From assembly GCA_027492735.1 (NCBI GenBank), contig JAPUEE010000004.1:62001-126000 (forward strand): a DNA stretch of 64,000 nucleotides, read 5' to 3'. This document shows, piece after piece, positions 1-64,000 of this stretch. The stretch is from Candidatus Saccharimonadota bacterium (GTDB lineage Bacteria; Patescibacteriota; Saccharimonadia; Saccharimonadales; Saccharimonadaceae). Under the pieces are notes generated by a model. The model made no database searches, was not told the origin of the DNA, and saw only the letters and a program-made list of their open reading frames with translations. The translations under genes were made by a program, and so were the position numbers. Positions within the stretch are counted from its first letter, which is position 1. Each line of letters begins with the position of its first letter.

Positions 1-1062
1 AGTATAGCTATTTATGCGGGCGCTTTGTTGGTATTATTAATTTTAGCCTATTCTGGGTATAAATCGCCTAGTGTAAAGGCTGACAAGAGTCAGAATAATC
101 TCACTAGTTCAACTGCCGTTTCTGCAGCAGGCAGCGTGACGGCTGTAGCTGTTGATGCAGTACAGGCGGCTAGTTTGGCTGCTAACGTAGCTGATACAGC
201 CAATCTGTCGGTATCTGGTAGTGTTTCCGAACAGTCTGTTTCGGCTAGTACGAGCGCTGAATTGGAGCAACACGAGTCTGCAACGATCAATAAACCGCAG
301 ATTACTGATCCAACAGCAAAAGTTGAGCTAATTTCATCATATACAGCCGTCGCGGGCGACACAGCAGCCAGTATTGCCGCCAAATTCGGTGTTTCAGAGC
401 AAACAATTCGCTGGGCAAATAATTTGACTAACAGTACGGTAACTGTAGGTGCTACAGTCGTTGTTCCAGCGGTTGACGGTGTGGTGTATACGGCAAAAGA
501 AGACGTTAAGCTAGAGGATATTGCGAGTAAATATAAATCTACTGCCGATAGTATCGCTGCAGCTAATGGCCTAGACAGCAATATAGTTAGCTCGGGTACG
601 AGAATTCTCATTCCTAATGGAATATTACCAGACAATGAACGACCTGGCTATCGATCATCGGTCGTATCAAAGAATAATAGCGGCTCCGGTTCTGTCAAGC
701 CGAGTACTACCTATGTTCCATATTCAGCGGGTAACCGATATGCCTATGGCAACTGTACCTGGTATGCCTATAATCGTCGTGTTCAGCTCGGACGACCAAT
801 TCCCAGCAACCTAGGCCACGCTAAAACCTGGGATGATAATGCAGCAGCAGCTGGCTATCGAGTCGATCGTATTCCAGAGGTCGGAGCAGTCTTCCAGACC
901 GATGCAGGTTATTATGGCCACGTAGCTGTAGTAGAGAAAATTAACGCCGATGGTACCATTGTCATATCTGAAATGAACTATCACGGTGGACCAGGAACTG
1001 GCTTTGGTAAAATTAGCACACGTGTGATTAGCAACCCTAGTGCCTATAAATATATTCACTAA
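1..1062 (+). CDS. LysM and CHAP domain cell-wall hydrolase (5' truncated)
   Basis: The frame is open from base 1, so the start lies upstream of the window; a TTG at 25 is only an internal codon. The visible N-terminus is a hydrophobic membrane segment (about 18 residues), then a Ser/Ala/Thr-rich linker. Two LysM-like repeats follow, at about residues 105-150 and 153-198 counted from base 25; LysM binds peptidoglycan glycan. The C-terminal 110 residues are a CHAP amidase/peptidase domain with Cys in GNCTWYAY, His in YYGHVAVVE and a polar residue in ISEMNY, the usual Cys-His-Asn/Glu set. It should be a membrane-tethered extracytoplasmic hydrolase that cuts peptidoglycan cross-links or stem peptides, acting on its own wall or that of a host. 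A rho-independent terminator follows at once. The domain calls are firm; the biological target is inferred. Confidence 0.85.
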   Translation, partial: SIAIYAGALLVLLILAYSGYKSPSVKADKSQNNLTSSTAVSAAGSVTAVAVDAVQAASLAANVADTANLSVSGSVSEQSVSASTSAELEQHESATINKPQITDPTAKVELISSYTAVAGDTAASIAAKFGVSEQTIRWANNLTNSTVTVGATVVVPAVDGVVYTAKEDVKLEDIASKYKSTADSIAAANGLDSNIVSSGTRILIPNGILPDNERPGYRSSVVSKNNSGSGSVKPSTTYVPYSAGNRYAYGNCTWYAYNRRVQLGRPIPSNLGHAKTWDDNAAAAGYRVDRIPEVGAVFQTDAGYYGHVAVVEKINADGTIVISEMNYHGGPGTGFGKISTRVISNPSAYKYIH

Positions 1063-1078
1063 AGTTTTCAACTAATGA

Positions 1079-2410
<1,332 letters not shown>

Positions 2411-2680
2411 AAAATAAGGATATTAGAGCATATGCTTGCAAAATATTCATTTTTGGGTTACAATCGTTAGTTGATTGCCTGAAAAAGGTCGATCTTTGAC
2501 AAATTGGATACGGAAAAAAAGACAGAGTGTGACGTCGTTGCATGCGTTTAGATAACATGGGCTAGGTGTTATTTATGCGCTTGTAACGACTCCTCTTTTT
2601 AGTAGTCGTTTCTCGAAGAAGGTCACAGTGGCCCCATCCCTTGGACGGGATGATATCTGGTCGGGTAGAGACCAGAGAAA
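2411..2680 (+). promoter_or_regulatory. Structured leader upstream of the GC-rich secreted protein
   Basis: This 270-base stretch has no gene. Its last 100 bases hold three consecutive hairpins: AACGACT (2585-2591) with AGTCGTT (2604-2610); CATCCC (2635-2640) with GGGATG (2647-2652); CTGGTC (2657-2662) with GACCAG (2670-2675). The third ends just before the candidate start codons at 2681 (GTG) and 2690 (ATG). I recognise no riboswitch class; the region may be a regulated 5' UTR. Base composition turns GC-rich here, as in the gene it precedes. Confidence 0.45.
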
Positions 2681-3196
2681 GTGACAGTAATGTCTCACAG
2701 TAGTAACATCGGACGTCGGATTTTCGGACTGGCTGCTACAAGCGGCCTGATCGGTATCGGATTGACGGCCGCCCCTGGTCTGACTCCGCAAGCCAGCCCC
2801 CTGTTCACGCCCACTACGGCGCGCGCTGATGGCCTCGGTCACGATGTTCGGATCAAGAACGACAAGAATTCGACCCAACGGATTCGGGCGTGCAAGAACC
2901 GTGTCAGCGACACGAAGTGCTCTACGTGGAAGGACAAGAAGGGTAAGGTCATCAACCCACGCAAGTGGCTGAAGCGCGGCAAGGCAACCCCGAAGGGTCA
3001 GGACTGGGACGGCTTCTGGTGTCCCGCCAACTCCGTCTGCTCGGTTCGCTGGCCCAAGGGGGTGTGGTACGAGTGGTACACGAGTCCCACCTTCAGCTCC
3101 AAATTTGTTCCCGTTGGGGGATGTGCCGGCTGTACCAAGGTCGTGCGTGTCTACCCCAAGGGTGGCAACGGCGGTGGCGGTGGCGGCGGCTGGTGA
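2681..3196 (+). CDS. Small secreted six-cysteine protein, GC-rich, probably acquired
   Basis: No family is recognised. The start is GTG 2681 or ATG 2690 (MSHSSNIGRRIFGL). A basic then hydrophobic N-terminus of about 30 residues, ending near an ARADG site, looks like a Sec signal peptide. The mature part is small and basic, with six cysteines in three close groups (RACKN/KCSTW, FWCPANSVC, GGCAGC), which suggests three disulphides, and a Gly-rich tail ending in Trp. Codon use is strongly G/C-ending, unlike the A/T-tolerant neighbours, and resembles an actinobacterial gene. Since Saccharibacteria live on Actinobacteria, transfer from a host is plausible but not shown. A 236-codon frame on the opposite strand is a GC artefact. 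Confidence 0.6.
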   Translation: MTVMSHSSNIGRRIFGLAATSGLIGIGLTAAPGLTPQASPLFTPTTARADGLGHDVRIKNDKNSTQRIRACKNRVSDTKCSTWKDKKGKVINPRKWLKRGKATPKGQDWDGFWCPANSVCSVRWPKGVWYEWYTSPTFSSKFVPVGGCAGCTKVVRVYPKGGNGGGGGGGW

Positions 3197-3217
3197 TCCG
3201 GCTTTCTTCTCCTCACG

Positions 3218-3252
3218 CGATGGGCTGCGGGCTTTATGCCCGTGGCCCATCG
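3218..3252 (+). terminator. Long GC-rich hairpin after the secreted protein gene
   Basis: CGATGGGC (3218-3225) and GCGGGC (3227-3232) pair with GCCCGT (3238-3243) and GCCCATCG (3245-3252) around a TTTAT loop. No U-tract follows directly, so it may be a transferred terminator or an mRNA-end stabiliser; a second, standard terminator lies 30 nt downstream. Confidence 0.5.
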
Positions 3253-3281
3253 TGGCCCCCGTATCCAATTTGTCGTTACAC

Positions 3282-3304
3282 ACACCCGAGTAGGGGTGTT
3301 TTTT
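3282..3304 (+). terminator. Rho-independent terminator overlapping the sbcB promoter
   Basis: ACACCC (3282-3287) pairs with GGGTGT (3294-3299), and a T-run follows. The -10 of sbcB (TACAAT, 3307-3312) begins within 3 nt of the T-run, a very compact terminator/promoter join. Confidence 0.85.
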
Positions 3305-3320
3305 GATACAATAGATAGGA

Positions 3321-4739
3321 ATGGCACAAACTTTTTTCTTTTACGATCTCGAAACGAGCGGATTATCAGCCCGTAATGATCGAATCATGCAGTTTGCTGG
3401 GCAGCGGACCGGTATGGATCTCCAGCCAATCGGTGATCCAGTTAATGTTCTCGTGCGGTTATCTGACGATAGTTTGCCATCGCCCGACGCGTTGCTCGTG
3501 ACAGGTATTACTCCACAGCAGACTCTCACTGATGGTCTGAGTGAGGTAGAATTCTCACGATTATTCATTGATGAAATTGCTCTGCCGAATACGATCATAG
3601 TTGGCTATAACAATGTGCGGTTTGACGATGAATTTATTCGTCATACTCTGTGGCGCAACTTTTACGATCCGTATGAGTGGGCATGGGCAGAGGGGCGGTC
3701 GCGTTGGGATTTGCTCGATGTTGTCCGTTTATTCCGAGCCTTGCGTCCTAATGGTATTGAATGGCCAGTCGATGCTGAGGGTCGAGCAACTAATCGTTTA
3801 GAGTTGCTATCAAAGGCCAACAATCTGGATCATACTCATGCGCACGATGCCTTGTCTGATGTCGAAGCTCTGATCGGTGTCGCCAAATTGTTGAAATCCA
3901 ACCAACCGAAAATGTTCGATTACTTACTCACGATGCGCGATAAAAAGGCGGTTGCTGAACTGGTTAATTTAGAAAATCCAGAACCTTTTATCTATGCCAG
4001 TGGTCGTTATGATGGAAGATATGAAAAAACGACAGTAGCATTTCCAATTGCCCCGGGTAAAAAACCTGGTTCAGTCCTCGTCTATAATTTGCGGTTTTCA
4101 CCCAAAGATTACGTTGATCTCAGCGTTGATGACATAACAAAACGATTGACTGCCAGTTACGAGGAGCGGCGCCAGGATGGCTTTGTCCCAATTCCGGTCA
4201 AGGAACTGATGTACAATCGTTGTCCAGCTGTGGCGAAAATCAGTGCTCTCGATCAGGATTCGAGGCAGCGTTTAGATTTAGATATCGAGACGATTACCAA
4301 ACATCGGGACCAATTGCTACACCATCGTGATGTAGTCGACAAGATTACGGCTGCCTGGCAGAATCGACCAGATTTTCCAAAAAATGTAGATGTCGAGGGA
4401 CAACTCTACGATAGTTTTACGCCAGATGTTGACAAGCCAAAAATTAACGCAGTTCGTAATGCTACGGCCGAGACTCTAGCAGATTTCCATCCGAATTTTG
4501 TAGACGATAGATTGTCTGAACTATTATTTAGATACAAAGCCAGGCAATTCCCGAATAGTTTATCGGCGGACGAACGTATGGCCTGGGAACAATTCAAAGC
4601 CAATAAATTCCAGCGTGATTTACCTGGATACTATCAACATCTGGCTGAACTGGCCGAAAAAACAACCGATTCGAACAAACAGTTTGTTCTAGAGGAGATT
4701 CAATTATGGATCGAATCTATTATGCCTATTATAGACTAG
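3321..4739 (+). CDS. sbcB: Exodeoxyribonuclease I (SbcB)
   Basis: ExoI degrades single-stranded DNA 3' to 5' in recombination and mismatch repair. The 472-residue length matches the family. The DEDDh exonuclease motifs are visible: YDLETSG near residue 8 (Asp and Glu metal ligands), VGYNNVRFDDEF near 93, and HAHDALSDVEALIG near 172. The SH3-like and helical C-terminal parts follow. ATG 3321 lies 8 nt after the -10 TACAAT (3307-3312) without a Shine-Dalgarno sequence, so the mRNA should be almost leaderless. Confidence 0.92.
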   Translation: MAQTFFFYDLETSGLSARNDRIMQFAGQRTGMDLQPIGDPVNVLVRLSDDSLPSPDALLVTGITPQQTLTDGLSEVEFSRLFIDEIALPNTIIVGYNNVRFDDEFIRHTLWRNFYDPYEWAWAEGRSRWDLLDVVRLFRALRPNGIEWPVDAEGRATNRLELLSKANNLDHTHAHDALSDVEALIGVAKLLKSNQPKMFDYLLTMRDKKAVAELVNLENPEPFIYASGRYDGRYEKTTVAFPIAPGKKPGSVLVYNLRFSPKDYVDLSVDDITKRLTASYEERRQDGFVPIPVKELMYNRCPAVAKISALDQDSRQRLDLDIETITKHRDQLLHHRDVVDKITAAWQNRPDFPKNVDVEGQLYDSFTPDVDKPKINAVRNATAETLADFHPNFVDDRLSELLFRYKARQFPNSLSADERMAWEQFKANKFQRDLPGYYQHLAELAEKTTDSNKQFVLEEIQLWIESIMPIID

Positions 4740-4768
4740 CCAGACTGGACTTTTTATCCTAAACAGCG

Positions 4769-4774
4769 TATAAT
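4769..4774 (+). promoter_or_regulatory. -10 hexamer of uvrA, leaderless arrangement
   Basis: TATAAT is 9 nt upstream of ATG 4784. Transcription should start within about 3 nt of the start codon; no Shine-Dalgarno is present. Confidence 0.75.
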
Positions 4775-4783
4775 AGGCCGGCT

Positions 4784-7597
4784 ATGAGCGACAATGTGAT
4801 TAGGGTAACAGGTGCCCGCGAACATAATCTAAAAGACATCAGCGTCGAAATTCCGCGCGATAAATTAGTAGTGATTACCGGTTTATCAGGATCGGGTAAA
4901 TCTTCGTTAGCATTTGATACTATCTATGCCGAAGGTCAGCGTCGTTACGTCGAGTCACTCAGTTCCTATGCTAGACAGTTCCTAGGCCTCATGGAAAAAC
5001 CAGATGTTGATCAGATTGATGGTCTGAGCCCAGCTATTTCTATTGATCAGAAATCTGCTAGTCGTAATCCACGCTCCACAGTAGCAACAGTGACTGAAAT
5101 TTATGATTATTTACGTCTATTATTTGCGAGGGTAGGCATCCCACATTGCCCGATTTGTGGCCAAGAGGTCCATCGTCGCACTGCGCAAGCTATTATTGAT
5201 GAAATTATGCGATTAGACGGCAAACGAGTCTATATCGGAGCGCCTCTGGCAAAGCAAAAAAAAGGTGAATTTGCCCATATACCGGAACAATATCGGACCA
5301 AAGGTTTTGCGAGAGCACGCGTTGACGGAGTAGTGTATTCTCTCGACGAGTGGCCAGAGCTCGATAAACAATACAAGCACGATATTGAGCTGATAGTTGA
5401 TCGTTTAGTAATTGCGGCCGATGCCGTGAGCCGTATCACGCAGAGTGTCGAGCAGGCGTTAGAGATCGGTGGTGGTACTGTCGAGATCTTTGATGTGGAT
5501 AATGACGAAGTCCATGTTTTTTCCGAGCGGTATGCTTGTGTTGATCATCCAGAGGAACCGATTCCAGAGCTAGAGCCTCGACTGTTTAGTTTTAATGCGC
5601 CATTTGGGGCCTGCCCGACTTGTACGGGCTTGGGTTCGCGCCTCGAGGTCGATCCTGATTTAGTTCTCAATGACAATTTAACGATTGCCGAGGGCGCAAT
5701 TCGACCGTTTAACCGCGTTAATAGTGATGCCTGGTGGATGAAGAAACTCGAAGCCGTCGCCGAAAAACAAGGATTTGATTTACGTACGCCAGTTCACAAC
5801 CTATCCGAGGAATCGATTCAGCAAGTTCTATATGGTACGGGATCACAAAAATACACTGTTCAACTAGGCAACGGACGTTATTTTGATACGACATATGAGG
5901 GTGTTATTCCAAATCTCGAACGTCGCTGGAAAGAAACCGATAGTGATTTTATGCGCCGCGACATCGAGCGATTTATGCGCGAGCGCGAGTGCATGACCTG
6001 TCACGGTGCCAGGCTGAAACCGGTTGTCCAGGCCGTAACATTCAAAGGTCTCAGTATTGTCGACATTTGTAACCTAGGTGTTGATGACGCTCTCGATCTG
6101 TTTAGAAACAAGATAGAGTTAACTGATCAGGAACAAGTCATCGCAAAACAAATTTTCAAAGAAATCATTGCCCGACTCGGATTCATGAGTGATGTCGGGT
6201 TGGATTATTTGGAGCTCGGTCGGGCTGCTAATACACTATCTGGCGGTGAAGCGCAGCGCATCCGTCTCGCGACACAGATTGGTTCAGGGCTGCAAGGTGT
6301 GCTGTATGTACTCGATGAGCCATCTATTGGTCTACATCAACGCGATAATGATCGTCTCATAGCAACCCTAAAACATCTGCGTGATCTGGGAAACACCGTA
6401 TTGGTGGTTGAACATGATGAGGATACTATTCGCGAGAGTGATTATTTGATTGACGTCGGTCCAGGCGCCGGGGAACATGGCGGTCGAATTGTTGCTATCG
6501 GTACGCCGAGTGTTGTTGCTAAAAATCCTGATAGTATTACGGGTCAGTATTTATCTGGCAAGAAAAAGATTGCCATACCGAAAAAGCGTCGCCCACTCGA
6601 TCCAAAGCGCCAACTTATTGTCAAAGGTGCCCGCGAACATAACTTGAAAAACATTGATGTCGTATTTCCTCTAGGCGTTCTGAATGTTGTGAGTGGTGTT
6701 AGTGGATCCGGCAAATCTACACTAGTTAACGATATTTTAGCCAAGGAATTGTCAGCTCGACTGCATCGAGCCCACGAGGTAGCTGGAGCGCATAAAACTA
6801 TCGAAGGCATCAATCATCTCGACAAGGTCATTGTGATTGACCAATCGCCGATTGGACGCACGCCGCGTTCTAATCCAGCAACCTATACCGGTGTATTTAC
6901 GGCAATTCGTGAACTTTTCGCATCAACACCGGAAGCTAATATTCGTGGCTACAAAGCTGGCCGATTCAGTTTCAACGTACGAGGCGGTCGCTGTGAGAAC
7001 TGTCAGGGCGATGGCGTTATCAAGATCGAAATGCACTTTTTACCAGATGTTTATGTGCCATGCGAAGAATGTCATGGCAAACGTTATAACCGTGAAGCTC
7101 TAGAGATTAAATATAAAGGCAAGAGCGTTAGTGATGTGCTAGAAATGACGGTGAATGAAGCAGCTGAATTTTTCAAAAATGTGCCAGCCATCGCTCGCAA
7201 AATGAGCACTCTGGTCGAAGTTGGACTGGGCTACATTACGTTAGGTCAGCCGGCGACAACGTTTTCTGGCGGCGAGGCGCAACGTATCAAACTAGCGACC
7301 GAGCTCAGCCGACGAGCAACGGGCAAAACACTCTACATTTTGGATGAGCCGACGACAGGTCTCCATTCAGACGATGTCAACCGTTTACTCGGCGTTTTAC
7401 AGAAACTGGTGAGCGCTGGAAATAGTATGATTATTATCGAGCATAATTTGGACGTGATTAAATCTGCTGATCATGTCATTGATCTGGGTCCTGATGGCGG
7501 CCTGAATGGTGGTTACGTTATTGCCAGCGGTACACCCGAGGAAATCGTCAACGTTGATACTTCGTTTACCGGTCATTATCTCAAATCGCTACTCTAG
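4784..7597 (+). CDS. uvrA: Excinuclease ABC subunit A (UvrA)
   Basis: UvrA recognises DNA damage and loads UvrB in nucleotide excision repair. The 937-residue protein has the two tandem ABC modules: Walker [11 protein letters not shown] near residue 31 and [10 protein letters not shown] near 640, signatures [12 protein letters not shown] and [12 protein letters not shown], and DEP Walker B boxes. Zinc-binding pairs are present (CPICG, CPTC, CMTC, CENC and CEEC). It starts [16 protein letters not shown], a standard UvrA N-terminus. It is monocistronic here; uvrC lies 4 kb downstream. Confidence 0.98.
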
Positions 7598-7606
7598 GTG
7601 GCAGGT

Positions 7607-8260
7607 TTATTCTTTGGTAGTTGTCTTTTTACCGAACAGGATAGAGAATTGTTTTTTGATTGCTGCGCGAGTTTCCTTTTGTTTCAGAGCGTGAATCACC
7701 ATCGGTGCTACTGACAAGAATATAATGATTAATGCTGCAATTTCGATATTAACACCAGATTTTGTTAGAGCCGCCCCGGCAAAATAGCCGAGCAAGGTAA
7801 AGCTCACTGTCCAAATCAGGCCGCCAATGAGGTTAAAGATCAAAAACCTTCGGTAGTGCATCTTACTGGCACCAGCGACAATTGGTGCAAACGTACGAAC
7901 AATAGGAACAAAACGAGCCAGTACGATAGTGAGCGAGCCGTGTTTTTTATAGAAATTTTCAGCCTGAATCAGATATTTCTTTTTAAAGAACCTGGAGTTG
8001 TCTTTTTCAAATAATTTACGTCCAACTTTGCGACCAAAACTATAGCCGACGTTATCTCCTAATACTGCTGCTATGAACAGTAGTGCGATGAATAGAGTAA
8101 TGTCGATGCGTAAAATACCTTGTTGAACCATGTATCCAGCGGTAAATAGGAGGCTATCGCCAGGAAATACGAATCCAAATAGTAGTCCCGATTCTGCAAA
8201 TATGACGAACAAAATTGCTAGTACCCCGAATCCCGTGATGAAATGAATGAATGCTTCCAT
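7607..8260 (-). CDS. DedA/SNARE-associated family membrane protein
   Basis: DedA (VTT domain) proteins move or flip phospholipids or undecaprenyl phosphate and support membrane homeostasis. The sequence shows the hallmark FPGDSLLFTAGYM and a later region ARFVPIVRTFAPIVAG, with four to five membrane segments and a basic tail, about 217 residues. Of several in-frame ATGs I chose 8260 (MEAFIHFITGFG): the minus-strand -10 TACAAT (8269-8274) ends 8 nt before it, fitting the leaderless pattern. It converges with uvrA. Confidence 0.88.
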   Translation of the reverse strand: MEAFIHFITGFGVLAILFVIFAESGLLFGFVFPGDSLLFTAGYMVQQGILRIDITLFIALLFIAAVLGDNVGYSFGRKVGRKLFEKDNSRFFKKKYLIQAENFYKKHGSLTIVLARFVPIVRTFAPIVAGASKMHYRRFLIFNLIGGLIWTVSFTLLGYFAGAALTKSGVNIEIAALIIIFLSVAPMVIHALKQKETRAAIKKQFSILFGKKTTTKE

Positions 8261-8355
8261 AGGCATCCATTGTAGCATGATTAGCTTCGGTCTCTATGTT
8301 TTGGTATAATAGAACATGCAACATTTCTGACATGCGCATAAGCGAAAGGAGATAT

Positions 8356-9036
8356 ATGGGAGATAAGATTATTTTGAATGTTGAAAAACGTGAGGTGACC
8401 GGTAAACAGGCCGCTAAATTACGCCGCGAAGGGCTAGTCCCAGGCGTCGTGTACGGTAATAAATTTGATGCGACTAATATCCAGCTATCTCAGCAGGAAG
8501 CTCGTGGTGTGGTAGCGCGCGCTGGTCGTCATACGCCAATTGAGCTAAAAATTGGTGCTAAAAAGACCATTGCTCTCATTAAATCAGTCGACTATATACC
8601 AGCTCGTAGCGATATCACGCATGTCAGTTTCCAGGCAGTGCGTGCTGACGAGGTGGTAACGACCGAAATTCCATTAGTGCTCGCCGGAGCTGATGAATCT
8701 CCAGCGGCCAAGGCTGGACTCATCATTCTACCTGCAATCGAAGACGTTGAAGTCCGTGCTAAAACTGCTGATTTGCCAGAGAAGCTAATAATTGATGCAT
8801 CTGGATTGACCGAACATGGCGACAAACTAACGCTTGCGAATATTGAATTGCCAAATGGTGTCGAGCTGACCGAGGATGATCTCGATATCGTTGTGGCCAG
8901 TGTATACGAACCAGCCGCCCTCGAGGCAAAGAACGCTGCAGCTGATGCAGCTGCCGACGAAGAGCGTGCCGAAGGTGACAACGCTGCCGAGAACGTTCCT
9001 AGTGACCAGGGTGAAACTAGCGAAGAATCGAAATAG
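8356..9036 (+). CDS. rplY: 50S ribosomal protein L25 (CTC/TL5 type)
   Basis: L25 binds 5S rRNA in the large subunit. The N-terminal L25 domain (about residues 1-90, MGDKIILNVEKREVTGKQA) is followed by the beta-rich TL5/CTC C-terminal domain (about 95-185). An Ala/Glu/Asp-rich tail of about 40 residues resembles the tails on S16 and KhpA in this window. ATG 8356 is set by the Shine-Dalgarno AAAGGAG (8344-8350); an ATG at 8296 upstream is not needed. A TATAAT lies about 50 nt upstream. 226 residues. Confidence 0.95.
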   Translation: MGDKIILNVEKREVTGKQAAKLRREGLVPGVVYGNKFDATNIQLSQQEARGVVARAGRHTPIELKIGAKKTIALIKSVDYIPARSDITHVSFQAVRADEVVTTEIPLVLAGADESPAAKAGLIILPAIEDVEVRAKTADLPEKLIIDASGLTEHGDKLTLANIELPNGVELTEDDLDIVVASVYEPAALEAKNAAADAAADEERAEGDNAAENVPSDQGETSEESK

Positions 9037-9053
9037 TCTTCGGGAATCCTTAG

Positions 9054-9090
9054 AAAACCGGCCATATCATATCAATGTGGCCGGTTTTTT
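9054..9090. terminator. Bidirectional terminator between rplY and the ABC exporter
   Basis: AAAACCGGCCA (9054-9064) pairs with TGGCCGGTTTT (9078-9088). The A and T runs on the two sides let it serve both convergent genes; it touches the exporter stop codon. Confidence 0.85.
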
Positions 9091-10877
9091 TATTCCTCTA
9101 ATAAATTAGTCTGTCTATTCCACAGCCGGGCGTATTTACCGTCGCGCTTGATCAAATTAGTATGCGTATCATCTTCGACAATTTCACCATTCTCTAACAC
9201 TATAATGCGATCGAGTCCGGCGACAGTTGATAGTCTGTGGGCAATAACAATAGTGGTACGGCCGTCCATTAGATGCTTCAAGGCTTCCTGGATCAATTGC
9301 TCGCTTTCGGTATCGAGCGCTGAGGTTGCTTCGTCGAGCACGAGAATCGGTGCGTCTTTTAAGATAGCCCTGGCAATGGCAATGCGCTGACGCTGCCCAC
9401 CCGATAGTTTTACGCCACGTTCACCAGTTAGAGTATCAAAACCCTCAGGCAATGCCTCGATAAATTGGAGTGCATTTGCTTTGGCTGCAGCTTCGCGAAT
9501 TTCTGCGTCGGTAGCGCTTGGTCGTCCGTAGGCAATATTTTCCCGAATAGAACGGTGGAATAGCATAGGCTCCTGAGGAACATAGGCAATAACACTGCGC
9601 AGACTAGACTGCGTTATATCGGAAATGTTTTGATCATCAATCAGGATAGCACCATGCTGAACATCAGCGAATCGGAGCAGTAGTTTGGTCAACGTCGTTT
9701 TACCCGAGCCAGAATGCCCCACTAGTCCGACACGTTGTCCTTCTGGAATTGCGAGGGTTAAATGCTCAAATGTTTTATCCGATGCTTTGGCATCGCGATG
9801 CCAAAAGGTCACATCGCGAAACTCGACAGAACCGGTTTTTACTGCGAGATCGTAGGCACCGGCTTTGTCTTTGACGACGATAGCTTCATCGAGAATCTCG
9901 GTCATTTCATGGGCGTCGCCAAAGGCGCGATTAACATCACGTAAAATTCGGTTGAATTGCCATAATTGCCCCCAGATATTTGACGTGTAGCTGACAGCTA
10001 GAAACAGAGTACCGATTGGTACACCGAGCCAGGCATTGCCGCCAATCAAAAAGACAAACATCACGATAGCTAAAATGACGAGGATGGTACCAAAGCCAAA
10101 ATCACGGAGTAGAATTGATCGCATCAAATCGAGCGAAGCATTCTGTACCGAGCGACTCCGTTTCTCGAGGAGCGTATTCTCATGTTTTTCCTGAGCAAAA
10201 CTTTTGACGGTCGAAATATTGGTAATTGAATCAGCGAGCTGTCCAGTTAATTTGCTACCGGCAGCAGCCTCGCGTTCGTTCAATACTCGGATCTTTTTAA
10301 AGCTCACCCAGGCTACTACCATAAAGATTGCCGATAGCCCGCCGAGAACGAGGGCAAATAGTGGTAATTTAAATCCTAGGATAAGCAATGCAAATGTCAG
10401 TGATGAAATAAAAGGAATAATTTGCCAGATTGTCGTGTCGGCGAGACGCTCAAATGCACCATCAAAGCGTTTTACCTGGGTAACTAAACTGCCGCCGAAT
10501 TTATTATTATGAAAATGCATCGATTGTTCAGACAGGTGGTCAAAGCACTGCTTGCGCAAATTAAACATACCTAAAACTTCGCCTTTCCAGCACAGGAATA
10601 GTACTAGTCGCCAGCACACTAGCTCGCCAATAACCATTGCTGCAGCGTATAGCGCAAGGTGTGGGCCAAATACGGTTAACACTTGATCGGCTGCTGGTGG
10701 ATTCTCGGTCAATCGATTGATAACATCCGACATAATCCAAGCCGTAGCATACGTGTTCAAGAAAACAGCTGCCGGCATGACTATGAGAATCGGTAAAAGA
10801 TAGCGCCATTGGCGCTTGGTTTCCTGCCAGTAGTAATGCAGCGTTCGTCGAGCGATCGTGTTCTTTTTATTCACCAT
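9090..10877 (-). CDS. ABC exporter half-transporter (TMD-NBD fusion)
   Basis: This 595-residue protein has an N-terminal six-helix exporter domain (about residues 20-330) and a C-terminal ATPase domain: Walker A GHSGSGKTT, Q-loop YVPQEP, signature LSGGQRQRIA, Walker B ILVLDEATSALD and H-loop IVIAHRLST. It resembles MsbA/LmrA-type exporters of lipids, drugs or peptides and would work as a homodimer, since no partner is nearby. The substrate cannot be told from sequence. The start at 10877 (MVNKKNTIARRTL) is close to the divergent SDR gene. Confidence 0.9.
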   Translation of the reverse strand: MVNKKNTIARRTLHYYWQETKRQWRYLLPILIVMPAAVFLNTYATAWIMSDVINRLTENPPAADQVLTVFGPHLALYAAAMVIGELVCWRLVLFLCWKGEVLGMFNLRKQCFDHLSEQSMHFHNNKFGGSLVTQVKRFDGAFERLADTTIWQIIPFISSLTFALLILGFKLPLFALVLGGLSAIFMVVAWVSFKKIRVLNEREAAAGSKLTGQLADSITNISTVKSFAQEKHENTLLEKRSRSVQNASLDLMRSILLRDFGFGTILVILAIVMFVFLIGGNAWLGVPIGTLFLAVSYTSNIWGQLWQFNRILRDVNRAFGDAHEMTEILDEAIVVKDKAGAYDLAVKTGSVEFRDVTFWHRDAKASDKTFEHLTLAIPEGQRVGLVGHSGSGKTTLTKLLLRFADVQHGAILIDDQNISDITQSSLRSVIAYVPQEPMLFHRSIRENIAYGRPSATDAEIREAAAKANALQFIEALPEGFDTLTGERGVKLSGGQRQRIAIARAILKDAPILVLDEATSALDTESEQLIQEALKHLMDGRTTIVIAHRLSTVAGLDRIIVLENGEIVEDDTHTNLIKRDGKYARLWNRQTNLLEE

Positions 10878-10925
10878 ATTCTTTCTCTGTAGTCTAGTAT
10901 ACCCACTCTGTGGTAGAATGTAAAC

Positions 10926-11735
10926 ATGAATAAGGTTACTAGCTGGGCACTTGTTACAGGAGGCTCATCAGGAATTGGCCTAGAGTTTGCCCGTCAACTA
11001 GCGGCTGATGGTTACAATGTGATTTTAGTCTCGCGTGACAATGATAGACTAGTCACTGCTGCCGAACAACTGCGACAAAAATATCAGGTACAAGTCGAAA
11101 CAATTAGCGTAGATCTAGCACGCACACAAGACGTCGAATACCTGATAAACAGGATTTGCGATGAGAGTCGTCCGGTCGAGGTACTCGTTAACGACGCCGG
11201 ATTTGCGGTTCGTGATTCGTTGCTGGCAGAAGACACTTCTCGGCAGACGATGGCTTTTTCGGTGATGGCTGAAGCAATCTTGAAATTATCAGGTGCGGCA
11301 GCTCGAGCTATGGTGGCGCGAGGCGGTGGTCGAATTATAAATGTCGCCTCAACCTCCGCCTGGTTATTTGCTGGTAATTACTCAGCTCTGAAACGTTGGG
11401 TGGTTGTATATACCGAGAGTCTCGCATTGGAGCTACGAGACACTGGCGTTGCTGCTACTGCAGTTTGTCCGAGTTGGGTAAAGACGAATTTTCACAAAAG
11501 CGCCGGAGTTGATCGTCCCGATGTCCCCAACTGGTTGTGGGTACCAGTAGAAACGGTGGTAAAAAGTGCCTTGTCAGCATCATCTAGAGGTAAATCTCGA
11601 GTTATTCCGACATTTCGCTGGAAGATAGCGATATTCATACTAAAACACTGTGAGCCATTCGCGAGAATAGTTTCAAAGAAAATGGTAACGAAACGTCTAG
11701 CCGAGCTAGAGCGAAAACGTAGAGGTAACGGATAG
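10926..11735 (+). CDS. Short-chain dehydrogenase/reductase
   Basis: A classical SDR of 269 residues. The nucleotide-binding motif TGGSSGIG is near residue 11, NDAG (a variant of NNAG) near 90, the catalytic Ser lies in INVASTSAW and the Tyr-x3-Lys is YSALK. The C-terminus is basic with a hydrophobic stretch, as in the YqjQ/DltE-like or 3-ketoacyl reductase-like groups, so membrane association is possible. The substrate is unknown. The -10 TAGAAT (10914-10919) is 6 nt before ATG 10926. It is 14 nt upstream of uvrC and may be cotranscribed. Confidence 0.85.
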   Translation: MNKVTSWALVTGGSSGIGLEFARQLAADGYNVILVSRDNDRLVTAAEQLRQKYQVQVETISVDLARTQDVEYLINRICDESRPVEVLVNDAGFAVRDSLLAEDTSRQTMAFSVMAEAILKLSGAAARAMVARGGGRIINVASTSAWLFAGNYSALKRWVVVYTESLALELRDTGVAATAVCPSWVKTNFHKSAGVDRPDVPNWLWVPVETVVKSALSASSRGKSRVIPTFRWKIAIFILKHCEPFARIVSKKMVTKRLAELERKRRGNG

Positions 11736-11749
11736 ATTACCGAATCGAT

Positions 11750-13180
11750 ATGAACCAGCAATTACAAGCTAAACTCAAAACCTTACCGCTGAGTGCCGGT
11801 GTCTATTTCCATAAATCGGCCGAAGGAGAAATTATTTATGTTGGCAAGGCTGCGGTACTAAAAAATCGTGTCAGGCAATATTTCCAGAGCAAAAAAGACA
11901 TGGATGCCAAAACATTAGCTCTCATTAGTGAAATTGCTGATACGGAATGGATCGAAACCGAGAGTGAGATAGACGCCCTATTTTTAGAATCAGAAATGGT
12001 CAAACGTTACATGCCGCGTTACAACATTCTGTTGCGTGATGATAAATCGCAAACATTTGTGCGTATCAATATGCAGGATGAGATACCGTTTGTCAGTTTT
12101 ACTAGACAGCCACTCGATGATGGCGCCGATTATTATGGCCCGTTCTATAACGGCTCATCAGTGAAAAATGCACTGCGATTGTTGCGAAAAGTATTTCCAT
12201 ATTATACGAAGGCAACTATTCCGACCAAGTCAGGGTTGGATTTTCAGCTAGGACTGTCTCCTGGCGTAGAGGCTGGTGCGATGACGCCTGTCGAGTACAA
12301 AAAAACACTGCGTCAACTCATCAGTTACATCAAAGGTAATCGCAAAGCTGTACAAAAAGATATGGAAAAAGACATGCGAGTGGCGGCGGACCGGCTCGAT
12401 TTTGAGTTGGCAGCGCGGCTGCGAAACCAGCTCTATCATTTGGCTGAGCTGCAGCGTCAGATCGTATTTAGCCGCGAAGAATTTCTCGATATTAGCAAAG
12501 ACAAGGCGCTACTGGGGCTAAAGGAACTGCTCGAACTCGAAAAAGTTCCTCGTCGTATCGAAGCCTACGATGTCAGCCATATCAGCGGTCATGATAACGT
12601 AGCCTCGATGGTGGTGGCGACTAATGGACTAGCCGATAAACGTGAGTATCGTAAATTTAAACTACGTAGTCCCGGCAATGATGATGTGGCTCATATGCGC
12701 GAAACGATTGAACGTCGTCTCAAACATTTGAACGGGTGGGGGCGGCCAGATCTGATCGTCCTTGATGGCGGTATCGGGCAGCTCGGAGCGGTAAAAGATC
12801 TATTAAACGAGGCGAACATTCCATTCATTGGCCGCAACAAGAGCGGAGATCACACACGCAATGCGGCAGTGACCCTAGTGATTCCACGAGGTGACGGATA
12901 TGAAACCAAGCCGCTCACGAATGACGATCATATTGCCAAATTGATAGCACGACTCGATGATGAAGCTCATCGATTTGCCATTAGCTATCATCAAACCATC
13001 CGGGGCAAAGGCCAAACCAGGAATGCGATCGAGGAAATTCCAGGTATTGGTCCTATGACTCGCAAAAAATTATTACGCCAATTTGGTTCAGTCGCTGGCG
13101 TAAAAGCTGCGGACGAGGCGGCCATCGCTGCGTTAATTGGTGCCGCTAAAGCTCGATTAGTCAAACGTGCGCTACAATAG
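11750..13180 (+). CDS. uvrC: Excinuclease ABC subunit C (UvrC), compact form
   Basis: UvrC makes both incisions of nucleotide excision repair. The GIY-YIG nuclease domain (residues 10-90, GVYFHKS...IIYVGKA) makes the 3' cut. A UVR motif (about 200-235, AADRLDFELAARLRNQL) contacts UvrB. The RNase H-like domain makes the 5' cut, with Asp in YDVSHISG and VLDGG and His in AHRFAI. A helix-hairpin-helix (EEIPGIGPMTRKKLL) closes the protein. At 476 residues it is far shorter than the usual ~600: the segment between GIY-YIG and UVR, normally Cys-containing, is reduced. Catalytic elements are all present. Confidence 0.95.
   Translation: MNQQLQAKLKTLPLSAGVYFHKSAEGEIIYVGKAAVLKNRVRQYFQSKKDMDAKTLALISEIADTEWIETESEIDALFLESEMVKRYMPRYNILLRDDKSQTFVRINMQDEIPFVSFTRQPLDDGADYYGPFYNGSSVKNALRLLRKVFPYYTKATIPTKSGLDFQLGLSPGVEAGAMTPVEYKKTLRQLISYIKGNRKAVQKDMEKDMRVAADRLDFELAARLRNQLYHLAELQRQIVFSREEFLDISKDKALLGLKELLELEKVPRRIEAYDVSHISGHDNVASMVVATNGLADKREYRKFKLRSPGNDDVAHMRETIERRLKHLNGWGRPDLIVLDGGIGQLGAVKDLLNEANIPFIGRNKSGDHTRNAAVTLVIPRGDGYETKPLTNDDHIAKLIARLDDEAHRFAISYHQTIRGKGQTRNAIEEIPGIGPMTRKKLLRQFGSVAGVKAADEAAIAALIGAAKARLVKRALQ
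13173..13178 (+). promoter_or_regulatory. -10 hexamer of the aminopeptidase gene, inside the uvrC end
   Basis: TACAAT is part of the last codons and stop of uvrC and lies 6 nt before ATG 13185. A leaderless transcript is predicted. Confidence 0.7.
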
Positions 13181-13184
13181 AGTA

Positions 13185-14372
13185 ATGGAAACAGATTTTT
13201 TCGAAAACAATCGGGAGCGACTGAGCGAACAATTACATGGTGCGCCAGCAATATTCACGGCGTATACTGAAATGCAGCGATGTAGTGACGAAGCCTGGCG
13301 TTTCGAACAAGAAGCAAACTTCTGGTATCTATGCGGGATCGAAGAAGCCGATTGGCAATTAATCATCGACGGAAACCAGTCTATCTTGATAGCACCAGAT
13401 GTATCAATGGTCTCGCGAATCTTTAACGAACATACCTCAATGGAGACGGCACAAGCTATCAGCGGCGTTGACAGAGTGCTGTCTCATGATGAGGGTGTTA
13501 GATATGTGACCGATTTAGCTAGCAATCATAGTCAGATATATACGGTTTTTCCGAAAAATCAAATGGATCATGAATTCTGTCTGAATCCAGCGCAAGTAAA
13601 ACTTCATTTTAGATTGAGGAAACTTTTTAAAAAAGTACATGATGCACGACCAATGCTTCACAAAATGCGAGCCATCAAGCAAAAACCGGAAATTATGATG
13701 ATGCGGCGTGCCATTAATCTGACTCGTACGGCATTTGAGACAGTAAAAAATGAATTGCCAGACTATACATTCGAGTATCAGGCACAAGCCAGATTTAGTT
13801 TTGAATTCGAACGCGCCGGCGCGGCCCATGCCTATGACCCGATCGTGGCCGGCGGCGCAAATGCTGTGACATTACACTACAATTCAAATCGAGCAGGATT
13901 GAAAGAAGGAGAGTTGGTATTGATGGATGTCGGCGCTCGCTATGGCGGCTATAGTGCCGACATTACGAGGACCTATGCTTTCGGTGATACGACTGAACGT
14001 CAACGTGCAGTACGTGCGGCAGTGAAACAAGCGAAAGACAGGATCATTGATTTGATCAAACCGGGTACACCGCTGAGAGACTATCTCGAGGACTCAGACG
14101 AAATTATGGGCGAGGCTCTGAAATCATTAAACCTCTATCATAACGAAGATGACTTTAGACGTTATTTCCCGCACGCCGTTTCGCATGGTCTCGGTATCGA
14201 AACGCATGATCCATTAGGGCAACCGGAGACTTTTCTGGCTGGCATGGTCTTGACGGTAGAACCTGGCATCTATATACCAGAGGAACATATCGGTGTTCGA
14301 CTAGAGGATGATATTCTAGTGACAGAGTCGGGACATGATAATCTATCGAAACATTTATCAGATGAGCTATAG
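13185..14372 (+). CDS. Xaa-Pro aminopeptidase (M24B)
   Basis: It removes an N-terminal residue in front of proline. The N-terminal aminopeptidase P domain (residues 1-130) precedes the pita-bread M24 domain. Metal ligands are visible: Asp in MDVGARYGGY and SADITRTYA, His in SHGLGIETHDP, Glu in VEPGIYIPE and Glu in VRLEDDILVT. 395 residues, a normal length. It likely serves peptide scavenging in an organism without amino-acid synthesis. The start ATG 13185 fits both the -10 spacing and the family N-terminus. Confidence 0.9.
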   Translation: METDFFENNRERLSEQLHGAPAIFTAYTEMQRCSDEAWRFEQEANFWYLCGIEEADWQLIIDGNQSILIAPDVSMVSRIFNEHTSMETAQAISGVDRVLSHDEGVRYVTDLASNHSQIYTVFPKNQMDHEFCLNPAQVKLHFRLRKLFKKVHDARPMLHKMRAIKQKPEIMMMRRAINLTRTAFETVKNELPDYTFEYQAQARFSFEFERAGAAHAYDPIVAGGANAVTLHYNSNRAGLKEGELVLMDVGARYGGYSADITRTYAFGDTTERQRAVRAAVKQAKDRIIDLIKPGTPLRDYLEDSDEIMGEALKSLNLYHNEDDFRRYFPHAVSHGLGIETHDPLGQPETFLAGMVLTVEPGIYIPEEHIGVRLEDDILVTESGHDNLSKHLSDEL

Positions 14373-14413
14373 ATTATTACCGAAAAGCAATTGATTATGG
14401 TAAAATTGTTGCA

Positions 14414-14788
14414 ATGAAAAGGTATGGATTATTTGTCATCAGATGGGCTCTCTGTTCGCTGGGGCTCTGGATATCAGTACGTTTATTCGGTGAGGAAGCT
14501 TTTCAATCTACAGGAGTTTCGATTGCTACTTTCTTGCTGGCTGGACTGATATTTTCTTTTGTTAATTCTATTTTGAAACCTATTATTACTATCTTGTCTC
14601 TCCCGTTTGTCATCGTTACGCTAGGATTATTTATGCTAGTAGTAAACGGATTTATGGTATGGCTAACAATTGCAATAGCTCCTAATCTACAAATGGGCTT
14701 TGTTGCTGCGATAATTAGCGGAATTGTCCTGAGTTTGGTAAACTATTTGGTGAGTGAAATTAACGAGTTTACCAACAAGGAGGCCTAG
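14414..14788 (+). CDS. Four-helix holin-like membrane protein (PF04020 type)
   Basis: A 124-residue protein with four hydrophobic segments and the family pattern NSILKPIITILSLPFVIVT near residue 51. These YvlD-like proteins are named after phage holins, but most are chromosomal with unknown role. The -10 TAAAAT (14401-14406) is 7 nt before the ATG. The stop overlaps the GTG of secG (TAGTG), so the two should be translationally coupled. Confidence 0.8.
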   Translation: MKRYGLFVIRWALCSLGLWISVRLFGEEAFQSTGVSIATFLLAGLIFSFVNSILKPIITILSLPFVIVTLGLFMLVVNGFMVWLTIAIAPNLQMGFVAAIISGIVLSLVNYLVSEINEFTNKEA

Positions 14789-15012
14789 TGGATCTGAATT
14801 CGACTCTTTCAGCCATAACGATCGTTAGCGCGGGGCTAACGGTAATACTGATACTATTGCAATCCCGTGGCGCTACGCTAGGCGCAGGTTTCGGTTCGAG
14901 TGGTGAATTGTTTACCACCAGGCGTGGTTTCGAAAAGAATCTATATGAAACAACTATCGTTACATCAGTAATCTTTGTGCTGAGTATTGTAGTTGGCTTG
15001 ATAGTAGGCTAA
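14788..15012 (+). CDS. secG: Preprotein translocase subunit SecG
   Basis: SecG is the small accessory subunit of the SecYEG channel. The 74-residue protein has two membrane helices joined by the conserved loop LLQSRGATLGAGFGSSGELF. It starts with GTG 14788, overlapping the upstream stop by one base, behind a strong AAGGAGG (14778-14784). The peptide-binding protein follows 2 nt later, so holin-like, secG and the binding protein form one operon. Confidence 0.92.
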   Translation: MDLNSTLSAITIVSAGLTVILILLQSRGATLGAGFGSSGELFTTRRGFEKNLYETTIVTSVIFVLSIVVGLIVG

Positions 15013-15014
15013 CG

Positions 15015-16874
15015 ATGTCTAACAAAGACGATACACCACGACCTGTTACCAGTGAAGTTGTTACTGCAAAGAAAAAGCTAGCTTTTAAAAAACGTTTATC
15101 CAAATGGAAGCCGACGCGTCGTAATTTGGATCGCAATGAAAAGAAATTATTGCGCCATGCAAATAAATTTATTATTAGTCGTTGGGACAATTTACGCATA
15201 GTTCGTGAGCAAATTGCTGGCTGGCTAATACTCATGACCTGTTTAATTATCTTTGCCTTTGTGCAGATTGCGGTGTATGGTCAAAGTAATTCAACCTCGG
15301 CGCCTATTGCTGGCGGCACGTATGCGGAGGGTGTTGTAGGTAAAATTGATACTATCAGTCCTCTCTATGCCGCAACTGATCGAGAGAGATCTGTGTCGAG
15401 GTTAGTCTATTCTGGGTTATTTGATTACGATCAAACGGGCAATCTACGTCCAGAACTAGCTAGTTCGTACTCGATCTCGGATGATGGTAAAACGTACACC
15501 GTTAAACTACGCTCAAACGTTCGTTGGTCGGATGGTAAAACTTTCGGGGCTGACGATGTCGTCTCTACTGTTAATTTAATGAAAAATGCCATAGTTGACT
15601 CGGTACTGAACAGCAGCTGGAAGAGCATCGAAATAAAAAAGATTGATGATCAGACGGTAGCTTTTGGCCTAAAGAGTCCTCTAGCATCATTTCCTTTTGC
15701 GCTGACTTTTGGCGTATTGCCTCATCACATCATGAAAGAAGTAGCTCCAGCCACAGTTCGTAGTTTTTCGATAGAGGACGTCGATAAAATTGTTGGTACA
15801 GGACCGTTCGTGTATAGTTCTAGTGAGGCGCTAGCAAACGGACATAGCATCCTTCATTTCAGTGCCAATAGTAATTATTTTAGAGGAAAACCTCGTCTAT
15901 CAGTCTTTAATGTTCAAACCTACGAGAGTTCAGACAAATTGTTAGAAGGTTTCAAAGCTAAAGAAGCTAACGCGGCTGCCAGTCTGAGCGTTTCTTCGGC
16001 AGAAAAGTCACTAACTATAAAAAATAGCCGACTCGTTCAGAACCCGTTGGCCGATGGTGTGTTTGCTTTGTTTAATAATAGCCGACCTGTGACCGGTGAC
16101 CAAACAGTGCGCGAGGCCTTACGATTAGCTATTGATCGTGATACGCTACGAAAACGAGCTGTTTCATCTGGTGACGACACAGTAGGGAAACTGGCTACTC
16201 CTAATGCCCTCGAAACCCCGATGATTAGCCAATCAGTCAAAGGTTTGGGTGCGCTAAAACAGCCGAGCTACGACGTAAAGGCCGCTGCGGAAAAACTAGA
16301 TGCTGCTGGCTGGAAATTAAATGCAAATAAACAGCGGGAAAAAGACGGATCCATTATGTCGCTCGAGATTGTCACGATCAAAGGTGCAGATTATGAGGTA
16401 ACCGCTAAACGCATAGCTGACGCATGGCGACAATTGGGTATAGAGGTTAATCTAACGCTAGCTGACCCTAGCAATGCGCAGCAGAATTACTTTATTACTC
16501 GTAGCTACGATGTTTTGGTTTACCAGATACATTTAGGTGCTGATCCAGATGTGTATGCCTACTGGGGATCATCGCAGGCGAGTGCCTATGGGTTGAACCT
16601 TGCGAACTACAAATCTACCATTAGCGATCTCGCCATGACCAATGCGCGTTCCCAAACAGATCAAACAAAACGTGATGCTCGCTATATTGATTTCGCCAAG
16701 CGATGGATAGCAGATGTACCAGCGATCGCACTCTATCAGCCTAACACTTATTACCTAAAGACGGCCGAATCTCGTTCGATCGATAGCAATCTCCAGGTAG
16801 TTGACCCGACATCACGATTCTCTGATGTGTCGTCGTGGACAGTGAAATTCGGACAACTGAAAAATACACCGTAG
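15015..16874 (+). CDS. Extracellular oligopeptide-binding protein, N-terminally membrane-anchored (SBP_bac_5)
   Basis: The fold is a family 5 solute-binding protein: RLVYSGLFDYDQTGNLRPEL, SDDGKTYTVKLR and WSDGKTFGADDVV are characteristic, as is a C-terminal dipeptide/oligopeptide-binding half. Instead of a lipobox it has about 70 basic cytoplasmic residues, then one membrane helix (WLILMTCLIIFAFVQIAVYG, about 74-93), then the extracellular domain. 619 residues. It should capture peptides for an oligopeptide permease; no permease genes are in the window. It is the last gene of the secG operon and is followed by a terminator. Confidence 0.88.
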   Translation: MSNKDDTPRPVTSEVVTAKKKLAFKKRLSKWKPTRRNLDRNEKKLLRHANKFIISRWDNLRIVREQIAGWLILMTCLIIFAFVQIAVYGQSNSTSAPIAGGTYAEGVVGKIDTISPLYAATDRERSVSRLVYSGLFDYDQTGNLRPELASSYSISDDGKTYTVKLRSNVRWSDGKTFGADDVVSTVNLMKNAIVDSVLNSSWKSIEIKKIDDQTVAFGLKSPLASFPFALTFGVLPHHIMKEVAPATVRSFSIEDVDKIVGTGPFVYSSSEALANGHSILHFSANSNYFRGKPRLSVFNVQTYESSDKLLEGFKAKEANAAASLSVSSAEKSLTIKNSRLVQNPLADGVFALFNNSRPVTGDQTVREALRLAIDRDTLRKRAVSSGDDTVGKLATPNALETPMISQSVKGLGALKQPSYDVKAAAEKLDAAGWKLNANKQREKDGSIMSLEIVTIKGADYEVTAKRIADAWRQLGIEVNLTLADPSNAQQNYFITRSYDVLVYQIHLGADPDVYAYWGSSQASAYGLNLANYKSTISDLAMTNARSQTDQTKRDARYIDFAKRWIADVPAIALYQPNTYYLKTAESRSIDSNLQVVDPTSRFSDVSSWTVKFGQLKNTP

Positions 16875-16907
16875 TATTGGTTCTGGGATAAAAGCTCATT
16901 ACCAAAG

Positions 16908-16940
16908 AATAATCGCCCATTTCTGAGCGATTATTTCCTT
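16908..16940. terminator. Bidirectional terminator between the binding protein and the tRNA cluster
   Basis: AATAATCGC (16908-16916) pairs with GCGATTATT (16927-16935). T-rich sequence follows on the plus side and A-rich precedes, so it can end the plus-strand operon and the minus-strand tRNA transcript. Confidence 0.75.
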
Positions 16941-16961
16941 ATTCTACCTCTGTAAAATGTC

Positions 16962-17048
16962 TGGTGCGCGCGAGAGGACTTGAACCTCCACGTCCTTGCG
17001 AACACTAGCACCTCAAGCTAGCCTGTCTACCAATTCCAGCACGCGCGC
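16962..17048 (-). tRNA. tRNA-Leu (GAG)
   Basis: Read on the minus strand. The acceptor GCGCGCG/CGCGCGC, a long variable arm as in class II tRNAs, anticodon loop TTGAGGT (GAG, reads CUC/CUU), a normal TTCAAGT T-loop and encoded CCA are all present. Confidence 0.93.
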
Positions 17049-17055
17049 ATAACCA

Positions 17056-17131
17056 TGGTGGAGTATGCCGGATTCGAACCGGCCACCTCTTCGCTGCCAG
17101 CGAAGCGCTCTACCAAATGAGCTAATACCCC
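17056..17131 (-). tRNA. tRNA-Ala (GGC)
   Basis: Minus strand. Anticodon loop CTGGCAG (GGC). The acceptor stem GGGGTAT/ATACTCC contains the G3-U70 wobble that alanyl-tRNA synthetase requires. CCA is encoded. Confidence 0.94.
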
Positions 17132-17153
17132 AGAGAACTATTAAAAACAAATA

Positions 17154-17230
17154 TGGTGGGTTGTGAGGGATTCGAACCCCCGACCCTCTCGGTGTAAACG
17201 AGATGCTCTAGCCAACTGAGCTAACAACCC
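17154..17230 (-). tRNA. tRNA-Val (TAC)
   Basis: Minus strand. Acceptor GGGTTGT/ACAACCC, anticodon loop TTTACAC (TAC), normal D and T loops, encoded CCA. Confidence 0.95.
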
Positions 17231-17244
17231 GAATTGTTTGGTAC

Positions 17245-17321
17245 TGGTGGGTCTAGCAGGTCTCGAACCTGCGACCTCACGAATGTGAATCGTGCGCTCT
17301 AGCCAACTGAGCTACAGACCC
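17245..17321 (-). tRNA. tRNA-Val (CAC)
   Basis: Minus strand, first of the four in transcription order. Acceptor GGGTCTG/TAGACCC, anticodon loop TTCACAT (CAC), encoded CCA. A TACAAT on the minus strand about 10 nt upstream, at the sod stop region, could drive the cluster. Confidence 0.95.
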
Positions 17322-17341
17322 GACAGGATTATTGTAGCATA

Positions 17342-17938
17342 TCAATGGTTACTACTCAAATAGCGATTCTCGACTTCGGGCCAATTGACCACGTTCCACC
17401 ACGCTTTGACGTAGTCGCCGCGATTATAAGTGTAGTCCAGATAGTAGGCATGCTCCCATACGTCGAGACCCAATATCGGCTCGCCGAGCTCTAGGGGAAC
17501 GTCCTGATTCGGGGTCGTAACGATTGATAGGTCAGGGAGGAGCCAGCACCAGCCGCTGCCGAATACTGCCAGACTTTTCGCTGAAAATTCGTCGACAAAA
17601 GCCTGAAATGACCCGTATTTTTCGACCAAGGCCTCTTTTAGCGCACCGGTCGGCTCACCATTACCGCTAGGGGCCAGCCATTTCCAGAATTGCGAGTGAT
17701 TATAATGGCCGCCACCATGATTTCGAATAGCGGTGCGGACAGATTCTGGAACTGATGCTAAATGCGCCAGTATATCGACTAATTCGCGATCTTTTAGCTC
17801 TGGTGCTTTATCGAGCGCCTCATTGAGTTTATTGACATAGGTCTGATGATGATTATCGTGGTGTAAACGCATGATATCTGCGCTAATATAGGTGCCGAGA
17901 GCATCATAATCATAATCGAGATCTGGTAGTTTATACAT
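17342..17938 (-). CDS. sodA: Superoxide dismutase (Fe/Mn)
   Basis: It converts superoxide to peroxide and oxygen. Metal ligands sit in the usual places: His in LHHDNHHQTYVNKLN, His in GGGHYNHSQFW, Asp and His in LDVWEHAYYLDY. 198 residues, the normal length, without a signal peptide. The start has a strong TAGGAGG six to nine nt upstream. It lies just upstream of the tRNA cluster on the same strand. I cannot tell iron from manganese use by eye. Confidence 0.95.
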   Translation of the reverse strand: MYKLPDLDYDYDALGTYISADIMRLHHDNHHQTYVNKLNEALDKAPELKDRELVDILAHLASVPESVRTAIRNHGGGHYNHSQFWKWLAPSGNGEPTGALKEALVEKYGSFQAFVDEFSAKSLAVFGSGWCWLLPDLSIVTTPNQDVPLELGEPILGLDVWEHAYYLDYTYNRGDYVKAWWNVVNWPEVENRYLSSNH

Positions 17939-18087
17939 ATATACCTCCTATTAGTTACCTCTATTTTACACCACTTGGGTGCGGCTGGCTACCGTTAGGT
18001 AATAAAACCACTTGCATTATCCCACAAAGTGTGGTATAATTAGACTGTTACGCTAATTTATGCAATATATTTATAAGGAGGCATACC

Positions 18088-18657
18088 ATGGCAACAACAA
18101 GTAATATGAACTCAGGTGCAGGTATCAAAGCAAAAGCTATGAATGCTGTGCAAGGTGCGATAGATTTTATTAAAAACCCTAAGAAGGTAATTGGTCTAGC
18201 TATGGCTGGAGCATCATTATCTCTCCTTACGGCCTGTGGCCCTAGTAGCGAACCAGAAGCACCAGTCAGCCCATTGCCAGCCCCTAGCAAGATTGACAAG
18301 ACTACTAGCAATGAGCCTAATACTGAACCCAACACACCTGCTACCGAAAAACCAGGCAATGGTGAAGTAAACGACCCTAGTCAGTTGGAGTGTGTAGGAC
18401 AGAAATTCTCCCACACTACCAGTAATGGTTTGGAAATAGTCGATGAGAGCGATGCACAACGCGCCTATGACTGTGTAAAGGTTGCAGGGCAGGTTGAACT
18501 TATGGGTAAAAAACCCTCAGCGACAATATATGGCTATTATAAGTTTAGTGCAAAAGATAGTGAGAGTAAGATAATAACCTTTACCTTATCTGATGATTGG
18601 ATGAATGACGAGGAAAATTTCAGTATATTACGGGCGAGTATCCAAGGTCAGAAATAG
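18088..18657 (+). CDS. Putative lipoprotein with Pro/Glu/Asn-rich linker
   Basis: No family is recognised. An unusually long N-terminal region (about 35 residues) precedes a hydrophobic stretch ending in the lipobox LLTACG near residue 50, so the mature protein would start at that Cys and be lipid-anchored. A Pro/Glu/Asn/Thr-rich spacer (about 52-95) leads to a small C-terminal domain of about 90 residues with two cysteines (ECVGQ, YDCVK) that may form a disulphide. It starts at ATG 18088 behind TAAGGAGG. It is monocistronic, with a promoter (GGTATAAT near 18032) upstream and a strong terminator behind. Confidence 0.7.
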   Translation: MATTSNMNSGAGIKAKAMNAVQGAIDFIKNPKKVIGLAMAGASLSLLTACGPSSEPEAPVSPLPAPSKIDKTTSNEPNTEPNTPATEKPGNGEVNDPSQLECVGQKFSHTTSNGLEIVDESDAQRAYDCVKVAGQVELMGKKPSATIYGYYKFSAKDSESKIITFTLSDDWMNDEENFSILRASIQGQK

Positions 18658-18672
18658 TACCTAAAATTATCT

Positions 18673-18703
18673 AAAAGTACTGCCTTCGGTGCAGTACTTT
18701 TTT
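18673..18703 (+). terminator. Rho-independent terminator after the lipoprotein gene
   Basis: AAAGTACTGC and GCAGTACTTT form a perfect stem around a CTTCGGT loop with a T-run behind it. Confidence 0.9.
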
Positions 18704-18769
18704 GTTGCCCCAGCAAACCCCTTGTGCTAAAATAGCCTCATGTATAATATGGGGATAGTCAACTAGTTT

Positions 18770-21700
18770 ATGGCCAAACGAGCTGGCGAATTCCTATCTG
18801 ATGCAGAGCGCGACAGACTATTGGATCGCTATGATCGTGATCAGGAGAGGCTACGTAATTATCGCACAGGTCAGGGTGGTTTTGACGATGTAGGTTCTGC
18901 TACGGCTGGCCGTCAAGCTCAGGCCCTAGAGGATCATTACAATACCGATGGCTATGGTGGTCACGACTGGTACGATAAATTACGTCGTGAACGAGATGAG
19001 GACCGAGGGCTAGGCAATCGATCAGATGCAGCACCAGATTTTACGGCGCCTGCAGATTACTCTGGCGCCAAAGATTACTCGTCACCTGGAGATAAAACTA
19101 AAGGTGTTGCTGATAGTCTCAGAAATGGAGAACAGGGTAAGAATGGCATTGCTAGCGGTCGTGACATTGGACAGCAAGAGGGAGCGGGCTGGAATAACAA
19201 GGCCGGTTCTGATCTCGGCAATGCTGTAAAGAATGCTGACTCGCAACAGGGTGGTTTTTTCAGCCGTCACAAAAAAGGAGTTATAGGTTGGGTAATTGCT
19301 CTAGCGATGGGCGGTGGAATGTTTGGTGCCACCACATTGCTATCTGGTCCGGCACAGTGGATCCAGGTCATGAACTTTATTAAAGATATGACCAGTTGGG
19401 TTAGCGGAGCGCAGACTGGCGCTCGCTATCTCTACAATATGAGAACGCTAGCTCAGTGGGAAGACAAGATATCTGACACGATTCAAAATAGTCGGCTAGG
19501 GATCGTTGGCAAAAGAGTGGCAAACAGGGCTATTGCACGCATGCAGGAACAGGGCATGACATTCAACAGCAACGTTGCGGGCAATGCGCACAGTGTGACA
19601 TTAGATACGACTGCCCAAGGAGGAAACGGCCTTTCATTTGATGAATATAACAAAAACAAGCCTCTGCGAGAATATGGTTTTGATAGCTACGACAAAGACA
19701 TAAAAGACCTTGGCGACAAATACGATAACAAAACAATTACCTACGAAGAATACAATAAACAAATGGATAAACTACGGGAGAAATTCGACACTTCTTCTGA
19801 TAAATACCGAAAAGACATGGATAACTATTTCAAAAATAACCAAGCAGAAAAGACTCGTATATGGGATACGATTGAGAAAAAGTATGGCAATGCTAATATT
19901 CTCGATGTTGATTTTGCTAGCGGTAGGATAACATTTGACTTTGACAAGCTGAGTTACAGTGAGGCTCGGCGCTTCATTAACGCTACTAATAATGTTGGTA
20001 AATATGATCTCATGGGCAAGATTCAAACACGTATGGCGCTGAAAAAAGTTGGCAAAATTAGTTGGCTCCACCCGATTAAAAAACTAGAGCAAAAAGCCAT
20101 CAATAAATTTGCTGATTGGTTGACCGATAGAATAAAAAAGAGAGCATTAGATGGGTTTAGTAACATTGACGAAGCATTGGAGGCTGTGGCAAAATCTACA
20201 CGAGAAGTTGCCGAAAAAGCTGAAGGCGCAACTAAAGAGAGTGTAGAGGAGGCTGTTAAAAAAGCAGTAGAAGAAGCCCGGGGTAAATTTACCAAAGCCA
20301 TCGAGAGTGTCGGCAAGGACGCAACTGAGAAGATCGTGAAGTATGTAATCGAGAAAACCGGCGCCAAAGTCAGCGCCTCGACAGTTACAAAAGCTATTCC
20401 GATCGTGGGCTGGATCATGTTGGCGATCCAGGTTGAATGCATGGTGATTGCTCTGGGTGACGGCATCGGTGCTGAAAAATACGGGAGCACGGTAACGGCA
20501 GCCGAGGGCGATACTGCTGAGACGTTAGCGATAGGTTCTCAGGTTATGTCAGGCTATAGTCAGGACCAAGACATCGATATGGATCAGCTAGGTATGTATA
20601 CACAGCTAAAACTCTATAATCCCGATGTGAGCGAAGTCACAGCCGAAGCGGGTGATGATGGGAAGCAGGTCGGCGAGAAAACAGTAGGTACGACGAGCAG
20701 TAGCTGGTGGAATGCTCCGGCGGTCAAGGCCTCTCTAGGAGAGAAATATACCGAATCGGAACGCAATAATGTGCCGGCACCTCTCGACGATGTAGCCAAC
20801 GCTAATTTATCATTTGGTGGTAATAAATTAGGTGGTCAGATTTGGTCAGCTTTCTCTGGAGGGGTAAAGGATGCAATGGAAGGCAACGGTGCTTTTGCGG
20901 CATTTAATCCGTTGGCTGGAGGATATAATTTTCTCGCTAGGAGTGTCGGACTACCGACAACTTCGCAGATGCTCTGTGCGGTTATGGATGGGCTGGACTG
21001 GCTACTGGGACAGATTGTAACGATACTATGGAAATCATCAATATTTGGTATGCTAAACGACTATTTCGGTATCTCAGACGCTATTGCTCAAACCGAACCT
21101 GCCAAGGCTATGATGGCATGGGCTGGCAATATGTATATGTCCGCAATGGGTTGGCTACGTGGTAATCCATTAAATCTAGATACTGCCACCCCTGAACAGT
21201 ATGGATCAATCAATATGTACGGCGGACGTTTCAGCTCGAATGAACAGATGTTGGCCGTGGGTGGCGTGGCGCAACCAAAAGAAGAGGAGCAGCTATTAAT
21301 GCTGGAGCAGAAACAGTATCTCGCCGAACAGCAGGCTCAGAAACCACTCCTCGCGAGATTATTTGATCCATCTGATTACAATTCAACTATCGCACAAATT
21401 GGTCGAGCTACTGGTATTGATACTAGCGATCAGTCAATTGAGACGCAATTAAAAAATGTTGGTAAAATATTTGCCTCGGTACCGAAATTATTCTCATTTG
21501 CGCTAGGGAAAATGGGTGGCAATGCCTATGCTGCTGACTCGCCGTATGATTACGGTGTTCCACTAGTTGCTTTCTCGAGAGCTGAGATGGCAAAACTCGT
21601 CGGTGGTGATTCGAGTTACGATATTATACCTAACACCGAAAAAGTATTTAGCATGATAGATGCTGGTGAACTGGATAGCAACAAGGTCAAGAAATGCTTT

Positions 21701-22603
21701 GGCGCGGAGATAGGTGACAAATCTACTGGCTACAAAGTCACTCAGCTCGATAACCAAGAAGGCAAAGCCTGGAACTATGCTGATTCGTTAGATGATGCGG
21801 TAGGTGAAGATGGAGAGCCAATATATTCTTTCGGTGGCGGCGGTGGTTATAACAGCTACAAAATTGATTGCATGAATTCTGATCTACTACGTGCTCGCGC
21901 CTACATGCTAGACTATGAAACAATGGTATCGGCTGACTGTTACGAAAACGATGGCTGGTCTGGCGGCGATAGTGCTGACTCCTGTTCTGAAATGGGCTTT
22001 GATGTTAACGGGGTATCTTCGGATAACGGTAACTACGATAGTGATGATAACGGTGACCCGGGTGATGACTACGATTATCCTGCGACGAATGGGGAATGTC
22101 CGACGGGTGACTCACGTATAGCGAACTACGGTACCCAGGAAGGTCGTACTGGTGCCAACAAATCGAAATCGATCAATACCTGCGGTATTCTCAATGCACC
22201 AGCCAAGTTCAAAAATTCCCAAGGTAAATATGTTATCGAGGTTAATGCTAATATTGCTAAACAGACTGCCGATATGTTTGAGGCAGCCCAAAAATCTGGC
22301 ATCAATATGAAAAGTACCGCGCTCAGCATTGGTTTCCGTAGCTACGAGATGCAGAAATGTATCTATGACTACTATCGTACTGGGAACCGAGGCTGCAGTA
22401 TGTTTCAGACTCGTCCAACGGCAGCTGCCAATCCGGACACAAGAGCGTCCAATCATCAAATGGGCTTTGCTATTGACATCCCATGTAGCAGTTCTGCCAA
22501 CAACAGGCTAAATTCATGGTTGAATGCCAATATGAAAAAATATGGATTTAATCGGCCGATGCCAACATCTGACTGTGGCCATATCGAGAATAAAAGGAGC
22601 TAA
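18770..22603 (+). CDS. Giant membrane/surface protein with C-terminal VanY-like D,D-carboxypeptidase domain
   Basis: 1277 residues. The first 165 are hydrophilic and charged (Gly/Asp/Arg-rich), then a hydrophobic segment (VIGWVIALAMGGGMFGATTL). A long charged, helical part (about 290-540) follows, then more hydrophobic segments near 550-575 and 730-765. The last 190 residues hold a VanY/D-Ala-D-Ala carboxypeptidase fold: a GFRSYEMQKCIYDYY segment, SNHQMGFAIDIP (His and Asp zinc ligands) and a final CGHIE where VanY normally has WH. It probably spans the membrane and trims peptidoglycan; the organisation recalls large proteins tied to type IV secretion in this phylum, but that link is inference. 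TATAAT 18743-18748 drives it. The 68-residue zinc protein follows. Confidence 0.7.
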   Translation: MAKRAGEFLSDAERDRLLDRYDRDQERLRNYRTGQGGFDDVGSATAGRQAQALEDHYNTDGYGGHDWYDKLRRERDEDRGLGNRSDAAPDFTAPADYSGAKDYSSPGDKTKGVADSLRNGEQGKNGIASGRDIGQQEGAGWNNKAGSDLGNAVKNADSQQGGFFSRHKKGVIGWVIALAMGGGMFGATTLLSGPAQWIQVMNFIKDMTSWVSGAQTGARYLYNMRTLAQWEDKISDTIQNSRLGIVGKRVANRAIARMQEQGMTFNSNVAGNAHSVTLDTTAQGGNGLSFDEYNKNKPLREYGFDSYDKDIKDLGDKYDNKTITYEEYNKQMDKLREKFDTSSDKYRKDMDNYFKNNQAEKTRIWDTIEKKYGNANILDVDFASGRITFDFDKLSYSEARRFINATNNVGKYDLMGKIQTRMALKKVGKISWLHPIKKLEQKAINKFADWLTDRIKKRALDGFSNIDEALEAVAKSTREVAEKAEGATKESVEEAVKKAVEEARGKFTKAIESVGKDATEKIVKYVIEKTGAKVSASTVTKAIPIVGWIMLAIQVECMVIALGDGIGAEKYGSTVTAAEGDTAETLAIGSQVMSGYSQDQDIDMDQLGMYTQLKLYNPDVSEVTAEAGDDGKQVGEKTVGTTSSSWWNAPAVKASLGEKYTESERNNVPAPLDDVANANLSFGGNKLGGQIWSAFSGGVKDAMEGNGAFAAFNPLAGGYNFLARSVGLPTTSQMLCAVMDGLDWLLGQIVTILWKSSIFGMLNDYFGISDAIAQTEPAKAMMAWAGNMYMSAMGWLRGNPLNLDTATPEQYGSINMYGGRFSSNEQMLAVGGVAQPKEEEQLLMLEQKQYLAEQQAQKPLLARLFDPSDYNSTIAQIGRATGIDTSDQSIETQLKNVGKIFASVPKLFSFALGKMGGNAYAADSPYDYGVPLVAFSRAEMAKLVGGDSSYDIIPNTEKVFSMIDAGELDSNKVKKCFGAEIGDKSTGYKVTQLDNQEGKAWNYADSLDDAVGEDGEPIYSFGGGGGYNSYKIDCMNSDLLRARAYMLDYETMVSADCYENDGWSGGDSADSCSEMGFDVNGVSSDNGNYDSDDNGDPGDDYDYPATNGECPTGDSRIANYGTQEGRTGANKSKSINTCGILNAPAKFKNSQGKYVIEVNANIAKQTADMFEAAQKSGINMKSTALSIGFRSYEMQKCIYDYYRTGNRGCSMFQTRPTAAANPDTRASNHQMGFAIDIPCSSSANNRLNSWLNANMKKYGFNRPMPTSDCGHIENKRS

Positions 22604-22607
22604 ATAA

Positions 22608-22814
22608 TTGCGTCAGAAAAAGGCATCGATCAGCATTCCTATTCAGAAATCCTGTGGTAAAAATCGCTATAAATCGAAAACGGAGGCCGAGGCTGTTGCG
22701 CGTGAGCAGGGAATCATTTTTGCAAACCAGGATCTAAAGCTAACAGCCTATTTATGCCCAAACTGTGGCGGTTGGCATCTGACGAGACAAAAATTAGATA
22801 AACACCATATCTAG
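22608..22814 (+). CDS. Small zinc-ribbon-like protein
   Basis: 68 residues, starting at TTG 22608 behind AAAGGAG (593-599 of the same kb), 4 nt after the giant gene's stop, so probably cotranslated with it. One Cys near residue 16 and the C-terminal CPNCGGWHLTR (Cys, Cys, His) can make a single zinc site. Similar tiny Zn proteins occur in phages and mobile regions; no function is known to me. Confidence 0.65.
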   Translation: MRQKKASISIPIQKSCGKNRYKSKTEAEAVAREQGIIFANQDLKLTAYLCPNCGGWHLTRQKLDKHHI

Positions 22815-22846
22815 CGCACGTAGTAAAAACCGCAACGCTAAACCTA

Positions 22847-22876
22847 TTGACACAAGCATTTTGTATGCGGTACAAT
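22847..22876 (+). promoter_or_regulatory. Sigma70-type promoter of the glutaredoxin-like gene
   Basis: TTGACA (22847-22852), 18 nt spacer, TACAAT (22871-22876). The gene has a normal leader with a Shine-Dalgarno. Confidence 0.8.
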
Positions 22877-22909
22877 AGAGTAACGTTAATCACCAAAGGG
22901 GGAAATAAA

Positions 22910-23185
22910 ATGAGCGACAATACAGATTCGAATGATGACAAAAAAGTTATCGTCTATAGCACCAACTGGTGTGCGTATTGCAAAATGGCAAAACAATATT
23001 TAGGTAGTAAAAATGTTGTTGTCGATGAAAAAAATATCGAAGAAGATCCCGAAGCCCACAAAGAATTGATGGACAAGATCGGCGGCAACTTCCGTGGCGT
23101 ACCAGTTATTGATATTGCTGGCACTATTGTGCTAGGATTCGATCGTGCCAAGATCGATGCTGCGTTGAAAGCTGTAGCAGCCTAA
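22910..23185 (+). CDS. Glutaredoxin/mycoredoxin-like thiol oxidoreductase
   Basis: 91 residues with a thioredoxin-fold redox motif WCAYCKMAKQYL near residue 20, the cis-proline in FRGVPVI and a C-terminal GFDRAKI, as in Grx/NrdH/mycoredoxin proteins. It would reduce disulphides or feed electrons to ribonucleotide reductase. The start ATG 22910 has AAAGGGGG 7 nt upstream; an in-frame start at 22847 overlaps the promoter and is rejected. cobO-like follows 17 nt later, probably in the same transcript. Confidence 0.85.
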   Translation: MSDNTDSNDDKKVIVYSTNWCAYCKMAKQYLGSKNVVVDEKNIEEDPEAHKELMDKIGGNFRGVPVIDIAGTIVLGFDRAKIDAALKAVAA

Positions 23186-23202
23186 GCTACTTCGGAGACA
23201 GT

Positions 23203-23757
23203 ATGCCTGATAAGCAATCAATAGTTCTCGTATACACCGGTGAAGGCAAAGGTAAAACTAGTGCCTCTGTCGGGTTACTCGGGCGCGCTCTCGGTGCAGG
23301 AAAAAAGGTAGCTTTCGTTCAATTTATAAAAGCCTGGACGGTTAGTGAACATCATTTTTTTGATGCTATCATGCCGATATACAAAGATACTTTTACGTTT
23401 CACAAAGGCGGCCGCGGTTTTTTCCACGCCGGTGATCAGTCGGCTAAAAATGTTACCGACGACGAGCATTTGGCTGCTGCTCGTGAAACCTATGATTTAG
23501 CCCTGAAGTCTGCTAATTCTGGTGAGTATGATCTGGTCATTTGTGATGAAATCAATAATGCTGTTCATGATGGTTTGTTGACAGTCGATGATATGAGAAG
23601 ACTGATCGAACAACGCGCGTCCGGGACTAGTCTCTGTCTCACTGGTCGGAATTTCCCCGAGGAACTGCTAGGTTCAGTTGATATCGCAACAGAGATGAGA
23701 AAAGTAAAGCATCATTATGACGATGGCTTCCTCGCGACCAAGGGCATCGATTACTAG
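23203..23757 (+). CDS. cobO: ATP:corrinoid adenosyltransferase (CobO/BtuR type)
   Basis: The enzyme adenosylates cob(I)alamin to coenzyme B12. The P-loop variant GEGKGKTSASVGLLGRALG is at residues 13-31 and the typical C-terminus TEMRKVKHHYDDGFLATKGI is present; 184 residues, a normal length. No other cobalamin gene is in the window. In an organism this reduced it would act in salvage, for a B12-dependent enzyme such as class II ribonucleotide reductase; that is inference. The glutaredoxin-like gene just upstream fits a link to nucleotide reduction. Confidence 0.88.
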   Translation: MPDKQSIVLVYTGEGKGKTSASVGLLGRALGAGKKVAFVQFIKAWTVSEHHFFDAIMPIYKDTFTFHKGGRGFFHAGDQSAKNVTDDEHLAAARETYDLALKSANSGEYDLVICDEINNAVHDGLLTVDDMRRLIEQRASGTSLCLTGRNFPEELLGSVDIATEMRKVKHHYDDGFLATKGIDY

Positions 23758-23825
23758 CCTATTTTCCCTATTTGTGCTATGATAGTCTATAAAGGAAGGC
23801 TCGATAACGAGCTATTTTTATTGAA

Positions 23826-25646
23826 ATGAAGTCTGATTACATCCGAAATATTGCGATTATCGCACACGTCGACCACGGTAAAACTACGATGGTGGACGGT
23901 CTTTTGAAACAGTCAAATACGTTTCGCGACAACCAAGCCGAGATGAACCAAGAGTTGATCATGGATAGCGGTGACCAAGAGCACGAGCGTGGCATTACGA
24001 TTACGGCGAAACAGACCAGTATCTATCATGGCGACTACAAGATCAACATTATCGATACACCAGGTCACGCCGATTTTTCTGGCGAGGTCGAGCGTACGCT
24101 CAATATGGCTGATGGTGTACTATTGATTGTTGATGCTCAGGAAGGTCCGATGCCACAGACAAAATTCGTTCTAGGCAAAGCACTCGAGTTGGGTCTCAAA
24201 CCGGTAGTTATTGTTAACAAAATTGATAAACCGGCCCGTCGTATTGACGAAGTCGAGGACGAGCTCGCTGATCTATTTCTAGAACTCGCTACCGACGATA
24301 GTCAGTTGCATTATCCGGTGTATTACGCCATTGGTCGTGAAGGCAAAGCTTGGACCAAGATACCTGATAATCCATCGGAGCACACTGACCTAACACCAAT
24401 TTTTGATGCAATTATCAATGACATTCCTGCACCAACAGTCGATAGTGATGGTCCATTACAGTTGCTCGTTACGAGTCTCAGCTATGATTCATTTCTCGGC
24501 AAATATGCCATCGGTCGTGTTACTCGGGGGCAGGCAAAGCGTGGGCCAGTAGCACTCATCAAACGTGATGGCACAGTGACGGCTACTAAAATTGAAAAAG
24601 TATTTGGCTACCGGGGTCTCGCTCGCGAAGAAATCGAAATCGGACAGACTGGGGATATCGTGGCGCTGATTGGCGCTAGCGATGCGAACATCGGTGAGAC
24701 AATTGCTGACAAGGAAAATCCAGAAGCCCTCCCGACTATCGAAATCGAAGCGCCAACGCTCAGTATGTATCTCGGCCCGAATACCAGCCCAATGAAGGGC
24801 AAGGAAGGTGAGTTTACGACTAGCCGTCAAATTGGCGATCGATTGAAAAAGGAACTCGAGACCAATGTCAGTTTGCGCGTAGAGGAAAATGGCATTGGGT
24901 TTACTGTTTCGGGTCGCGGTGAATTGCATCTGAGCGTATTGATCGAGGCTATGCGTCGCGAAGGCTACGAATTTGAAGTTGGTCGTCCACAAGTGGTTAC
25001 TATTACCGAGGATGGTGTTGAAAAAGAACCTGTCGAGGAACTATATGTCGAGGTTGCGCCGGAATTTATCGGAGCTGTTAGCCAAGAGTTAGGTGCACGT
25101 CGCGCTGAAATGCGTGGCCAGGAGCAAACCGGTAGTGGCACAACGCGAATGGATTATATCTTGCCGACCCGTGCACTGATCGGCCTCCGCAACCTGTTGT
25201 TGACTGCCACCAAGGGTACGGTTATTATGAACAGCCTGCCGCATGGGTATCAACCACTGGCTGGCAAGATGCCACGCACCCGAAATGGCGCCCTGATTGC
25301 GTTTGAGGCTGGCACGACGACACCGTACGCTCTGCAGGCAGCTGAAGCTCGCGGTGAACTGTATGTCGGTGCTGGTACTGCCGTCTATGCTGGTATGGTT
25401 ATCGGCCTCAACCGCCGTGGCGAAGATATGGAAATCAATGTCTGCAAGGCAAAACAGCTGACCAATATGCGCTCTAGCAGTAGTGACGGAGTCGTACAGC
25501 TAACGCCGTTTACCGATCTCAGTCTCGAACAATGTATCGATTTTATCGAAGACGATGAGCTGCTCGAAGTGACGCCAAAGAGTCTCCGCCTGCGCAAGCG
25601 TTACCTCGACGCTAACCAGCGCAAACGCGCCGCAAAAAGTAAATAA
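23826..25646 (+). CDS. typA: Translational GTPase TypA/BipA
   Basis: BipA is a ribosome-binding GTPase needed for 50S assembly at low temperature and under stress. Shown by the G1 motif AHVDHGKTTMVDGLL, G3 DTPGHADFSGEVERTL, G4 NKIDKP, EF-G-like domains III and V, and the unique C-terminal domain (about 480-606). A promoter-like TATGAT near 23780 is followed by a small hairpin, GCTCG-ATAA-CGAGC and T-rich sequence, just before the start, so its leader could be attenuated. No clear Shine-Dalgarno sits between hairpin and ATG. Confidence 0.96.
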   Translation: MKSDYIRNIAIIAHVDHGKTTMVDGLLKQSNTFRDNQAEMNQELIMDSGDQEHERGITITAKQTSIYHGDYKINIIDTPGHADFSGEVERTLNMADGVLLIVDAQEGPMPQTKFVLGKALELGLKPVVIVNKIDKPARRIDEVEDELADLFLELATDDSQLHYPVYYAIGREGKAWTKIPDNPSEHTDLTPIFDAIINDIPAPTVDSDGPLQLLVTSLSYDSFLGKYAIGRVTRGQAKRGPVALIKRDGTVTATKIEKVFGYRGLAREEIEIGQTGDIVALIGASDANIGETIADKENPEALPTIEIEAPTLSMYLGPNTSPMKGKEGEFTTSRQIGDRLKKELETNVSLRVEENGIGFTVSGRGELHLSVLIEAMRREGYEFEVGRPQVVTITEDGVEKEPVEELYVEVAPEFIGAVSQELGARRAEMRGQEQTGSGTTRMDYILPTRALIGLRNLLLTATKGTVIMNSLPHGYQPLAGKMPRTRNGALIAFEAGTTTPYALQAAEARGELYVGAGTAVYAGMVIGLNRRGEDMEINVCKAKQLTNMRSSSSDGVVQLTPFTDLSLEQCIDFIEDDELLEVTPKSLRLRKRYLDANQRKRAAKSK

Positions 25647-25647
25647 T

Positions 25648-26286
25648 TTAGGCGTGTGTTTGCTCGATGGCGGTGTGGAGTTCCTGCTTGCTATTCTCTT
25701 TGCCTTCATCGTTTACCTGGTAGATCAAAATAGTGCCAAAGACCATTTCGAATTTTGAAATATCTTCGTCGCTAATACTTTCGATATATTTAACCAATGC
25801 ACGAATCGAATTACCATGAGCAACGAACAAGATGTTTTTGCCCGCGAGTAATTTTGGTAAAATCTCTGACTGATACCACGGCACAACACGGTCGTAGACA
25901 TCGTGAAGTGTTTCACCGCCTGGGATTGGCTCGTCGTAGTCGCGGCGGATGGCGTTAAACGTATCTTCACCCAGCTTTTCTCGCACTTCCCATTTATTGA
26001 GACCAGTGTAGTCGCCGTAATCGCGCTCGTTGAGAGGCTCTGCAGCCTGGAGTTTTAGGCCAGTTTGGCCTTGGGTCGAGAGGAGATTCTCGGCAGTTTC
26101 CACTGTACGCTTGAGTTTGCTCGTGAATACCTCATCAAAGGTAATAGCTGTTAACAACTCACCCATTTTTTTAGCATCACTGGCGCCTTTCTCGGTGATC
26201 GAGACATCGGTCCAACCAGTCCATTTACCAGCTAAATTCCATTCGCTCTCACCATGACGCACCAAAACTAACTTGCCTGAACTCAT
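25648..26286 (-). CDS. gpmA: 2,3-bisphosphoglycerate-dependent phosphoglycerate mutase
   Basis: It interconverts 3- and 2-phosphoglycerate in glycolysis. The phosphohistidine motif VRHGESEWN is near residue 10; ERDYGDYTGLNK and the second catalytic His in VAHGNSIRAL are present. 212 residues. I chose ATG 26286 (MSSGKLVLVRHG) because AAAGGA lies 6 nt upstream; a longer reading to 26301 covers that site. Its own TACAAT promoter lies in the 47-nt gap after ldh on the same strand. Confidence 0.94.
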   Translation of the reverse strand: MSSGKLVLVRHGESEWNLAGKWTGWTDVSITEKGASDAKKMGELLTAITFDEVFTSKLKRTVETAENLLSTQGQTGLKLQAAEPLNERDYGDYTGLNKWEVREKLGEDTFNAIRRDYDEPIPGGETLHDVYDRVVPWYQSEILPKLLAGKNILFVAHGNSIRALVKYIESISDEDISKFEMVFGTILIYQVNDEGKENSKQELHTAIEQTHA

Positions 26287-26333
26287 ATTGATTCCTTTCA
26301 TTACTATATCTATTGTACTACGAAGCGATAGCC

Positions 26334-27278
26334 TTATTGTATCTGGCTACGAGCTTCGCGTAAAGCGTCGGCCGAACGATGAAGATTGGCGAGCTCTAGG
26401 TCACTGAGACAAGGTGTGAGGACTTTTTCGATACCATGTTCACCTAGAATTGCTGGAACTGATAGATAGAGATCGTCAATACCATATTCACCGTGCAGGA
26501 GTGATGATACGGTCATGATTGAACGCTCGTCACGAACAATTGCCTCAACAATACGAGTCGCGCTCATAGCGATGCCATAATAGGTAGCCCCTTTGCGATT
26601 GATAATTTCATAGGCGGCGTTACGAGTCGAATCGGCAATTGATTGGCGGATCTCGTCGTTGATTTCCTTTTTGAATAAACTAGAGGCTTCGTCCAGATCC
26701 ATGCCGGCAATATTGACAAGGCTCCAGGCCGGGAATTCACTGTCGCCATGTTCGCCCATGATATAGCCGTGGACATTGCGTGGGTCAATATCAAAGCGGT
26801 TAGCGAGTAGATAGCGGAAACGTGAGCTGTCGAGCACAGTGCCTGAACCGATAACGCGATTTTTTGGAAAACCAGTCACTTCGCGAGCGACATAGGCCAT
26901 AACATCGACTGGATTACTGATAACTAGAATGACGGCGTTTGGTGATTGTTCGCCAACTTTTCCGGCAACATCACGCATAATAGCGGCATTGCGAGTAATG
27001 AGATCAATGCGTGTTTCGCCCGGTTTTTGATTAGTGCCAGCCGTAATAATAACGACGTCGGAACCTTTGGTGTCTTCGTAACTGCCAGCACGGATGATAG
27101 AAGATTTTGCAAAGGGCGCACCATGACTGATATCCATCGCTTCGCCTTCGGCTCGTTCTGGATTAACATCAACGAGGATAATTTCACTCGCTACACCCTT
27201 CATAACTAATGTGTAGGCTACGGTCGAACCGACAAACCCAGCGCCGATTACCGATATTTTTATTGCCGTTTGTGCCAC
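26334..27278 (-). CDS. ldh: L-lactate dehydrogenase
   Basis: It reduces pyruvate to L-lactate and regenerates NAD, the likely fermentative end of this glycolysis. The NAD motif GAGFVGSTVAY is at residues 11-21, the catalytic Arg/Asp region lies in LDSSRFRYLLANRF, and the catalytic His is in MGEHGDSEFPAWS. 314 residues, a standard length. The start is GTG 27278 behind AAAGGGTGG. Malate dehydrogenase is a relative, but the overall pattern is LDH. Divergent from eno. Confidence 0.93.
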   Translation of the reverse strand: MAQTAIKISVIGAGFVGSTVAYTLVMKGVASEIILVDVNPERAEGEAMDISHGAPFAKSSIIRAGSYEDTKGSDVVIITAGTNQKPGETRIDLITRNAAIMRDVAGKVGEQSPNAVILVISNPVDVMAYVAREVTGFPKNRVIGSGTVLDSSRFRYLLANRFDIDPRNVHGYIMGEHGDSEFPAWSLVNIAGMDLDEASSLFKKEINDEIRQSIADSTRNAAYEIINRKGATYYGIAMSATRIVEAIVRDERSIMTVSSLLHGEYGIDDLYLSVPAILGEHGIEKVLTPCLSDLELANLHRSADALREARSQIQ

Positions 27279-27348
27279 TTTGCCACCCTTTCTGCTAGTA
27301 CTATTTCTTGGTAGAATTTTACCACAACCGTGTATCTTTCGTAAATAG

Positions 27349-28647
<1,299 letters not shown>

Positions 28648-28667
28648 CTATATAATTTCGGGATCTA

Positions 28668-28701
28668 CCCGGACGAGTTTGGTTGCTCGTCCGGGCTTTT
28701 T
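28668..28701 (+). terminator. Rho-independent terminator after eno
   Basis: CCCGGACGAG (28668-28677) pairs perfectly with CTCGTCCGGG (28686-28695), and CTTTTT follows. Confidence 0.92.
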
Positions 28702-28709
28702 GATCCGCT

Positions 28710-29333
28710 CTAGCTCCTTCTGTACTCTTGTAGGAGCCTGCCGATGGTGGCGATGTCGGCTATCACGGTAGCTGCGACCGTGACCCACAGGATGAATACG
28801 CCGATATCGCCAGCGTTGATCACGATCAAGCTGGCGACCAAGACGATCTGAGCCACCATCTTAACCTTGCCCCACCACTGAGCGGCGAGGTCGACGGCAG
28901 GTCGACGCCACTTGATCCAGGACCGTAGCAGCATCGAGACGATCTCGGGTACGGCAACTAGGCTGGCAGCCAGCCACCACCTGAAATCACCAGGATAGTG
29001 AAAGTAGGCGATGGCGGTCAGAGTTCCGATGATCAAACTCTTGTCGATCAGGGTGTCCAGAAACTTCCCGGACTCACTGATCTGGCCGGAGCGTCGTGCC
29101 AGTTCGCCGTCCCAACGGTCGGTCAGTGCGGCGACCAGAAAGACGACGACTGCGAGGGTGGTGATCCAAATTGACCCCGATAAGCCGATCAGCAGGATCA
29201 CGATCGGCACGAGGCCGAGTCGAGCCAGGCTGATGTGATTCGGTCGGATGCCGCGGTCATACAACCACTGGTAAAACCGGCCTTTCTCGGGTCGATGCGA
29301 TGACGGCGCTGGCAGAGGGTACATGATGGACAT
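28710..29333 (-). CDS. pgsA: CDP-alcohol phosphatidyltransferase (PgsA-like), GC-rich
   Basis: This membrane enzyme joins a CDP-diacylglycerol to an alcohol such as glycerol 3-phosphate. The family motif is complete: DRWDGELAR, eight residues, then GKFLDTLID, giving D-x2-DG-x2-AR-x8-G-x3-D-x3-D. About six membrane segments, 207 residues. The start ATG 29333 has AAAGGGG 7 nt upstream. A sampled stretch is about 60% GC with G/C-ending codons, clearly above its neighbours, so transfer from a GC-rich bacterium is likely. The exact head-group acceptor is not certain. Confidence 0.85.
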   Translation of the reverse strand: MSIMYPLPAPSSHRPEKGRFYQWLYDRGIRPNHISLARLGLVPIVILLIGLSGSIWITTLAVVVFLVAALTDRWDGELARRSGQISESGKFLDTLIDKSLIIGTLTAIAYFHYPGDFRWWLAASLVAVPEIVSMLLRSWIKWRRPAVDLAAQWWGKVKMVAQIVLVASLIVINAGDIGVFILWVTVAATVIADIATIGRLLQEYRRS

Positions 29334-29514
29334 TTCTGCCCCTTTCCGCGCCGAAGCGCTGATAGAAATAGAAGAGCGAGCGGATTACATTAGGTGCTTT
29401 CCGCCCACTCGGAACAGTAGACATCGTACAAGTAAACAGGTAATTTTGCAAGGGCAGTTATATTAATAAACTAATGCTTTTAATTTGTCAAGTTTTAGGA
29501 TATAATCAGCTCTC

Positions 29515-30273
29515 ATGAAGAGGACTGAGAAAGAACTGCAACAATTACCGAGTGATGTTCGTCTGAATCGTTTTGGACATGTAGTGAGAACTGATCCATT
29601 AGACCTGCGATCTGGATTTCAACGTGATCAAGATGCCAATTTACCGTTGTCGAGGTTACAGAAAATTCAAAAAAAGCTTGGCTGGGCGACGATTGCTAAC
29701 GGAATGAGCGCCTTGCGACCGCCACTCGCAGCTGTTGGCATAACATTGCTCGCAACCGGTCAGCATGAAGCTGGTGTTGCAACTCTAGCGGCAGCTGCCC
29801 TAACTGATGCCGAAGGCAAACCGGCGCGATTGACCGGTACGGATGATCCGGTGCATGGTGCTCGTAATGATGTATTGGCCGATGGTGCTGCTGCGGCTGC
29901 TATTGGAATTGGCGCTGTGGTCGGAGGTATCATTCCTGGCGGTTCAATGCTCGGAATATACGGTCCAAAGGCTATTAATGGTATCAATGCTTGGCAGGCC
30001 AAACGAGAAAACCTCACTGTTTATACCGACAAAGTCGACAAAGCGGTCGAAGCAGCACGCTGGGTTGTCGCAGGCCTCTACGTCGCAGCACATACTAATT
30101 TTCAGCCATTAACTACTGAAATCAACTGGGAAACAGCGGCTCATTATGGCATGCTATCGGTCGCGGCTGCTGGGCTCTATTCATCATATCGACAGATCCG
30201 TCGTAAACAAAAGACATCAAAGGCCAAAGCGGCGGAGCAAGCTTTTGTTGCTGATCCAGCTGATTCCAAATAA
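29515..30273 (+). CDS. CDP-alcohol phosphatidyltransferase-like membrane protein with altered catalytic motif
   Basis: 252 residues with hydrophobic segments. Near residue 97 it carries a motif shaped like the CDP-alcohol transferase signature, but changed: LTDAEGKPAR, nine residues, GARNDVLAD. The two late aspartates are kept; the first two positions read Thr and Glu instead of Asp and Asp. It could be an enzyme with altered metal binding or a non-catalytic partner. It lies back to back with the GC-rich pgsA-like gene but has ordinary local codon use, so it may be the ancestral copy. -10 TATAAT (29501-29506) is 8 nt before ATG 29515. Confidence 0.55.
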   Translation: MKRTEKELQQLPSDVRLNRFGHVVRTDPLDLRSGFQRDQDANLPLSRLQKIQKKLGWATIANGMSALRPPLAAVGITLLATGQHEAGVATLAAAALTDAEGKPARLTGTDDPVHGARNDVLADGAAAAAIGIGAVVGGIIPGGSMLGIYGPKAINGINAWQAKRENLTVYTDKVDKAVEAARWVVAGLYVAAHTNFQPLTTEINWETAAHYGMLSVAAAGLYSSYRQIRRKQKTSKAKAAEQAFVADPADSK

Positions 30274-30288
30274 ATCTAGAGGGCGCAG

Positions 30289-31470
30289 CTAATCTCTGGG
30301 GACTTCGTCGGGCAAGTAGCCCTTCTCGTGTTCGAAACCCGCTTGCCACTTGTAGTCTTTGCCGTATCCGAGATCTTTCATCAATTTCGTTGGTGCATTG
30401 CGTACGTGCAGGGGTATTGGTGCATCTGGAAACTGCTCGGCTAGTTGTGTGGCTCGACCCCATAGATCATAGCTTTCACGAGATTTCTTTGCACGAGACA
30501 ACGCAACGACAACATGGCTCAGGATGATGCCTCCCTCCGGCATGCCGACGCGCTCAATTGCCATAAAAGCACTCGTTGCTAGATTGAGGGCTCCATTACC
30601 AGCCAATCCAACGTCTTCACTCGCAAAAATGACCATGCGACGGGCGATAAATTTTGGATCTTCACCGGCGGCTACCATACGTGCTAGGTAATAGAGGGCG
30701 GCTCTGTCGTCCCCGGCGCGCATTGATTTGATAAACGCAGAGATAGTGTCGTAATGGCCGTCGCCTTTTTTGTCGTAACGAGGTAATTTACGTCCGGCGG
30801 CTTGCTCGATGATGCCGGGCGTAATTTTCTGACGGTTTTTGATAAGACCGGCAGCTACCTCGAGGGCACCGAGTGCGGTTCGAGCGTCACCATTCGCAAT
30901 TTGCGTTAACGTCTCGATAGCATCCTCGGTGATTTTCTTTTCCAGTTTTTCTAGCTTGACGGCTCGTTCAATAATTTTTGCGATGGCGGTATGATCCAAC
31001 TGCTCGAGAACAATGACTCGCGAACGCGAAATGAGTGGTGCAATAACCTCGAAACTGGGATTTTCTGTCGTGGCGCCGATCAGACTGATCAGGCCGCTCT
31101 CGACATGGGGTAAGAACGCATCTTGCTGAGCTTTGTTGAAACGATGGATTTCATCAACGAACAAAATAGTGCGAACCTGGAGATTCCAGTTTTGCCTAGC
31201 GCGCTCGATAACCGTCTCGACGTCAGCTTTTTTAGCGCTCACCGCTGAAATTTCAATAAAATCTGCTGTCATTTCGCTCGCGATGATCCGTGCCAGCGTC
31301 GTTTTACCAGTTCCTGGTGGGCCCCATAATATTAGACTGACCGGCTCTCGGGCCTCGACAATCTTGCGCAAGGTGCCATTTTTGCCCACGAGCTTTTCCT
31401 GACCAATGACCTCATCCAATGTCTTTGGTCGCATTCGCTCGGCTAGTGGTACTCGTTTGCTCTCCTCCAT
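30289..31470 (-). CDS. rarA: Replication-associated recombination protein A (RarA/MgsA, AAA+)
   Basis: RarA acts at stalled replication forks. AAA+ core: Walker [13 protein letters not shown] near residue 51, Walker [15 protein letters not shown], sensor 1 GATTENPSF. The C-terminal MgsA domain (about 230-393, [21 protein letters not shown]) is typical. I chose ATG 31470 ([15 protein letters not shown]), 6 nt after the minus-strand TACAAT of the shared palindrome at 31477-31486; a longer frame begins inside that promoter. Confidence 0.94.
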
Positions 31471-31476
31471 ACATCT

Positions 31477-31486
31477 ATTGTACAAT
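31477..31486. promoter_or_regulatory. Palindromic shared -10 for rarA and the SPFH gene
   Basis: ATTGTACAAT is a perfect 10-bp palindrome and gives TACAAT on both strands. Leftward it is 6 nt from the rarA ATG (leaderless); rightward it is followed by a 25-nt leader with AAAGGAGG for the SPFH gene. Confidence 0.75.
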
Positions 31487-31511
31487 ATCTATAGTAAAGC
31501 AAAGGAGGATC

Positions 31512-32261
31512 ATGGAGTTTGTCGTAATACTAGTAACGTTCTTTGTACTATATTTTCTAGGTAGTCTAAAGGTTATCAAACAATACGAACGTGGTATTGT
31601 CTTGACACTTGGTCGTTTCACCGGAACACGTCAGCCTGGTTGGCGAGTAGTGTGGCCATGGTTCCAGCAGATGACTCGTGTCGACGTCCGTTCGACGCCG
31701 ATTGATGTGCCAAAACAAGAAGTCATCACCAAGGACAATGTGACTGTTGGTGTTGATGCTGTCGTCTATTTTCGCGTCGTTGTGCCCGAAAAAGCTGTAC
31801 TCGAAACAACCAACTACATCTATGCAACCTCGCAGTTTGCTCAGGCAGCACTGCGCGATGTGACCGGTAATGTGACACTAGACGATCTACTGAGTAAGCG
31901 CGATGAAATCTCTAATCAGATCAAAGCTATCGTTGATAAACAAACTGAGCCATGGGGCATCGATGTCGAAAACGTCAAAGTTCAAAATATCGAACTACCA
32001 TCTGACATGAAACGTGCCATGGCCAAAGAAGCCGAAGCTGATCGTCAGCGCCGTGCTACCATTATCAACGCCGATGGAGAAAAAACCGCCGCTCAGACAC
32101 TTGCCGAAGCTGCCGAAACACTCAGTAATTCACCAGGCGCGATCAACCTGCGAACGCTAAATACGTTGGAACGTATTAGCGCCGAGCCATCACAGAAAAC
32201 TATGGTACTATTTCCGGTCGAAGTTCTCGATGCACTCCGCGGCAAGACTCGGGGTCAATAA
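31512..32261 (+). CDS. SPFH/band 7 (slipin-like) membrane protein
   Basis: One N-terminal membrane helix (MEFVVILVTFFVLYFLGSL) is followed by the band 7 domain (KVIKQYERGIVLTLGRFTGTRQPG, then VRSTPIDVPKQEVITKDNVTV) and a charged coiled segment rich in Ala/Glu. 249 residues. Slipins form membrane scaffolds and often pair with NfeD proteases; no NfeD is here. ATG 31512 is fixed by AAAGGAGG (31501-31508). The stop overlaps the ATG of ddl (TAATG), so the two are coupled. Confidence 0.9.
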   Translation: MEFVVILVTFFVLYFLGSLKVIKQYERGIVLTLGRFTGTRQPGWRVVWPWFQQMTRVDVRSTPIDVPKQEVITKDNVTVGVDAVVYFRVVVPEKAVLETTNYIYATSQFAQAALRDVTGNVTLDDLLSKRDEISNQIKAIVDKQTEPWGIDVENVKVQNIELPSDMKRAMAKEAEADRQRRATIINADGEKTAAQTLAEAAETLSNSPGAINLRTLNTLERISAEPSQKTMVLFPVEVLDALRGKTRGQ

Positions 32262-33235
32262 TGACTCACGTCCTATTAGTGTTTGGTGGAGAAGGCAGCG
32301 AGCATGAGGTGTCTGTCATGTCGGCTCGTAATGTCGTAGAGGCGCTGCATGAGGCTAATTACGAAGTGACGCTAGCTTATATTGACAGGACAGGCAACTG
32401 GCTCGCGGCCAAAGAGGTCGATAATAGAGATAACCCGACTGGCAAAACGATTTCATTAAATCAGCTCGATATCGATGTGATATTTCCGCTCATTCACGGC
32501 AAAGGTGGTGAAGACGGTATGATTGCCGCCATGGGGAAGGTTTCGGGTATTCTGGTGGTTGGCTGTGGCCCGGAGGCCTCGAAAATTGCTTGGGATAAGG
32601 ATCTTTGCAAACAGACCTTGAGCGAACATGATTTGCCGGTAGTGCCGTGGGTCACCCTTCACGAAGACGACGCGTTAGCGTATGATACTGCTAGCAAAAA
32701 GTTGGAATCAGAGGTTCTATTTGTAAAACCAGCCCGCGAAGGTTCCTCGATTGGTGTTAGTCGGGCAACCAACGAGCAAGAATTTGTAGCGGCCTGTGAA
32801 CAAGCTTTTCGATACGATGACAAAATCCTCGTCGAAAAAGCTATTTCGGGTCGCGAGCTAGAATGTGCAGTGCTGGGCAATAGTCCCGATGCACACGTGA
32901 CAGAAGTCGGTGAAATTACGACGACGGATGGGTTTTATGATTACGATTCAAAATATGTTAGTACGACTGCGTCAAAATTAGATATTCCAGCGCAGAATTT
33001 GTCGCCAGAGCAGACTAAAATGATCCAGGATTATGCAAAACGAGCCTTCGACGCAATCGGTGGATCTGGCCTCTCTCGGGTAGATTTCTTTCTTGATGGG
33101 GATGGCGCGATCTATATCAACGAGATCAATACTATGCCTGGATTCACTAATATCAGCATGTATCCAAAGCTGTGGCAACAGACTGGGTTGTCGTATGGTG
33201 AACTAGTGTCAGAGCTCATACGATTAGCTCTCTAA
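32261..33235 (+). CDS. ddl: D-alanine--D-alanine ligase
   Basis: An ATP-grasp enzyme that makes the D-Ala-D-Ala end of the peptidoglycan stem. Motifs: FGGEGSEHEVSVMSA at the N-terminus, HGKGGEDGMIAA, the omega loop REGSSIGVSRA and the metal site INEINTMPGFT. 324 residues, a normal length. With the Mur ligase, the CHAP hydrolase and the VanY-like protein it shows that this cell keeps a peptidoglycan wall. It shares a start/stop overlap with the SPFH gene. Confidence 0.95.
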   Translation: MTHVLLVFGGEGSEHEVSVMSARNVVEALHEANYEVTLAYIDRTGNWLAAKEVDNRDNPTGKTISLNQLDIDVIFPLIHGKGGEDGMIAAMGKVSGILVVGCGPEASKIAWDKDLCKQTLSEHDLPVVPWVTLHEDDALAYDTASKKLESEVLFVKPAREGSSIGVSRATNEQEFVAACEQAFRYDDKILVEKAISGRELECAVLGNSPDAHVTEVGEITTTDGFYDYDSKYVSTTASKLDIPAQNLSPEQTKMIQDYAKRAFDAIGGSGLSRVDFFLDGDGAIYINEINTMPGFTNISMYPKLWQQTGLSYGELVSELIRLAL

Positions 33236-33306
33236 TCTGATGAATAGATTAATTTTGCGAAATCTCTCTGATTTGCTACAATAGTAGCGCTCGCGGTGCG
33301 ACTCGC

Positions 33307-33382
33307 GGCTCTTTAGCTCAGTTGGTAGAGCAGAGGCCTGAAGAGCCTTGTGTCCCCAGTTCGAGTCTGGGAGGAGCCACCA
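33307..33382 (+). tRNA. tRNA-Phe (GAA)
   Basis: Acceptor GGCTCTT/AGGAGCC, anticodon loop CTGAAGA, normal AGTTGGTA D-loop and TTCGAGT T-loop, encoded CCA. An extended -10 TGCTACAAT (ending 33282) lies upstream. Confidence 0.95.
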
Positions 33383-33449
33383 GCCGCACCGAGAGAGTAC
33401 AGATAATTTGCGAAAAGTAGCCTAGCGGGGTACAATAGAAAAGTAATAT

Positions 33450-33526
33450 GCGGGTTTAGCTCAGTTGTTTAGAGCGCTTCCTTGCCAAGGAAGAGGTCGA
33501 GAGTTAGAGTCTCTTAACCCGCACCA
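33450..33526 (+). tRNA. tRNA-Gly (GCC) with U19-A56 elbow pair
   Basis: Acceptor GCGGGTT/AACCCGC, anticodon loop TTGCCAA, encoded CCA. The D-loop is AGTTGTTTA (T at position 19 instead of G) and the T-loop is TTAGAGT (A at 56 instead of C). The near-universal G19-C56 tertiary pair is thus replaced by a matching U19-A56 pair. Own -10 TACAAT at 33431-33436. Confidence 0.92.
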
Positions 33527-33538
33527 CATAGAATAATA

Positions 33539-33564
33539 CCTCGCTTTTATAGCGGGGATTTTTG
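33539..33564 (+). terminator. Terminator after tRNA-Gly
   Basis: CCTCGCT (33539-33545) pairs with AGCGGGG (33551-33557) including two wobbles; ATTTTTG follows. The -10 of tRNA-Cys (TAGAAT, 33569-33574) lies directly behind. Confidence 0.75.
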
Positions 33565-33582
33565 TTCCTAGAATATGCTCAT

Positions 33583-33656
33583 GGCGCGGTGGCGGAGTAG
33601 TTACGCAGCGGTCTGCAAAACCGTGAACGCCGGTGCAAATCCGGTCCGTGCCTCCA
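33583..33656 (+). tRNA. tRNA-Cys (GCA) with altered 18/55 elbow positions
   Basis: Acceptor GGCGCGG/CCGTGCC, anticodon loop CTGCAAA, discriminator T and encoded CCA, as cysteinyl-tRNA synthetase expects. The D-loop GAGTAGTTA has A where G18 should be and the T-loop TGCAAAT has G at position 55 where the modified U55 should be. -10 TAGAAT sits 8 nt upstream of the mature 5' end. Confidence 0.92.
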
Positions 33657-33664
33657 TATTACAT

Positions 33665-33752
33665 GGGCGAGTGGCGGAATTGGTATACGCGGCGGACTTA
33701 AAATCCGCTGGTCTAAACAACCTTGAGGGTTCAAGTCCCTCCTCGCCCACCA
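33665..33752 (+). tRNA. tRNA-Leu (TAA)
   Basis: Acceptor GGGCGAG/CTCGCCC, long variable arm, anticodon loop CTTAAAA (TAA), normal TTCAAGT T-loop, encoded CCA. It follows tRNA-Cys by 8 nt and is likely cotranscribed. A weak GC stem with T-run near 33776-33797 may end the transcript. Confidence 0.95.
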
Positions 33753-33839
33753 GATTAGGATTTTTTCCGGAATTGCCGCACACCAGGGCGGTTTTTTCTC
33801 TGAGCGGTGTAATTCTCTGGTTTGCGCTTTGACTTAGAA

Positions 33840-34529
33840 CTACAAACAGCCCTCTGGTGTGCACATCCCGACTATAGTTTCTTCGTCGGGCATTTGATCG
33901 CGGATTTCAGTGATAAGTTGTTTTAACCTTTCGAGCGGCAATGCACCGGGAATAATCTGCGATTGGTTGATGACGAGCGCCGGCACACCGTGTAGGCCGT
34001 ACTGCCTTGCCTTGGCCAGGTCAGTTTGTACGGCATTTTTGACCTCGTCTGATTCGTAGTGCTTTTTCCACTCGTTAAAATCGATATCAGTACTCCGAAT
34101 AGCCGCATAGATGGCGTCGTCTTGCTCGATATTTTGGCTGTGCATGAAGAATGCAGCCTGCAGGGCATCAAACGCATCCCAATAAGCCGCTTCGCCACCA
34201 ACGAACCATGCGGCCTTGGCGGCGTGGAGGCCTGGCATCGAGACGGGAAACGGAAAGTCGGCCGCTTGCATGCCGGCGCTGTTGAACCGTCGCAGCTCGT
34301 CTTGCTGATTGGCCTGCGCCCAGTGGGTGATGATTTCGTCTTTGGCGCGTTCACGTGAGCCAAACATGCGGTCAAAGTCGCTTGGCTGGCTGACGAGCGC
34401 AAACGAGCGGTGGATAATCTCTAGGTCGGGCATGGCTGCTTGCAACTGCCGCATACGATACGACATCGGGAAGCAAAAACTGCAGATGACATCGTGAAAA
34501 AATTCTACTTGTACCTTTTTTGTCGCCAT
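33840..34529 (-). CDS. DsbA-family thiol oxidoreductase (FrnE-like)
   Basis: Thioredoxin fold with the redox motif CSFC near residue 16 (VEFFHDVICSFCFPMSYRM), a large helical insertion and the cis-Pro loop HGVPALVI near the end. A second cysteine pair closes the protein (MCTPEGCL), as in some FrnE-like oxidoreductases. No signal peptide is seen, so it is probably cytoplasmic. I chose ATG 34529 (MATKKVQVEFF) because AAAGGA is 7 nt upstream. 229 residues; related to 2-hydroxychromene-2-carboxylate isomerases, whose activity is not implied. Confidence 0.85.
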   Translation of the reverse strand: MATKKVQVEFFHDVICSFCFPMSYRMRQLQAAMPDLEIIHRSFALVSQPSDFDRMFGSRERAKDEIITHWAQANQQDELRRFNSAGMQAADFPFPVSMPGLHAAKAAWFVGGEAAYWDAFDALQAAFFMHSQNIEQDDAIYAAIRSTDIDFNEWKKHYESDEVKNAVQTDLAKARQYGLHGVPALVINQSQIIPGALPLERLKQLITEIRDQMPDEETIVGMCTPEGCL

Positions 34530-34823
34530 GATTATTCCTTTCCCTACTCTCATTGTATACATATTCTTATTTCATTTCAACATTGTCTACCATGGAGGTT
34601 GCTACTTTCCTACGTTATTAGCGTCGAGCTTTTCCATTACCTCAATCAGAGGATTGTGTACGTAGGCAGCCTCTGCTGATAGCAGCTGGGTTGTCTGCTT
34701 TATATGCGTTTTGGCCCTAGTGATGCTTGCAGCATATCTTTATGATAAAACTAGTAAATGTCAATATTGATAAACAAGCTTTAGCCCTGTAAAATAGATA
34801 AGGTAATATAAGGAGGATTGAAT
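34530..34823 (+). promoter_or_regulatory. Gene-free stretch with the lemA promoter
   Basis: About 290 bases without a supported gene. Only the end is informative: TTGATA (34767-34772), 17 nt spacer, TAAAAT (34790-34795), then AAGGAGGA before ATG 34824. A poorly palindromic region around 34670-34700 was not interpretable. Confidence 0.65.
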
Positions 34824-35387
34824 ATGATTTGGTTATGGATAGGTTTGGCTGTAGTTGTGATCTTGGTGATCGCAGTTATTGGCATCTACAACGCTTTGGT
34901 TCGTTTGCGCGTCCGTGTTGACGAGGCATGGAGCGATATTACTGTTCAATTGAAGCGTCGCGCTGATTTGATTCCAAATCTCATTGAATCAGTCAAAGGG
35001 TACGCTACTCACGAAAAAGAAGTTTTCGAGAGAGTTACCGAAGCTCGTTCAGCTATTATGAGCGCTGCCAAAGAAGGTCCAAAAGCTGCTGCTGCCGCTG
35101 AAAATCAGTTTGAAGGTGCCCTAAAATCTCTCTTTGCAGTTGCTGAGGCGTATCCGCAGCTACGTGCTAACGAGAACTTTTTGCAACTACAGGCTGAGAT
35201 TACCGATACAGAGGACAAAGTTCAGGCTTCGCGCCGCTTTTATAACGGTGGTGTTCGTGATCTAAATACCAAGATTCAGACATTCCCAACCAACGTTCTT
35301 GCCGGCATGTTTGGGTTCAAAGAGCGTGAGTTCTTTGAAGTCGAAGATCGCGCAGCTGTCGAAGAAGCTCCAAAAGTCAGTTTCTAA
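34824..35387 (+). CDS. lemA: LemA family membrane protein
   Basis: 187 residues: one N-terminal membrane helix, then the helical LemA domain with YNALVRLRVRVDEAWSDITV and LKRRADLIPNLIESVKGYA, and the typical end YNGGVRDLNTKIQTFPTNV. The start ATG 34824 (MIWLWIGL) has AAGGAGG; TTG 34818 lies within its spacer. lemA next to htpX is a conserved pair tied to membrane proteostasis; the molecular role of LemA is not established. Confidence 0.93.
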   Translation: MIWLWIGLAVVVILVIAVIGIYNALVRLRVRVDEAWSDITVQLKRRADLIPNLIESVKGYATHEKEVFERVTEARSAIMSAAKEGPKAAAAAENQFEGALKSLFAVAEAYPQLRANENFLQLQAEITDTEDKVQASRRFYNGGVRDLNTKIQTFPTNVLAGMFGFKEREFFEVEDRAAVEEAPKVSF

Positions 35388-35412
35388 TTTTAGTTGATAG
35401 CAGAGACGAGCA

Positions 35413-36282
35413 ATGTATAGTGCCATTAGCGCCAACAAACGAAACACTGTCATTATTATGGCAGTGTTTCTGCTGATTATTGGAGGCCTGGGATGGCTTG
35501 CTGGCGCTGCCTATAATGATCTAACAATAACGTGGATAGTTATCACTATATCGAGTGTTTACGCTCTGGTTCAGTATTTTGCAGCGAGTAGGATCGCTCT
35601 AGCAGTTAATGGCGCTCATCAAATCGAGAAGCGCGATGCTCCAGAACTGTATCGAATCGTCGAAAACCTGGCGATTACTGAGGGTATGCCTATGCCAAAA
35701 GTTTACATCATGGATGATCCGGCGCCTAATGCGTTTGCAACAGGTCGGAATCCAAACAATGCATCAGTTGCTGTTACGACAGGATTGCTCCAGGTTATGG
35801 AAAAACGCGAGTTGACTGCAGTACTGGCACATGAGATGGGGCATGTAAAAAACTACGACATTCTAGTTAACATGATAGTGTTTGGACTAGTTAGTGCCAT
35901 TGGTATGATCTGTGATATGATCCTGAGGATTGCTTTTTGGGGCAATAGCAAAGATCGCGATCCTCGTTTAATGATCTTTGGCATAGCTGCTGCGATTTTG
36001 GCACCTATTGTGGCGCTAATGGTTCAATTGGCAGTTTCTAGACAGCGTGAATATCTCGCCGATGCTACTGGGGCGATGACAACACGTGACTCAGAGGGGC
36101 TAGCTATGGCGTTAGAGAAATTAAAAGGCAACAGCCGACCGATGCATAATCAGAATAGCTCGACTGCTCACTTATTCTTTGCGAATCCTCTGAAACCAGG
36201 CTTTTTGTCAAAACTCTTCAGCACTCATCCACCGCTAGACGATCGTATCGCTAGACTAAGGCAGAACGCTACAAAGATCTAA
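35413..36282 (+). CDS. htpX: M48 membrane metalloprotease HtpX
   Basis: It degrades damaged membrane proteins. The zinc motif HEMGH is in VLAHEMGHVKNYD, the third ligand Glu in SRQREYLADATG. Two N-terminal and two central membrane segments are visible. 289 residues. It follows lemA by 25 nt, and its stop overlaps the next ATG (TAATG), so lemA, htpX and the following membrane protein form an operon. Confidence 0.94.
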   Translation: MYSAISANKRNTVIIMAVFLLIIGGLGWLAGAAYNDLTITWIVITISSVYALVQYFAASRIALAVNGAHQIEKRDAPELYRIVENLAITEGMPMPKVYIMDDPAPNAFATGRNPNNASVAVTTGLLQVMEKRELTAVLAHEMGHVKNYDILVNMIVFGLVSAIGMICDMILRIAFWGNSKDRDPRLMIFGIAAAILAPIVALMVQLAVSRQREYLADATGAMTTRDSEGLAMALEKLKGNSRPMHNQNSSTAHLFFANPLKPGFLSKLFSTHPPLDDRIARLRQNATKI

Positions 36283-37439
36283 TGACAGACAAAGCTAATC
36301 ACAAATCGAAGACAGCAGCTGAGACTGATCAGACAGGCAAAATAAACCATCCATTCTTTCGTCCACTTTTTGCGATAGGTCGTTTTTTCCGAAACATTGG
36401 TCGCAAGATCGGTGGACGTGTGCGAGGGCTATTGGCGCGTCGCCCACATCGTAGTTTTTATCTAACCCCACGCCACGATACTCGCAGGAGTCTAAAGATC
36501 GATAGCTACGGAGGCTTTTCGCTACGTGTATGGCGTATGATTCGAAAAAATCGCCGCCTGTTTATCAAATATTTTATTTTTTACGCTATCGCATCATTTT
36601 TTATTGTTGGGCTAGCTAGCCAGGAGAACTTCGCTGCTTTTCGTGAAGCAATTGGTAATTCTGCTAGCTACGAGGGTATAACAAAGTGGGTATCACTATT
36701 TTCTAACGCAATTGCTAGCGGCGGCAGTTCAACACTCGATTCTTCCCAGCAGATTCTGTCAGGTATCCTCTTTTTATATGGTTGGCTAACTATAGTATGG
36801 CTACTCCGTACTCTCATGAGAGGCGATGGCGAGAAGGTTAAACTACGAGACGGGCTGTATTCGGCTGGCTCGCCGATCCTATCCACTCTGGCAGTGGCAC
36901 TCGTTATCGTTGTACAACTACTGCCGCTAGGCTTGGTAACTATCGCCTATACCTCTATTACGGCGGTTGGTTGGATCAATACGGGTATTGCTATTGAAAA
37001 TATGGCTGCATGGTGCGCGCTAGTAGTTGCGGCGGTACTGACGCTCTATTGGATTTCTAGTTCCCTCATTGCTCTAATTATTGTGACGCTACCGGGAACG
37101 TATCCTTTCGTCGCTATTCGCGCAGCAGGTGATTTGATCGTAGGACGACGGCTCAAACTGACGCTGAGATTATTATTCATGATGCTACCAGTAGCATTGC
37201 TATGGTTACTGATTCTGATGCCAGCCATCTTTGTTGATAGTTGGCTCAAACTGACATGGTTCCCACTCGTACCGATAGTCGTTTTCCTTCTCGGTATTTT
37301 GACAATGATGTGGATAGCAACCTATATTTATATGTTGTATCGTCAGATTGTTGATGACCCGACACCGCCAGTACGACTCCAGAAGTCAAGGAAACCAGCG
37401 AAAATGACTAAAAAATCAACATCACATAAAAATAAGTGA
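36282..37439 (+). CDS. Multi-pass membrane protein, unknown function
   Basis: 385 residues. A basic cytoplasmic N-terminus of about 95 residues is followed by about six hydrophobic segments (near 105-125, 160-180, 205-235, 245-275, 295-315, 325-350) and a Lys-rich tail. No motif identifies a function. Its start overlaps the htpX stop, so translation is coupled and the protein may belong to the same membrane-quality process. Confidence 0.7.
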   Translation: MTDKANHKSKTAAETDQTGKINHPFFRPLFAIGRFFRNIGRKIGGRVRGLLARRPHRSFYLTPRHDTRRSLKIDSYGGFSLRVWRMIRKNRRLFIKYFIFYAIASFFIVGLASQENFAAFREAIGNSASYEGITKWVSLFSNAIASGGSSTLDSSQQILSGILFLYGWLTIVWLLRTLMRGDGEKVKLRDGLYSAGSPILSTLAVALVIVVQLLPLGLVTIAYTSITAVGWINTGIAIENMAAWCALVVAAVLTLYWISSSLIALIIVTLPGTYPFVAIRAAGDLIVGRRLKLTLRLLFMMLPVALLWLLILMPAIFVDSWLKLTWFPLVPIVVFLLGILTMMWIATYIYMLYRQIVDDPTPPVRLQKSRKPAKMTKKSTSHKNK

Positions 37440-37462
37440 AACCGATTGTTTCAGTAGAGTAG

Positions 37463-39541
<2,079 letters not shown>

Positions 39542-39551
39542 AGGAATAATT

Positions 39552-39959
39552 ATGCCAACATTTCAATACAAGAAACTAGTGAGAGATAATATACCTGACT
39601 GGCATCGCAAAAATGGTCACACGGTCAAGGGTCAGACTCTAACTGGTCGAGAATTACGGACGGCTTTGTGTGAGAAATTGCACGAAGAGGCTGACGAAGT
39701 TAATGCTGCTCTATCGAAAACAGAGTTAGCAGAAGAAATTGCCGATGTTGAGCAAATTTTACATGACCTATGCGCCGAGGAAGGTATTTTACCGAGTGAG
39801 GTTGAGGCTGTGCGACTAGCCAAGGCGGATAGAAAGGGTGGATTTAGGACAGGATCATATATTGAGACAGTAACTATTCCAGATGAAGACGACAAGTGGG
39901 CACAATATTGTCGGCGCGATCCGGAAAAATACCCAGAGATAACAGGAGATGACAAGTAA
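39552..39959 (+). CDS. MazG-like nucleotide pyrophosphohydrolase
   Basis: 135 residues beginning with the hallmark YKKLVRDNIPDW of phosphoribosyl-ATP pyrophosphohydrolase-like house-cleaning proteins. The metal motif is KLHEEADEVNAAL plus EEIADVEQILHDL (EExxE and ExxD). It should hydrolyse non-canonical or excess NTPs; no histidine pathway is present, so HisE is unlikely. It lies 10 nt after ligA with a weak AAGGA. Confidence 0.8.
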   Translation: MPTFQYKKLVRDNIPDWHRKNGHTVKGQTLTGRELRTALCEKLHEEADEVNAALSKTELAEEIADVEQILHDLCAEEGILPSEVEAVRLAKADRKGGFRTGSYIETVTIPDEDDKWAQYCRRDPEKYPEITGDDK

Positions 39960-39972
39960 ATTCCGGTATAGC

Positions 39973-40008
39973 AAAAATACTCCGCTCATATGAACGGAGT
40001 ATTTTTTT
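39973..40008. terminator. Bidirectional terminator between the pyrophosphohydrolase and RRM genes
   Basis: AAAAATACTCCG (from 39973) pairs with CGGAGTATTTTT (to about 40006) around CTCATATGAA; A and T runs on the two sides suit both convergent genes. Confidence 0.9.
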
Positions 40009-40023
40009 GTAGCAGTGGTAAAA

Positions 40024-40344
40024 TTACCAGCTACGCTGACGGAACGAGCCGCCGCCGCGGTTGTTGTTGTCGCGACGTGGGCCACCACCGTTATCATCAC
40101 GGCTGCGAGCTTCACTGACGGTGATTTTACGACCATCGAGCTCAGCTTCGTTGCCTTTTGCGACTGCTTCATCGGCAGCTGCGTCGTCTTCGAATTCAAC
40201 AAATGCAAAACCGCGTGAACGGTTTGGATTGTCGCGCTCTTTGACAACTTCAGCTTTGGCGACTTCACCAAATTGGCTAAAGAACTCGCGTAGGCTTTCG
40301 TCTGTTGTAGCCCATGCTAGGCTACCTACAAATAGTTTTTTCAT
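40024..40344 (-). CDS. RRM-type RNA-binding protein with RGG-like tail
   Basis: 106 residues: one RRM with RNP2 KLFVGSLAW and RNP1 SRGFAFVEFED, then an Arg/Gly/Asn-rich tail (RDDNGGGPRRDNNNRGGG). Such proteins act as RNA chaperones, often cold-responsive. The start is ATG 40344 (MKKLFVGSL), with AAGGA 13 nt upstream; a longer frame would add 40 residues outside the domain. A minus-strand TACAAT near 40434-40439 would give a leader of about 85 nt, which could allow autoregulation. Confidence 0.88.
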   Translation of the reverse strand: MKKLFVGSLAWATTDESLREFFSQFGEVAKAEVVKERDNPNRSRGFAFVEFEDDAAADEAVAKGNEAELDGRKITVSEARSRDDNGGGPRRDNNNRGGGSFRQRSW

Positions 40345-40508
40345 TCTAGTATCATATTCCTTCGTTACCAGAGAGTCGACCTTTAATCTCTGATAACGGT
40401 AATGCCGTGCTTCGAAATCATCTCTGTTGCGTAGCATTGTAGCAGGTTTGGTGCGAAAGCGCAAGCGAAAAATTGAAATGCTTATGCTAAAATTACAACA
40501 GTATTTTA

Positions 40509-40537
40509 TTGCAAACCAAAAAAGCTTGTGTTAGAAT
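40509..40537 (+). promoter_or_regulatory. Sigma70-type promoter of the orphan structured RNA
   Basis: TTGCAA (40509-40514), exactly 17 nt spacer, TAGAAT (40532-40537). The predicted start near 40544 lies just before the first RNA stem. Confidence 0.75.
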
Positions 40538-40543
40538 CTATCC

Positions 40544-40681
40544 ATAGCTGGTGCGCACGGGGCGCTGTGACCACAAATCACTTCGACCCGTCGCTGCAAC
40601 AAAACAAACACAGAGCCCCAAAGGGTGGGCGCGCAACAGCAAAAACAAAAATCCCGTCACGCTTCTCCGGCGGGCTTTTTT
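40544..40681 (+). ncRNA. Orphan structured RNA with its own promoter and terminator
   Basis: No ORF is supported. Four nested stems form a long rod: GCTG (40547-40550) with CAGC (40637-40640); GTGCGC (551-556) with GCGCGC (629-634); GGGGC (559-563) with GCCCC (615-619); CTGTG (565-569) with CACAG (609-613). The apical 40 nt are A/C-rich and can form small hairpins (GTGA/TCAC, CGA/TCG). A terminator, CCCGTC with GGCGGG and a T-run, ends it at 40681. The layout recalls 6S-like rods, but I do not find the motifs of SRP RNA, RNase P, tmRNA or a known riboswitch. Confidence 0.6.
40653..40681 (+). terminator. Terminator of the orphan RNA, abutting the next promoter
   Basis: CCCGTC (40653-40658) pairs with GGCGGG (40669-40674), followed by CTTTTTT. 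The TATAAT of the glycosyltransferase gene starts at 40684. Confidence 0.8.
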
Positions 40682-40696
40682 GATATAATAGGCTAT

Positions 40697-41770
40697 ATGC
40701 AAAAATTTACGTTTCATGTAGTCAGTTTGCCCCATACGCAGACGACGGCCGAGTTTACGCATTGTGCTTATACGCAAAAAGTTCGTAAATTCTGTAATAT
40801 GATGACTGATCTGGGTCACGAAGTTATTCTGTACGCTAGCGAGGAGAATGAGGCTCGAGTTTCGGAACTCGTTACGGTAATGAGCAAAGAAAAACAACAG
40901 GAACTGTTTGGGAACAATGATCATACAAAAAACTTCTTTAATATAACCTGGGATATGTATGATCCAGCTTGGGTTCATATGAATGCCAATACGATCAAAG
41001 CTATGGCCGAGCGTATCCAGCCGCGGGATTTCATCTGTATTATTGGCGGATGGTGCCAGAAAATTATTGCTGATGCCTTCCCGAACAACTTTGCTGTCGA
41101 ATATGGCATCGGTTACACTGGTCCGTTTTCAAAATATCGAGTCTTCGAATCCTATGCGCATATGCATTATGTCCACGGTCTCCAGAATGATGATAACGGT
41201 AATTTCTATGATACCGTTGTTCCAAATTATTATGATGCCGAAGAATTTCCATTTGTGGAGAAGACTGACGACTACTATCTGTTTATCGGTAGACTCATTG
41301 ATCGCAAAGGTTGGCGTATTGCTCAGGAAGTCTGCGAAAAGCTCGGCAAACGTCTCATTCTGGCAGGTCAGGGTGATTTCTCGGGCTACGGTGAACATAT
41401 TGGAGTAGTTGGTGTCGAAAAGCGCGGAGAATTGATGAGCCATGCCAAGGCAGTGTTTGTGCCGACGACTTATATCGAACCATTTGGTGGCGTGCACGCC
41501 GAAGCGTTGTTGTGCGGTACACCAGTCATTACGACTAATTTCGGTGTATTTACCGAAACGGTTGTGAATGGTGAAAATGGCTATCGCTGCGATGTTTTTA
41601 GAGATTTTGTAGCTGCCGTGAAATCGACTGAAAAGTTTTCCGTAGCCAAGCGTCGCAAGATACGTGCTGCGGCTCAGAAACGATTTAGTACGACGCATGT
41701 CCGCGACGAGTACCAAGCCTATTTTGAACGCCTCTATGATCTATGGGGTGACGGTTGGTATGCTCGATAG
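40697..41770 (+). CDS. GT4-type glycosyltransferase
   Basis: 357 residues with the two-Rossmann GT-B look. The C-terminal half carries DYYLFIGRLIDRKGW, LILAGQGDFSGYG and the retaining GT4 signature PTTYIEPFGGVHAEALLCGTP with its EX7E glutamates. The sugar donor and acceptor are unknown; a role in surface glycan synthesis is likely. TATAAT (40684-40689) is 7 nt before ATG 40697 (MQKFTFHVVSL), so the longer frame upstream, which covers the RNA terminator, is rejected. Confidence 0.85.
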   Translation: MQKFTFHVVSLPHTQTTAEFTHCAYTQKVRKFCNMMTDLGHEVILYASEENEARVSELVTVMSKEKQQELFGNNDHTKNFFNITWDMYDPAWVHMNANTIKAMAERIQPRDFICIIGGWCQKIIADAFPNNFAVEYGIGYTGPFSKYRVFESYAHMHYVHGLQNDDNGNFYDTVVPNYYDAEEFPFVEKTDDYYLFIGRLIDRKGWRIAQEVCEKLGKRLILAGQGDFSGYGEHIGVVGVEKRGELMSHAKAVFVPTTYIEPFGGVHAEALLCGTPVITTNFGVFTETVVNGENGYRCDVFRDFVAAVKSTEKFSVAKRRKIRAAAQKRFSTTHVRDEYQAYFERLYDLWGDGWYAR

Positions 41771-41783
41771 CATCGAAGTTACC

Positions 41784-41813
41784 TTGACCTGTTACGCGGT
41801 GAGGTGCTACACT
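41784..41813 (+). promoter_or_regulatory. Promoter of the collagen-like/CotH operon
   Basis: TTGACC (41784-41789), 18 nt spacer, TACACT (41808-41813). The leader is about 40 nt with GGAGGGG some 13 nt before the ATG. Confidence 0.65.
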
Positions 41814-41860
41814 AGAACACAAGCACTATTGTATTAAAATGGAGGGGCTAAAAAACTATC

Positions 41861-43306
41861 ATGACTAGATTACCTACACCCGGGTCAGACGTAGGCGAAT
41901 GGGGCCAGATACTCAATGAGTATCTCTCGACGGCTCACAGACCGGACGGTACGCTAAAACCAGATGTTGTCGATGCTAGCGTGATAGCTAATAATACTAT
42001 TGCCGAGGCTAACCTTTCCGAGGAAGTACGAGACAAACTCAATGTTATTGCTGGTCAACAGGGTGCAACAGGACCTAGTGGCCCTAGTGGAGCTGCTGGC
42101 TCAACCGGTGCTACTGGTCCTAGTGGTACGCCGGGCATTGTTGGTGCAACTGGTCCGACTGGCGTTGCTGGCTCGGCGGGTGCAACTGGAGCTACTGGTG
42201 TATCTGGAACTAATGGCGCTATCGGTGCAACAGGTTCTACGGGTCCTGCTGGTACCGGTGTTCCAGCTGCTGGAACTACTGGCCAGTTACTCGCTAAAAG
42301 CTCTAATTCAGACTACGTCACCGAGTGGATCGATGCCCCAACGGTAGCAGCGAGCGGCGTAGTATCAGTTCTCGTTTCTACTGGCAGCGAAGCTCGACCA
42401 ACCGCCGATACAGTGTTGTGGCTCGGCGGCAGTTCTCAGCCAACCAATATGGCGAATGGTGATTTATGGTTTTCTCCGAGTCAACCAACTGATACCGAGG
42501 CACCGAGCGAACCAACCAATCTACAGTCCTCTAGCATTACGAGTAATAGCTTTACACTCAGTTGGACAGCCGCTACGGATAATATAGCGGTAACAGCCTA
42601 TGAAGTATTTCTCGACGGTGTTAGTTATAAAATTGTTACTGGTACCTCGACTAATATAATAGGCCGCAATGGTAACACTACCTATGCTTGTACGGTTCGT
42701 GCTCGGGATGCAGCCGGCAACTGGGGCGATTTCTCTAGCGCGCTGAACGTTACGACACTCGAGTCTGTAGCTACTGACCACTCAGTATTTGCTAGCTCGC
42801 CTATACCTGGACTAACCTCTATCGTTGGTGATAACGGAGACCTCATTACTTGCGCCAGTGGGTTCGGTGTTACTCCTAGCGGATGGAGCGTAAAAGGCGG
42901 TCGACTATACATACCAGCAGGTGCACCGGTGCCAGCGAGCTGTGAAATCTATCTATTTACACCAGTGATAGGTACGCCGCCTAATCTTGCGAATCCTGTT
43001 GCAACGGCGACGATGTCGACAGCGGCTGGACAATGGAATGAAGTCAACTTCCCATCACCGGTCAGCATTAGCGCGAATACGCCATTTTGGATCGGCTATC
43101 GTTTTGCTAGCGACTACTATGTATCGACAACATCCGTCGGTAATCCTGCCGTACAAGCAAACGACGGATCGCTGCTTTATCTGATGAGCGCAGATATGAC
43201 AAATAATCAGCAGCGTCAGTATTACAGAATAGGTACAGGAGCCACGCAACACTCGACGATTGGTGGTCAATCATACGGTATCGATGTTATCGTAACAGAG
43301 GCGTAA
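41861..43306 (+). CDS. Collagen-like fibre protein with fn3 and C-terminal beta domain
   Basis: 481 residues. The N-terminal 60 residues ([20 protein letters not shown]) resemble the conserved head of tail-fibre-like surface proteins. Residues 65-133 are 23 uninterrupted Gly-X-Y triplets, rich in Thr, Ser, Ala and Pro. A linker leads to a fibronectin type III domain (about 210-298) and a C-terminal beta domain (about 300-481) that resembles DUF4082 ([20 protein letters not shown]). The triple helix should trimerise. No signal peptide or anchor is visible, so export is unexplained. It is followed 3 nt later by the CotH-like gene. Host attachment is a reasonable inference. Confidence 0.75.
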
Positions 43307-43309
43307 CCC

Positions 43310-44872
43310 ATGGCGTATGTTAGTAGAAACAAAGGTCAACAGCTCTACCCAGGGCTAAAAGAAGTCGGAGGTGTAACGAGAGGCGTTCTATTGCGCAAGG
43401 ACGAAGTACCGCCAGCGCCCACCTATGAGCTTAGTCAACCGGTACTATATATCACTACTGAAGGTGGCGCACCAGTTACTACCAAAACGACCTATGTTAA
43501 CTGTACCTATCAGATTGTTAACGAGTTAGGTTCTGGCGCAGAACTCTTTAATCAGCCTGGACGTATTCGTGGTCGAGGTAACTCTACCTGGACCATGCCG
43601 AAGAAACCGTTCAAAGTCAAGCTTGATAACAAAGTCGAGGTTCTCGGTATGCCGAAAAGCAAAGACTGGGCGCTACTCGCTAATTATATCGACCCGAGCA
43701 AAGTTCGCTACGGTATGGCAAACGAAATCAGTGGACGTACCGGGTTACCTTGGGCTCCACGTTCAGTTAATCTAGAAGTATATTTAAATGGCGATTATCT
43801 GGGCCTCTATCAGTTCTCGGAGTCGGTCGAGGTGGATAAAAATCGTGTCGATATTGATGAGCTAAAAGCCACACATATCAGTGGGCGTAATCTAACAGGC
43901 GGTTATATATTAGAGGTGGACACACGATTCGAGGAAAATGATGAGATCGGTTGGCGTACACGGCTGAATGTTCCAATTATCTTTGATACGCCAGACGGCG
44001 ATATCCCAGAACAGTATAATTATGCAAAGAATTTTACTCAAGCCTGCGAAGACGCTCTATTTGCCGAGGATTTTACCAATGGTGTATGGCGTGATTTGCT
44101 AGATGCTGATAGTTGGGCAGACTGGTATCTATTGAATGAACTCGTATGTAACAATGACAGTGGGTTCGGTGCTTCTGTTAAATTGACCAAGCCGCGTGAT
44201 CCGGCGAGCGGTCCTCCTAGCAAACTACATGCTGGACCAGGTTGGGATTTTGACGCTTCGTGCGGTATTACGTTCTTTATTCCACATCCTGCCACTGGGT
44301 GGTGGACACGAGTCGGCGCTACTTGGATTGCACGAATGCTAGAAGATCCATGGTTCCGCGACGTGCTAAAGCATCGATGGGCGTTACTCCGTTCGCGGTT
44401 ATTGGCCGAAGGTAACAATATATTTGATTGGCTGAGCAACATGGAAGATTCGATAGCTGGCGCTGTGGCACGTGATGCGCAAATTTGGGGTGTTGGTAGT
44501 GCGCCGAATATCCATACTTGGTTGAGCTCGCGAATTGACTGGATAGATGCGCAACTAATTTCTGGTGTTGGTATTGACACGACGCCTCCGAGTGTACCGA
44601 CTGGCTTTGCGACTACTGCTATCAATCCTACGAGTATATCTTTTATCTGGACCGATGCTGGTGCTGCCCAGGGTACGGGTGTTGTTGGCTATCGTATTCG
44701 TCAAGACGGAATAATTGCGGCGATTACGGCCTATCCGTATAGTGATCCGCTCAATGCAGTCACTATTAACGGACTAACATCGGCGACTCAATATTCATTT
44801 ACATTAGAATGTAGAGATGCTACAGGCAATTGGTCGAGCGCAACAACTCCATTGATTGTGTCGACTACGTAG
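43310..44872 (+). CDS. CotH-like protein kinase with C-terminal fn3 domain
   Basis: 520 residues. The CotH family pattern is clear: GRIRGRGNSTW near residue 84, KPFKVKLDNK, WALLANYIDPSKVRY, LEVYLNGDYLGLYQFSESV, NRVDIDEL, GGYILEVD and the active-site-like GPGWDFDASCG. CotH of Bacillus spores is an atypical kinase that phosphorylates the coat proteins CotB and CotG. A fn3 domain (about 435-520, preceded by TTPPSVPTGFA) ends the protein, as in its upstream partner. No signal peptide is seen. Start ATG 43310, 3 nt after the partner's stop; one transcript is expected. The adjacent fibre is a candidate substrate. Confidence 0.82.
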   Translation: MAYVSRNKGQQLYPGLKEVGGVTRGVLLRKDEVPPAPTYELSQPVLYITTEGGAPVTTKTTYVNCTYQIVNELGSGAELFNQPGRIRGRGNSTWTMPKKPFKVKLDNKVEVLGMPKSKDWALLANYIDPSKVRYGMANEISGRTGLPWAPRSVNLEVYLNGDYLGLYQFSESVEVDKNRVDIDELKATHISGRNLTGGYILEVDTRFEENDEIGWRTRLNVPIIFDTPDGDIPEQYNYAKNFTQACEDALFAEDFTNGVWRDLLDADSWADWYLLNELVCNNDSGFGASVKLTKPRDPASGPPSKLHAGPGWDFDASCGITFFIPHPATGWWTRVGATWIARMLEDPWFRDVLKHRWALLRSRLLAEGNNIFDWLSNMEDSIAGAVARDAQIWGVGSAPNIHTWLSSRIDWIDAQLISGVGIDTTPPSVPTGFATTAINPTSISFIWTDAGAAQGTGVVGYRIRQDGIIAAITAYPYSDPLNAVTINGLTSATQYSFTLECRDATGNWSSATTPLIVSTT

Positions 44873-44904
44873 ATCTTTATCTCATTTGGTAGTACAATAT
44901 AACT

Positions 44905-45141
44905 ATGGGATTATTTAGTATGTTAGCAAATTTTGATCCAGATGAGATCGTAAAGAAGTTTGATGAATTCGAACAGAATTTGGATCAGGTTCTCGATAAC
45001 ACTCTCAACAAAGTTGATTCTGTTGCAGAAAAAGTCGAAAACACTGCCGGTGTTGTAGAGAACAAACTAAACTCAACTGAAACAAAGCTAGATAATGTAA
45101 ATAAAATTGTTGTTACTGACGGCGACGATAGTAGTAATTAA
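44905..45141 (+). CDS. Small acidic coiled-coil protein
   Basis: 78 residues, no family recognised. It is acidic and helical, with heptad-like spacing from residue 12 to 68 and repeated VE/VENK/LDN segments; no membrane segment or signal. -10 TACAAT (44893-44898) is 6 nt before ATG 44905, so the mRNA should be leaderless. It sits between the CotH-like gene and the carrier gene and may be an independent unit. Confidence 0.65.
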   Translation: MGLFSMLANFDPDEIVKKFDEFEQNLDQVLDNTLNKVDSVAEKVENTAGVVENKLNSTETKLDNVNKIVVTDGDDSSN

Positions 45142-45206
45142 ATAAAATCTGGCGGAGGCAGCGTTGTTTCGCAAGCATGGAATCTCGCTTGTGCTAAAAT
45201 AGGAGC

Positions 45207-46136
45207 ATGCACGTTGACCTCAGTATCTTTTATTCGAGTTTAGCCTCGGTAGCCCTGATTGTTGGTTTGGGTTGGGTAGCGGGTAAGCGTGGTTGGATCG
45301 ACGAGCACACAAACAAGACATTAGTTAACTTGCTCATCAATGTGGCATGGCCGTGTGCACTGCTCGGAGCTTTTCCGGGAGAGTTTAGGCCAGAGTATCT
45401 GAACACGTTTCTCTATGGCCTAGTCGGTGGAATAGTAGTATTGCTGACAGCAATTATCGTCTCCCGATTGCTCTTTCCGAGGCGCCGTAATCTAAAAAAC
45501 TATTTTGAATACCAATTCGCCTTTATTTTTAACAACGCCAGTTTTCTAGGATTTCCGCTAGTCAATGCGATTTACGGCCAAGCCGGACTGGTGCCATATG
45601 CCGGATTTATCGTAATATTTAACCTAGCGTTATTTGGGTACGGGGTATCACTATTTCGTCAAGAGTTTCATCTAAAAGATCTTGGCCGAACATTGGTCAA
45701 CCCGAATGTTATTGCTGTCGTGGTGGGCTTTTTGCTATTCCTATTCAGCATGCAGCTGCCAGGGTTTATCGGAAATTCGGTCAGCTATACCGGCGCAATG
45801 ATGACACCATTGTCGCTCATTGCTATCGGCTATATGCTCAGTCGAGCTAATTTGCGACAGGTCTTGCGGCGTAGAATATTAGTACTAACGTGTCTCGCTC
45901 AACTGATTTTGGGGCCGCTCATTACCTTTGTCGTCCTGAAATTGATCGGTGCACCGAGTGACGTTATTCATATCCTCGTCCTCATTCAGGCATTGCCGAC
46001 AGCAACAAGCCTCGGTCTATTTGCTGAAAAATATCGTGATGATACGGGTAGTGCCTCGGAGCTCGTCGCGATTAGCACGGTGTTGTCAGCACTCACATTG
46101 CCACTGGTGATGTGGGGTATCGCAAGCTTATTATAG
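45207..46136 (+). CDS. AEC family carrier (auxin efflux carrier type)
   Basis: 309 residues with about ten hydrophobic segments in the two-half arrangement of the membrane transport protein family (PF03547). Bacterial members carry dicarboxylates such as malate or malonate; the substrate here is unknown. It begins MHVDLSIFYSSLASVALIVG. -10 TAAAAT (45195-45200) is 6 nt before ATG 45207, although a short AGGAG overlaps that spacer. Confidence 0.82.
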   Translation: MHVDLSIFYSSLASVALIVGLGWVAGKRGWIDEHTNKTLVNLLINVAWPCALLGAFPGEFRPEYLNTFLYGLVGGIVVLLTAIIVSRLLFPRRRNLKNYFEYQFAFIFNNASFLGFPLVNAIYGQAGLVPYAGFIVIFNLALFGYGVSLFRQEFHLKDLGRTLVNPNVIAVVVGFLLFLFSMQLPGFIGNSVSYTGAMMTPLSLIAIGYMLSRANLRQVLRRRILVLTCLAQLILGPLITFVVLKLIGAPSDVIHILVLIQALPTATSLGLFAEKYRDDTGSASELVAISTVLSALTLPLVMWGIASLL

Positions 46137-46159
46137 CTGGCATATAGTATAATTGACGG

Positions 46160-48496
46160 ATGAAACGATTCACCGGTCTCTCAGATACAGAAGTCCAGCG
46201 TCGCATCGAGGACGGGCTAGTCAACAAGTCGACTGATAAATCGAGCCGCTCACTCGTCGATATTTTGCGGGCAAACATTTTCACGCGATTTAACGCTATT
46301 CTGGCGACACTGGCAGTAATCGTTATTATTATCGATGGATCACCGTTCAACGCGCTGTTCGGCCTAGCGCTCGTTATTAACAGTGCGATCGGTATTTTTC
46401 AAGAATTACGGGCCAAGATTACTCTCGATAAACTATCAATTCTCAATGCACCAACCGTTCGAGCGATTCGAAATAGTAAAACAGTAGAAATTACGGTTGA
46501 ATCAGTCGTGAAAGACGACTATTTGCGCATTAGATTAGGCGACCAGATTGTTGCTGACGGTGAGATTCTCGACACGGAAGGGCTAGAGATTGACGAAAGT
46601 TTACTAACTGGTGAATCGGACCCAATTTTCAAGAAAGCTGGTGACACAGTACTATCTGGTTCGATCGTAGTGGCCGGAAAAGGCGTGATGCGTGCCGATA
46701 AAGTTGGTGCCGAATCGTACTCTGCTGAATTGACTGCGAAAGCCAAACAGTTTAAACGCGCTAGTAGTGAACTGGTATCAGGTACGAATAAATTATTGCG
46801 CTGGATATCCTGGCTATTAGTGCTCGTTGTGCCGTTGTTGCTATTTGGCCAACTCAGGCTGGATTATGGTGACTGGCGACAGGCCATCGTTCATTCTACC
46901 GCGGCCATCGTGGGCATGATTCCAGAGGGGCTAGTGCTATTAACCTCGACGGCGTTTATGTTGGCGGTGATCCAGTTGGCGCGTCGCAAAGTTTTGGTGC
47001 AGCAGATGCCTGCTGTTGAGACGCTGGCGCGCGTTGATACGCTACTACTCGACAAGACGGGAACACTGACCGAAGGCGAGATCAAATTCGAAGCCGTGGT
47101 TCTGGCGGATCCTAGCTCTCGTCAGCCGGTCGATCTAGCGCTCGCAACTATTGCGAGTAGAGCAAATTCACCGACTAATACGGCCATTAGTCGAGCTTTG
47201 GAAAAAATCAAACCCGTACCATTTGACCGTGAGATTGCTTTTAATAGTGGCCGAAAATGGAGTGCGATTGAAATTGATGGCGAAAAATGGCTGTTCGGCG
47301 CACCGGAAGTCACTTTTGCAAAGTTCAAAAAGGATCCATTATTTAAAAAGGCCCAAACCATCGCCGGTGAGGGCAAGCGTGTCCTCGCTCTGGTCCGAAT
47401 CGAGAGTTGGCCGGATGAATCGTATGCCATTCCATCATTTCAGCCTGCAGCACTCGTTGTTTTATCGGAAAATATTCGCGATGATGCTGGTCAGATCCTG
47501 CAATTTTTCCGTGAACAGCATGTTGATATAAAAGTCATCTCGGGTGATTCGCCGCTCACGGTTGCCGCTGTTGCACGGCGCGTGAGTATGGGTGAAGTCG
47601 CTGTATTTGATGCCCGTGATTTACCTGATCCGAAAAAATCTGCTACGAGTCATGCCAAGTTTAACCGCATCATCAAAAAACACAATGTTTTCGGCCGAGT
47701 ACAGCCAGAGCAAAAGCGTCTAATATGTGCTGCCTTGCAGGAATCTGGTCGAGTTGTAGCGATGACAGGTGATGGTGTGAACGATGCTTTAGCGCTAAAG
47801 AAATCCGATCTCGGTATCGCAATGAACTCCGGTGCTGCCGCAACCAAGGCTGTCGCAGAAATTGTTTTGCTCGATAACAAATTCTCTAGCTTGCCGAGCG
47901 TCCTTGCCGAGGGTCGCCGAGTGATTGCTAACATCGAACGCGTCGCTAATCTGTTTGTGATAAAAAACGTCTATTCTTTGCTGCTTGCATTATCGGTAAC
48001 AGTGGCAGGTCAGGCCTATCCTTATTTGCCATCGCAAATGACAGTGATCAGCGTGCTATCGATTGGCGTGCCAGCCTTTTTCCTAGCTCTGGCACCTAAC
48101 CAGCAACTATATCGACCAGGATTTTTGATACGAGTGTTGAAATTTGCAATTCCAGTCGGTTTTATCGCAGCGACGTCGATGATGATCAACTACTTGCTAC
48201 TAGACAATCGCGGCGCGTCAATGGCAGTAATTGGTACGTCGGTATCAATTACGATGATGATGATTGGCATGTCCGTGCTCGTATCGCTCGCTCGACCGCT
48301 CAAAGGCTGGAAACTCGGTCTCATCGCGGCCTGTGCTATTAGTTTTGTAATGATCATCACAGTACCAACTATTGCAAGTCATTTCCACTATGAGCTCGAT
48401 CTCACGACTCTACCGGTTACCATGCTGATCGGTGGCATAGGCGCAGCGCTCGTCTGGGTGATTAGGAGAGAGCAAACCAGTTATGATAAACTATAG
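46160..48496 (+). CDS. Cation-transporting P-type ATPase
   Basis: 778 residues. Actuator motif LLTGESDP, membrane motif MIPEGLVLLT in helix 4, phosphorylation site DKTGTLTEG, and hinge MTGDGVNDALALKKSDLGIA. No N-terminal metal-binding domain, and PEGL rather than CPC, points to Ca2+, Mg2+ or similar rather than heavy metals; it resembles the CtpE group of actinobacteria. The specific ion is not certain. TATAAT (46148-46153) is 6 nt before ATG 46160. The Mur ligase follows 2 nt after the stop. Confidence 0.88.
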   Translation: MKRFTGLSDTEVQRRIEDGLVNKSTDKSSRSLVDILRANIFTRFNAILATLAVIVIIIDGSPFNALFGLALVINSAIGIFQELRAKITLDKLSILNAPTVRAIRNSKTVEITVESVVKDDYLRIRLGDQIVADGEILDTEGLEIDESLLTGESDPIFKKAGDTVLSGSIVVAGKGVMRADKVGAESYSAELTAKAKQFKRASSELVSGTNKLLRWISWLLVLVVPLLLFGQLRLDYGDWRQAIVHSTAAIVGMIPEGLVLLTSTAFMLAVIQLARRKVLVQQMPAVETLARVDTLLLDKTGTLTEGEIKFEAVVLADPSSRQPVDLALATIASRANSPTNTAISRALEKIKPVPFDREIAFNSGRKWSAIEIDGEKWLFGAPEVTFAKFKKDPLFKKAQTIAGEGKRVLALVRIESWPDESYAIPSFQPAALVVLSENIRDDAGQILQFFREQHVDIKVISGDSPLTVAAVARRVSMGEVAVFDARDLPDPKKSATSHAKFNRIIKKHNVFGRVQPEQKRLICAALQESGRVVAMTGDGVNDALALKKSDLGIAMNSGAAATKAVAEIVLLDNKFSSLPSVLAEGRRVIANIERVANLFVIKNVYSLLLALSVTVAGQAYPYLPSQMTVISVLSIGVPAFFLALAPNQQLYRPGFLIRVLKFAIPVGFIAATSMMINYLLLDNRGASMAVIGTSVSITMMMIGMSVLVSLARPLKGWKLGLIAACAISFVMIITVPTIASHFHYELDLTTLPVTMLIGGIGAALVWVIRREQTSYDKL

Positions 48497-48498
48497 GT

Positions 48499-49806
48499 AT
48501 GTTTAAAAAGTATGTCCAGAGAAAACTAGAAAAGTTAACGATCAAATATTTCAAAAAGCACCACCCAAAGTTGATCGTGGTAGTTGGTTCAGTTGGCAAG
48601 ACGACGACAAAGAATGCGATTGCCACAGTACTCCATCCCAAATTCCGTATTCAGGCTGAGCGTGGTAATTTGAATTCTGAATTGTCGGTACCGCTTGCAA
48701 TTCTTGGTATTGAATTCCCGCCAGAGGAACTGCTGCGATCAATTAGGGTTTGGCGTCGTATTTTCAAAGCTATGCGTAGGCGTATTCGCGATCAGCAAGG
48801 CGTTGATGTCATTATCCAGGAACTGGCAACCGATGCACCAGGCCAAATTCCACACTATGGTACGTATTTGCGCCCTGATATGGCTATTGTTACTGCTGTT
48901 GCGCCGGAACATATGGAGAACTTTCCTGGTGGTATAGAACAGGTTGCCAAGGAAGAGTTATCGGTCGCCAGCTACTCAGATTTAACGATTATCAATCGCG
49001 ACGATGTCGATGAGCGCTTTGCACCCTATGCCGAGACGACGAACATCACTAACTACGGTCTATTTGGTGGTGAATATCGATTCGACACGAGCGACGGTAC
49101 TCCGCTCGACGGCTACACGGGTAAATTTTTTGGACCAGAATTTGCCGAAGGCGTCGAGACCACAGTACATTTAGTTGGTGATCATAATCTAAAAGCCGCT
49201 GCTGTAGCGGGACTTGTTGGAGCTAAATTCGGCATGACAGCTGCAGAAATAGCCGAAGGGTTAGCAGAAATAGTACCAACACCTGGCCGAATGAATATTT
49301 TACGCGGCGTACGCGACTCGATCATTATTGACGACACGTATAACTCCAGTCCTGACGCTGCAGTTGAGGCACTTCGAACATTGTATTTAATAGATACTGA
49401 TCAACGTATTGCGATCCTGGGCTCGATGAATGAGCTGGGTAATTTTTCGGTCGACGCTCATCGTCAGGTTGGCGAGATGTGCGATCCAACCTACCTCGAC
49501 TGGGTCATCACTATTGGCGACGACGCAGCGCATTATTTAGCGCCAGCCGCCAAACGTAAAGGCAATAACGTACAATCATTCTCCGATCCGATTTCGGCTG
49601 GGGCTTTTGCAAACAAAGTTCTAAAATCTGGCGGTGTGATTCTCGCTAAGGGCTCCCAGAATGGTGTATATGCCGAAGAAGCGATCAAAATTCTGCTAGC
49701 TCATGTCGAGGATCAACAGCGTCTCGTTCGCCAAGATAGCGAATGGCTCGACAAAAAGAATGCTTGGCTCTCTAGCCTAGAAAACATTGGCCAAGACACG
49801 GATTAG
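48499..49806 (+). CDS. Mur ligase (MurF-like) lacking the N-terminal domain
   Basis: 435 residues. The ATP site VVGSVGKTTTKNAI is already at residue 28; MurF normally has about 90 residues of a UDP-MurNAc-binding domain before it. The central domain (GNLNSELSVPLAILG, DNAAPDH-like APEHMENFPGG, IIDDTYNSSPDA) and the C-terminal domain (LGSMNELG, LAKGSQNGVYAEE) match MurF, which adds D-Ala-D-Ala to the stem peptide. With ddl in the window, MurF function is the best guess, but missing domain 1 leaves other Mur-type ligations open. It is 2 nt behind the P-type ATPase. Confidence 0.8.
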   Translation: MFKKYVQRKLEKLTIKYFKKHHPKLIVVVGSVGKTTTKNAIATVLHPKFRIQAERGNLNSELSVPLAILGIEFPPEELLRSIRVWRRIFKAMRRRIRDQQGVDVIIQELATDAPGQIPHYGTYLRPDMAIVTAVAPEHMENFPGGIEQVAKEELSVASYSDLTIINRDDVDERFAPYAETTNITNYGLFGGEYRFDTSDGTPLDGYTGKFFGPEFAEGVETTVHLVGDHNLKAAAVAGLVGAKFGMTAAEIAEGLAEIVPTPGRMNILRGVRDSIIIDDTYNSSPDAAVEALRTLYLIDTDQRIAILGSMNELGNFSVDAHRQVGEMCDPTYLDWVITIGDDAAHYLAPAAKRKGNNVQSFSDPISAGAFANKVLKSGGVILAKGSQNGVYAEEAIKILLAHVEDQQRLVRQDSEWLDKKNAWLSSLENIGQDTD

Positions 49807-49808
49807 AT

Positions 49809-49840
49809 GTTATACCGACACTGACGTGCCGATATAACAC
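49809..49840 (+). other. Hairpin after the Mur ligase gene
   Basis: GTTATA and TATAAC flank a CCGACACTGACGTGCCGA core that also self-pairs. No U-tract follows, so it may be an mRNA-end structure and not an intrinsic terminator. Confidence 0.45.
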
Positions 49841-49894
49841 TGCGTCGTCTCGGAAAAGCCTGTGAACAGCCCCTTTTCGCTCCTCTCCTTGTGT

Positions 49895-49900
49895 TATAAT
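49895..49900 (+). promoter_or_regulatory. -10 hexamer of leuS, leaderless arrangement
   Basis: TATAAT ends 8 nt before ATG 49909; the TTG at 49900 shares its last base and is not a plausible start. Confidence 0.75.
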
Positions 49901-49908
49901 TGACAGAT

Positions 49909-52806
49909 ATGAAACGCTATAATCCTGTTGATATTGAGAAAAAGTGGCAGACGACTTGGTCGAATGATCAAATTTATGCCGCTCGTGATTTTGATGACAA
50001 GCCAAAATTTGTCATGCTGACCGAGTTTCCGTATCCTTCGGGAGCCGGACTCCATATGGGGCATATGCGTGAATATACTTTGGGTGATATCATCGCTAGG
50101 CACAAACGGATGACTGGGCATAACGTACTCTTTCCGATGGGATTTGACGCTTTTGGCCTACCGACTGAGAACTTTGCGATTAAAAACAAGATTGCTCCAC
50201 AAGTTGCGACCGCGAACAATGTTGCCGGATTCCGCGATCAGCTGGGCGCTATGGGATTTAGCCTCGATTGGAATCGCAGTTTTTCGACAACTAATCCCGA
50301 TTATTACCGATGGACGCAGTGGTTCTTCCTACAGTTTTTCAAAACCGGCCTGGCTTATCAGGACGAAATTGCTATCAATTGGTGTCCGTTTTGTAAAACT
50401 GGTCTCGCGAACGAAGAGGTCGTCAACGGTCGTCATGAGCGCTGCGATAATCTCGTCGAGAAAAAGCAGCTCAAACAATGGGTACTCAGGATTACTGATT
50501 ACGCCGATCGTTTAATCGAGGGATTAGAGACGGTCGATTATCCATCGCGAATTGCCGACCAACAGATTAACTGGATTGGCCGTTCAGTGGGCGCCGAAAT
50601 TGATTTTGCGATTGATAGTTACGACGAAAAAATCACCGTATTTACGACTCGACCAGATACGATTTTTGGAGCGACATTTATGGTGCTGGCGCCTGAGCAC
50701 CCACTGGTTCAAACTATCGTCACCCCAGAGCAAAAAGGCGCTGTCGAGACCTATATCCGGGCAACCCAAGGCAAATCTGATATCGAACGACAGGAAACCA
50801 GTCGTGAGAAAACCGGGGTATGGACGGGCGCCTACGCTGTCAACCCAGCTAATGGCGAGAACATTCCGATTTGGATCGCTGATTATGTGTTAATGGGGTA
50901 CGGCACCGGAGCAATTATGGCGGTACCAGCGCACGATGAGCGCGATAACGAATTTGCCAGGAAATTTAACATTCCTATCATAGAGGTTATCGCTCCTGAA
51001 TTCGGAGAGGTTCGTGATAGCGAGCAAGAGGTTGATGGTATTACGGCAATAATTTATGACGAGAACGATAACGAATTCGCCGTACTCGACTGGGATGGAG
51101 ATAAAGACTACATAACGTTGGTTGCTGGTGGACGCGAAGCGGACGAATCTTATGAGCAGACATTAACTCGAGAATTAGCCGAAGAAGCCGGTATCAACGG
51201 TGGTTTCAAAGCCGTTCAACTCGGTTTACCTGTCTATGCCCACTATCATCATGATATAAAAAACATAAACCGCAAGGCTAAAACCCAAGGCTTCTTGGTG
51301 TACGCAGCCAAGGATACCATAGTAGATTCTCATCGTGAGGAGCACGAAAAGTTTCAGCTCAAGTGGCTCAGTGCTGCGGAGTTTGAGAAACTAAATTTTG
51401 CTGGTGAAAATAAAGCAACTGAACATTGGGATATGCTTCGCAGTCGAGCTATAGCGTATATATCGAAAGCTGAATCACCTATTTATTCAAGTAACGGTAT
51501 TCTAACTAATTCAGGGCAATTTGATGGAGTTGCATCTAATACTGCCCGCAAAGAAATTGTCCAGTGGCTGTCGGACAGGGGAATGGCGCAGGAAAAAGTT
51601 AACTACAAACTGCGTGACTGGATCTTCTCGCGCCAGCACTATTGGGGTGAGCCGATTCCAATTATTCATTGCCCAGAGCACGGCGCAGTAGCAGTTCCCG
51701 AGGATCAGCTACCAGTTGAACTCCCGCCAGTTGATCATTATGAGCCAACTGATACTGGTGAATCACCACTAGCCGCCATCGATTCTTGGGTGAACACAAC
51801 CTGTCCAACCTGCGGTGGCCCAGCCAAACGCGAGACTGACACGATGCCGAACTGGGCTGGTAGTAACTGGTATTACCTACGTTATTTTGACGCTCATAAT
51901 GACAAAGCCTTTGCCGATCGGGACAAATTAGATTATTGGGGTGACGTTGATTTGTATTTGGGTGGCATGGAACATACAACGCTCCATCTCCTGTACTCGC
52001 GTTTCCATCATCAATTTCTCTATGATCAAGGCCTCGTACCGACGCCAGAACCGTACGCCTCACGTCGTGGACAGGGAATTGTGCTCGCAGCCGATGGCCG
52101 CAAAATGAGTAAAAGTCTCGGTAACGTCGTCGATCCCACGCAGATTATCGATAGCGGCTACGGTGCCGATGCCTTGCGCCTGATGATTGCTTTCATCGCG
52201 CCGTATGACCAGACAACACCGTGGAATCCGGAAGGCGTAGCGGGTACCTATCGTTTCCTCGTACGGTACTGGAATCTAGTGCACGATGTGTTGGGGGAAG
52301 AAACTGCAGTTTCAGCTGATGATGAAAAGGCTATCAAGAAAATCATTAACCAAGCCACGAAAAAAGTCAGCACTGATATAGCAGCAATGAGCTTTAATAC
52401 AGCGGTAGCGGCACTAATGGAAGCGCTCAATAGTCTCATCAAAGTCGAGGCTAAAGGTGGTAAAGTCTGGCGTGACGCGATTAAAGACTTTACGAAACTG
52501 CTAGCGCCATTTGCACCACATATTGCCGAAGAAGTCTGGAGCGAAATGCTCGGTGAGTCTGGCTCTGTCCACGTGAGCGATTGGCCTACCTGGGACGAGG
52601 CGTTACTCATATCTGACACGATGACGATCGCGGTGCAGGTAAATGGCAAATTACGTGGCGAAATAGCTGTCGCCTCGGATACTACTCGGGAAGACATTGA
52701 AAAGCTCGCCCTAGAGCTCGAAAATGTTGATAAATTTATTGGTGACAAAAAACCGGCACGTATTATCTACGTACCGGGGAAGATCGTCAATATCGTCGTA
52801 AAATAA
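49909..52806 (+). CDS. leuS: Leucyl-tRNA synthetase with a Nudix domain inserted in the editing domain
   Basis: LeuRS charges tRNA-Leu. The class I signatures are HMGH (LHMGHMREYTLGD) and KMSKS (GRKMSKSLGN). The CP1 editing domain shows TTRPDT and GYGTGAIMAVPAHDERD, so proofreading residues remain. Directly after that site, about residues 365-525 are an insertion not found in ordinary LeuRS, containing a complete Nudix box at residues 407-429: G407, E413, R421-E422, E425-E426, G428. The CP1 domain resumes with NGILTNSGQFDGV. Anticodon-binding and C-terminal domains follow normally. 965 residues. The insertion is in frame with no flanking repeats. Confidence 0.95.
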   Translation: MKRYNPVDIEKKWQTTWSNDQIYAARDFDDKPKFVMLTEFPYPSGAGLHMGHMREYTLGDIIARHKRMTGHNVLFPMGFDAFGLPTENFAIKNKIAPQVATANNVAGFRDQLGAMGFSLDWNRSFSTTNPDYYRWTQWFFLQFFKTGLAYQDEIAINWCPFCKTGLANEEVVNGRHERCDNLVEKKQLKQWVLRITDYADRLIEGLETVDYPSRIADQQINWIGRSVGAEIDFAIDSYDEKITVFTTRPDTIFGATFMVLAPEHPLVQTIVTPEQKGAVETYIRATQGKSDIERQETSREKTGVWTGAYAVNPANGENIPIWIADYVLMGYGTGAIMAVPAHDERDNEFARKFNIPIIEVIAPEFGEVRDSEQEVDGITAIIYDENDNEFAVLDWDGDKDYITLVAGGREADESYEQTLTRELAEEAGINGGFKAVQLGLPVYAHYHHDIKNINRKAKTQGFLVYAAKDTIVDSHREEHEKFQLKWLSAAEFEKLNFAGENKATEHWDMLRSRAIAYISKAESPIYSSNGILTNSGQFDGVASNTARKEIVQWLSDRGMAQEKVNYKLRDWIFSRQHYWGEPIPIIHCPEHGAVAVPEDQLPVELPPVDHYEPTDTGESPLAAIDSWVNTTCPTCGGPAKRETDTMPNWAGSNWYYLRYFDAHNDKAFADRDKLDYWGDVDLYLGGMEHTTLHLLYSRFHHQFLYDQGLVPTPEPYASRRGQGIVLAADGRKMSKSLGNVVDPTQIIDSGYGADALRLMIAFIAPYDQTTPWNPEGVAGTYRFLVRYWNLVHDVLGEETAVSADDEKAIKKIINQATKKVSTDIAAMSFNTAVAALMEALNSLIKVEAKGGKVWRDAIKDFTKLLAPFAPHIAEEVWSEMLGESGSVHVSDWPTWDEALLISDTMTIAVQVNGKLRGEIAVASDTTREDIEKLALELENVDKFIGDKKPARIIYVPGKIVNIVVK

Positions 52807-53331
52807 CTATTTAGGAGGGTCGATAGCGCCACCAGCGACTGACACCCAACCTTTGCCGTCTTGGTCCAGCTCAATGCCGTCATGACAGGCGGCTTGCGTT
52901 TCAACAGGCAACCCGTTTAAGTCAATCATAACCCATGGTCCATTTGGATCATTTGGGTTGGTCTTGACGCCGTCGGCGATAGTAACGGTTTCTGCGGCTA
53001 TGGATACAGGCTCTTCGCCGATGAGGCAGACGCCGTTAAATTCGCCGCCATTAGCGACCACTGGGTTGGCACGTATAATAGCGCCAGGTTTCAGCGTGAA
53101 TGTGCCGCTGTCAATATCTTTAACACGTTCGCCGGCGATTTCTCGAGGACCGTAGGCGACATCCTGAGTATTCTGATTTATGGCGTTTACAATCGGACTC
53201 AGTACTAGCCCAGCGGCAGCTGCGCCAGCTAGAGTCTTGAATCCGATACCAATATTGTGAAATCCCGAGCTCGTATTATTAGAGTTCGCAGTTCCGCGAT
53301 CTGGTGTAGGTGATGATGAATTTGCTGACAT
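52807..53331 (-). CDS. Small membrane-anchored exported protein, unknown
   Basis: 174 residues. A Ser/Asn-rich N-terminus precedes a hydrophobic segment (TLAGAAAAGLVLSPIVNAI, about 34-52), a likely anchor or signal; a soluble domain of about 120 residues with two cysteines follows. No family recognised. The start ATG 53331 is fixed by an excellent promoter on the minus strand: TTGACT, 17 nt, TATAAT (53341-53346), ending 9 nt before the ATG. Its stop abuts the leuS stop. Confidence 0.7.
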   Translation of the reverse strand: MSANSSSPTPDRGTANSNNTSSGFHNIGIGFKTLAGAAAAGLVLSPIVNAINQNTQDVAYGPREIAGERVKDIDSGTFTLKPGAIIRANPVVANGGEFNGVCLIGEEPVSIAAETVTIADGVKTNPNDPNGPWVMIDLNGLPVETQAACHDGIELDQDGKGWVSVAGGAIDPPK

Positions 53332-53340
53332 AACATCATC

Positions 53341-53369
53341 ATTATAGCACAAACATAATAAAAAGTCAA
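53341..53369 (-). promoter_or_regulatory. Near-consensus promoter of the 174-residue exported protein
   Basis: Read on the minus strand: TTGACT, 17 nt, TATAAT with a TGC just before it (extended -10). The ATG comes 9 nt later, so the mRNA has almost no leader. Confidence 0.8.
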
Positions 53370-53452
53370 TGATTTGGTAAAACCACCGAACAACCATTGC
53401 CAAAAAGCTCGAAATCCGTTAGAATAGAACAAGTTTAAATAAAGGAGAAAGA

Positions 53453-53602
53453 ATGAGTAGTGAGCCTAAAAAGCATTCTAGCCCACGTAAAACTGGTCTG
53501 CGTCGCAGTCATCTGCGTTTGAAACTGGCCCGACAGGTCAATGCTAAATCACCGGTCAAAGTCGCCACCACTAAACGCGAAACCGGCAAATCAGTCAAAT
53601 AA
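53453..53602 (+). CDS. rpmF: 50S ribosomal protein L32, zinc-free form
   Basis: 49 residues: a basic N-terminus PKKHSSPRKTGLRRSHLRLK matches the L32 start (PKRKTSxSRR and RRSH blocks), followed by a short basic tail. The C-terminal CxxC...C zinc site of many L32 proteins is absent. ATG 53453 has AAAGGAG 5 nt upstream and TAGAAT (53420-53425). It is just before nusB, in a cluster of ribosome and RNA genes, which supports the call. Confidence 0.75.
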   Translation: MSSEPKKHSSPRKTGLRRSHLRLKLARQVNAKSPVKVATTKRETGKSVK

Positions 53603-53686
53603 AGATCGGCTGAGAATTGCCCATATATACGGGCAATATCGCTAGAACTTTACAATTAATTAAAAAGGATAGAGGAGTTTTCCGAA

Positions 53687-54127
53687 ATGGCAAGCAATCG
53701 GCACCTGGGTAGGATCATCGCGCTGCAAGCTTTGTACGAATATGATTTTCGTGCGGGCCTGGGCGATGACAGCGCTGATATTGATGACATTCTGGGTCGT
53801 AGTTTGAGCCATTATGGCAAAAAAATTGGCGATCGTGAGTTTGTAGAGAATTTAACTCGTGGTGTCGTCAAAGAAGCCAAACAGCTCGATGCAGCAATAG
53901 CACCGGTAGCACCGGAGTGGCCACTCAATCAGCTACCGTTATCTGATCACGAAATTTTACGTATGGCTCTCTATGAGCTGAAATACTTTGGTGAACAGAT
54001 TCCGCCCAAAGTTGCTATTAACGAAGCAGTAGAGCTGGGTAAATTGTTTGGTTCGGAAAATTCCTCCAAATTCATCAATGGTGTCCTAGGAACAATTTGG
54101 CGCCAGATGAACGCAAGAGGAGAATAG
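53687..54127 (+). CDS. nusB: Transcription antitermination protein NusB
   Basis: NusB with NusE binds boxA in rRNA leaders. The protein is 146 residues, all-helical, starting [19 protein letters not shown] and ending [14 protein letters not shown], both typical. It precedes the Nudix gene by zero bases (stop 54127, ATG 54128) and heads a nusB-nudix-rnc operon. Confidence 0.93.
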
Positions 54128-54697
54128 ATGACAGACGAAAAGAACAAATTCGATGAGGATGCGGCGCCTGATCTAGTGACGATAAAGGACGAAAATGATA
54201 TTGGCGAACGTGGTCTTTCGCGACTCGCGAAGCCGTTTAGACGCGACAAGCCAGCTATTAACGAAATTATTCGCGAAGCCGAGGCGGGTGGCGTCGTGTA
54301 TCGTCTCACCAAAGCCGGGAAACTGCAGATTGTTCTATTCCAGGATGTCCGCGATCGTTGGACGATTCCAAAAGGCCATATCGAAGAGGGCGAAACAGCC
54401 CAAGAATCAGCGATCCGAGAGATCGGCGAGGAAGTTGGTTTATTTGGTATCGAGCCGATTTGCTGGCTCGGCAAAGTGAATTTTCGCTATCGCCGTGGTA
54501 ATAGCCTGGTTATTATCAATATGCAGACCTATTTGTTCAAGGCTGGCAAAGACGAGAGTCTGAAAAAAGAAGAGTGGATGCATGATGTCAGATGGTTCGA
54601 TTTCGATGAAGCGATCGATAATATTGCCTATGAAGACGTTATGAAACTCGTATTATTAGCTCGCAAACGCCTCCGTCAAAAAGGAGAAATCGAATAA
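54128..54697 (+). CDS. Nudix hydrolase
   Basis: 189 residues. A complete Nudix box starts GHIEEGETAQESAIREIGEE (about residues 80-102), with IPKGHIEEGE and a C-terminal W-x-DVRWFDFDEA. The N-terminal 45 residues are charged and probably disordered. Substrates of such proteins range from dinucleoside polyphosphates to mRNA caps; none can be assigned. The stop overlaps the rnc ATG (TAATG), so translation is coupled. Confidence 0.88.
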   Translation: MTDEKNKFDEDAAPDLVTIKDENDIGERGLSRLAKPFRRDKPAINEIIREAEAGGVVYRLTKAGKLQIVLFQDVRDRWTIPKGHIEEGETAQESAIREIGEEVGLFGIEPICWLGKVNFRYRRGNSLVIINMQTYLFKAGKDESLKKEEWMHDVRWFDFDEAIDNIAYEDVMKLVLLARKRLRQKGEIE

Positions 54698-55503
54698 TGG
54701 TCAAGAGCTCTTTGCAGAAAAAGACCACATGGCAATCATTTGAGCGTCGTGCTCATGATGAGCCATCAGTTCCCCCTGTAGCAGGAGTAAATTTTGAATT
54801 GTATCAGACTTTTGCACGAGACCACCTAGGGTTCGAGTTTAACAGTCCTGACCTACTAGTGACAGCTCTCACGCATCGCAGCTACGTGAATGAACACCGT
54901 AAATCAGCTCGTGCCCATAACGAGCGATTAGAGTTTTTGGGTGATGCGGTACTAGAGCTGGCTACGACTGAATTCCTGTTCAAAAACTATGATCAGCCAG
55001 AGGGAATTTTGACCTCTTGGCGTTCAGCGCTAGTACGAACTGAGTCGATTGCCGCTGCTGGTCAAAAACTAGATTATGAACATTTGATCCGCATGAGCCG
55101 TGGTGAAAAGCAGGGATCAGAGGCTGCCCGACTCCATATCGTCGCGAATGCGTTTGAGGCACTGATTGGTGCTATTTATCTGGATCAAGGCTTCGAGACA
55201 GCCAGACAATTTGTCGATAAGCATATCTTGTATCGAATCGACGATATTTTAGATGATGGCAGCTGGCGCGATCCGAAATCGCACCTCCAGGAAGTCAGTC
55301 AGCGAATCGATAATGAAACTCCGGATTACCGGGTGGTTGAGGAATCGGGACCTGACCACGACAAGACATTTACGGTCGGAGCCTTTGTGGCTGGACGTGA
55401 GATGGGACGAGGCGTTGGATCCAGCAAACAATCGGCACAGCAAGAGGCCGCTCGCGAAGCTCTGGCTGCCTACCGCCGCAAGGCTGATGAGTCAAAGAGT
55501 TGA
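54697..55503 (+). CDS. rnc: Ribonuclease III
   Basis: It cleaves double-stranded RNA in rRNA and mRNA processing. The catalytic signature NERLEFLGDAVLEL is near residue 70, the second acidic cluster VANAFEALIGAIYLD near 148, and a C-terminal dsRBD (about 190-262) is present. An N-terminal extension of about 30 residues is longer than usual. 268 residues. Coupled to the Nudix gene. Confidence 0.95.
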   Translation: MVKSSLQKKTTWQSFERRAHDEPSVPPVAGVNFELYQTFARDHLGFEFNSPDLLVTALTHRSYVNEHRKSARAHNERLEFLGDAVLELATTEFLFKNYDQPEGILTSWRSALVRTESIAAAGQKLDYEHLIRMSRGEKQGSEAARLHIVANAFEALIGAIYLDQGFETARQFVDKHILYRIDDILDDGSWRDPKSHLQEVSQRIDNETPDYRVVEESGPDHDKTFTVGAFVAGREMGRGVGSSKQSAQQEAAREALAAYRRKADESKS

Positions 55504-55569
55504 CTTTTAACAGTCTAATCTGTATAATCTAGTTAAACCGTCATACAATTTAACTAATAAAGGAGAATA

Positions 55570-55965
55570 ATGCTCGCAATTCGTTTGAAACGAACCGGCC
55601 GCAAGGCTTATGCTGTTTATAGGGTCGCAGTCCAAGAGGCTCAGCGCCACCCATCGTCAGGTAAAGTAGTAGCCTATGTCGGAACCTACAATCCTCACAC
55701 CAAAGAAGCTACGTTTGACAAAGAGTTGGTAGAAAAATATCTGAGTAATGGTGCCCAGCCAACCCCACGTATCGTGAAATTGTTGAAAGACGCCAAAGTC
55801 AAATTGCCATCTTGGGTCAAAGAGCCAAATCTATCGAAGACTCGAGCTACTCGTAATCCAGAGAAATTGCGTAAAAACGCACCAAAAGAAGAAGCTGCCC
55901 CTGCGGATGAAGCTCCAGCCGAAGAAGCTGCTGCTGAGACTACCGAAGCTACATCGGCTGAATAA
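55570..55965 (+). CDS. rpsP: 30S ribosomal protein S16 with Ala/Glu tail
   Basis: The S16 core (residues 1-80, MLAIRLKRTGRKAYAVYRV, VVAYVGTYNPHTKE) is followed by about 50 extra residues, at first basic and then Ala/Glu/Pro-rich. Start ATG with AAAGGAG. It opens the usual rpsP-khpA-trmD neighbourhood. Confidence 0.95.
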   Translation: MLAIRLKRTGRKAYAVYRVAVQEAQRHPSSGKVVAYVGTYNPHTKEATFDKELVEKYLSNGAQPTPRIVKLLKDAKVKLPSWVKEPNLSKTRATRNPEKLRKNAPKEEAAPADEAPAEEAAAETTEATSAE

Positions 55966-55982
55966 TCTTGCTTTTAAATACT

Positions 55983-56021
55983 ATCCGCCTCATCAGGTCT
56001 TGCGCCAGGGGGCGGATTTTT
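55983..56021 (+). terminator. Rho-independent terminator after rpsP
   Basis: ATCCGCC (55983-55989) pairs with GGCGGAT (56011-56017), followed by a T-run; TAAAAT for khpA overlaps its end. Confidence 0.8.
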
Positions 56022-56058
56022 GTTAAAATGGTTACGATAACTAACGAGGGAGGCCGAA

Positions 56059-56466
56059 ATGATCGAACAACAATTTATTGAATATGTTGTCAAACAGTTG
56101 GTTGATGAGCCAGATGCTGTGCAGGTAGAACGTATTGTTGATGACAAAGGTATATTGCTAAAATTAACCGTCGCACCGAGTGATTTGGGCCGTGTTATCG
56201 GTAAACATGGAGCTACGGCGCAGTCGCTCCGTAACCTGCTCCGAGCACTGGGTACTAAAAACGACGATCATTACAACTTGAAAATTATAGACGTTGACCG
56301 CGAAGGTACAGCCGAAAACCAGCCTGTTACCACCGATACCACACCAGAAAAAGTCGAAACAGTCGATACTGTGGAAAAAACTGACGCTGAAACTGTGGAA
56401 AACGAAAGCGATTTGGCAAAAAAGACCCGCCAAGAGCTTGCAGAACTAGATGATCTTGATATATAA
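56059..56466 (+). CDS. khpA: KhpA-like KH-domain RNA-binding protein with acidic tail
   Basis: The first 78 residues are a single KH domain with the GxxG loop in RVIGKHGATAQSLRNLLRA, as in KhpA, the partner of KhpB/Jag in RNA binding and cell-wall growth control. About 55 further residues are Thr/Glu/Val-rich and probably disordered; ordinary KhpA has about 76 residues. Good GAGGGAGG before ATG 56059. Confidence 0.88.
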   Translation: MIEQQFIEYVVKQLVDEPDAVQVERIVDDKGILLKLTVAPSDLGRVIGKHGATAQSLRNLLRALGTKNDDHYNLKIIDVDREGTAENQPVTTDTTPEKVETVDTVEKTDAETVENESDLAKKTRQELAELDDLDI

Positions 56467-56525
56467 TATTCTCAGTTCAATTGCGAGAACTAAAACACAC
56501 GATAAATGCGAGACTTATGCGTGTC

Positions 56526-56555
56526 AAAAACCGCCGCCCATCACCGGCGGTTTTT
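56526..56555. terminator. Terminator after khpA
   Basis: AAAAACCGCCG pairs with CGGCGGTTTTT around CCCATCAC; symmetrical A and T runs. Confidence 0.9.
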
Positions 56556-56583
56556 GGTTTCCATCTGTGCTATACTGTAACAG

Positions 56584-57234
56584 ATGAAAAAGTTTCAAGT
56601 CATAACCCTATTTCCTGAATTTGTAGAGTCATTTTTTACCACCTCGATGATGTGGAAAGCTCGCAAAGAGGGATTGGTTGAATTCTCGACGATCAACCTG
56701 CGTGACTTTGGCCTAGGTCTGCGTAAGACGGTTGACGATACACCATATGGTGGTGGTGATGGTATGCTACTGATGATTGAGCCGCTCGTTGCAGCACTAG
56801 AATTTGCGAAGGGACAAGATCCGACCGCCAAGGTTCTACTGATGACACCGACTGACAATTTCTGGGATCAGCAACACGCCGGTAGTTACGCGGCGTCGGA
56901 CGATAGCTACATTATCATCTGCGGTCGTTACGAGGGCTTTGACGCTCGGATCGATCATTTCATTGATGAGAAAATTTCGGTTGGTCGCTATGTGCTGACT
57001 GGTGGTGAAATTCCGGCGATGATCGTAATTGATTCGGTGGTACGGTTGATGCCGGGGGTGCTCGGCGGTGAGACTTCGGCAGAAATCGAGAGCTATAGCG
57101 AGCAAACAGAACTGGAATTTCCGCAATATACGCGCCCTGAAGCGTTTCGAGATATGAAAGTCCCCGATGTCTTGCTATCTGGTAATCATGCGGCTATCCA
57201 AAAATGGCGCGACGACAATTCGGTAAAATCATAG
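56584..57234 (+). CDS. trmD: tRNA (guanine37-N1)-methyltransferase TrmD
   Basis: A SPOUT enzyme that methylates G37 next to the anticodon. The start MKKFQVITLFPEFVESFF, the knot regions YIIICGRYEGFDARI and SVGRYVLTGGEIPAMIVID, and PQYTRPEAFRDMKVPDVL are all characteristic. 216 residues. TATACT (56571-56576) is 7 nt before the ATG. rimM, which usually lies between khpA and trmD, is missing here. Confidence 0.96.
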   Translation: MKKFQVITLFPEFVESFFTTSMMWKARKEGLVEFSTINLRDFGLGLRKTVDDTPYGGGDGMLLMIEPLVAALEFAKGQDPTAKVLLMTPTDNFWDQQHAGSYAASDDSYIIICGRYEGFDARIDHFIDEKISVGRYVLTGGEIPAMIVIDSVVRLMPGVLGGETSAEIESYSEQTELEFPQYTRPEAFRDMKVPDVLLSGNHAAIQKWRDDNSVKS

Positions 57235-57250
57235 CTCCTAGTGAGATACC

Positions 57251-57276
57251 AAAAAACCCCAGGGAGAGCCCTGAGG
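57251..57276 (-). terminator. Minus-strand rho-independent terminator
   Basis: The stem CCTCAGGG/CCCTGGGG is followed by TTTTTT only when read on the minus strand; on the plus strand TTAAAG follows, so it does not serve trmD well. Confidence 0.75.
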
Positions 57277-57347
57277 TTAAAGAGGTGTGGTGGAGACATT
57301 GCAAAATTTGAAACGTACTTTTTTATGTGTTTGTTTCTAACTTTGCT
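57251..57347 (-). ncRNA. Candidate minus-strand small RNA convergent with trmD
   Basis: On the minus strand, TTGCAT (57378-57383) and TACCAT (57354-57359) are 18 nt apart. About 95 nt later CCTCAGGG and CCCTGGGG form an 8-bp stem around CTCT with six T's behind (57251-57276), a good minus-strand terminator. No convincing ORF lies between. The RNA would contain a single-stranded CACCACACCTC stretch. The terminator is clear; the RNA is inferred. Confidence 0.4.
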
Positions 57348-57472
57348 ATACTCATGGTAGCACAAAGCATAATCGCAATGCAATAGAATTTGTAAAAAAC
57401 ACATCACTTTCTATCTGGGTATGTCGGTTATGGTATAATCTAGAGTAAATATAAGCAAAGGAGGAGTCTCTC

Positions 57473-57988
57473 GTGAAATATCCCAAGGTTGTCGCTACCA
57501 AACCACCAAAACCCCTGTCAAAATCTGCGCCGCTATTCGGTAAAGTCGCGGCCGTCGTCATGGCACTATTTGCCATCATGCAGTTGGCGGGTGTTAACTA
57601 TATGATCGACAGCCTGTACCAGCAGTTATCAGGTAGTGCGGTCTGGGTAGCGGTTGTAGCAGGTGTGGTATTGTTATCAGAAATTATGTCCATTCCATTC
57701 CTCATGAGGTACAAGACGAGCGAACTAGCACGACTAGTCGGCGGCTTTTTCGCGGTACTGGGCCCATGGGTTTGGCTGCTCGTTGTGATTTGGTCGGTTG
57801 GAACAGAGGCTTCAGCGGCGCAGTTCGGTATATTCCATAGAATCACTGTTGGTTGGTGGTTACTGGCACTTAACGGACTATGGTTAGTGTTCAATTTCTA
57901 CACCGTCAAACAACTCGGTATCGAAAAAACCTGGCGCACGCTGTCGGACAAGGTTCATGAGTTGAAAAAAGCCAAGGGGAAGATATGA
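57473..57988 (+). CDS. Four-helix membrane protein, unknown
   Basis: 171 residues, GTG start behind AAAGGAGG. Four hydrophobic segments (about 22-45, 54-76, 88-108, 120-142), a Pro/Lys-rich N-terminus and a basic amphipathic C-terminus. No family recognised. The stop overlaps the rhodanese ATG (ATGA at 57985), suggesting that the pair works together. Promoter GGTATAAT near 57432-57439. Confidence 0.72.
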   Translation: MKYPKVVATKPPKPLSKSAPLFGKVAAVVMALFAIMQLAGVNYMIDSLYQQLSGSAVWVAVVAGVVLLSEIMSIPFLMRYKTSELARLVGGFFAVLGPWVWLLVVIWSVGTEASAAQFGIFHRITVGWWLLALNGLWLVFNFYTVKQLGIEKTWRTLSDKVHELKKAKGKI

Positions 57989-58251
57989 CAAAACCCATAA
58001 TTATAGACACTCGCGAACCTTTTGAATATATGGATGGGCACGTTGATGGAGCAATAAACATTCCACCGGCCGAGTTTATGAGCGGACAGGTGCCGTCGCA
58101 GCTGAGAGACGTGCCTAGGGATCAGGAAATCATTGTTTATTGTCGTAGTGGTAGTAGGTCTAACGTTGTTATGCAGATATTACAACAGCAGGGCTTTACT
58201 GATCTCAAAAACGGTATCAACAAACAGCAAGTCGAGAAATATCTAGGATAA
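57985..58251 (+). CDS. Single-domain rhodanese-like protein
   Basis: 88 residues: IIIDTREPFEYMDGHVDGAINIPPAEF and the active-site loop VYCRSGSRSNVV with its Cys. It would handle sulfane sulfur or act as a phosphatase-like regulator; no sulfur pathway is nearby. Coupled to the preceding membrane protein by an ATGA overlap. Confidence 0.87.
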   Translation: MTKPIIIDTREPFEYMDGHVDGAINIPPAEFMSGQVPSQLRDVPRDQEIIVYCRSGSRSNVVMQILQQQGFTDLKNGINKQQVEKYLG

Positions 58252-58300
58252 CGTTATTTAACACCAAACCTCCGCAACTAGCCTGCCTGCTCTCGGTGTG

Positions 58301-58306
58301 GTATAA
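58301..58306 (+). promoter_or_regulatory. -10 of the tRNA-Gln region
   Basis: TATAAT in GTGTGGTATAATTTC, about 15 nt before the first tRNA-Gln-like remnant. It would transcribe the whole array up to the terminator at 58621. Confidence 0.6.
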
Positions 58307-58319
58307 TTTCTATGCTATT

Positions 58320-58409
58320 TGGGAACTGGTGAAACAGTAAGACAATAGCGTCCGAGATTGACAATAAACTAACCAGACATTGGGGATTGGCCAAGCGGTA
58401 AGGCAACGG
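58320..58409 (+). repeat. Two decayed tRNA-Gln 5' halves in tandem
   Basis: 58320-58350 (TGGGAACTGGTGAAACAGTA) aligns with the intact tRNA-Gln 5' half with scattered substitutions. 58381-58409 (TGGGGATTGGCCAAGCGG) is nearly identical to it. Neither has an anticodon arm or 3' half. The second copy is part of a 66-bp direct repeat shared with the intact gene. Confidence 0.75.
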
Positions 58410-58542
58410 CCTGTCCGAGACCGATAGGTCGAATAGGTTAATAAATAGGTCCCGTTCGGGTCCAGAACCTTTTACAAATAGCGTCCGAGACTGACAATAA
58501 ACTAACCAGACATTGGGGATTGGCCAAGTGGTAAGGCAACGG
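58344..58542 (+). repeat. 66-bp direct repeat spanning the tRNA-Gln 5' half
   Basis: 58344-58409 and 58477-58542 match at 64 of 66 positions. Each runs from AATAGCGTCCGAGA through AACCAGACAT into the tRNA-Gln 5' half. This is a tandem duplication of leader plus tRNA in which only the downstream copy kept its 3' half. Confidence 0.85.
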
Positions 58543-58587
58543 GTTCTGGTCCCGTGATCGGGGGTTCGAATCCCTCATCCCCAGCCA
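58514..58587 (+). tRNA. tRNA-Gln (CTG)
   Basis: Acceptor TGGGGAT/ATCCCCA, anticodon loop TTCTGGT (CTG, reads CAG), TTCGAAT T-loop, encoded CCA at 58585-58587. The only intact member of the tandem array and the left border of the restriction island. Confidence 0.93.
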
Positions 58588-58594
58588 TGAAAAT

Positions 58595-58621
58595 CGTCAG
58601 ACCTTTTGGTCTGGCGTTTTT
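58595..58621 (+). terminator. Terminator after tRNA-Gln
   Basis: CGTCAGACC (58595-58603) pairs with GGTCTGGCG (58608-58616) around TTTT, followed by TTTTT. Confidence 0.9.
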
Positions 58622-58674
58622 CATTGTCTCGCGGTCAGGATCCGAGCCACCGAAGTTTTGCGTCAGCAAGATGT

Positions 58675-58770
58675 ATCGGGGGTTCGGCGGAGTGAACGTG
58701 GCGAAAAAGTGTTTACATTTTTTGGCGAGTGAACGGAGGAGCGAAACGCAGTGGAGCGATATCCCTCATC
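58675..58770 (+). repeat. Split remnant of the tRNA-Gln T-arm and 3' end
   Basis: ATCGGGGGTTCG at 58675-58686 repeats tRNA-Gln 58557-58568 exactly; ATCCCTCATC at 58761-58770 repeats 58570-58579. In the tRNA they are 1 nt apart; here a 74-nt GC-rich segment with GAGTGAACG-type repeats (58687-58760) lies between. It looks like a third tRNA copy broken by a small insertion, or an attachment-site scar. Confidence 0.6.
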
Positions 58771-58836
58771 ATAGAAAAGAGAAGATTATTTCGTTGAGTT
58801 TTATATTTTTGAGAATCAAAGAGAGACAAAAAGTGT

Positions 58837-58842
58837 TATAAT
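58837..58842 (+). promoter_or_regulatory. Extended -10 promoter of the island leader RNA
   Basis: TGTTATAAT; the predicted start, G58849, coincides with the first base of the closing stem. Confidence 0.7.
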
Positions 58843-58848
58843 AAGAGG

Positions 58849-58977
58849 GTCTTACTCTTAATTGTCAGCCTGACCCCCATTTTATATGTGGTCGTCGTAT
58901 ACAAACGACACCGCATAAACGAAACGACGACAGTCGGGTTGTGAATTGGGAGTAAGACACCTTGCGGTGTCGTTTTT
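58849..58977 (+). ncRNA. Structured leader RNA with terminator/antiterminator pairing
   Basis: About 129 nt. GTCTTACTC (849-857) pairs with GAGTAAGAC (950-958), AATT (860-863) with AATT (944-947), CAGCCTGAC (866-874) with GTCGGGTTG (933-941), and GTCGTCGT (891-898) with ACGACGAC (924-931). The 3' end is a terminator: GACACC (956-961), TTGC, GGTGTC (966-971), T-run. Its left arm shares GAC with the closing stem, and the apical loop CGACACCGC (906-914) is exactly complementary to GCGGTGTCG (964-972), which would break the terminator. It lies directly upstream of the endonuclease gene. Numbers are offsets from 58000. Confidence 0.65.
58956..58977 (+). terminator. Terminator at the end of the island leader RNA
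   Basis: GACACC-TTGC-GGTGTC followed by GTTTTT. It would stop transcription 30 nt before the endonuclease start unless disrupted. Confidence 0.8.
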
Positions 58978-58985
58978 AATTTCAG

Positions 58986-59005
58986 GCATCGCAAAAAGGC
59001 GATGC
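58986..59005 (+). promoter_or_regulatory. Hairpin abutting the endonuclease start codon
   Basis: GCATCGC (58986-58992) pairs with GCGATGC (58999-59005), one base before ATG 59007. No Shine-Dalgarno is present; the hairpin could limit translation. Confidence 0.6.
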
Positions 59006-59006
59006 T

Positions 59007-59807
59007 ATGAATATATGGACTAAAAAGAGTATTGAACTTGCAACCCAACGCAATTATCTTGATTTGCTTTATCGTGTTTATCCGATGTCCGTAAATCTCC
59101 GGCGAGAACTTCCTGGTTCAACACTAAATAGCATAAGAACAGCATTCGATAACAGGGATGGCAATACTCTACTAAAAATCTTACTAAAACAAGAAGTATT
59201 CCCAATTAAGGATTCTTATGTTGCCTATCTAAAAAGAGATAGTTCATCTATCGACAGAAACCCAAGCACAGCACAACGACTCGTAGGTATGTTATACGAA
59301 ATGGGCTTTGACGATATCGTTGATCGCACAACAGTTCCAAAAGAAACAAATCGCCAGATTGGACCATTATTCAAGAACTGGATTAAGGCTGGAAGTCTTG
59401 GCGTTCCAGTCTTTACTAACGCAACAGACTTTATAAATACGCCCGAAAATGCAGTTTTTGACGGCTCTGACGCCGCAATGGAAACTTTTGCTCGTAACCA
59501 ACTTGGCTATGCCCACCCAAAAGGCTTGGACTTTATTGCCAAATTCAACGGTAAGTATGTAATAGCAGAAGCAAAGTTTCTGTCAGATTTTGGCGGTCAT
59601 CAAAACGCCCAATTCAATGACGCAATATCAACAATGCAGTCAAATTCAGTGATAACAAATAAAGAAGTAATAAAAATTGCTATTTTGGACGGTGTTTTGT
59701 ACATCAAGGGTAACAACAAAATGCACAAAGCAATTACTACTGATTTTAGTGATAGTGAAGTGATTATATCGGCAGTTTTATTAAGAGATTATTTGTTCTC
59801 ATTGTAG
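59007..59807 (+). CDS. Type II restriction endonuclease-like protein, PD-(D/E)XK
   Basis: 266 residues. The core motif is PKGLDFIAKFNG then YVIAEAKFL (about residues 170-192), i.e. Asp, about ten residues, Glu-Ala-Lys, the PD-(D/E)XK nuclease pattern, with FGGHQNAQFNDA after it. N-terminal helices probably read DNA. With the methyltransferase that follows 6 nt after the stop it makes a classical restriction-modification pair. Gene order (nuclease before methylase) makes tight control important; leader RNA and start hairpin lie just upstream. AT-rich compared with the core genome. Recognition site unknown. Confidence 0.8.
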   Translation: MNIWTKKSIELATQRNYLDLLYRVYPMSVNLRRELPGSTLNSIRTAFDNRDGNTLLKILLKQEVFPIKDSYVAYLKRDSSSIDRNPSTAQRLVGMLYEMGFDDIVDRTTVPKETNRQIGPLFKNWIKAGSLGVPVFTNATDFINTPENAVFDGSDAAMETFARNQLGYAHPKGLDFIAKFNGKYVIAEAKFLSDFGGHQNAQFNDAISTMQSNSVITNKEVIKIAILDGVLYIKGNNKMHKAITTDFSDSEVIISAVLLRDYLFSL

Positions 59808-59813
59808 GTATTT

Positions 59814-60896
59814 ATGAATCTTGATTATGCAGGTAAAAAATCAGAAAAAGAGATATTAGCAAAGGCTAAATCTCTTAAAAAATCTGTTGATAATACTGAT
59901 AATTCGTTATTGCTTAAAGGTGATAATTTCACAGCCTTGTCATCATTATTGCCTAACCATACTGGCAAAATTGACTTGATTTATATTGACCCGCCTTTCA
60001 ACACAAATCAAACATTTACCGTTGAGGACGAACGAGTAAGTACAATTAGTCGTAAGAAAAACGCAATTGTTGCGTACTCCGATCAAATGACACCGTCCGA
60101 GTACATCGAGTTTATGCGTGAACGCCTAATACTCTTGCGAGAATTACTTTCAGATAATGGCTCTATATACCTACATATAGATACAAAAATGGGTCATTAT
60201 ATCAAAATTATAATGGATGAGATTTTTGGTATAGATAATTTTAAGAATGATATTACTAGAATTAAATCAAACCCTAAAAACTTTATGCGTAAAGCATACG
60301 GCAATCAGAAAGATGTAATATATTTCTACGCAAAAAATAAAGATAGAAACATTTTTAACAATGTAACGATCCAGCTTGATGAAAACGACAAAGCCAAGAT
60401 GTTTAAGAAGATTGATGAAAATGGACGCAGATATAATACAGTTCCAGTACACGCACCTGGCGAAACTAACGGTAAAACTGGCAGTGAGTGGCGTGGAATG
60501 CTTCCACCAAATGGCAGACATTGGCGAACAGACCCAAACGAATTAGATAAACTAGACAACCTCAGCTTGATAGAGTGGTCAAAGAACGGCGTACCTCGAA
60601 TTAAGAAGTTTGCAGACGAACATAAAGGTAAAAAGATACAAGACATTTGGAATTATATCGACCCAGCATATCCACTTTACCCAACCGAGAAAAACCTAAA
60701 AATGCTCGAAATGATAATCGAACAATCATCGAATGACGATTCTATTATTCTTGATTGTTTTGCTGGTAGCGGTTCAACGCTTTTGGCGGCACAAAATCTT
60801 GGTCGCAGATGGATTGGAATTGACCAGTCAGATGTATCACACAAAGTTATAAAGAAACGATTTAATAAAATTACCTACGAATATCTCGAATTGTGA
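59814..60896 (+). CDS. DNA adenine/cytosine-N4 methyltransferase (DPPF, beta class)
   Basis: 360 residues. Catalytic motif IV is YIDPPFNTNQTF near residue 61; a target-recognition region of about 200 residues follows, then the AdoMet motif LDCFAGSGSTLLAA near 305 and GRRWIGIDQS. The order DPPF-TRD-FxGxG is the beta class, which includes type III Mod and M.HinfI-like enzymes. It should protect DNA from the upstream nuclease. Which base it methylates (N6-A or N4-C) is not certain; DPPF favours N6-adenine. Confidence 0.88.
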   Translation: MNLDYAGKKSEKEILAKAKSLKKSVDNTDNSLLLKGDNFTALSSLLPNHTGKIDLIYIDPPFNTNQTFTVEDERVSTISRKKNAIVAYSDQMTPSEYIEFMRERLILLRELLSDNGSIYLHIDTKMGHYIKIIMDEIFGIDNFKNDITRIKSNPKNFMRKAYGNQKDVIYFYAKNKDRNIFNNVTIQLDENDKAKMFKKIDENGRRYNTVPVHAPGETNGKTGSEWRGMLPPNGRHWRTDPNELDKLDNLSLIEWSKNGVPRIKKFADEHKGKKIQDIWNYIDPAYPLYPTEKNLKMLEMIIEQSSNDDSIILDCFAGSGSTLLAAQNLGRRWIGIDQSDVSHKVIKKRFNKITYEYLEL

Positions 60897-60914
60897 TTTT
60901 GGTATAATTAACCC

Positions 60915-61007
60915 ATGAAAACATTTTTTATCGCAACGGGAAATATTGGCAATCAGCGAGATACCGCAAGGAATATAGGGGATTTAGCGGATGATGATAT
61001 AGAGTGA
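60915..61007 (+). CDS. Possible 30-residue small ORF or decayed gene start
   Basis: ATG 60915 is 6 nt after TATAAT (60903-60908), the window's leaderless arrangement. The ORF reads MKTFFIATGNIGNQRDTARN and stops at 61007. It may be a real small protein or the start of a lost gene. Confidence 0.35.
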   Translation: MKTFFIATGNIGNQRDTARNIGDLADDDIE

Positions 61008-61039
61008 GCAAGTGTATATATGGTATAATAACAAATATA

Positions 61040-61144
61040 ATGGGAAGCATATTTGTGCAGGATGTAAGAATCGAAAAGAGAGCGATCTTAACTATTAGCG
61101 TATTCCGCTATTATTTTGGGCCACTAAAGGATAAAAATGAATAA
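61040..61144 (+). CDS. Possible 34-residue leader ORF overlapping the ParB-like gene
   Basis: ATG 61040 lies 10 nt after TATAAT (61024-61029). The ORF reads MGSIFVQDVRIEKRAILTIS and ends at TAA 61142-61144, overlapping the next start (61137) by 8 nt. It could couple translation of the ParB-like gene, which has its own AAAGGA. Confidence 0.4.
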   Translation: MGSIFVQDVRIEKRAILTISVFRYYFGPLKDKNE

Positions 61145-62552
61145 GAGCAGAAAAATTACATATGTAAAAATTAATGAGCTATTACTCGATATTAATAACC
61201 CTAGATTTGCAGAACTATATACTGGCAGTAAAAAACAAGATGACTTGGTTGATTACTTGTTAAATAATGAGTCGGCAGACGAGATAGCGAAAGCGATTGA
61301 AGAATCTGGTGAGTTTTATGCGGACAGACCACTATGGGTGGTAAATGATGGAATAAAGTATCTGATCAGAGACGGCAATCGCCGTTGTGCTGCCGTGATA
61401 GCTCTGCAAGATCCGACTAAGTATAAAATAGCTACAAAAGAGATGCAGATTAACGAGTTGCCTGTGATAATTTATGATGACGAAAACGAAATCTCTACTA
61501 GAATCCGCCTTGAACATACGAATAGCCTATTCCGATCCTGGGACAGGATAGCGAAAGCCCTTGAAGTCTATAAAATGTATAATTCTGGAAGCTCTATAAA
61601 ATCTATGGCTGGAGAAATAGATTCTAAGCCAAGTGATCTATTGAAATTAGCTAACTTTTACTATGAGGCGGTAAAAATAAGCGGTGATGACCTAAAAAGG
61701 TTACTGCGTCGTGGGCGTGGCGGCACTGGAGGAAAAACAGTCATTTTCGAACGATTGTTTTCTAAGAGTAAAGAATGTGGCTACGAATTTCAAAAACACA
61801 CATATAATATAACAGTAACTGACAAAAAATTGTTTGAAGGATATATCAAGGCCATGGTATCTTACCTGCAACAATACCCTGGCACAACGTACATTGACGT
61901 CAACAAGGACACAGACAAGGAAAACTTTCTCAATCAGCTCGACAACAACTTTAAAAAGGCAAAGAACGTAGACTTGGGAGGCGCCGTGAAGGGTGTAGAG
62001 CCAAAAGACACAACTTTTCAACCACCGTTAATTGATAGCATAGCTAATCCGACAGTTACTATTACAGAAAAGCGAGGCAGCAGGAAGAAAAAACCTAATA
62101 TGACACGCAAGCAACTTCCAAATGCAGTAAGAGCCATAGTAGATGAGTGTTACAATTTAGATTCTCAAAACTTTACTAACGCAAAAATGGCGTTGACTCG
62201 TGTAATGTTTGAAAACTCACTAAAGTATGTTGTTGATAATACCGAATATAAACCAGGCAGTAAAATGTTGAAATCCAATTATTTTCAAAAAGCATTATAT
62301 AAATCTGGGAAGCAGTATACGGACTTCAGTGAGTTGAAGAGGTTATTCCAGTGTCTAATTACTAATACTAGTATTAAAAAAGCTATGATAAACTACAAAT
62401 CAGATGAGGCAGATCAGATTATACACAACTTCAACGTTGAGGCCTCTCCAAACCAGGCTGAGGCTACATGTAATAATCTGATCCCTATTGTCGAATTCTT
62501 ACTGCAAGATTCACAAGATTTAATTAGCGAAATTGACATAAGTAAGCTATAA
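61137..62552 (+). CDS. ParB-like nuclease domain protein
   Basis: 471 residues. The N-terminal 120 residues match the ParB/Srx fold of defence-associated proteins: LLLDINNPRFAELYTG, DRPLWVVNDGIKYLIRDGNRRCAAVIAL (given here in its two parts as PLWVVNDG and IRDGNRRCAA), the latter being the nucleotide-binding box. The remainder is helical and basic in the middle (a Lys/Arg stretch near 315), and may bind DNA. It is not a chromosome partitioning ParB (no parA, no parS). It directly precedes the D12 methylase, whose -10 overlaps its stop codon, so both belong to one module. Function uncertain. Confidence 0.7.
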   Translation: MNKSRKITYVKINELLLDINNPRFAELYTGSKKQDDLVDYLLNNESADEIAKAIEESGEFYADRPLWVVNDGIKYLIRDGNRRCAAVIALQDPTKYKIATKEMQINELPVIIYDDENEISTRIRLEHTNSLFRSWDRIAKALEVYKMYNSGSSIKSMAGEIDSKPSDLLKLANFYYEAVKISGDDLKRLLRRGRGGTGGKTVIFERLFSKSKECGYEFQKHTYNITVTDKKLFEGYIKAMVSYLQQYPGTTYIDVNKDTDKENFLNQLDNNFKKAKNVDLGGAVKGVEPKDTTFQPPLIDSIANPTVTITEKRGSRKKKPNMTRKQLPNAVRAIVDECYNLDSQNFTNAKMALTRVMFENSLKYVVDNTEYKPGSKMLKSNYFQKALYKSGKQYTDFSELKRLFQCLITNTSIKKAMINYKSDEADQIIHNFNVEASPNQAEATCNNLIPIVEFLLQDSQDLISEIDISKL

Positions 62553-62553
62553 T
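62548..62553 (+). promoter_or_regulatory. -10 hexamer of the D12 methylase, overlapping the ParB-like stop
   Basis: TATAAT contains the TAA stop of the preceding gene and is 6 nt before ATG 62560. Confidence 0.7.
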
Positions 62554-62559
62554 GTACTT

Positions 62560-63423
62560 ATGCTCACATCTTTTTATTCACCGTTAAGGTATCCTGGCGG
62601 GAAACAAAAACTAGCAAAGTTTATTGACCAAATTTGTGTTGATAATAATATTAACGGGCACTATGTCGAGCCGTATGCCGGAGGAGCGTCCGTGGCGCTA
62701 TATTTACTGCTTACTAATAGGGTTAAAGAAATAACTATTAATGATCTAGATAAAGCAATCTATGCCTTTTGGTGGTCAGTTAAATACCGGACATTTGAAC
62801 TGCGCAGGCTTATAGATAGTACTGATATCACTATAGATGAGTGGTATAAACAAAAGAGTATTCTATCTAACAAGAATAGTGAGAAGGACTTGTTAAAACT
62901 GGGGTTCGCAGCACTGTTTCTTAACAGGACTAACTATTCAGGGATTCTTAACGCTGGTGTTATTGGCGGGGCGCACCAAAAAGGGAAATATCGAATAGAT
63001 TGTCGTTTTAACAAACAAACTATAGTTGATAGAATTAAACTGATTGGGAGTATGAGTAATCATATCAACATATTTAACCTAGACGCTCTTGATCTTGTCG
63101 AGAATATTAAATGTAACGACAATACAATCTTCTATTTTGATCCGCCCTATTTTCTTAAGGGCGAGAGTTTGTATATGAATCACTATCAGTCAGATGATCA
63201 TAGGGCAGTTAGTGAGAAGATAAAGTCCATAAAAGATGCAAAGTGGATAGTGTCCTATGACAATGCCCCAGAGATACACGATTTATATGATGACACACAG
63301 CTCCCGACTAACTACGTCCTTCACCATAGTGCTCGGACTAGTCGCCTCGGGAACGAAAGCATATTTTTTAGCGATAATCTTATTGTCAAGAGCGAGGTTA
63401 TTATGAGTTTAAGTAATACTTAA
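62560..63423 (+). CDS. D12-class (Dam-like) N6-adenine DNA methyltransferase
   Basis: 287 residues. AdoMet motif PLRYPGGKQKLAKFI at residue 6, VEPYAGGASVALYL, and catalytic IFYFDPPYFLKGESLY near 192: the alpha (D12) class to which Dam and DpnM belong. An internal block FLNRTNYSGILNAGVIGG is typical. It may be an orphan methylase or the modification partner of the ParB-like protein. No second nuclease is adjacent. Confidence 0.9.
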   Translation: MLTSFYSPLRYPGGKQKLAKFIDQICVDNNINGHYVEPYAGGASVALYLLLTNRVKEITINDLDKAIYAFWWSVKYRTFELRRLIDSTDITIDEWYKQKSILSNKNSEKDLLKLGFAALFLNRTNYSGILNAGVIGGAHQKGKYRIDCRFNKQTIVDRIKLIGSMSNHINIFNLDALDLVENIKCNDNTIFYFDPPYFLKGESLYMNHYQSDDHRAVSEKIKSIKDAKWIVSYDNAPEIHDLYDDTQLPTNYVLHHSARTSRLGNESIFFSDNLIVKSEVIMSLSNT

Positions 63424-63538
63424 GATAGGTCGTTTGAGTGTCGACTTAGAAGAATCATTATACATTCATTATATGCCACAATCTTAATGTCTGGCTAGAG
63501 TATGTAGTACGAAATTACTTCGTGCGGTGACGTGAAAT

Positions 63539-63610
63539 GGACGGCTATACGAAAAAGTAGGCATCACTGTTTACTCTGGTTTAGACAGCCTAGTGTAGCC
63601 GTCCTTTTTT
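63539..63610 (+). terminator. Large branched terminator or small RNA after the D12 methylase
   Basis: GGACGGCTATAC (63539-63550) pairs over 12 bp with GTGTAGCCGTCC (63593-63604), with an inner TAGGC (558-562)/GCCTA (588-592) stem and six T's behind. The 42-nt interior is unusually long for a simple terminator. Confidence 0.75.
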
Positions 63611-63700
63611 GTTGGGGATAGCTATATAAAAATATTAATTTAATATAAAGGAGGTCCAGATGTACAATCGATAGTATTCAACTATTTACTCAAGATCAAT

Positions 63701-63706
63701 TATAAT
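63701..63706 (+). promoter_or_regulatory. -10 hexamer of the S66 peptidase gene
   Basis: TATAAT, 7 nt before ATG 63714; no Shine-Dalgarno between. Confidence 0.7.
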
Positions 63707-63713
63707 AATAGCT

Positions 63714-64000
63714 ATGAAACATCACATCAAGCTCTCGAAACTATCGAAAGGCGACAAGGTCGCAATCATCTCTCCGTCGGCTGGTTTACCCGGTCTATTT
63801 CCGTGGGTGCAGGATCTGGGTTTGGAGCGCCTCCGCACGGTTTTCGAGCTCGAGCCTATTGAATATCCTACAACTAGGCAGATGGGTTCGTCGCTAGAGG
63901 ATCGAGCAAGGGATGTCATGGCGGCGTTTGGTGATCCCGAAATCAAAGCAGTTTTCGCCTCTATAGGTGGTAATGATCAGATAAAGTTGATTAAATATCT
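63714..64000 (+). CDS. S66 family LD-carboxypeptidase/MccF-like protein (3' truncated)
   Basis: Only 95 residues are in the window. LSKGDKVAIISPSAGLPGLF and the later FASIGGNDQIKLIKYL match the S66 family, which includes LdcA (cuts the L,D bond in peptidoglycan tetrapeptides) and MccF (microcin C resistance). The family's nucleophile Ser follows the GGxx motif (GGYGS or GGNDS); here that position appears to be Gln. Codon use returns to the core style, so this gene lies outside the island. Confidence 0.75.
   Translation, partial: MKHHIKLSKLSKGDKVAIISPSAGLPGLFPWVQDLGLERLRTVFELEPIEYPTTRQMGSSLEDRARDVMAAFGDPEIKAVFASIGGNDQIKLIKY

Follow-up and report, generated by a model that had tools for sequence, protein, structure and literature searches.

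The RNA leader in front of a restriction-modification (R-M) operon of Candidatus Saccharimonadota bacterium (contig JAPUEE010000004.1) is, judged from sequence comparison, one copy of an RNA leader family absent from Rfam and from the papers searched. In the ultrasmall Saccharibacteria, this family is in our view probably a cis-acting switch located in the 5′ leaders of mRNAs, and cis-acting control by alternative RNA structures, taken in general terms, is very likely. The leader lies in the window, i.e. the whole stretch of 64,000 nt that was analysed. Patescibacteria have a two-stage life, and a recent perspective describes its regulation as completely unknown (PMC11665869). A multi-copy leader preceding genes for secreted, membrane and type IV secretion pilin-like proteins as well as restriction genes would provide a concrete regulon with testable sequence elements. 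Furthermore, it would be unusual for an expression platform to consist of a chain of exclusive helices that runs from an apical loop across the terminator as far as the start codon. The R-M operon in the window would be under the control of a generic cellular RNA switch, not of its own regulator.

The annotated parts of the leader and of the operon are listed in Table 1. By direct reading of the window, the predicted transcription start G58849 is the first base of a long nested stem, as had been described in an earlier note made from the sequence of the window, and lies 6 nt 3′ of the extended -10 box TGTTATAAT. This box was not listed by a generic sigma-70 scan of the window, since it has no -35 region. 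Box and spacing are conserved in the family: a TATAAT box matching in at least 5 of 6 positions was found in 83 of 86 members, it lies exactly 6 nt 5′ of the first base of stem P1 in 71 of the 86 copies, and the TG extension is present in 61 of the 86. The fold of the leader stem has a z-score of -6.2 in comparison with shuffled sequences, and of -7.6 when the 3′ part is included. An independent scan recovered the terminator GACACC-UUGC-GGUGUC-GUUUUU at positions 58956-58977, and the GAC at 58956-58958 is common to its left arm and the leader stem, again as proposed earlier. The apical-loop 9-mer CGACACCGC, for which exact complementarity to the right arm of the terminator had been claimed, indeed shows it, and the match comprises 13 bp reaching into the terminator loop and the U-tract. 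Two details of the start region had to be corrected. The existence of the last hairpin is confirmed (z -5.5, -15.4 kcal/mol; pairs of 58981-58992 with 58999-59006 and 59008-59011), and it reaches the start codon instead of ending one base before it. The Shine-Dalgarno (SD) sequence, which had been thought to be missing, exists in the form of an SD-like AAAGG.

Table 1. Features of the leader and the R-M operon in the window
Feature	Position	Strand	Remarks
Extended -10 box TGTTATAAT	58834-58842	+	read from the sequence; predicted transcription start G58849
Whole leader element	58849-58976	+	match of covariance model R1, 102 bits
P1, 5′ strand	58849-58863	+	pairs with 58944-58958; 15-bp stem
P2, 5′ strand	58866-58874	+	pairs with 58933-58941; from the fold of the leader
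S1, 5′ strand AUGUGGU	58886-58892	+	pairs with apical 58910-58916 (pseudoknot); U58892 common to S1 and P3
P3, 5′ strand UCGUCGU	58892-58898	+	pairs with 58924-58930
Apical segment AAACGACACCGCA, helix C 5′ strand	58903-58915	+	complementary to 58963-58975
Terminator T, left arm GACACC	58956-58961	+	first three bases also in P1
Tail UGCGGUGUCGUUU	58963-58975	+	terminator loop, right arm and start of U-tract; helix C 3′ strand, helix D 5′ strand
Terminator U-tract	58973-58977	+	independent terminator scan
D-strand GGCAUCGCA	58985-58993	+	partners: tail 58963-58971 (helix D) or start region (helix R)
Start-site hairpin R	58981-59011	+	D-strand with GCGAUGCU and last two bases of AUG
SD-like AAAGG	58995-58999	+	7 nt 5′ of ATG; mostly in the loop of R
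Tsp45I-family type II restriction endonuclease	59007-59807	+	Pfam PF06300, E=6.8e-100, residues 2-266; PADLOC REase_II
N6/N4 DNA methyltransferase	59814-60896	+	6-7 nt past the endonuclease, same operon; PADLOC

A DNA search yielded matches in 17 of 101 related genomes, several of them with more than one copy; three loci (L016, L017 and L022) were left out as partial or chance matches. The alignment of 30 members revealed an invariant core, consisting of AAACGGCACCGCAUAARCA in the apical loop and GACACCUUGCGGUGUCGUUUU in the terminator, and stem sequences which vary. With a covariance model, the element was detected in 109 of 394 genomes of the window's family, representing 31 of 61 genera with up to 8 copies per genome. 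At the level of the order it occurs in 60 of 393 genomes, and at that of the phylum in 14 of 380, nearly all of which belong to the same order or class; outside the order the element is rare. The named records which harbor the element are Saccharibacteria, except for a few labelled otherwise. Neither the window element nor the elements of nine other loci gave an Rfam match (release 15) above the gathering threshold, and a literature search covering few subscription journals found no description of a Saccharibacteria leader, riboswitch or RNA motif of this kind. The genome of the window contains a second copy (G000:C19:4725-4862), and the two copies are dissimilar at the DNA level. Spread by a transposon or MITE was rejected, as the copies are alike in structure and not in sequence outside the core. 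The core pattern has no exact match among the viral contigs of IMG/VR, so that a phage origin is not indicated.

Several individual loci may be mentioned. Two metagenome-assembled genomes of about 2 Mb titled Oscillospiraceae (L048 and L051) carry one element each, either on misbinned contigs or by transfer from Saccharibacteria. Close tandem elements, separated by about 70 to 360 nt, are found at L115:260-374 and L115:447-572 and at L096:2844-2968 and L096:3323-3424. A match to LOOT RNA (RF03000) lies near the element of a related genome (L112:2635-2752). The copy at L036:5115-5238 is decayed, with mismatched P1 and an interrupted U-tract. It points towards an oppositely oriented type II endonuclease gene, whose 3′ end it faces and which has its methylase gene next to it.

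Structure counts were obtained from 89 aligned copies, in the case of P1 from 87 distinct sequences. P1 shows 99.2% pairing, and both sides have changed in 7 of 7 pairs; P3 is 82-89% paired with such changes in all 5 pairs counted. In helix C, which RNAalifold predicted unprompted, the apical segment pairs with the loop, the right arm and the U-tract of the terminator. When the alignment was fitted to the other helices only, helix C is 93.9% paired (slid controls: 40-57%), and 81 cells show changes on both sides compared to 22.5 in shuffled data. This covariation is not explained by the terminator hairpin, because the covarying pairs 107-232, 106-233, 116-213 and 117-212 fall outside the terminator stem. 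In comparison with swapped partners, none of 5000 permutations reached the value of the own partners. The terminator stem T is 94.1% paired with three both-side changes; T and C overlap at alignment columns 226-231 and are mutually exclusive, with about 94% pairing in both. A compensated change, with the apical consensus UUAAGCGGCAUCGCAUAAGUAAUC and the tail UGCGGUGUCGCUUU, occurs in a subgroup comprising L105, L107, L109, L113, L130, L136, L139, L142 and L144:1554-1697.

Apical segment and tail correspond to one sequence in inverted orientation. Repeated operator sites of one DNA-binding protein, or a recombination site, might thus have been selected as DNA and merely resemble RNA complementarity. 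However, the cells of helix C departing from Watson-Crick pairs are G-U in 84 cases and A-C in 3, which points to pairing at the RNA level. In addition, P1 and P3 vary freely and yet stay paired, the distance to the -10 box is constant and a gene follows, so that we regard this explanation as extremely improbable.

Further helices compete with C and T. S1 joins the apical segment to the strand immediately 5′ of P3, through AUGUGGU/ACCGCAU in the window copy, CACGG/CCGUG in L131 and L134, and CUAUGCG/CGCAUAG in L013. Alignment-free comparison of duplex energies between own and swapped partners gave 0 of 2000 permutations and, for divergent representatives, 0 of 5000. In fixed alignment columns, where this strand is badly aligned, S1 does not rise above shuffles, and it is not clear in the UUAAGCGGCAUCGCAUAAGUAAUC-type subgroup (e.g. 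L105 and L144:1554). The partner of the tail in D is the segment directly behind the U-tract, which reads GGCAUCGCA in the window and AGCACCGCAG in L118, L135 and L145. The energy of D is -10.1 kcal/mol for own, -9.0 for swapped and -6.1 for shuffled partners (0 of 5000 permutations). Helix R, in which the D-strand pairs with the ribosome-binding site or start codon, is confined to a subset. Examples are GGCAUCGC/GCGAUGC in the window, AGCACCGC/GCGGUGUU over the GUG start in L118, and GGCACUC/GGAGUGUC over the SD in L120. It gave 22 of 5000 permutations among 38 divergent members and is strong (z < -2) in 17 of 64 copies, the window copy included. Three control pairings gave 3409, 1421 and 2907 of 5000 in the same test, which was made among divergent representatives and removes relatedness only in part.

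Because the rival helices use common bases, S1 is incompatible with C, C with both T and D, and D with R. They form a chain of mutually exclusive pairs with the anatomy of a two-level RNA switch. A constitutive leader has been considered as well, the blunt 5′ stem stabilising the mRNA, the terminator only lowering the expression level and the alternative helices being signal-free folding intermediates. It agrees with the location of the 5′ end inside P1 in every copy and with the fact that no ligand-like unpaired consensus was isolated, since pairing in S1 and C explains most conserved loop bases. We nevertheless judge it unlikely, as a stabiliser needs neither a loop covarying with two exclusive partners nor a D-strand covarying with tail and start site alike.

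In 72 of 80 testable copies, the start of a same-strand ORF lies within 160 nt, compared to 32 of 80 on the other side of the element. The gap between leader and start codon ranges from 19 to 135 nt with a median of 44 nt, and an SD sequence is found in 61 of the 72 cases. Most gaps are too short to accommodate a second promoter. Taken together, the element has a fixed place 5′ of a same-strand gene, a covarying structure and an intrinsic terminator exclusive with another conserved helix, as expected of a cis-regulatory leader of the riboswitch or attenuator kind that adopts alternative structures. The products encoded downstream are diverse and include Fib_succ_major, DUF4352, T4SS_pilin, TM2, OmpA, surface lipoprotein and amidase, among others; for the most part they are membrane, envelope or secreted proteins. 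By a crude hydropathy rule and a crude choice of ORFs, a hydrophobic N-terminal segment was assigned to 43 of 71 leader genes, compared to 36 of 190 ORFs in the neighbourhood (odds ratio 6.6, p 3e-10).

These positions also bear on the idea that the element is an independent small RNA of about 128 nt, transcribed from a promoter and ended by a terminator of its own. Its apical loop would then tie and protect the 3′ end, and the nearby gene would be incidental. The RNA is indeed compact and bounded by promoter, start and terminator, and the pairing of its 3′ end in helix C, including part of the U-tract, fits a protected terminated RNA. The strong preference for the side facing a start codon speaks against it, as do the segments of D and R past the U-tract, which covary with tail and start site and would be absent from a terminated RNA. 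We therefore consider a stand-alone small RNA quite improbable.

For the cis-acting switch, we propose the following course of events. Transcription would start at the first base of P1, and P1, P2 and P3 would form a long scaffold which presents the conserved apical segment. This segment has two exclusive partners, since it can pair either with the upstream strand, giving S1 and a pseudoknot with P3, or with the terminator tail, giving C. The tail has three: the left arm of the terminator (intrinsic terminator T), the apical segment (C) and the segment past the U-tract (D). In the subset of copies to which the window belongs, the D-strand may alternatively cover the start codon (R). While the apical segment is held in S1, T would form and transcription would stop; once free, it would invade the tail through the terminator loop to form C and enable the polymerase to read through. 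In the read-through mRNA, the choice between D and R would then set the access to the start codon, where R exists. Candidates for stabilising S1 are a metabolite, an ion, a protein, a trans-acting RNA or temperature.

The direction, with S1 as the off and C as the on state, is our preferred reading at roughly even confidence. Opposite polarity could apply, and C could act after termination or promote it: part of the U-tract belongs to C, so the helix is complete only after the polymerase has passed the U-tract. The switch logic is also tentative because S1 combined with T (off) and S1 combined with D (start codon free) would have opposite effects. As long as P1 is intact, a linker of 4-5 nt separates it from the tail, which leaves little room for pairing with the apical loop, and some fraying or bending would be needed. 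It is conceivable, but rather doubtful, that the relay of S1, C, D and R represents a lineage-specific class of sensor RNA, coordinating termination and translation start for surface and secreted proteins and for recruited defence genes in response to one common signal (e.g. host attachment).

Riboswitches with a terminating expression platform include pseudoknot aptamers such as those for fluoride, SAM-II and ZTP. The leader family shares with them the 5′ location, a pseudoknot-like candidate aptamer, a terminator, exclusive helices and many copies in front of different genes. In contrast, its genes do not point to one metabolite, there is no Rfam match, the loop pairs with the 3′ arm and U-tract of the terminator instead of the 5′ arm, and a further switching segment follows the terminator. 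In the attenuation of the rep genes of pT181 and pIP501, a leader loop pairs with the 5′ arm of the terminator and an antisense RNA is encoded opposite. Here, too, a loop complementary to a terminator arm would decide between terminator and read-through, although the arm is the 3′ one. For an antisense partner of the loop, a DNA search of the own genome gave only a chance 14-mer in a coding-like stretch on another contig. In pyrG attenuation of B. subtilis, it is the extreme 5′ terminus of the RNA that pairs with the terminator. Similarly, the first transcribed bases of the leader (GAC of P1) can pair with the terminator left arm, but the 5′ end is a long covarying stem without a reiterative start sequence, and the three shared bases are exchanged at little cost.

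R-M genes follow the leader in the window (Tsp45I), L032, L034 and L126, and the closest relative of the window leader is that of L034, ahead of a DNA methylase gene. Both observations would suit an attenuator evolved for R-M systems, so that the nuclease would stay low until methylation has taken place or a phage arrives. As a specific function this is not supported and appears very improbable, since the genes behind most copies are unrelated to R-M and mostly code for envelope or secreted proteins. Moreover, in the window the endonuclease and then the methylase gene are co-transcribed behind the leader, and in L032 and L126 the methylase gene comes first and the endonuclease gene second. The claim of the earlier note that the nuclease is held low until the methylase acts could not be upheld, given that the same leader precedes dozens of unrelated genes and that both genes lie behind it. 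Its two layers of RNA control stand as anatomy (covarying stem, loop-terminator helix and, in a subset, start-site hairpin) and not as control specific to R-M. The covariation in homologous leaders, which it had proposed to check, turned out strong for the stem, for the loop-terminator helix and, in a subset, for the start-site hairpin, which is contrary to the outcome that would have refuted it, namely a lack of conservation of pairing.

As in R-M control by C proteins or antisense RNA, expression of both R and M would be regulated by the leader. Control by a C protein was rejected based on the ORF list: in agreement with the earlier note, no small helix-turn-helix C ORF is present beside the operon, neither between the tRNA gene and the endonuclease nor past the methylase. 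Unlike such systems, the operon shares its leader RNA with unrelated genes. Downstream of it, 61137-62552 and 62560-63423 match PD-Lambda-5 A and B, a candidate phage defence system, the B match being a Dam-like methylase; the R-M operon is thus part of a small defence island. On the other side, a tRNA-Gln(CTG) gene is located at 58514-58587, preceded at 58380-58500 by a partial, rearranged duplicate of the tRNA and its upstream sequence. Only the second of these two tRNA-Gln(CTG) copies is called as a tRNA.
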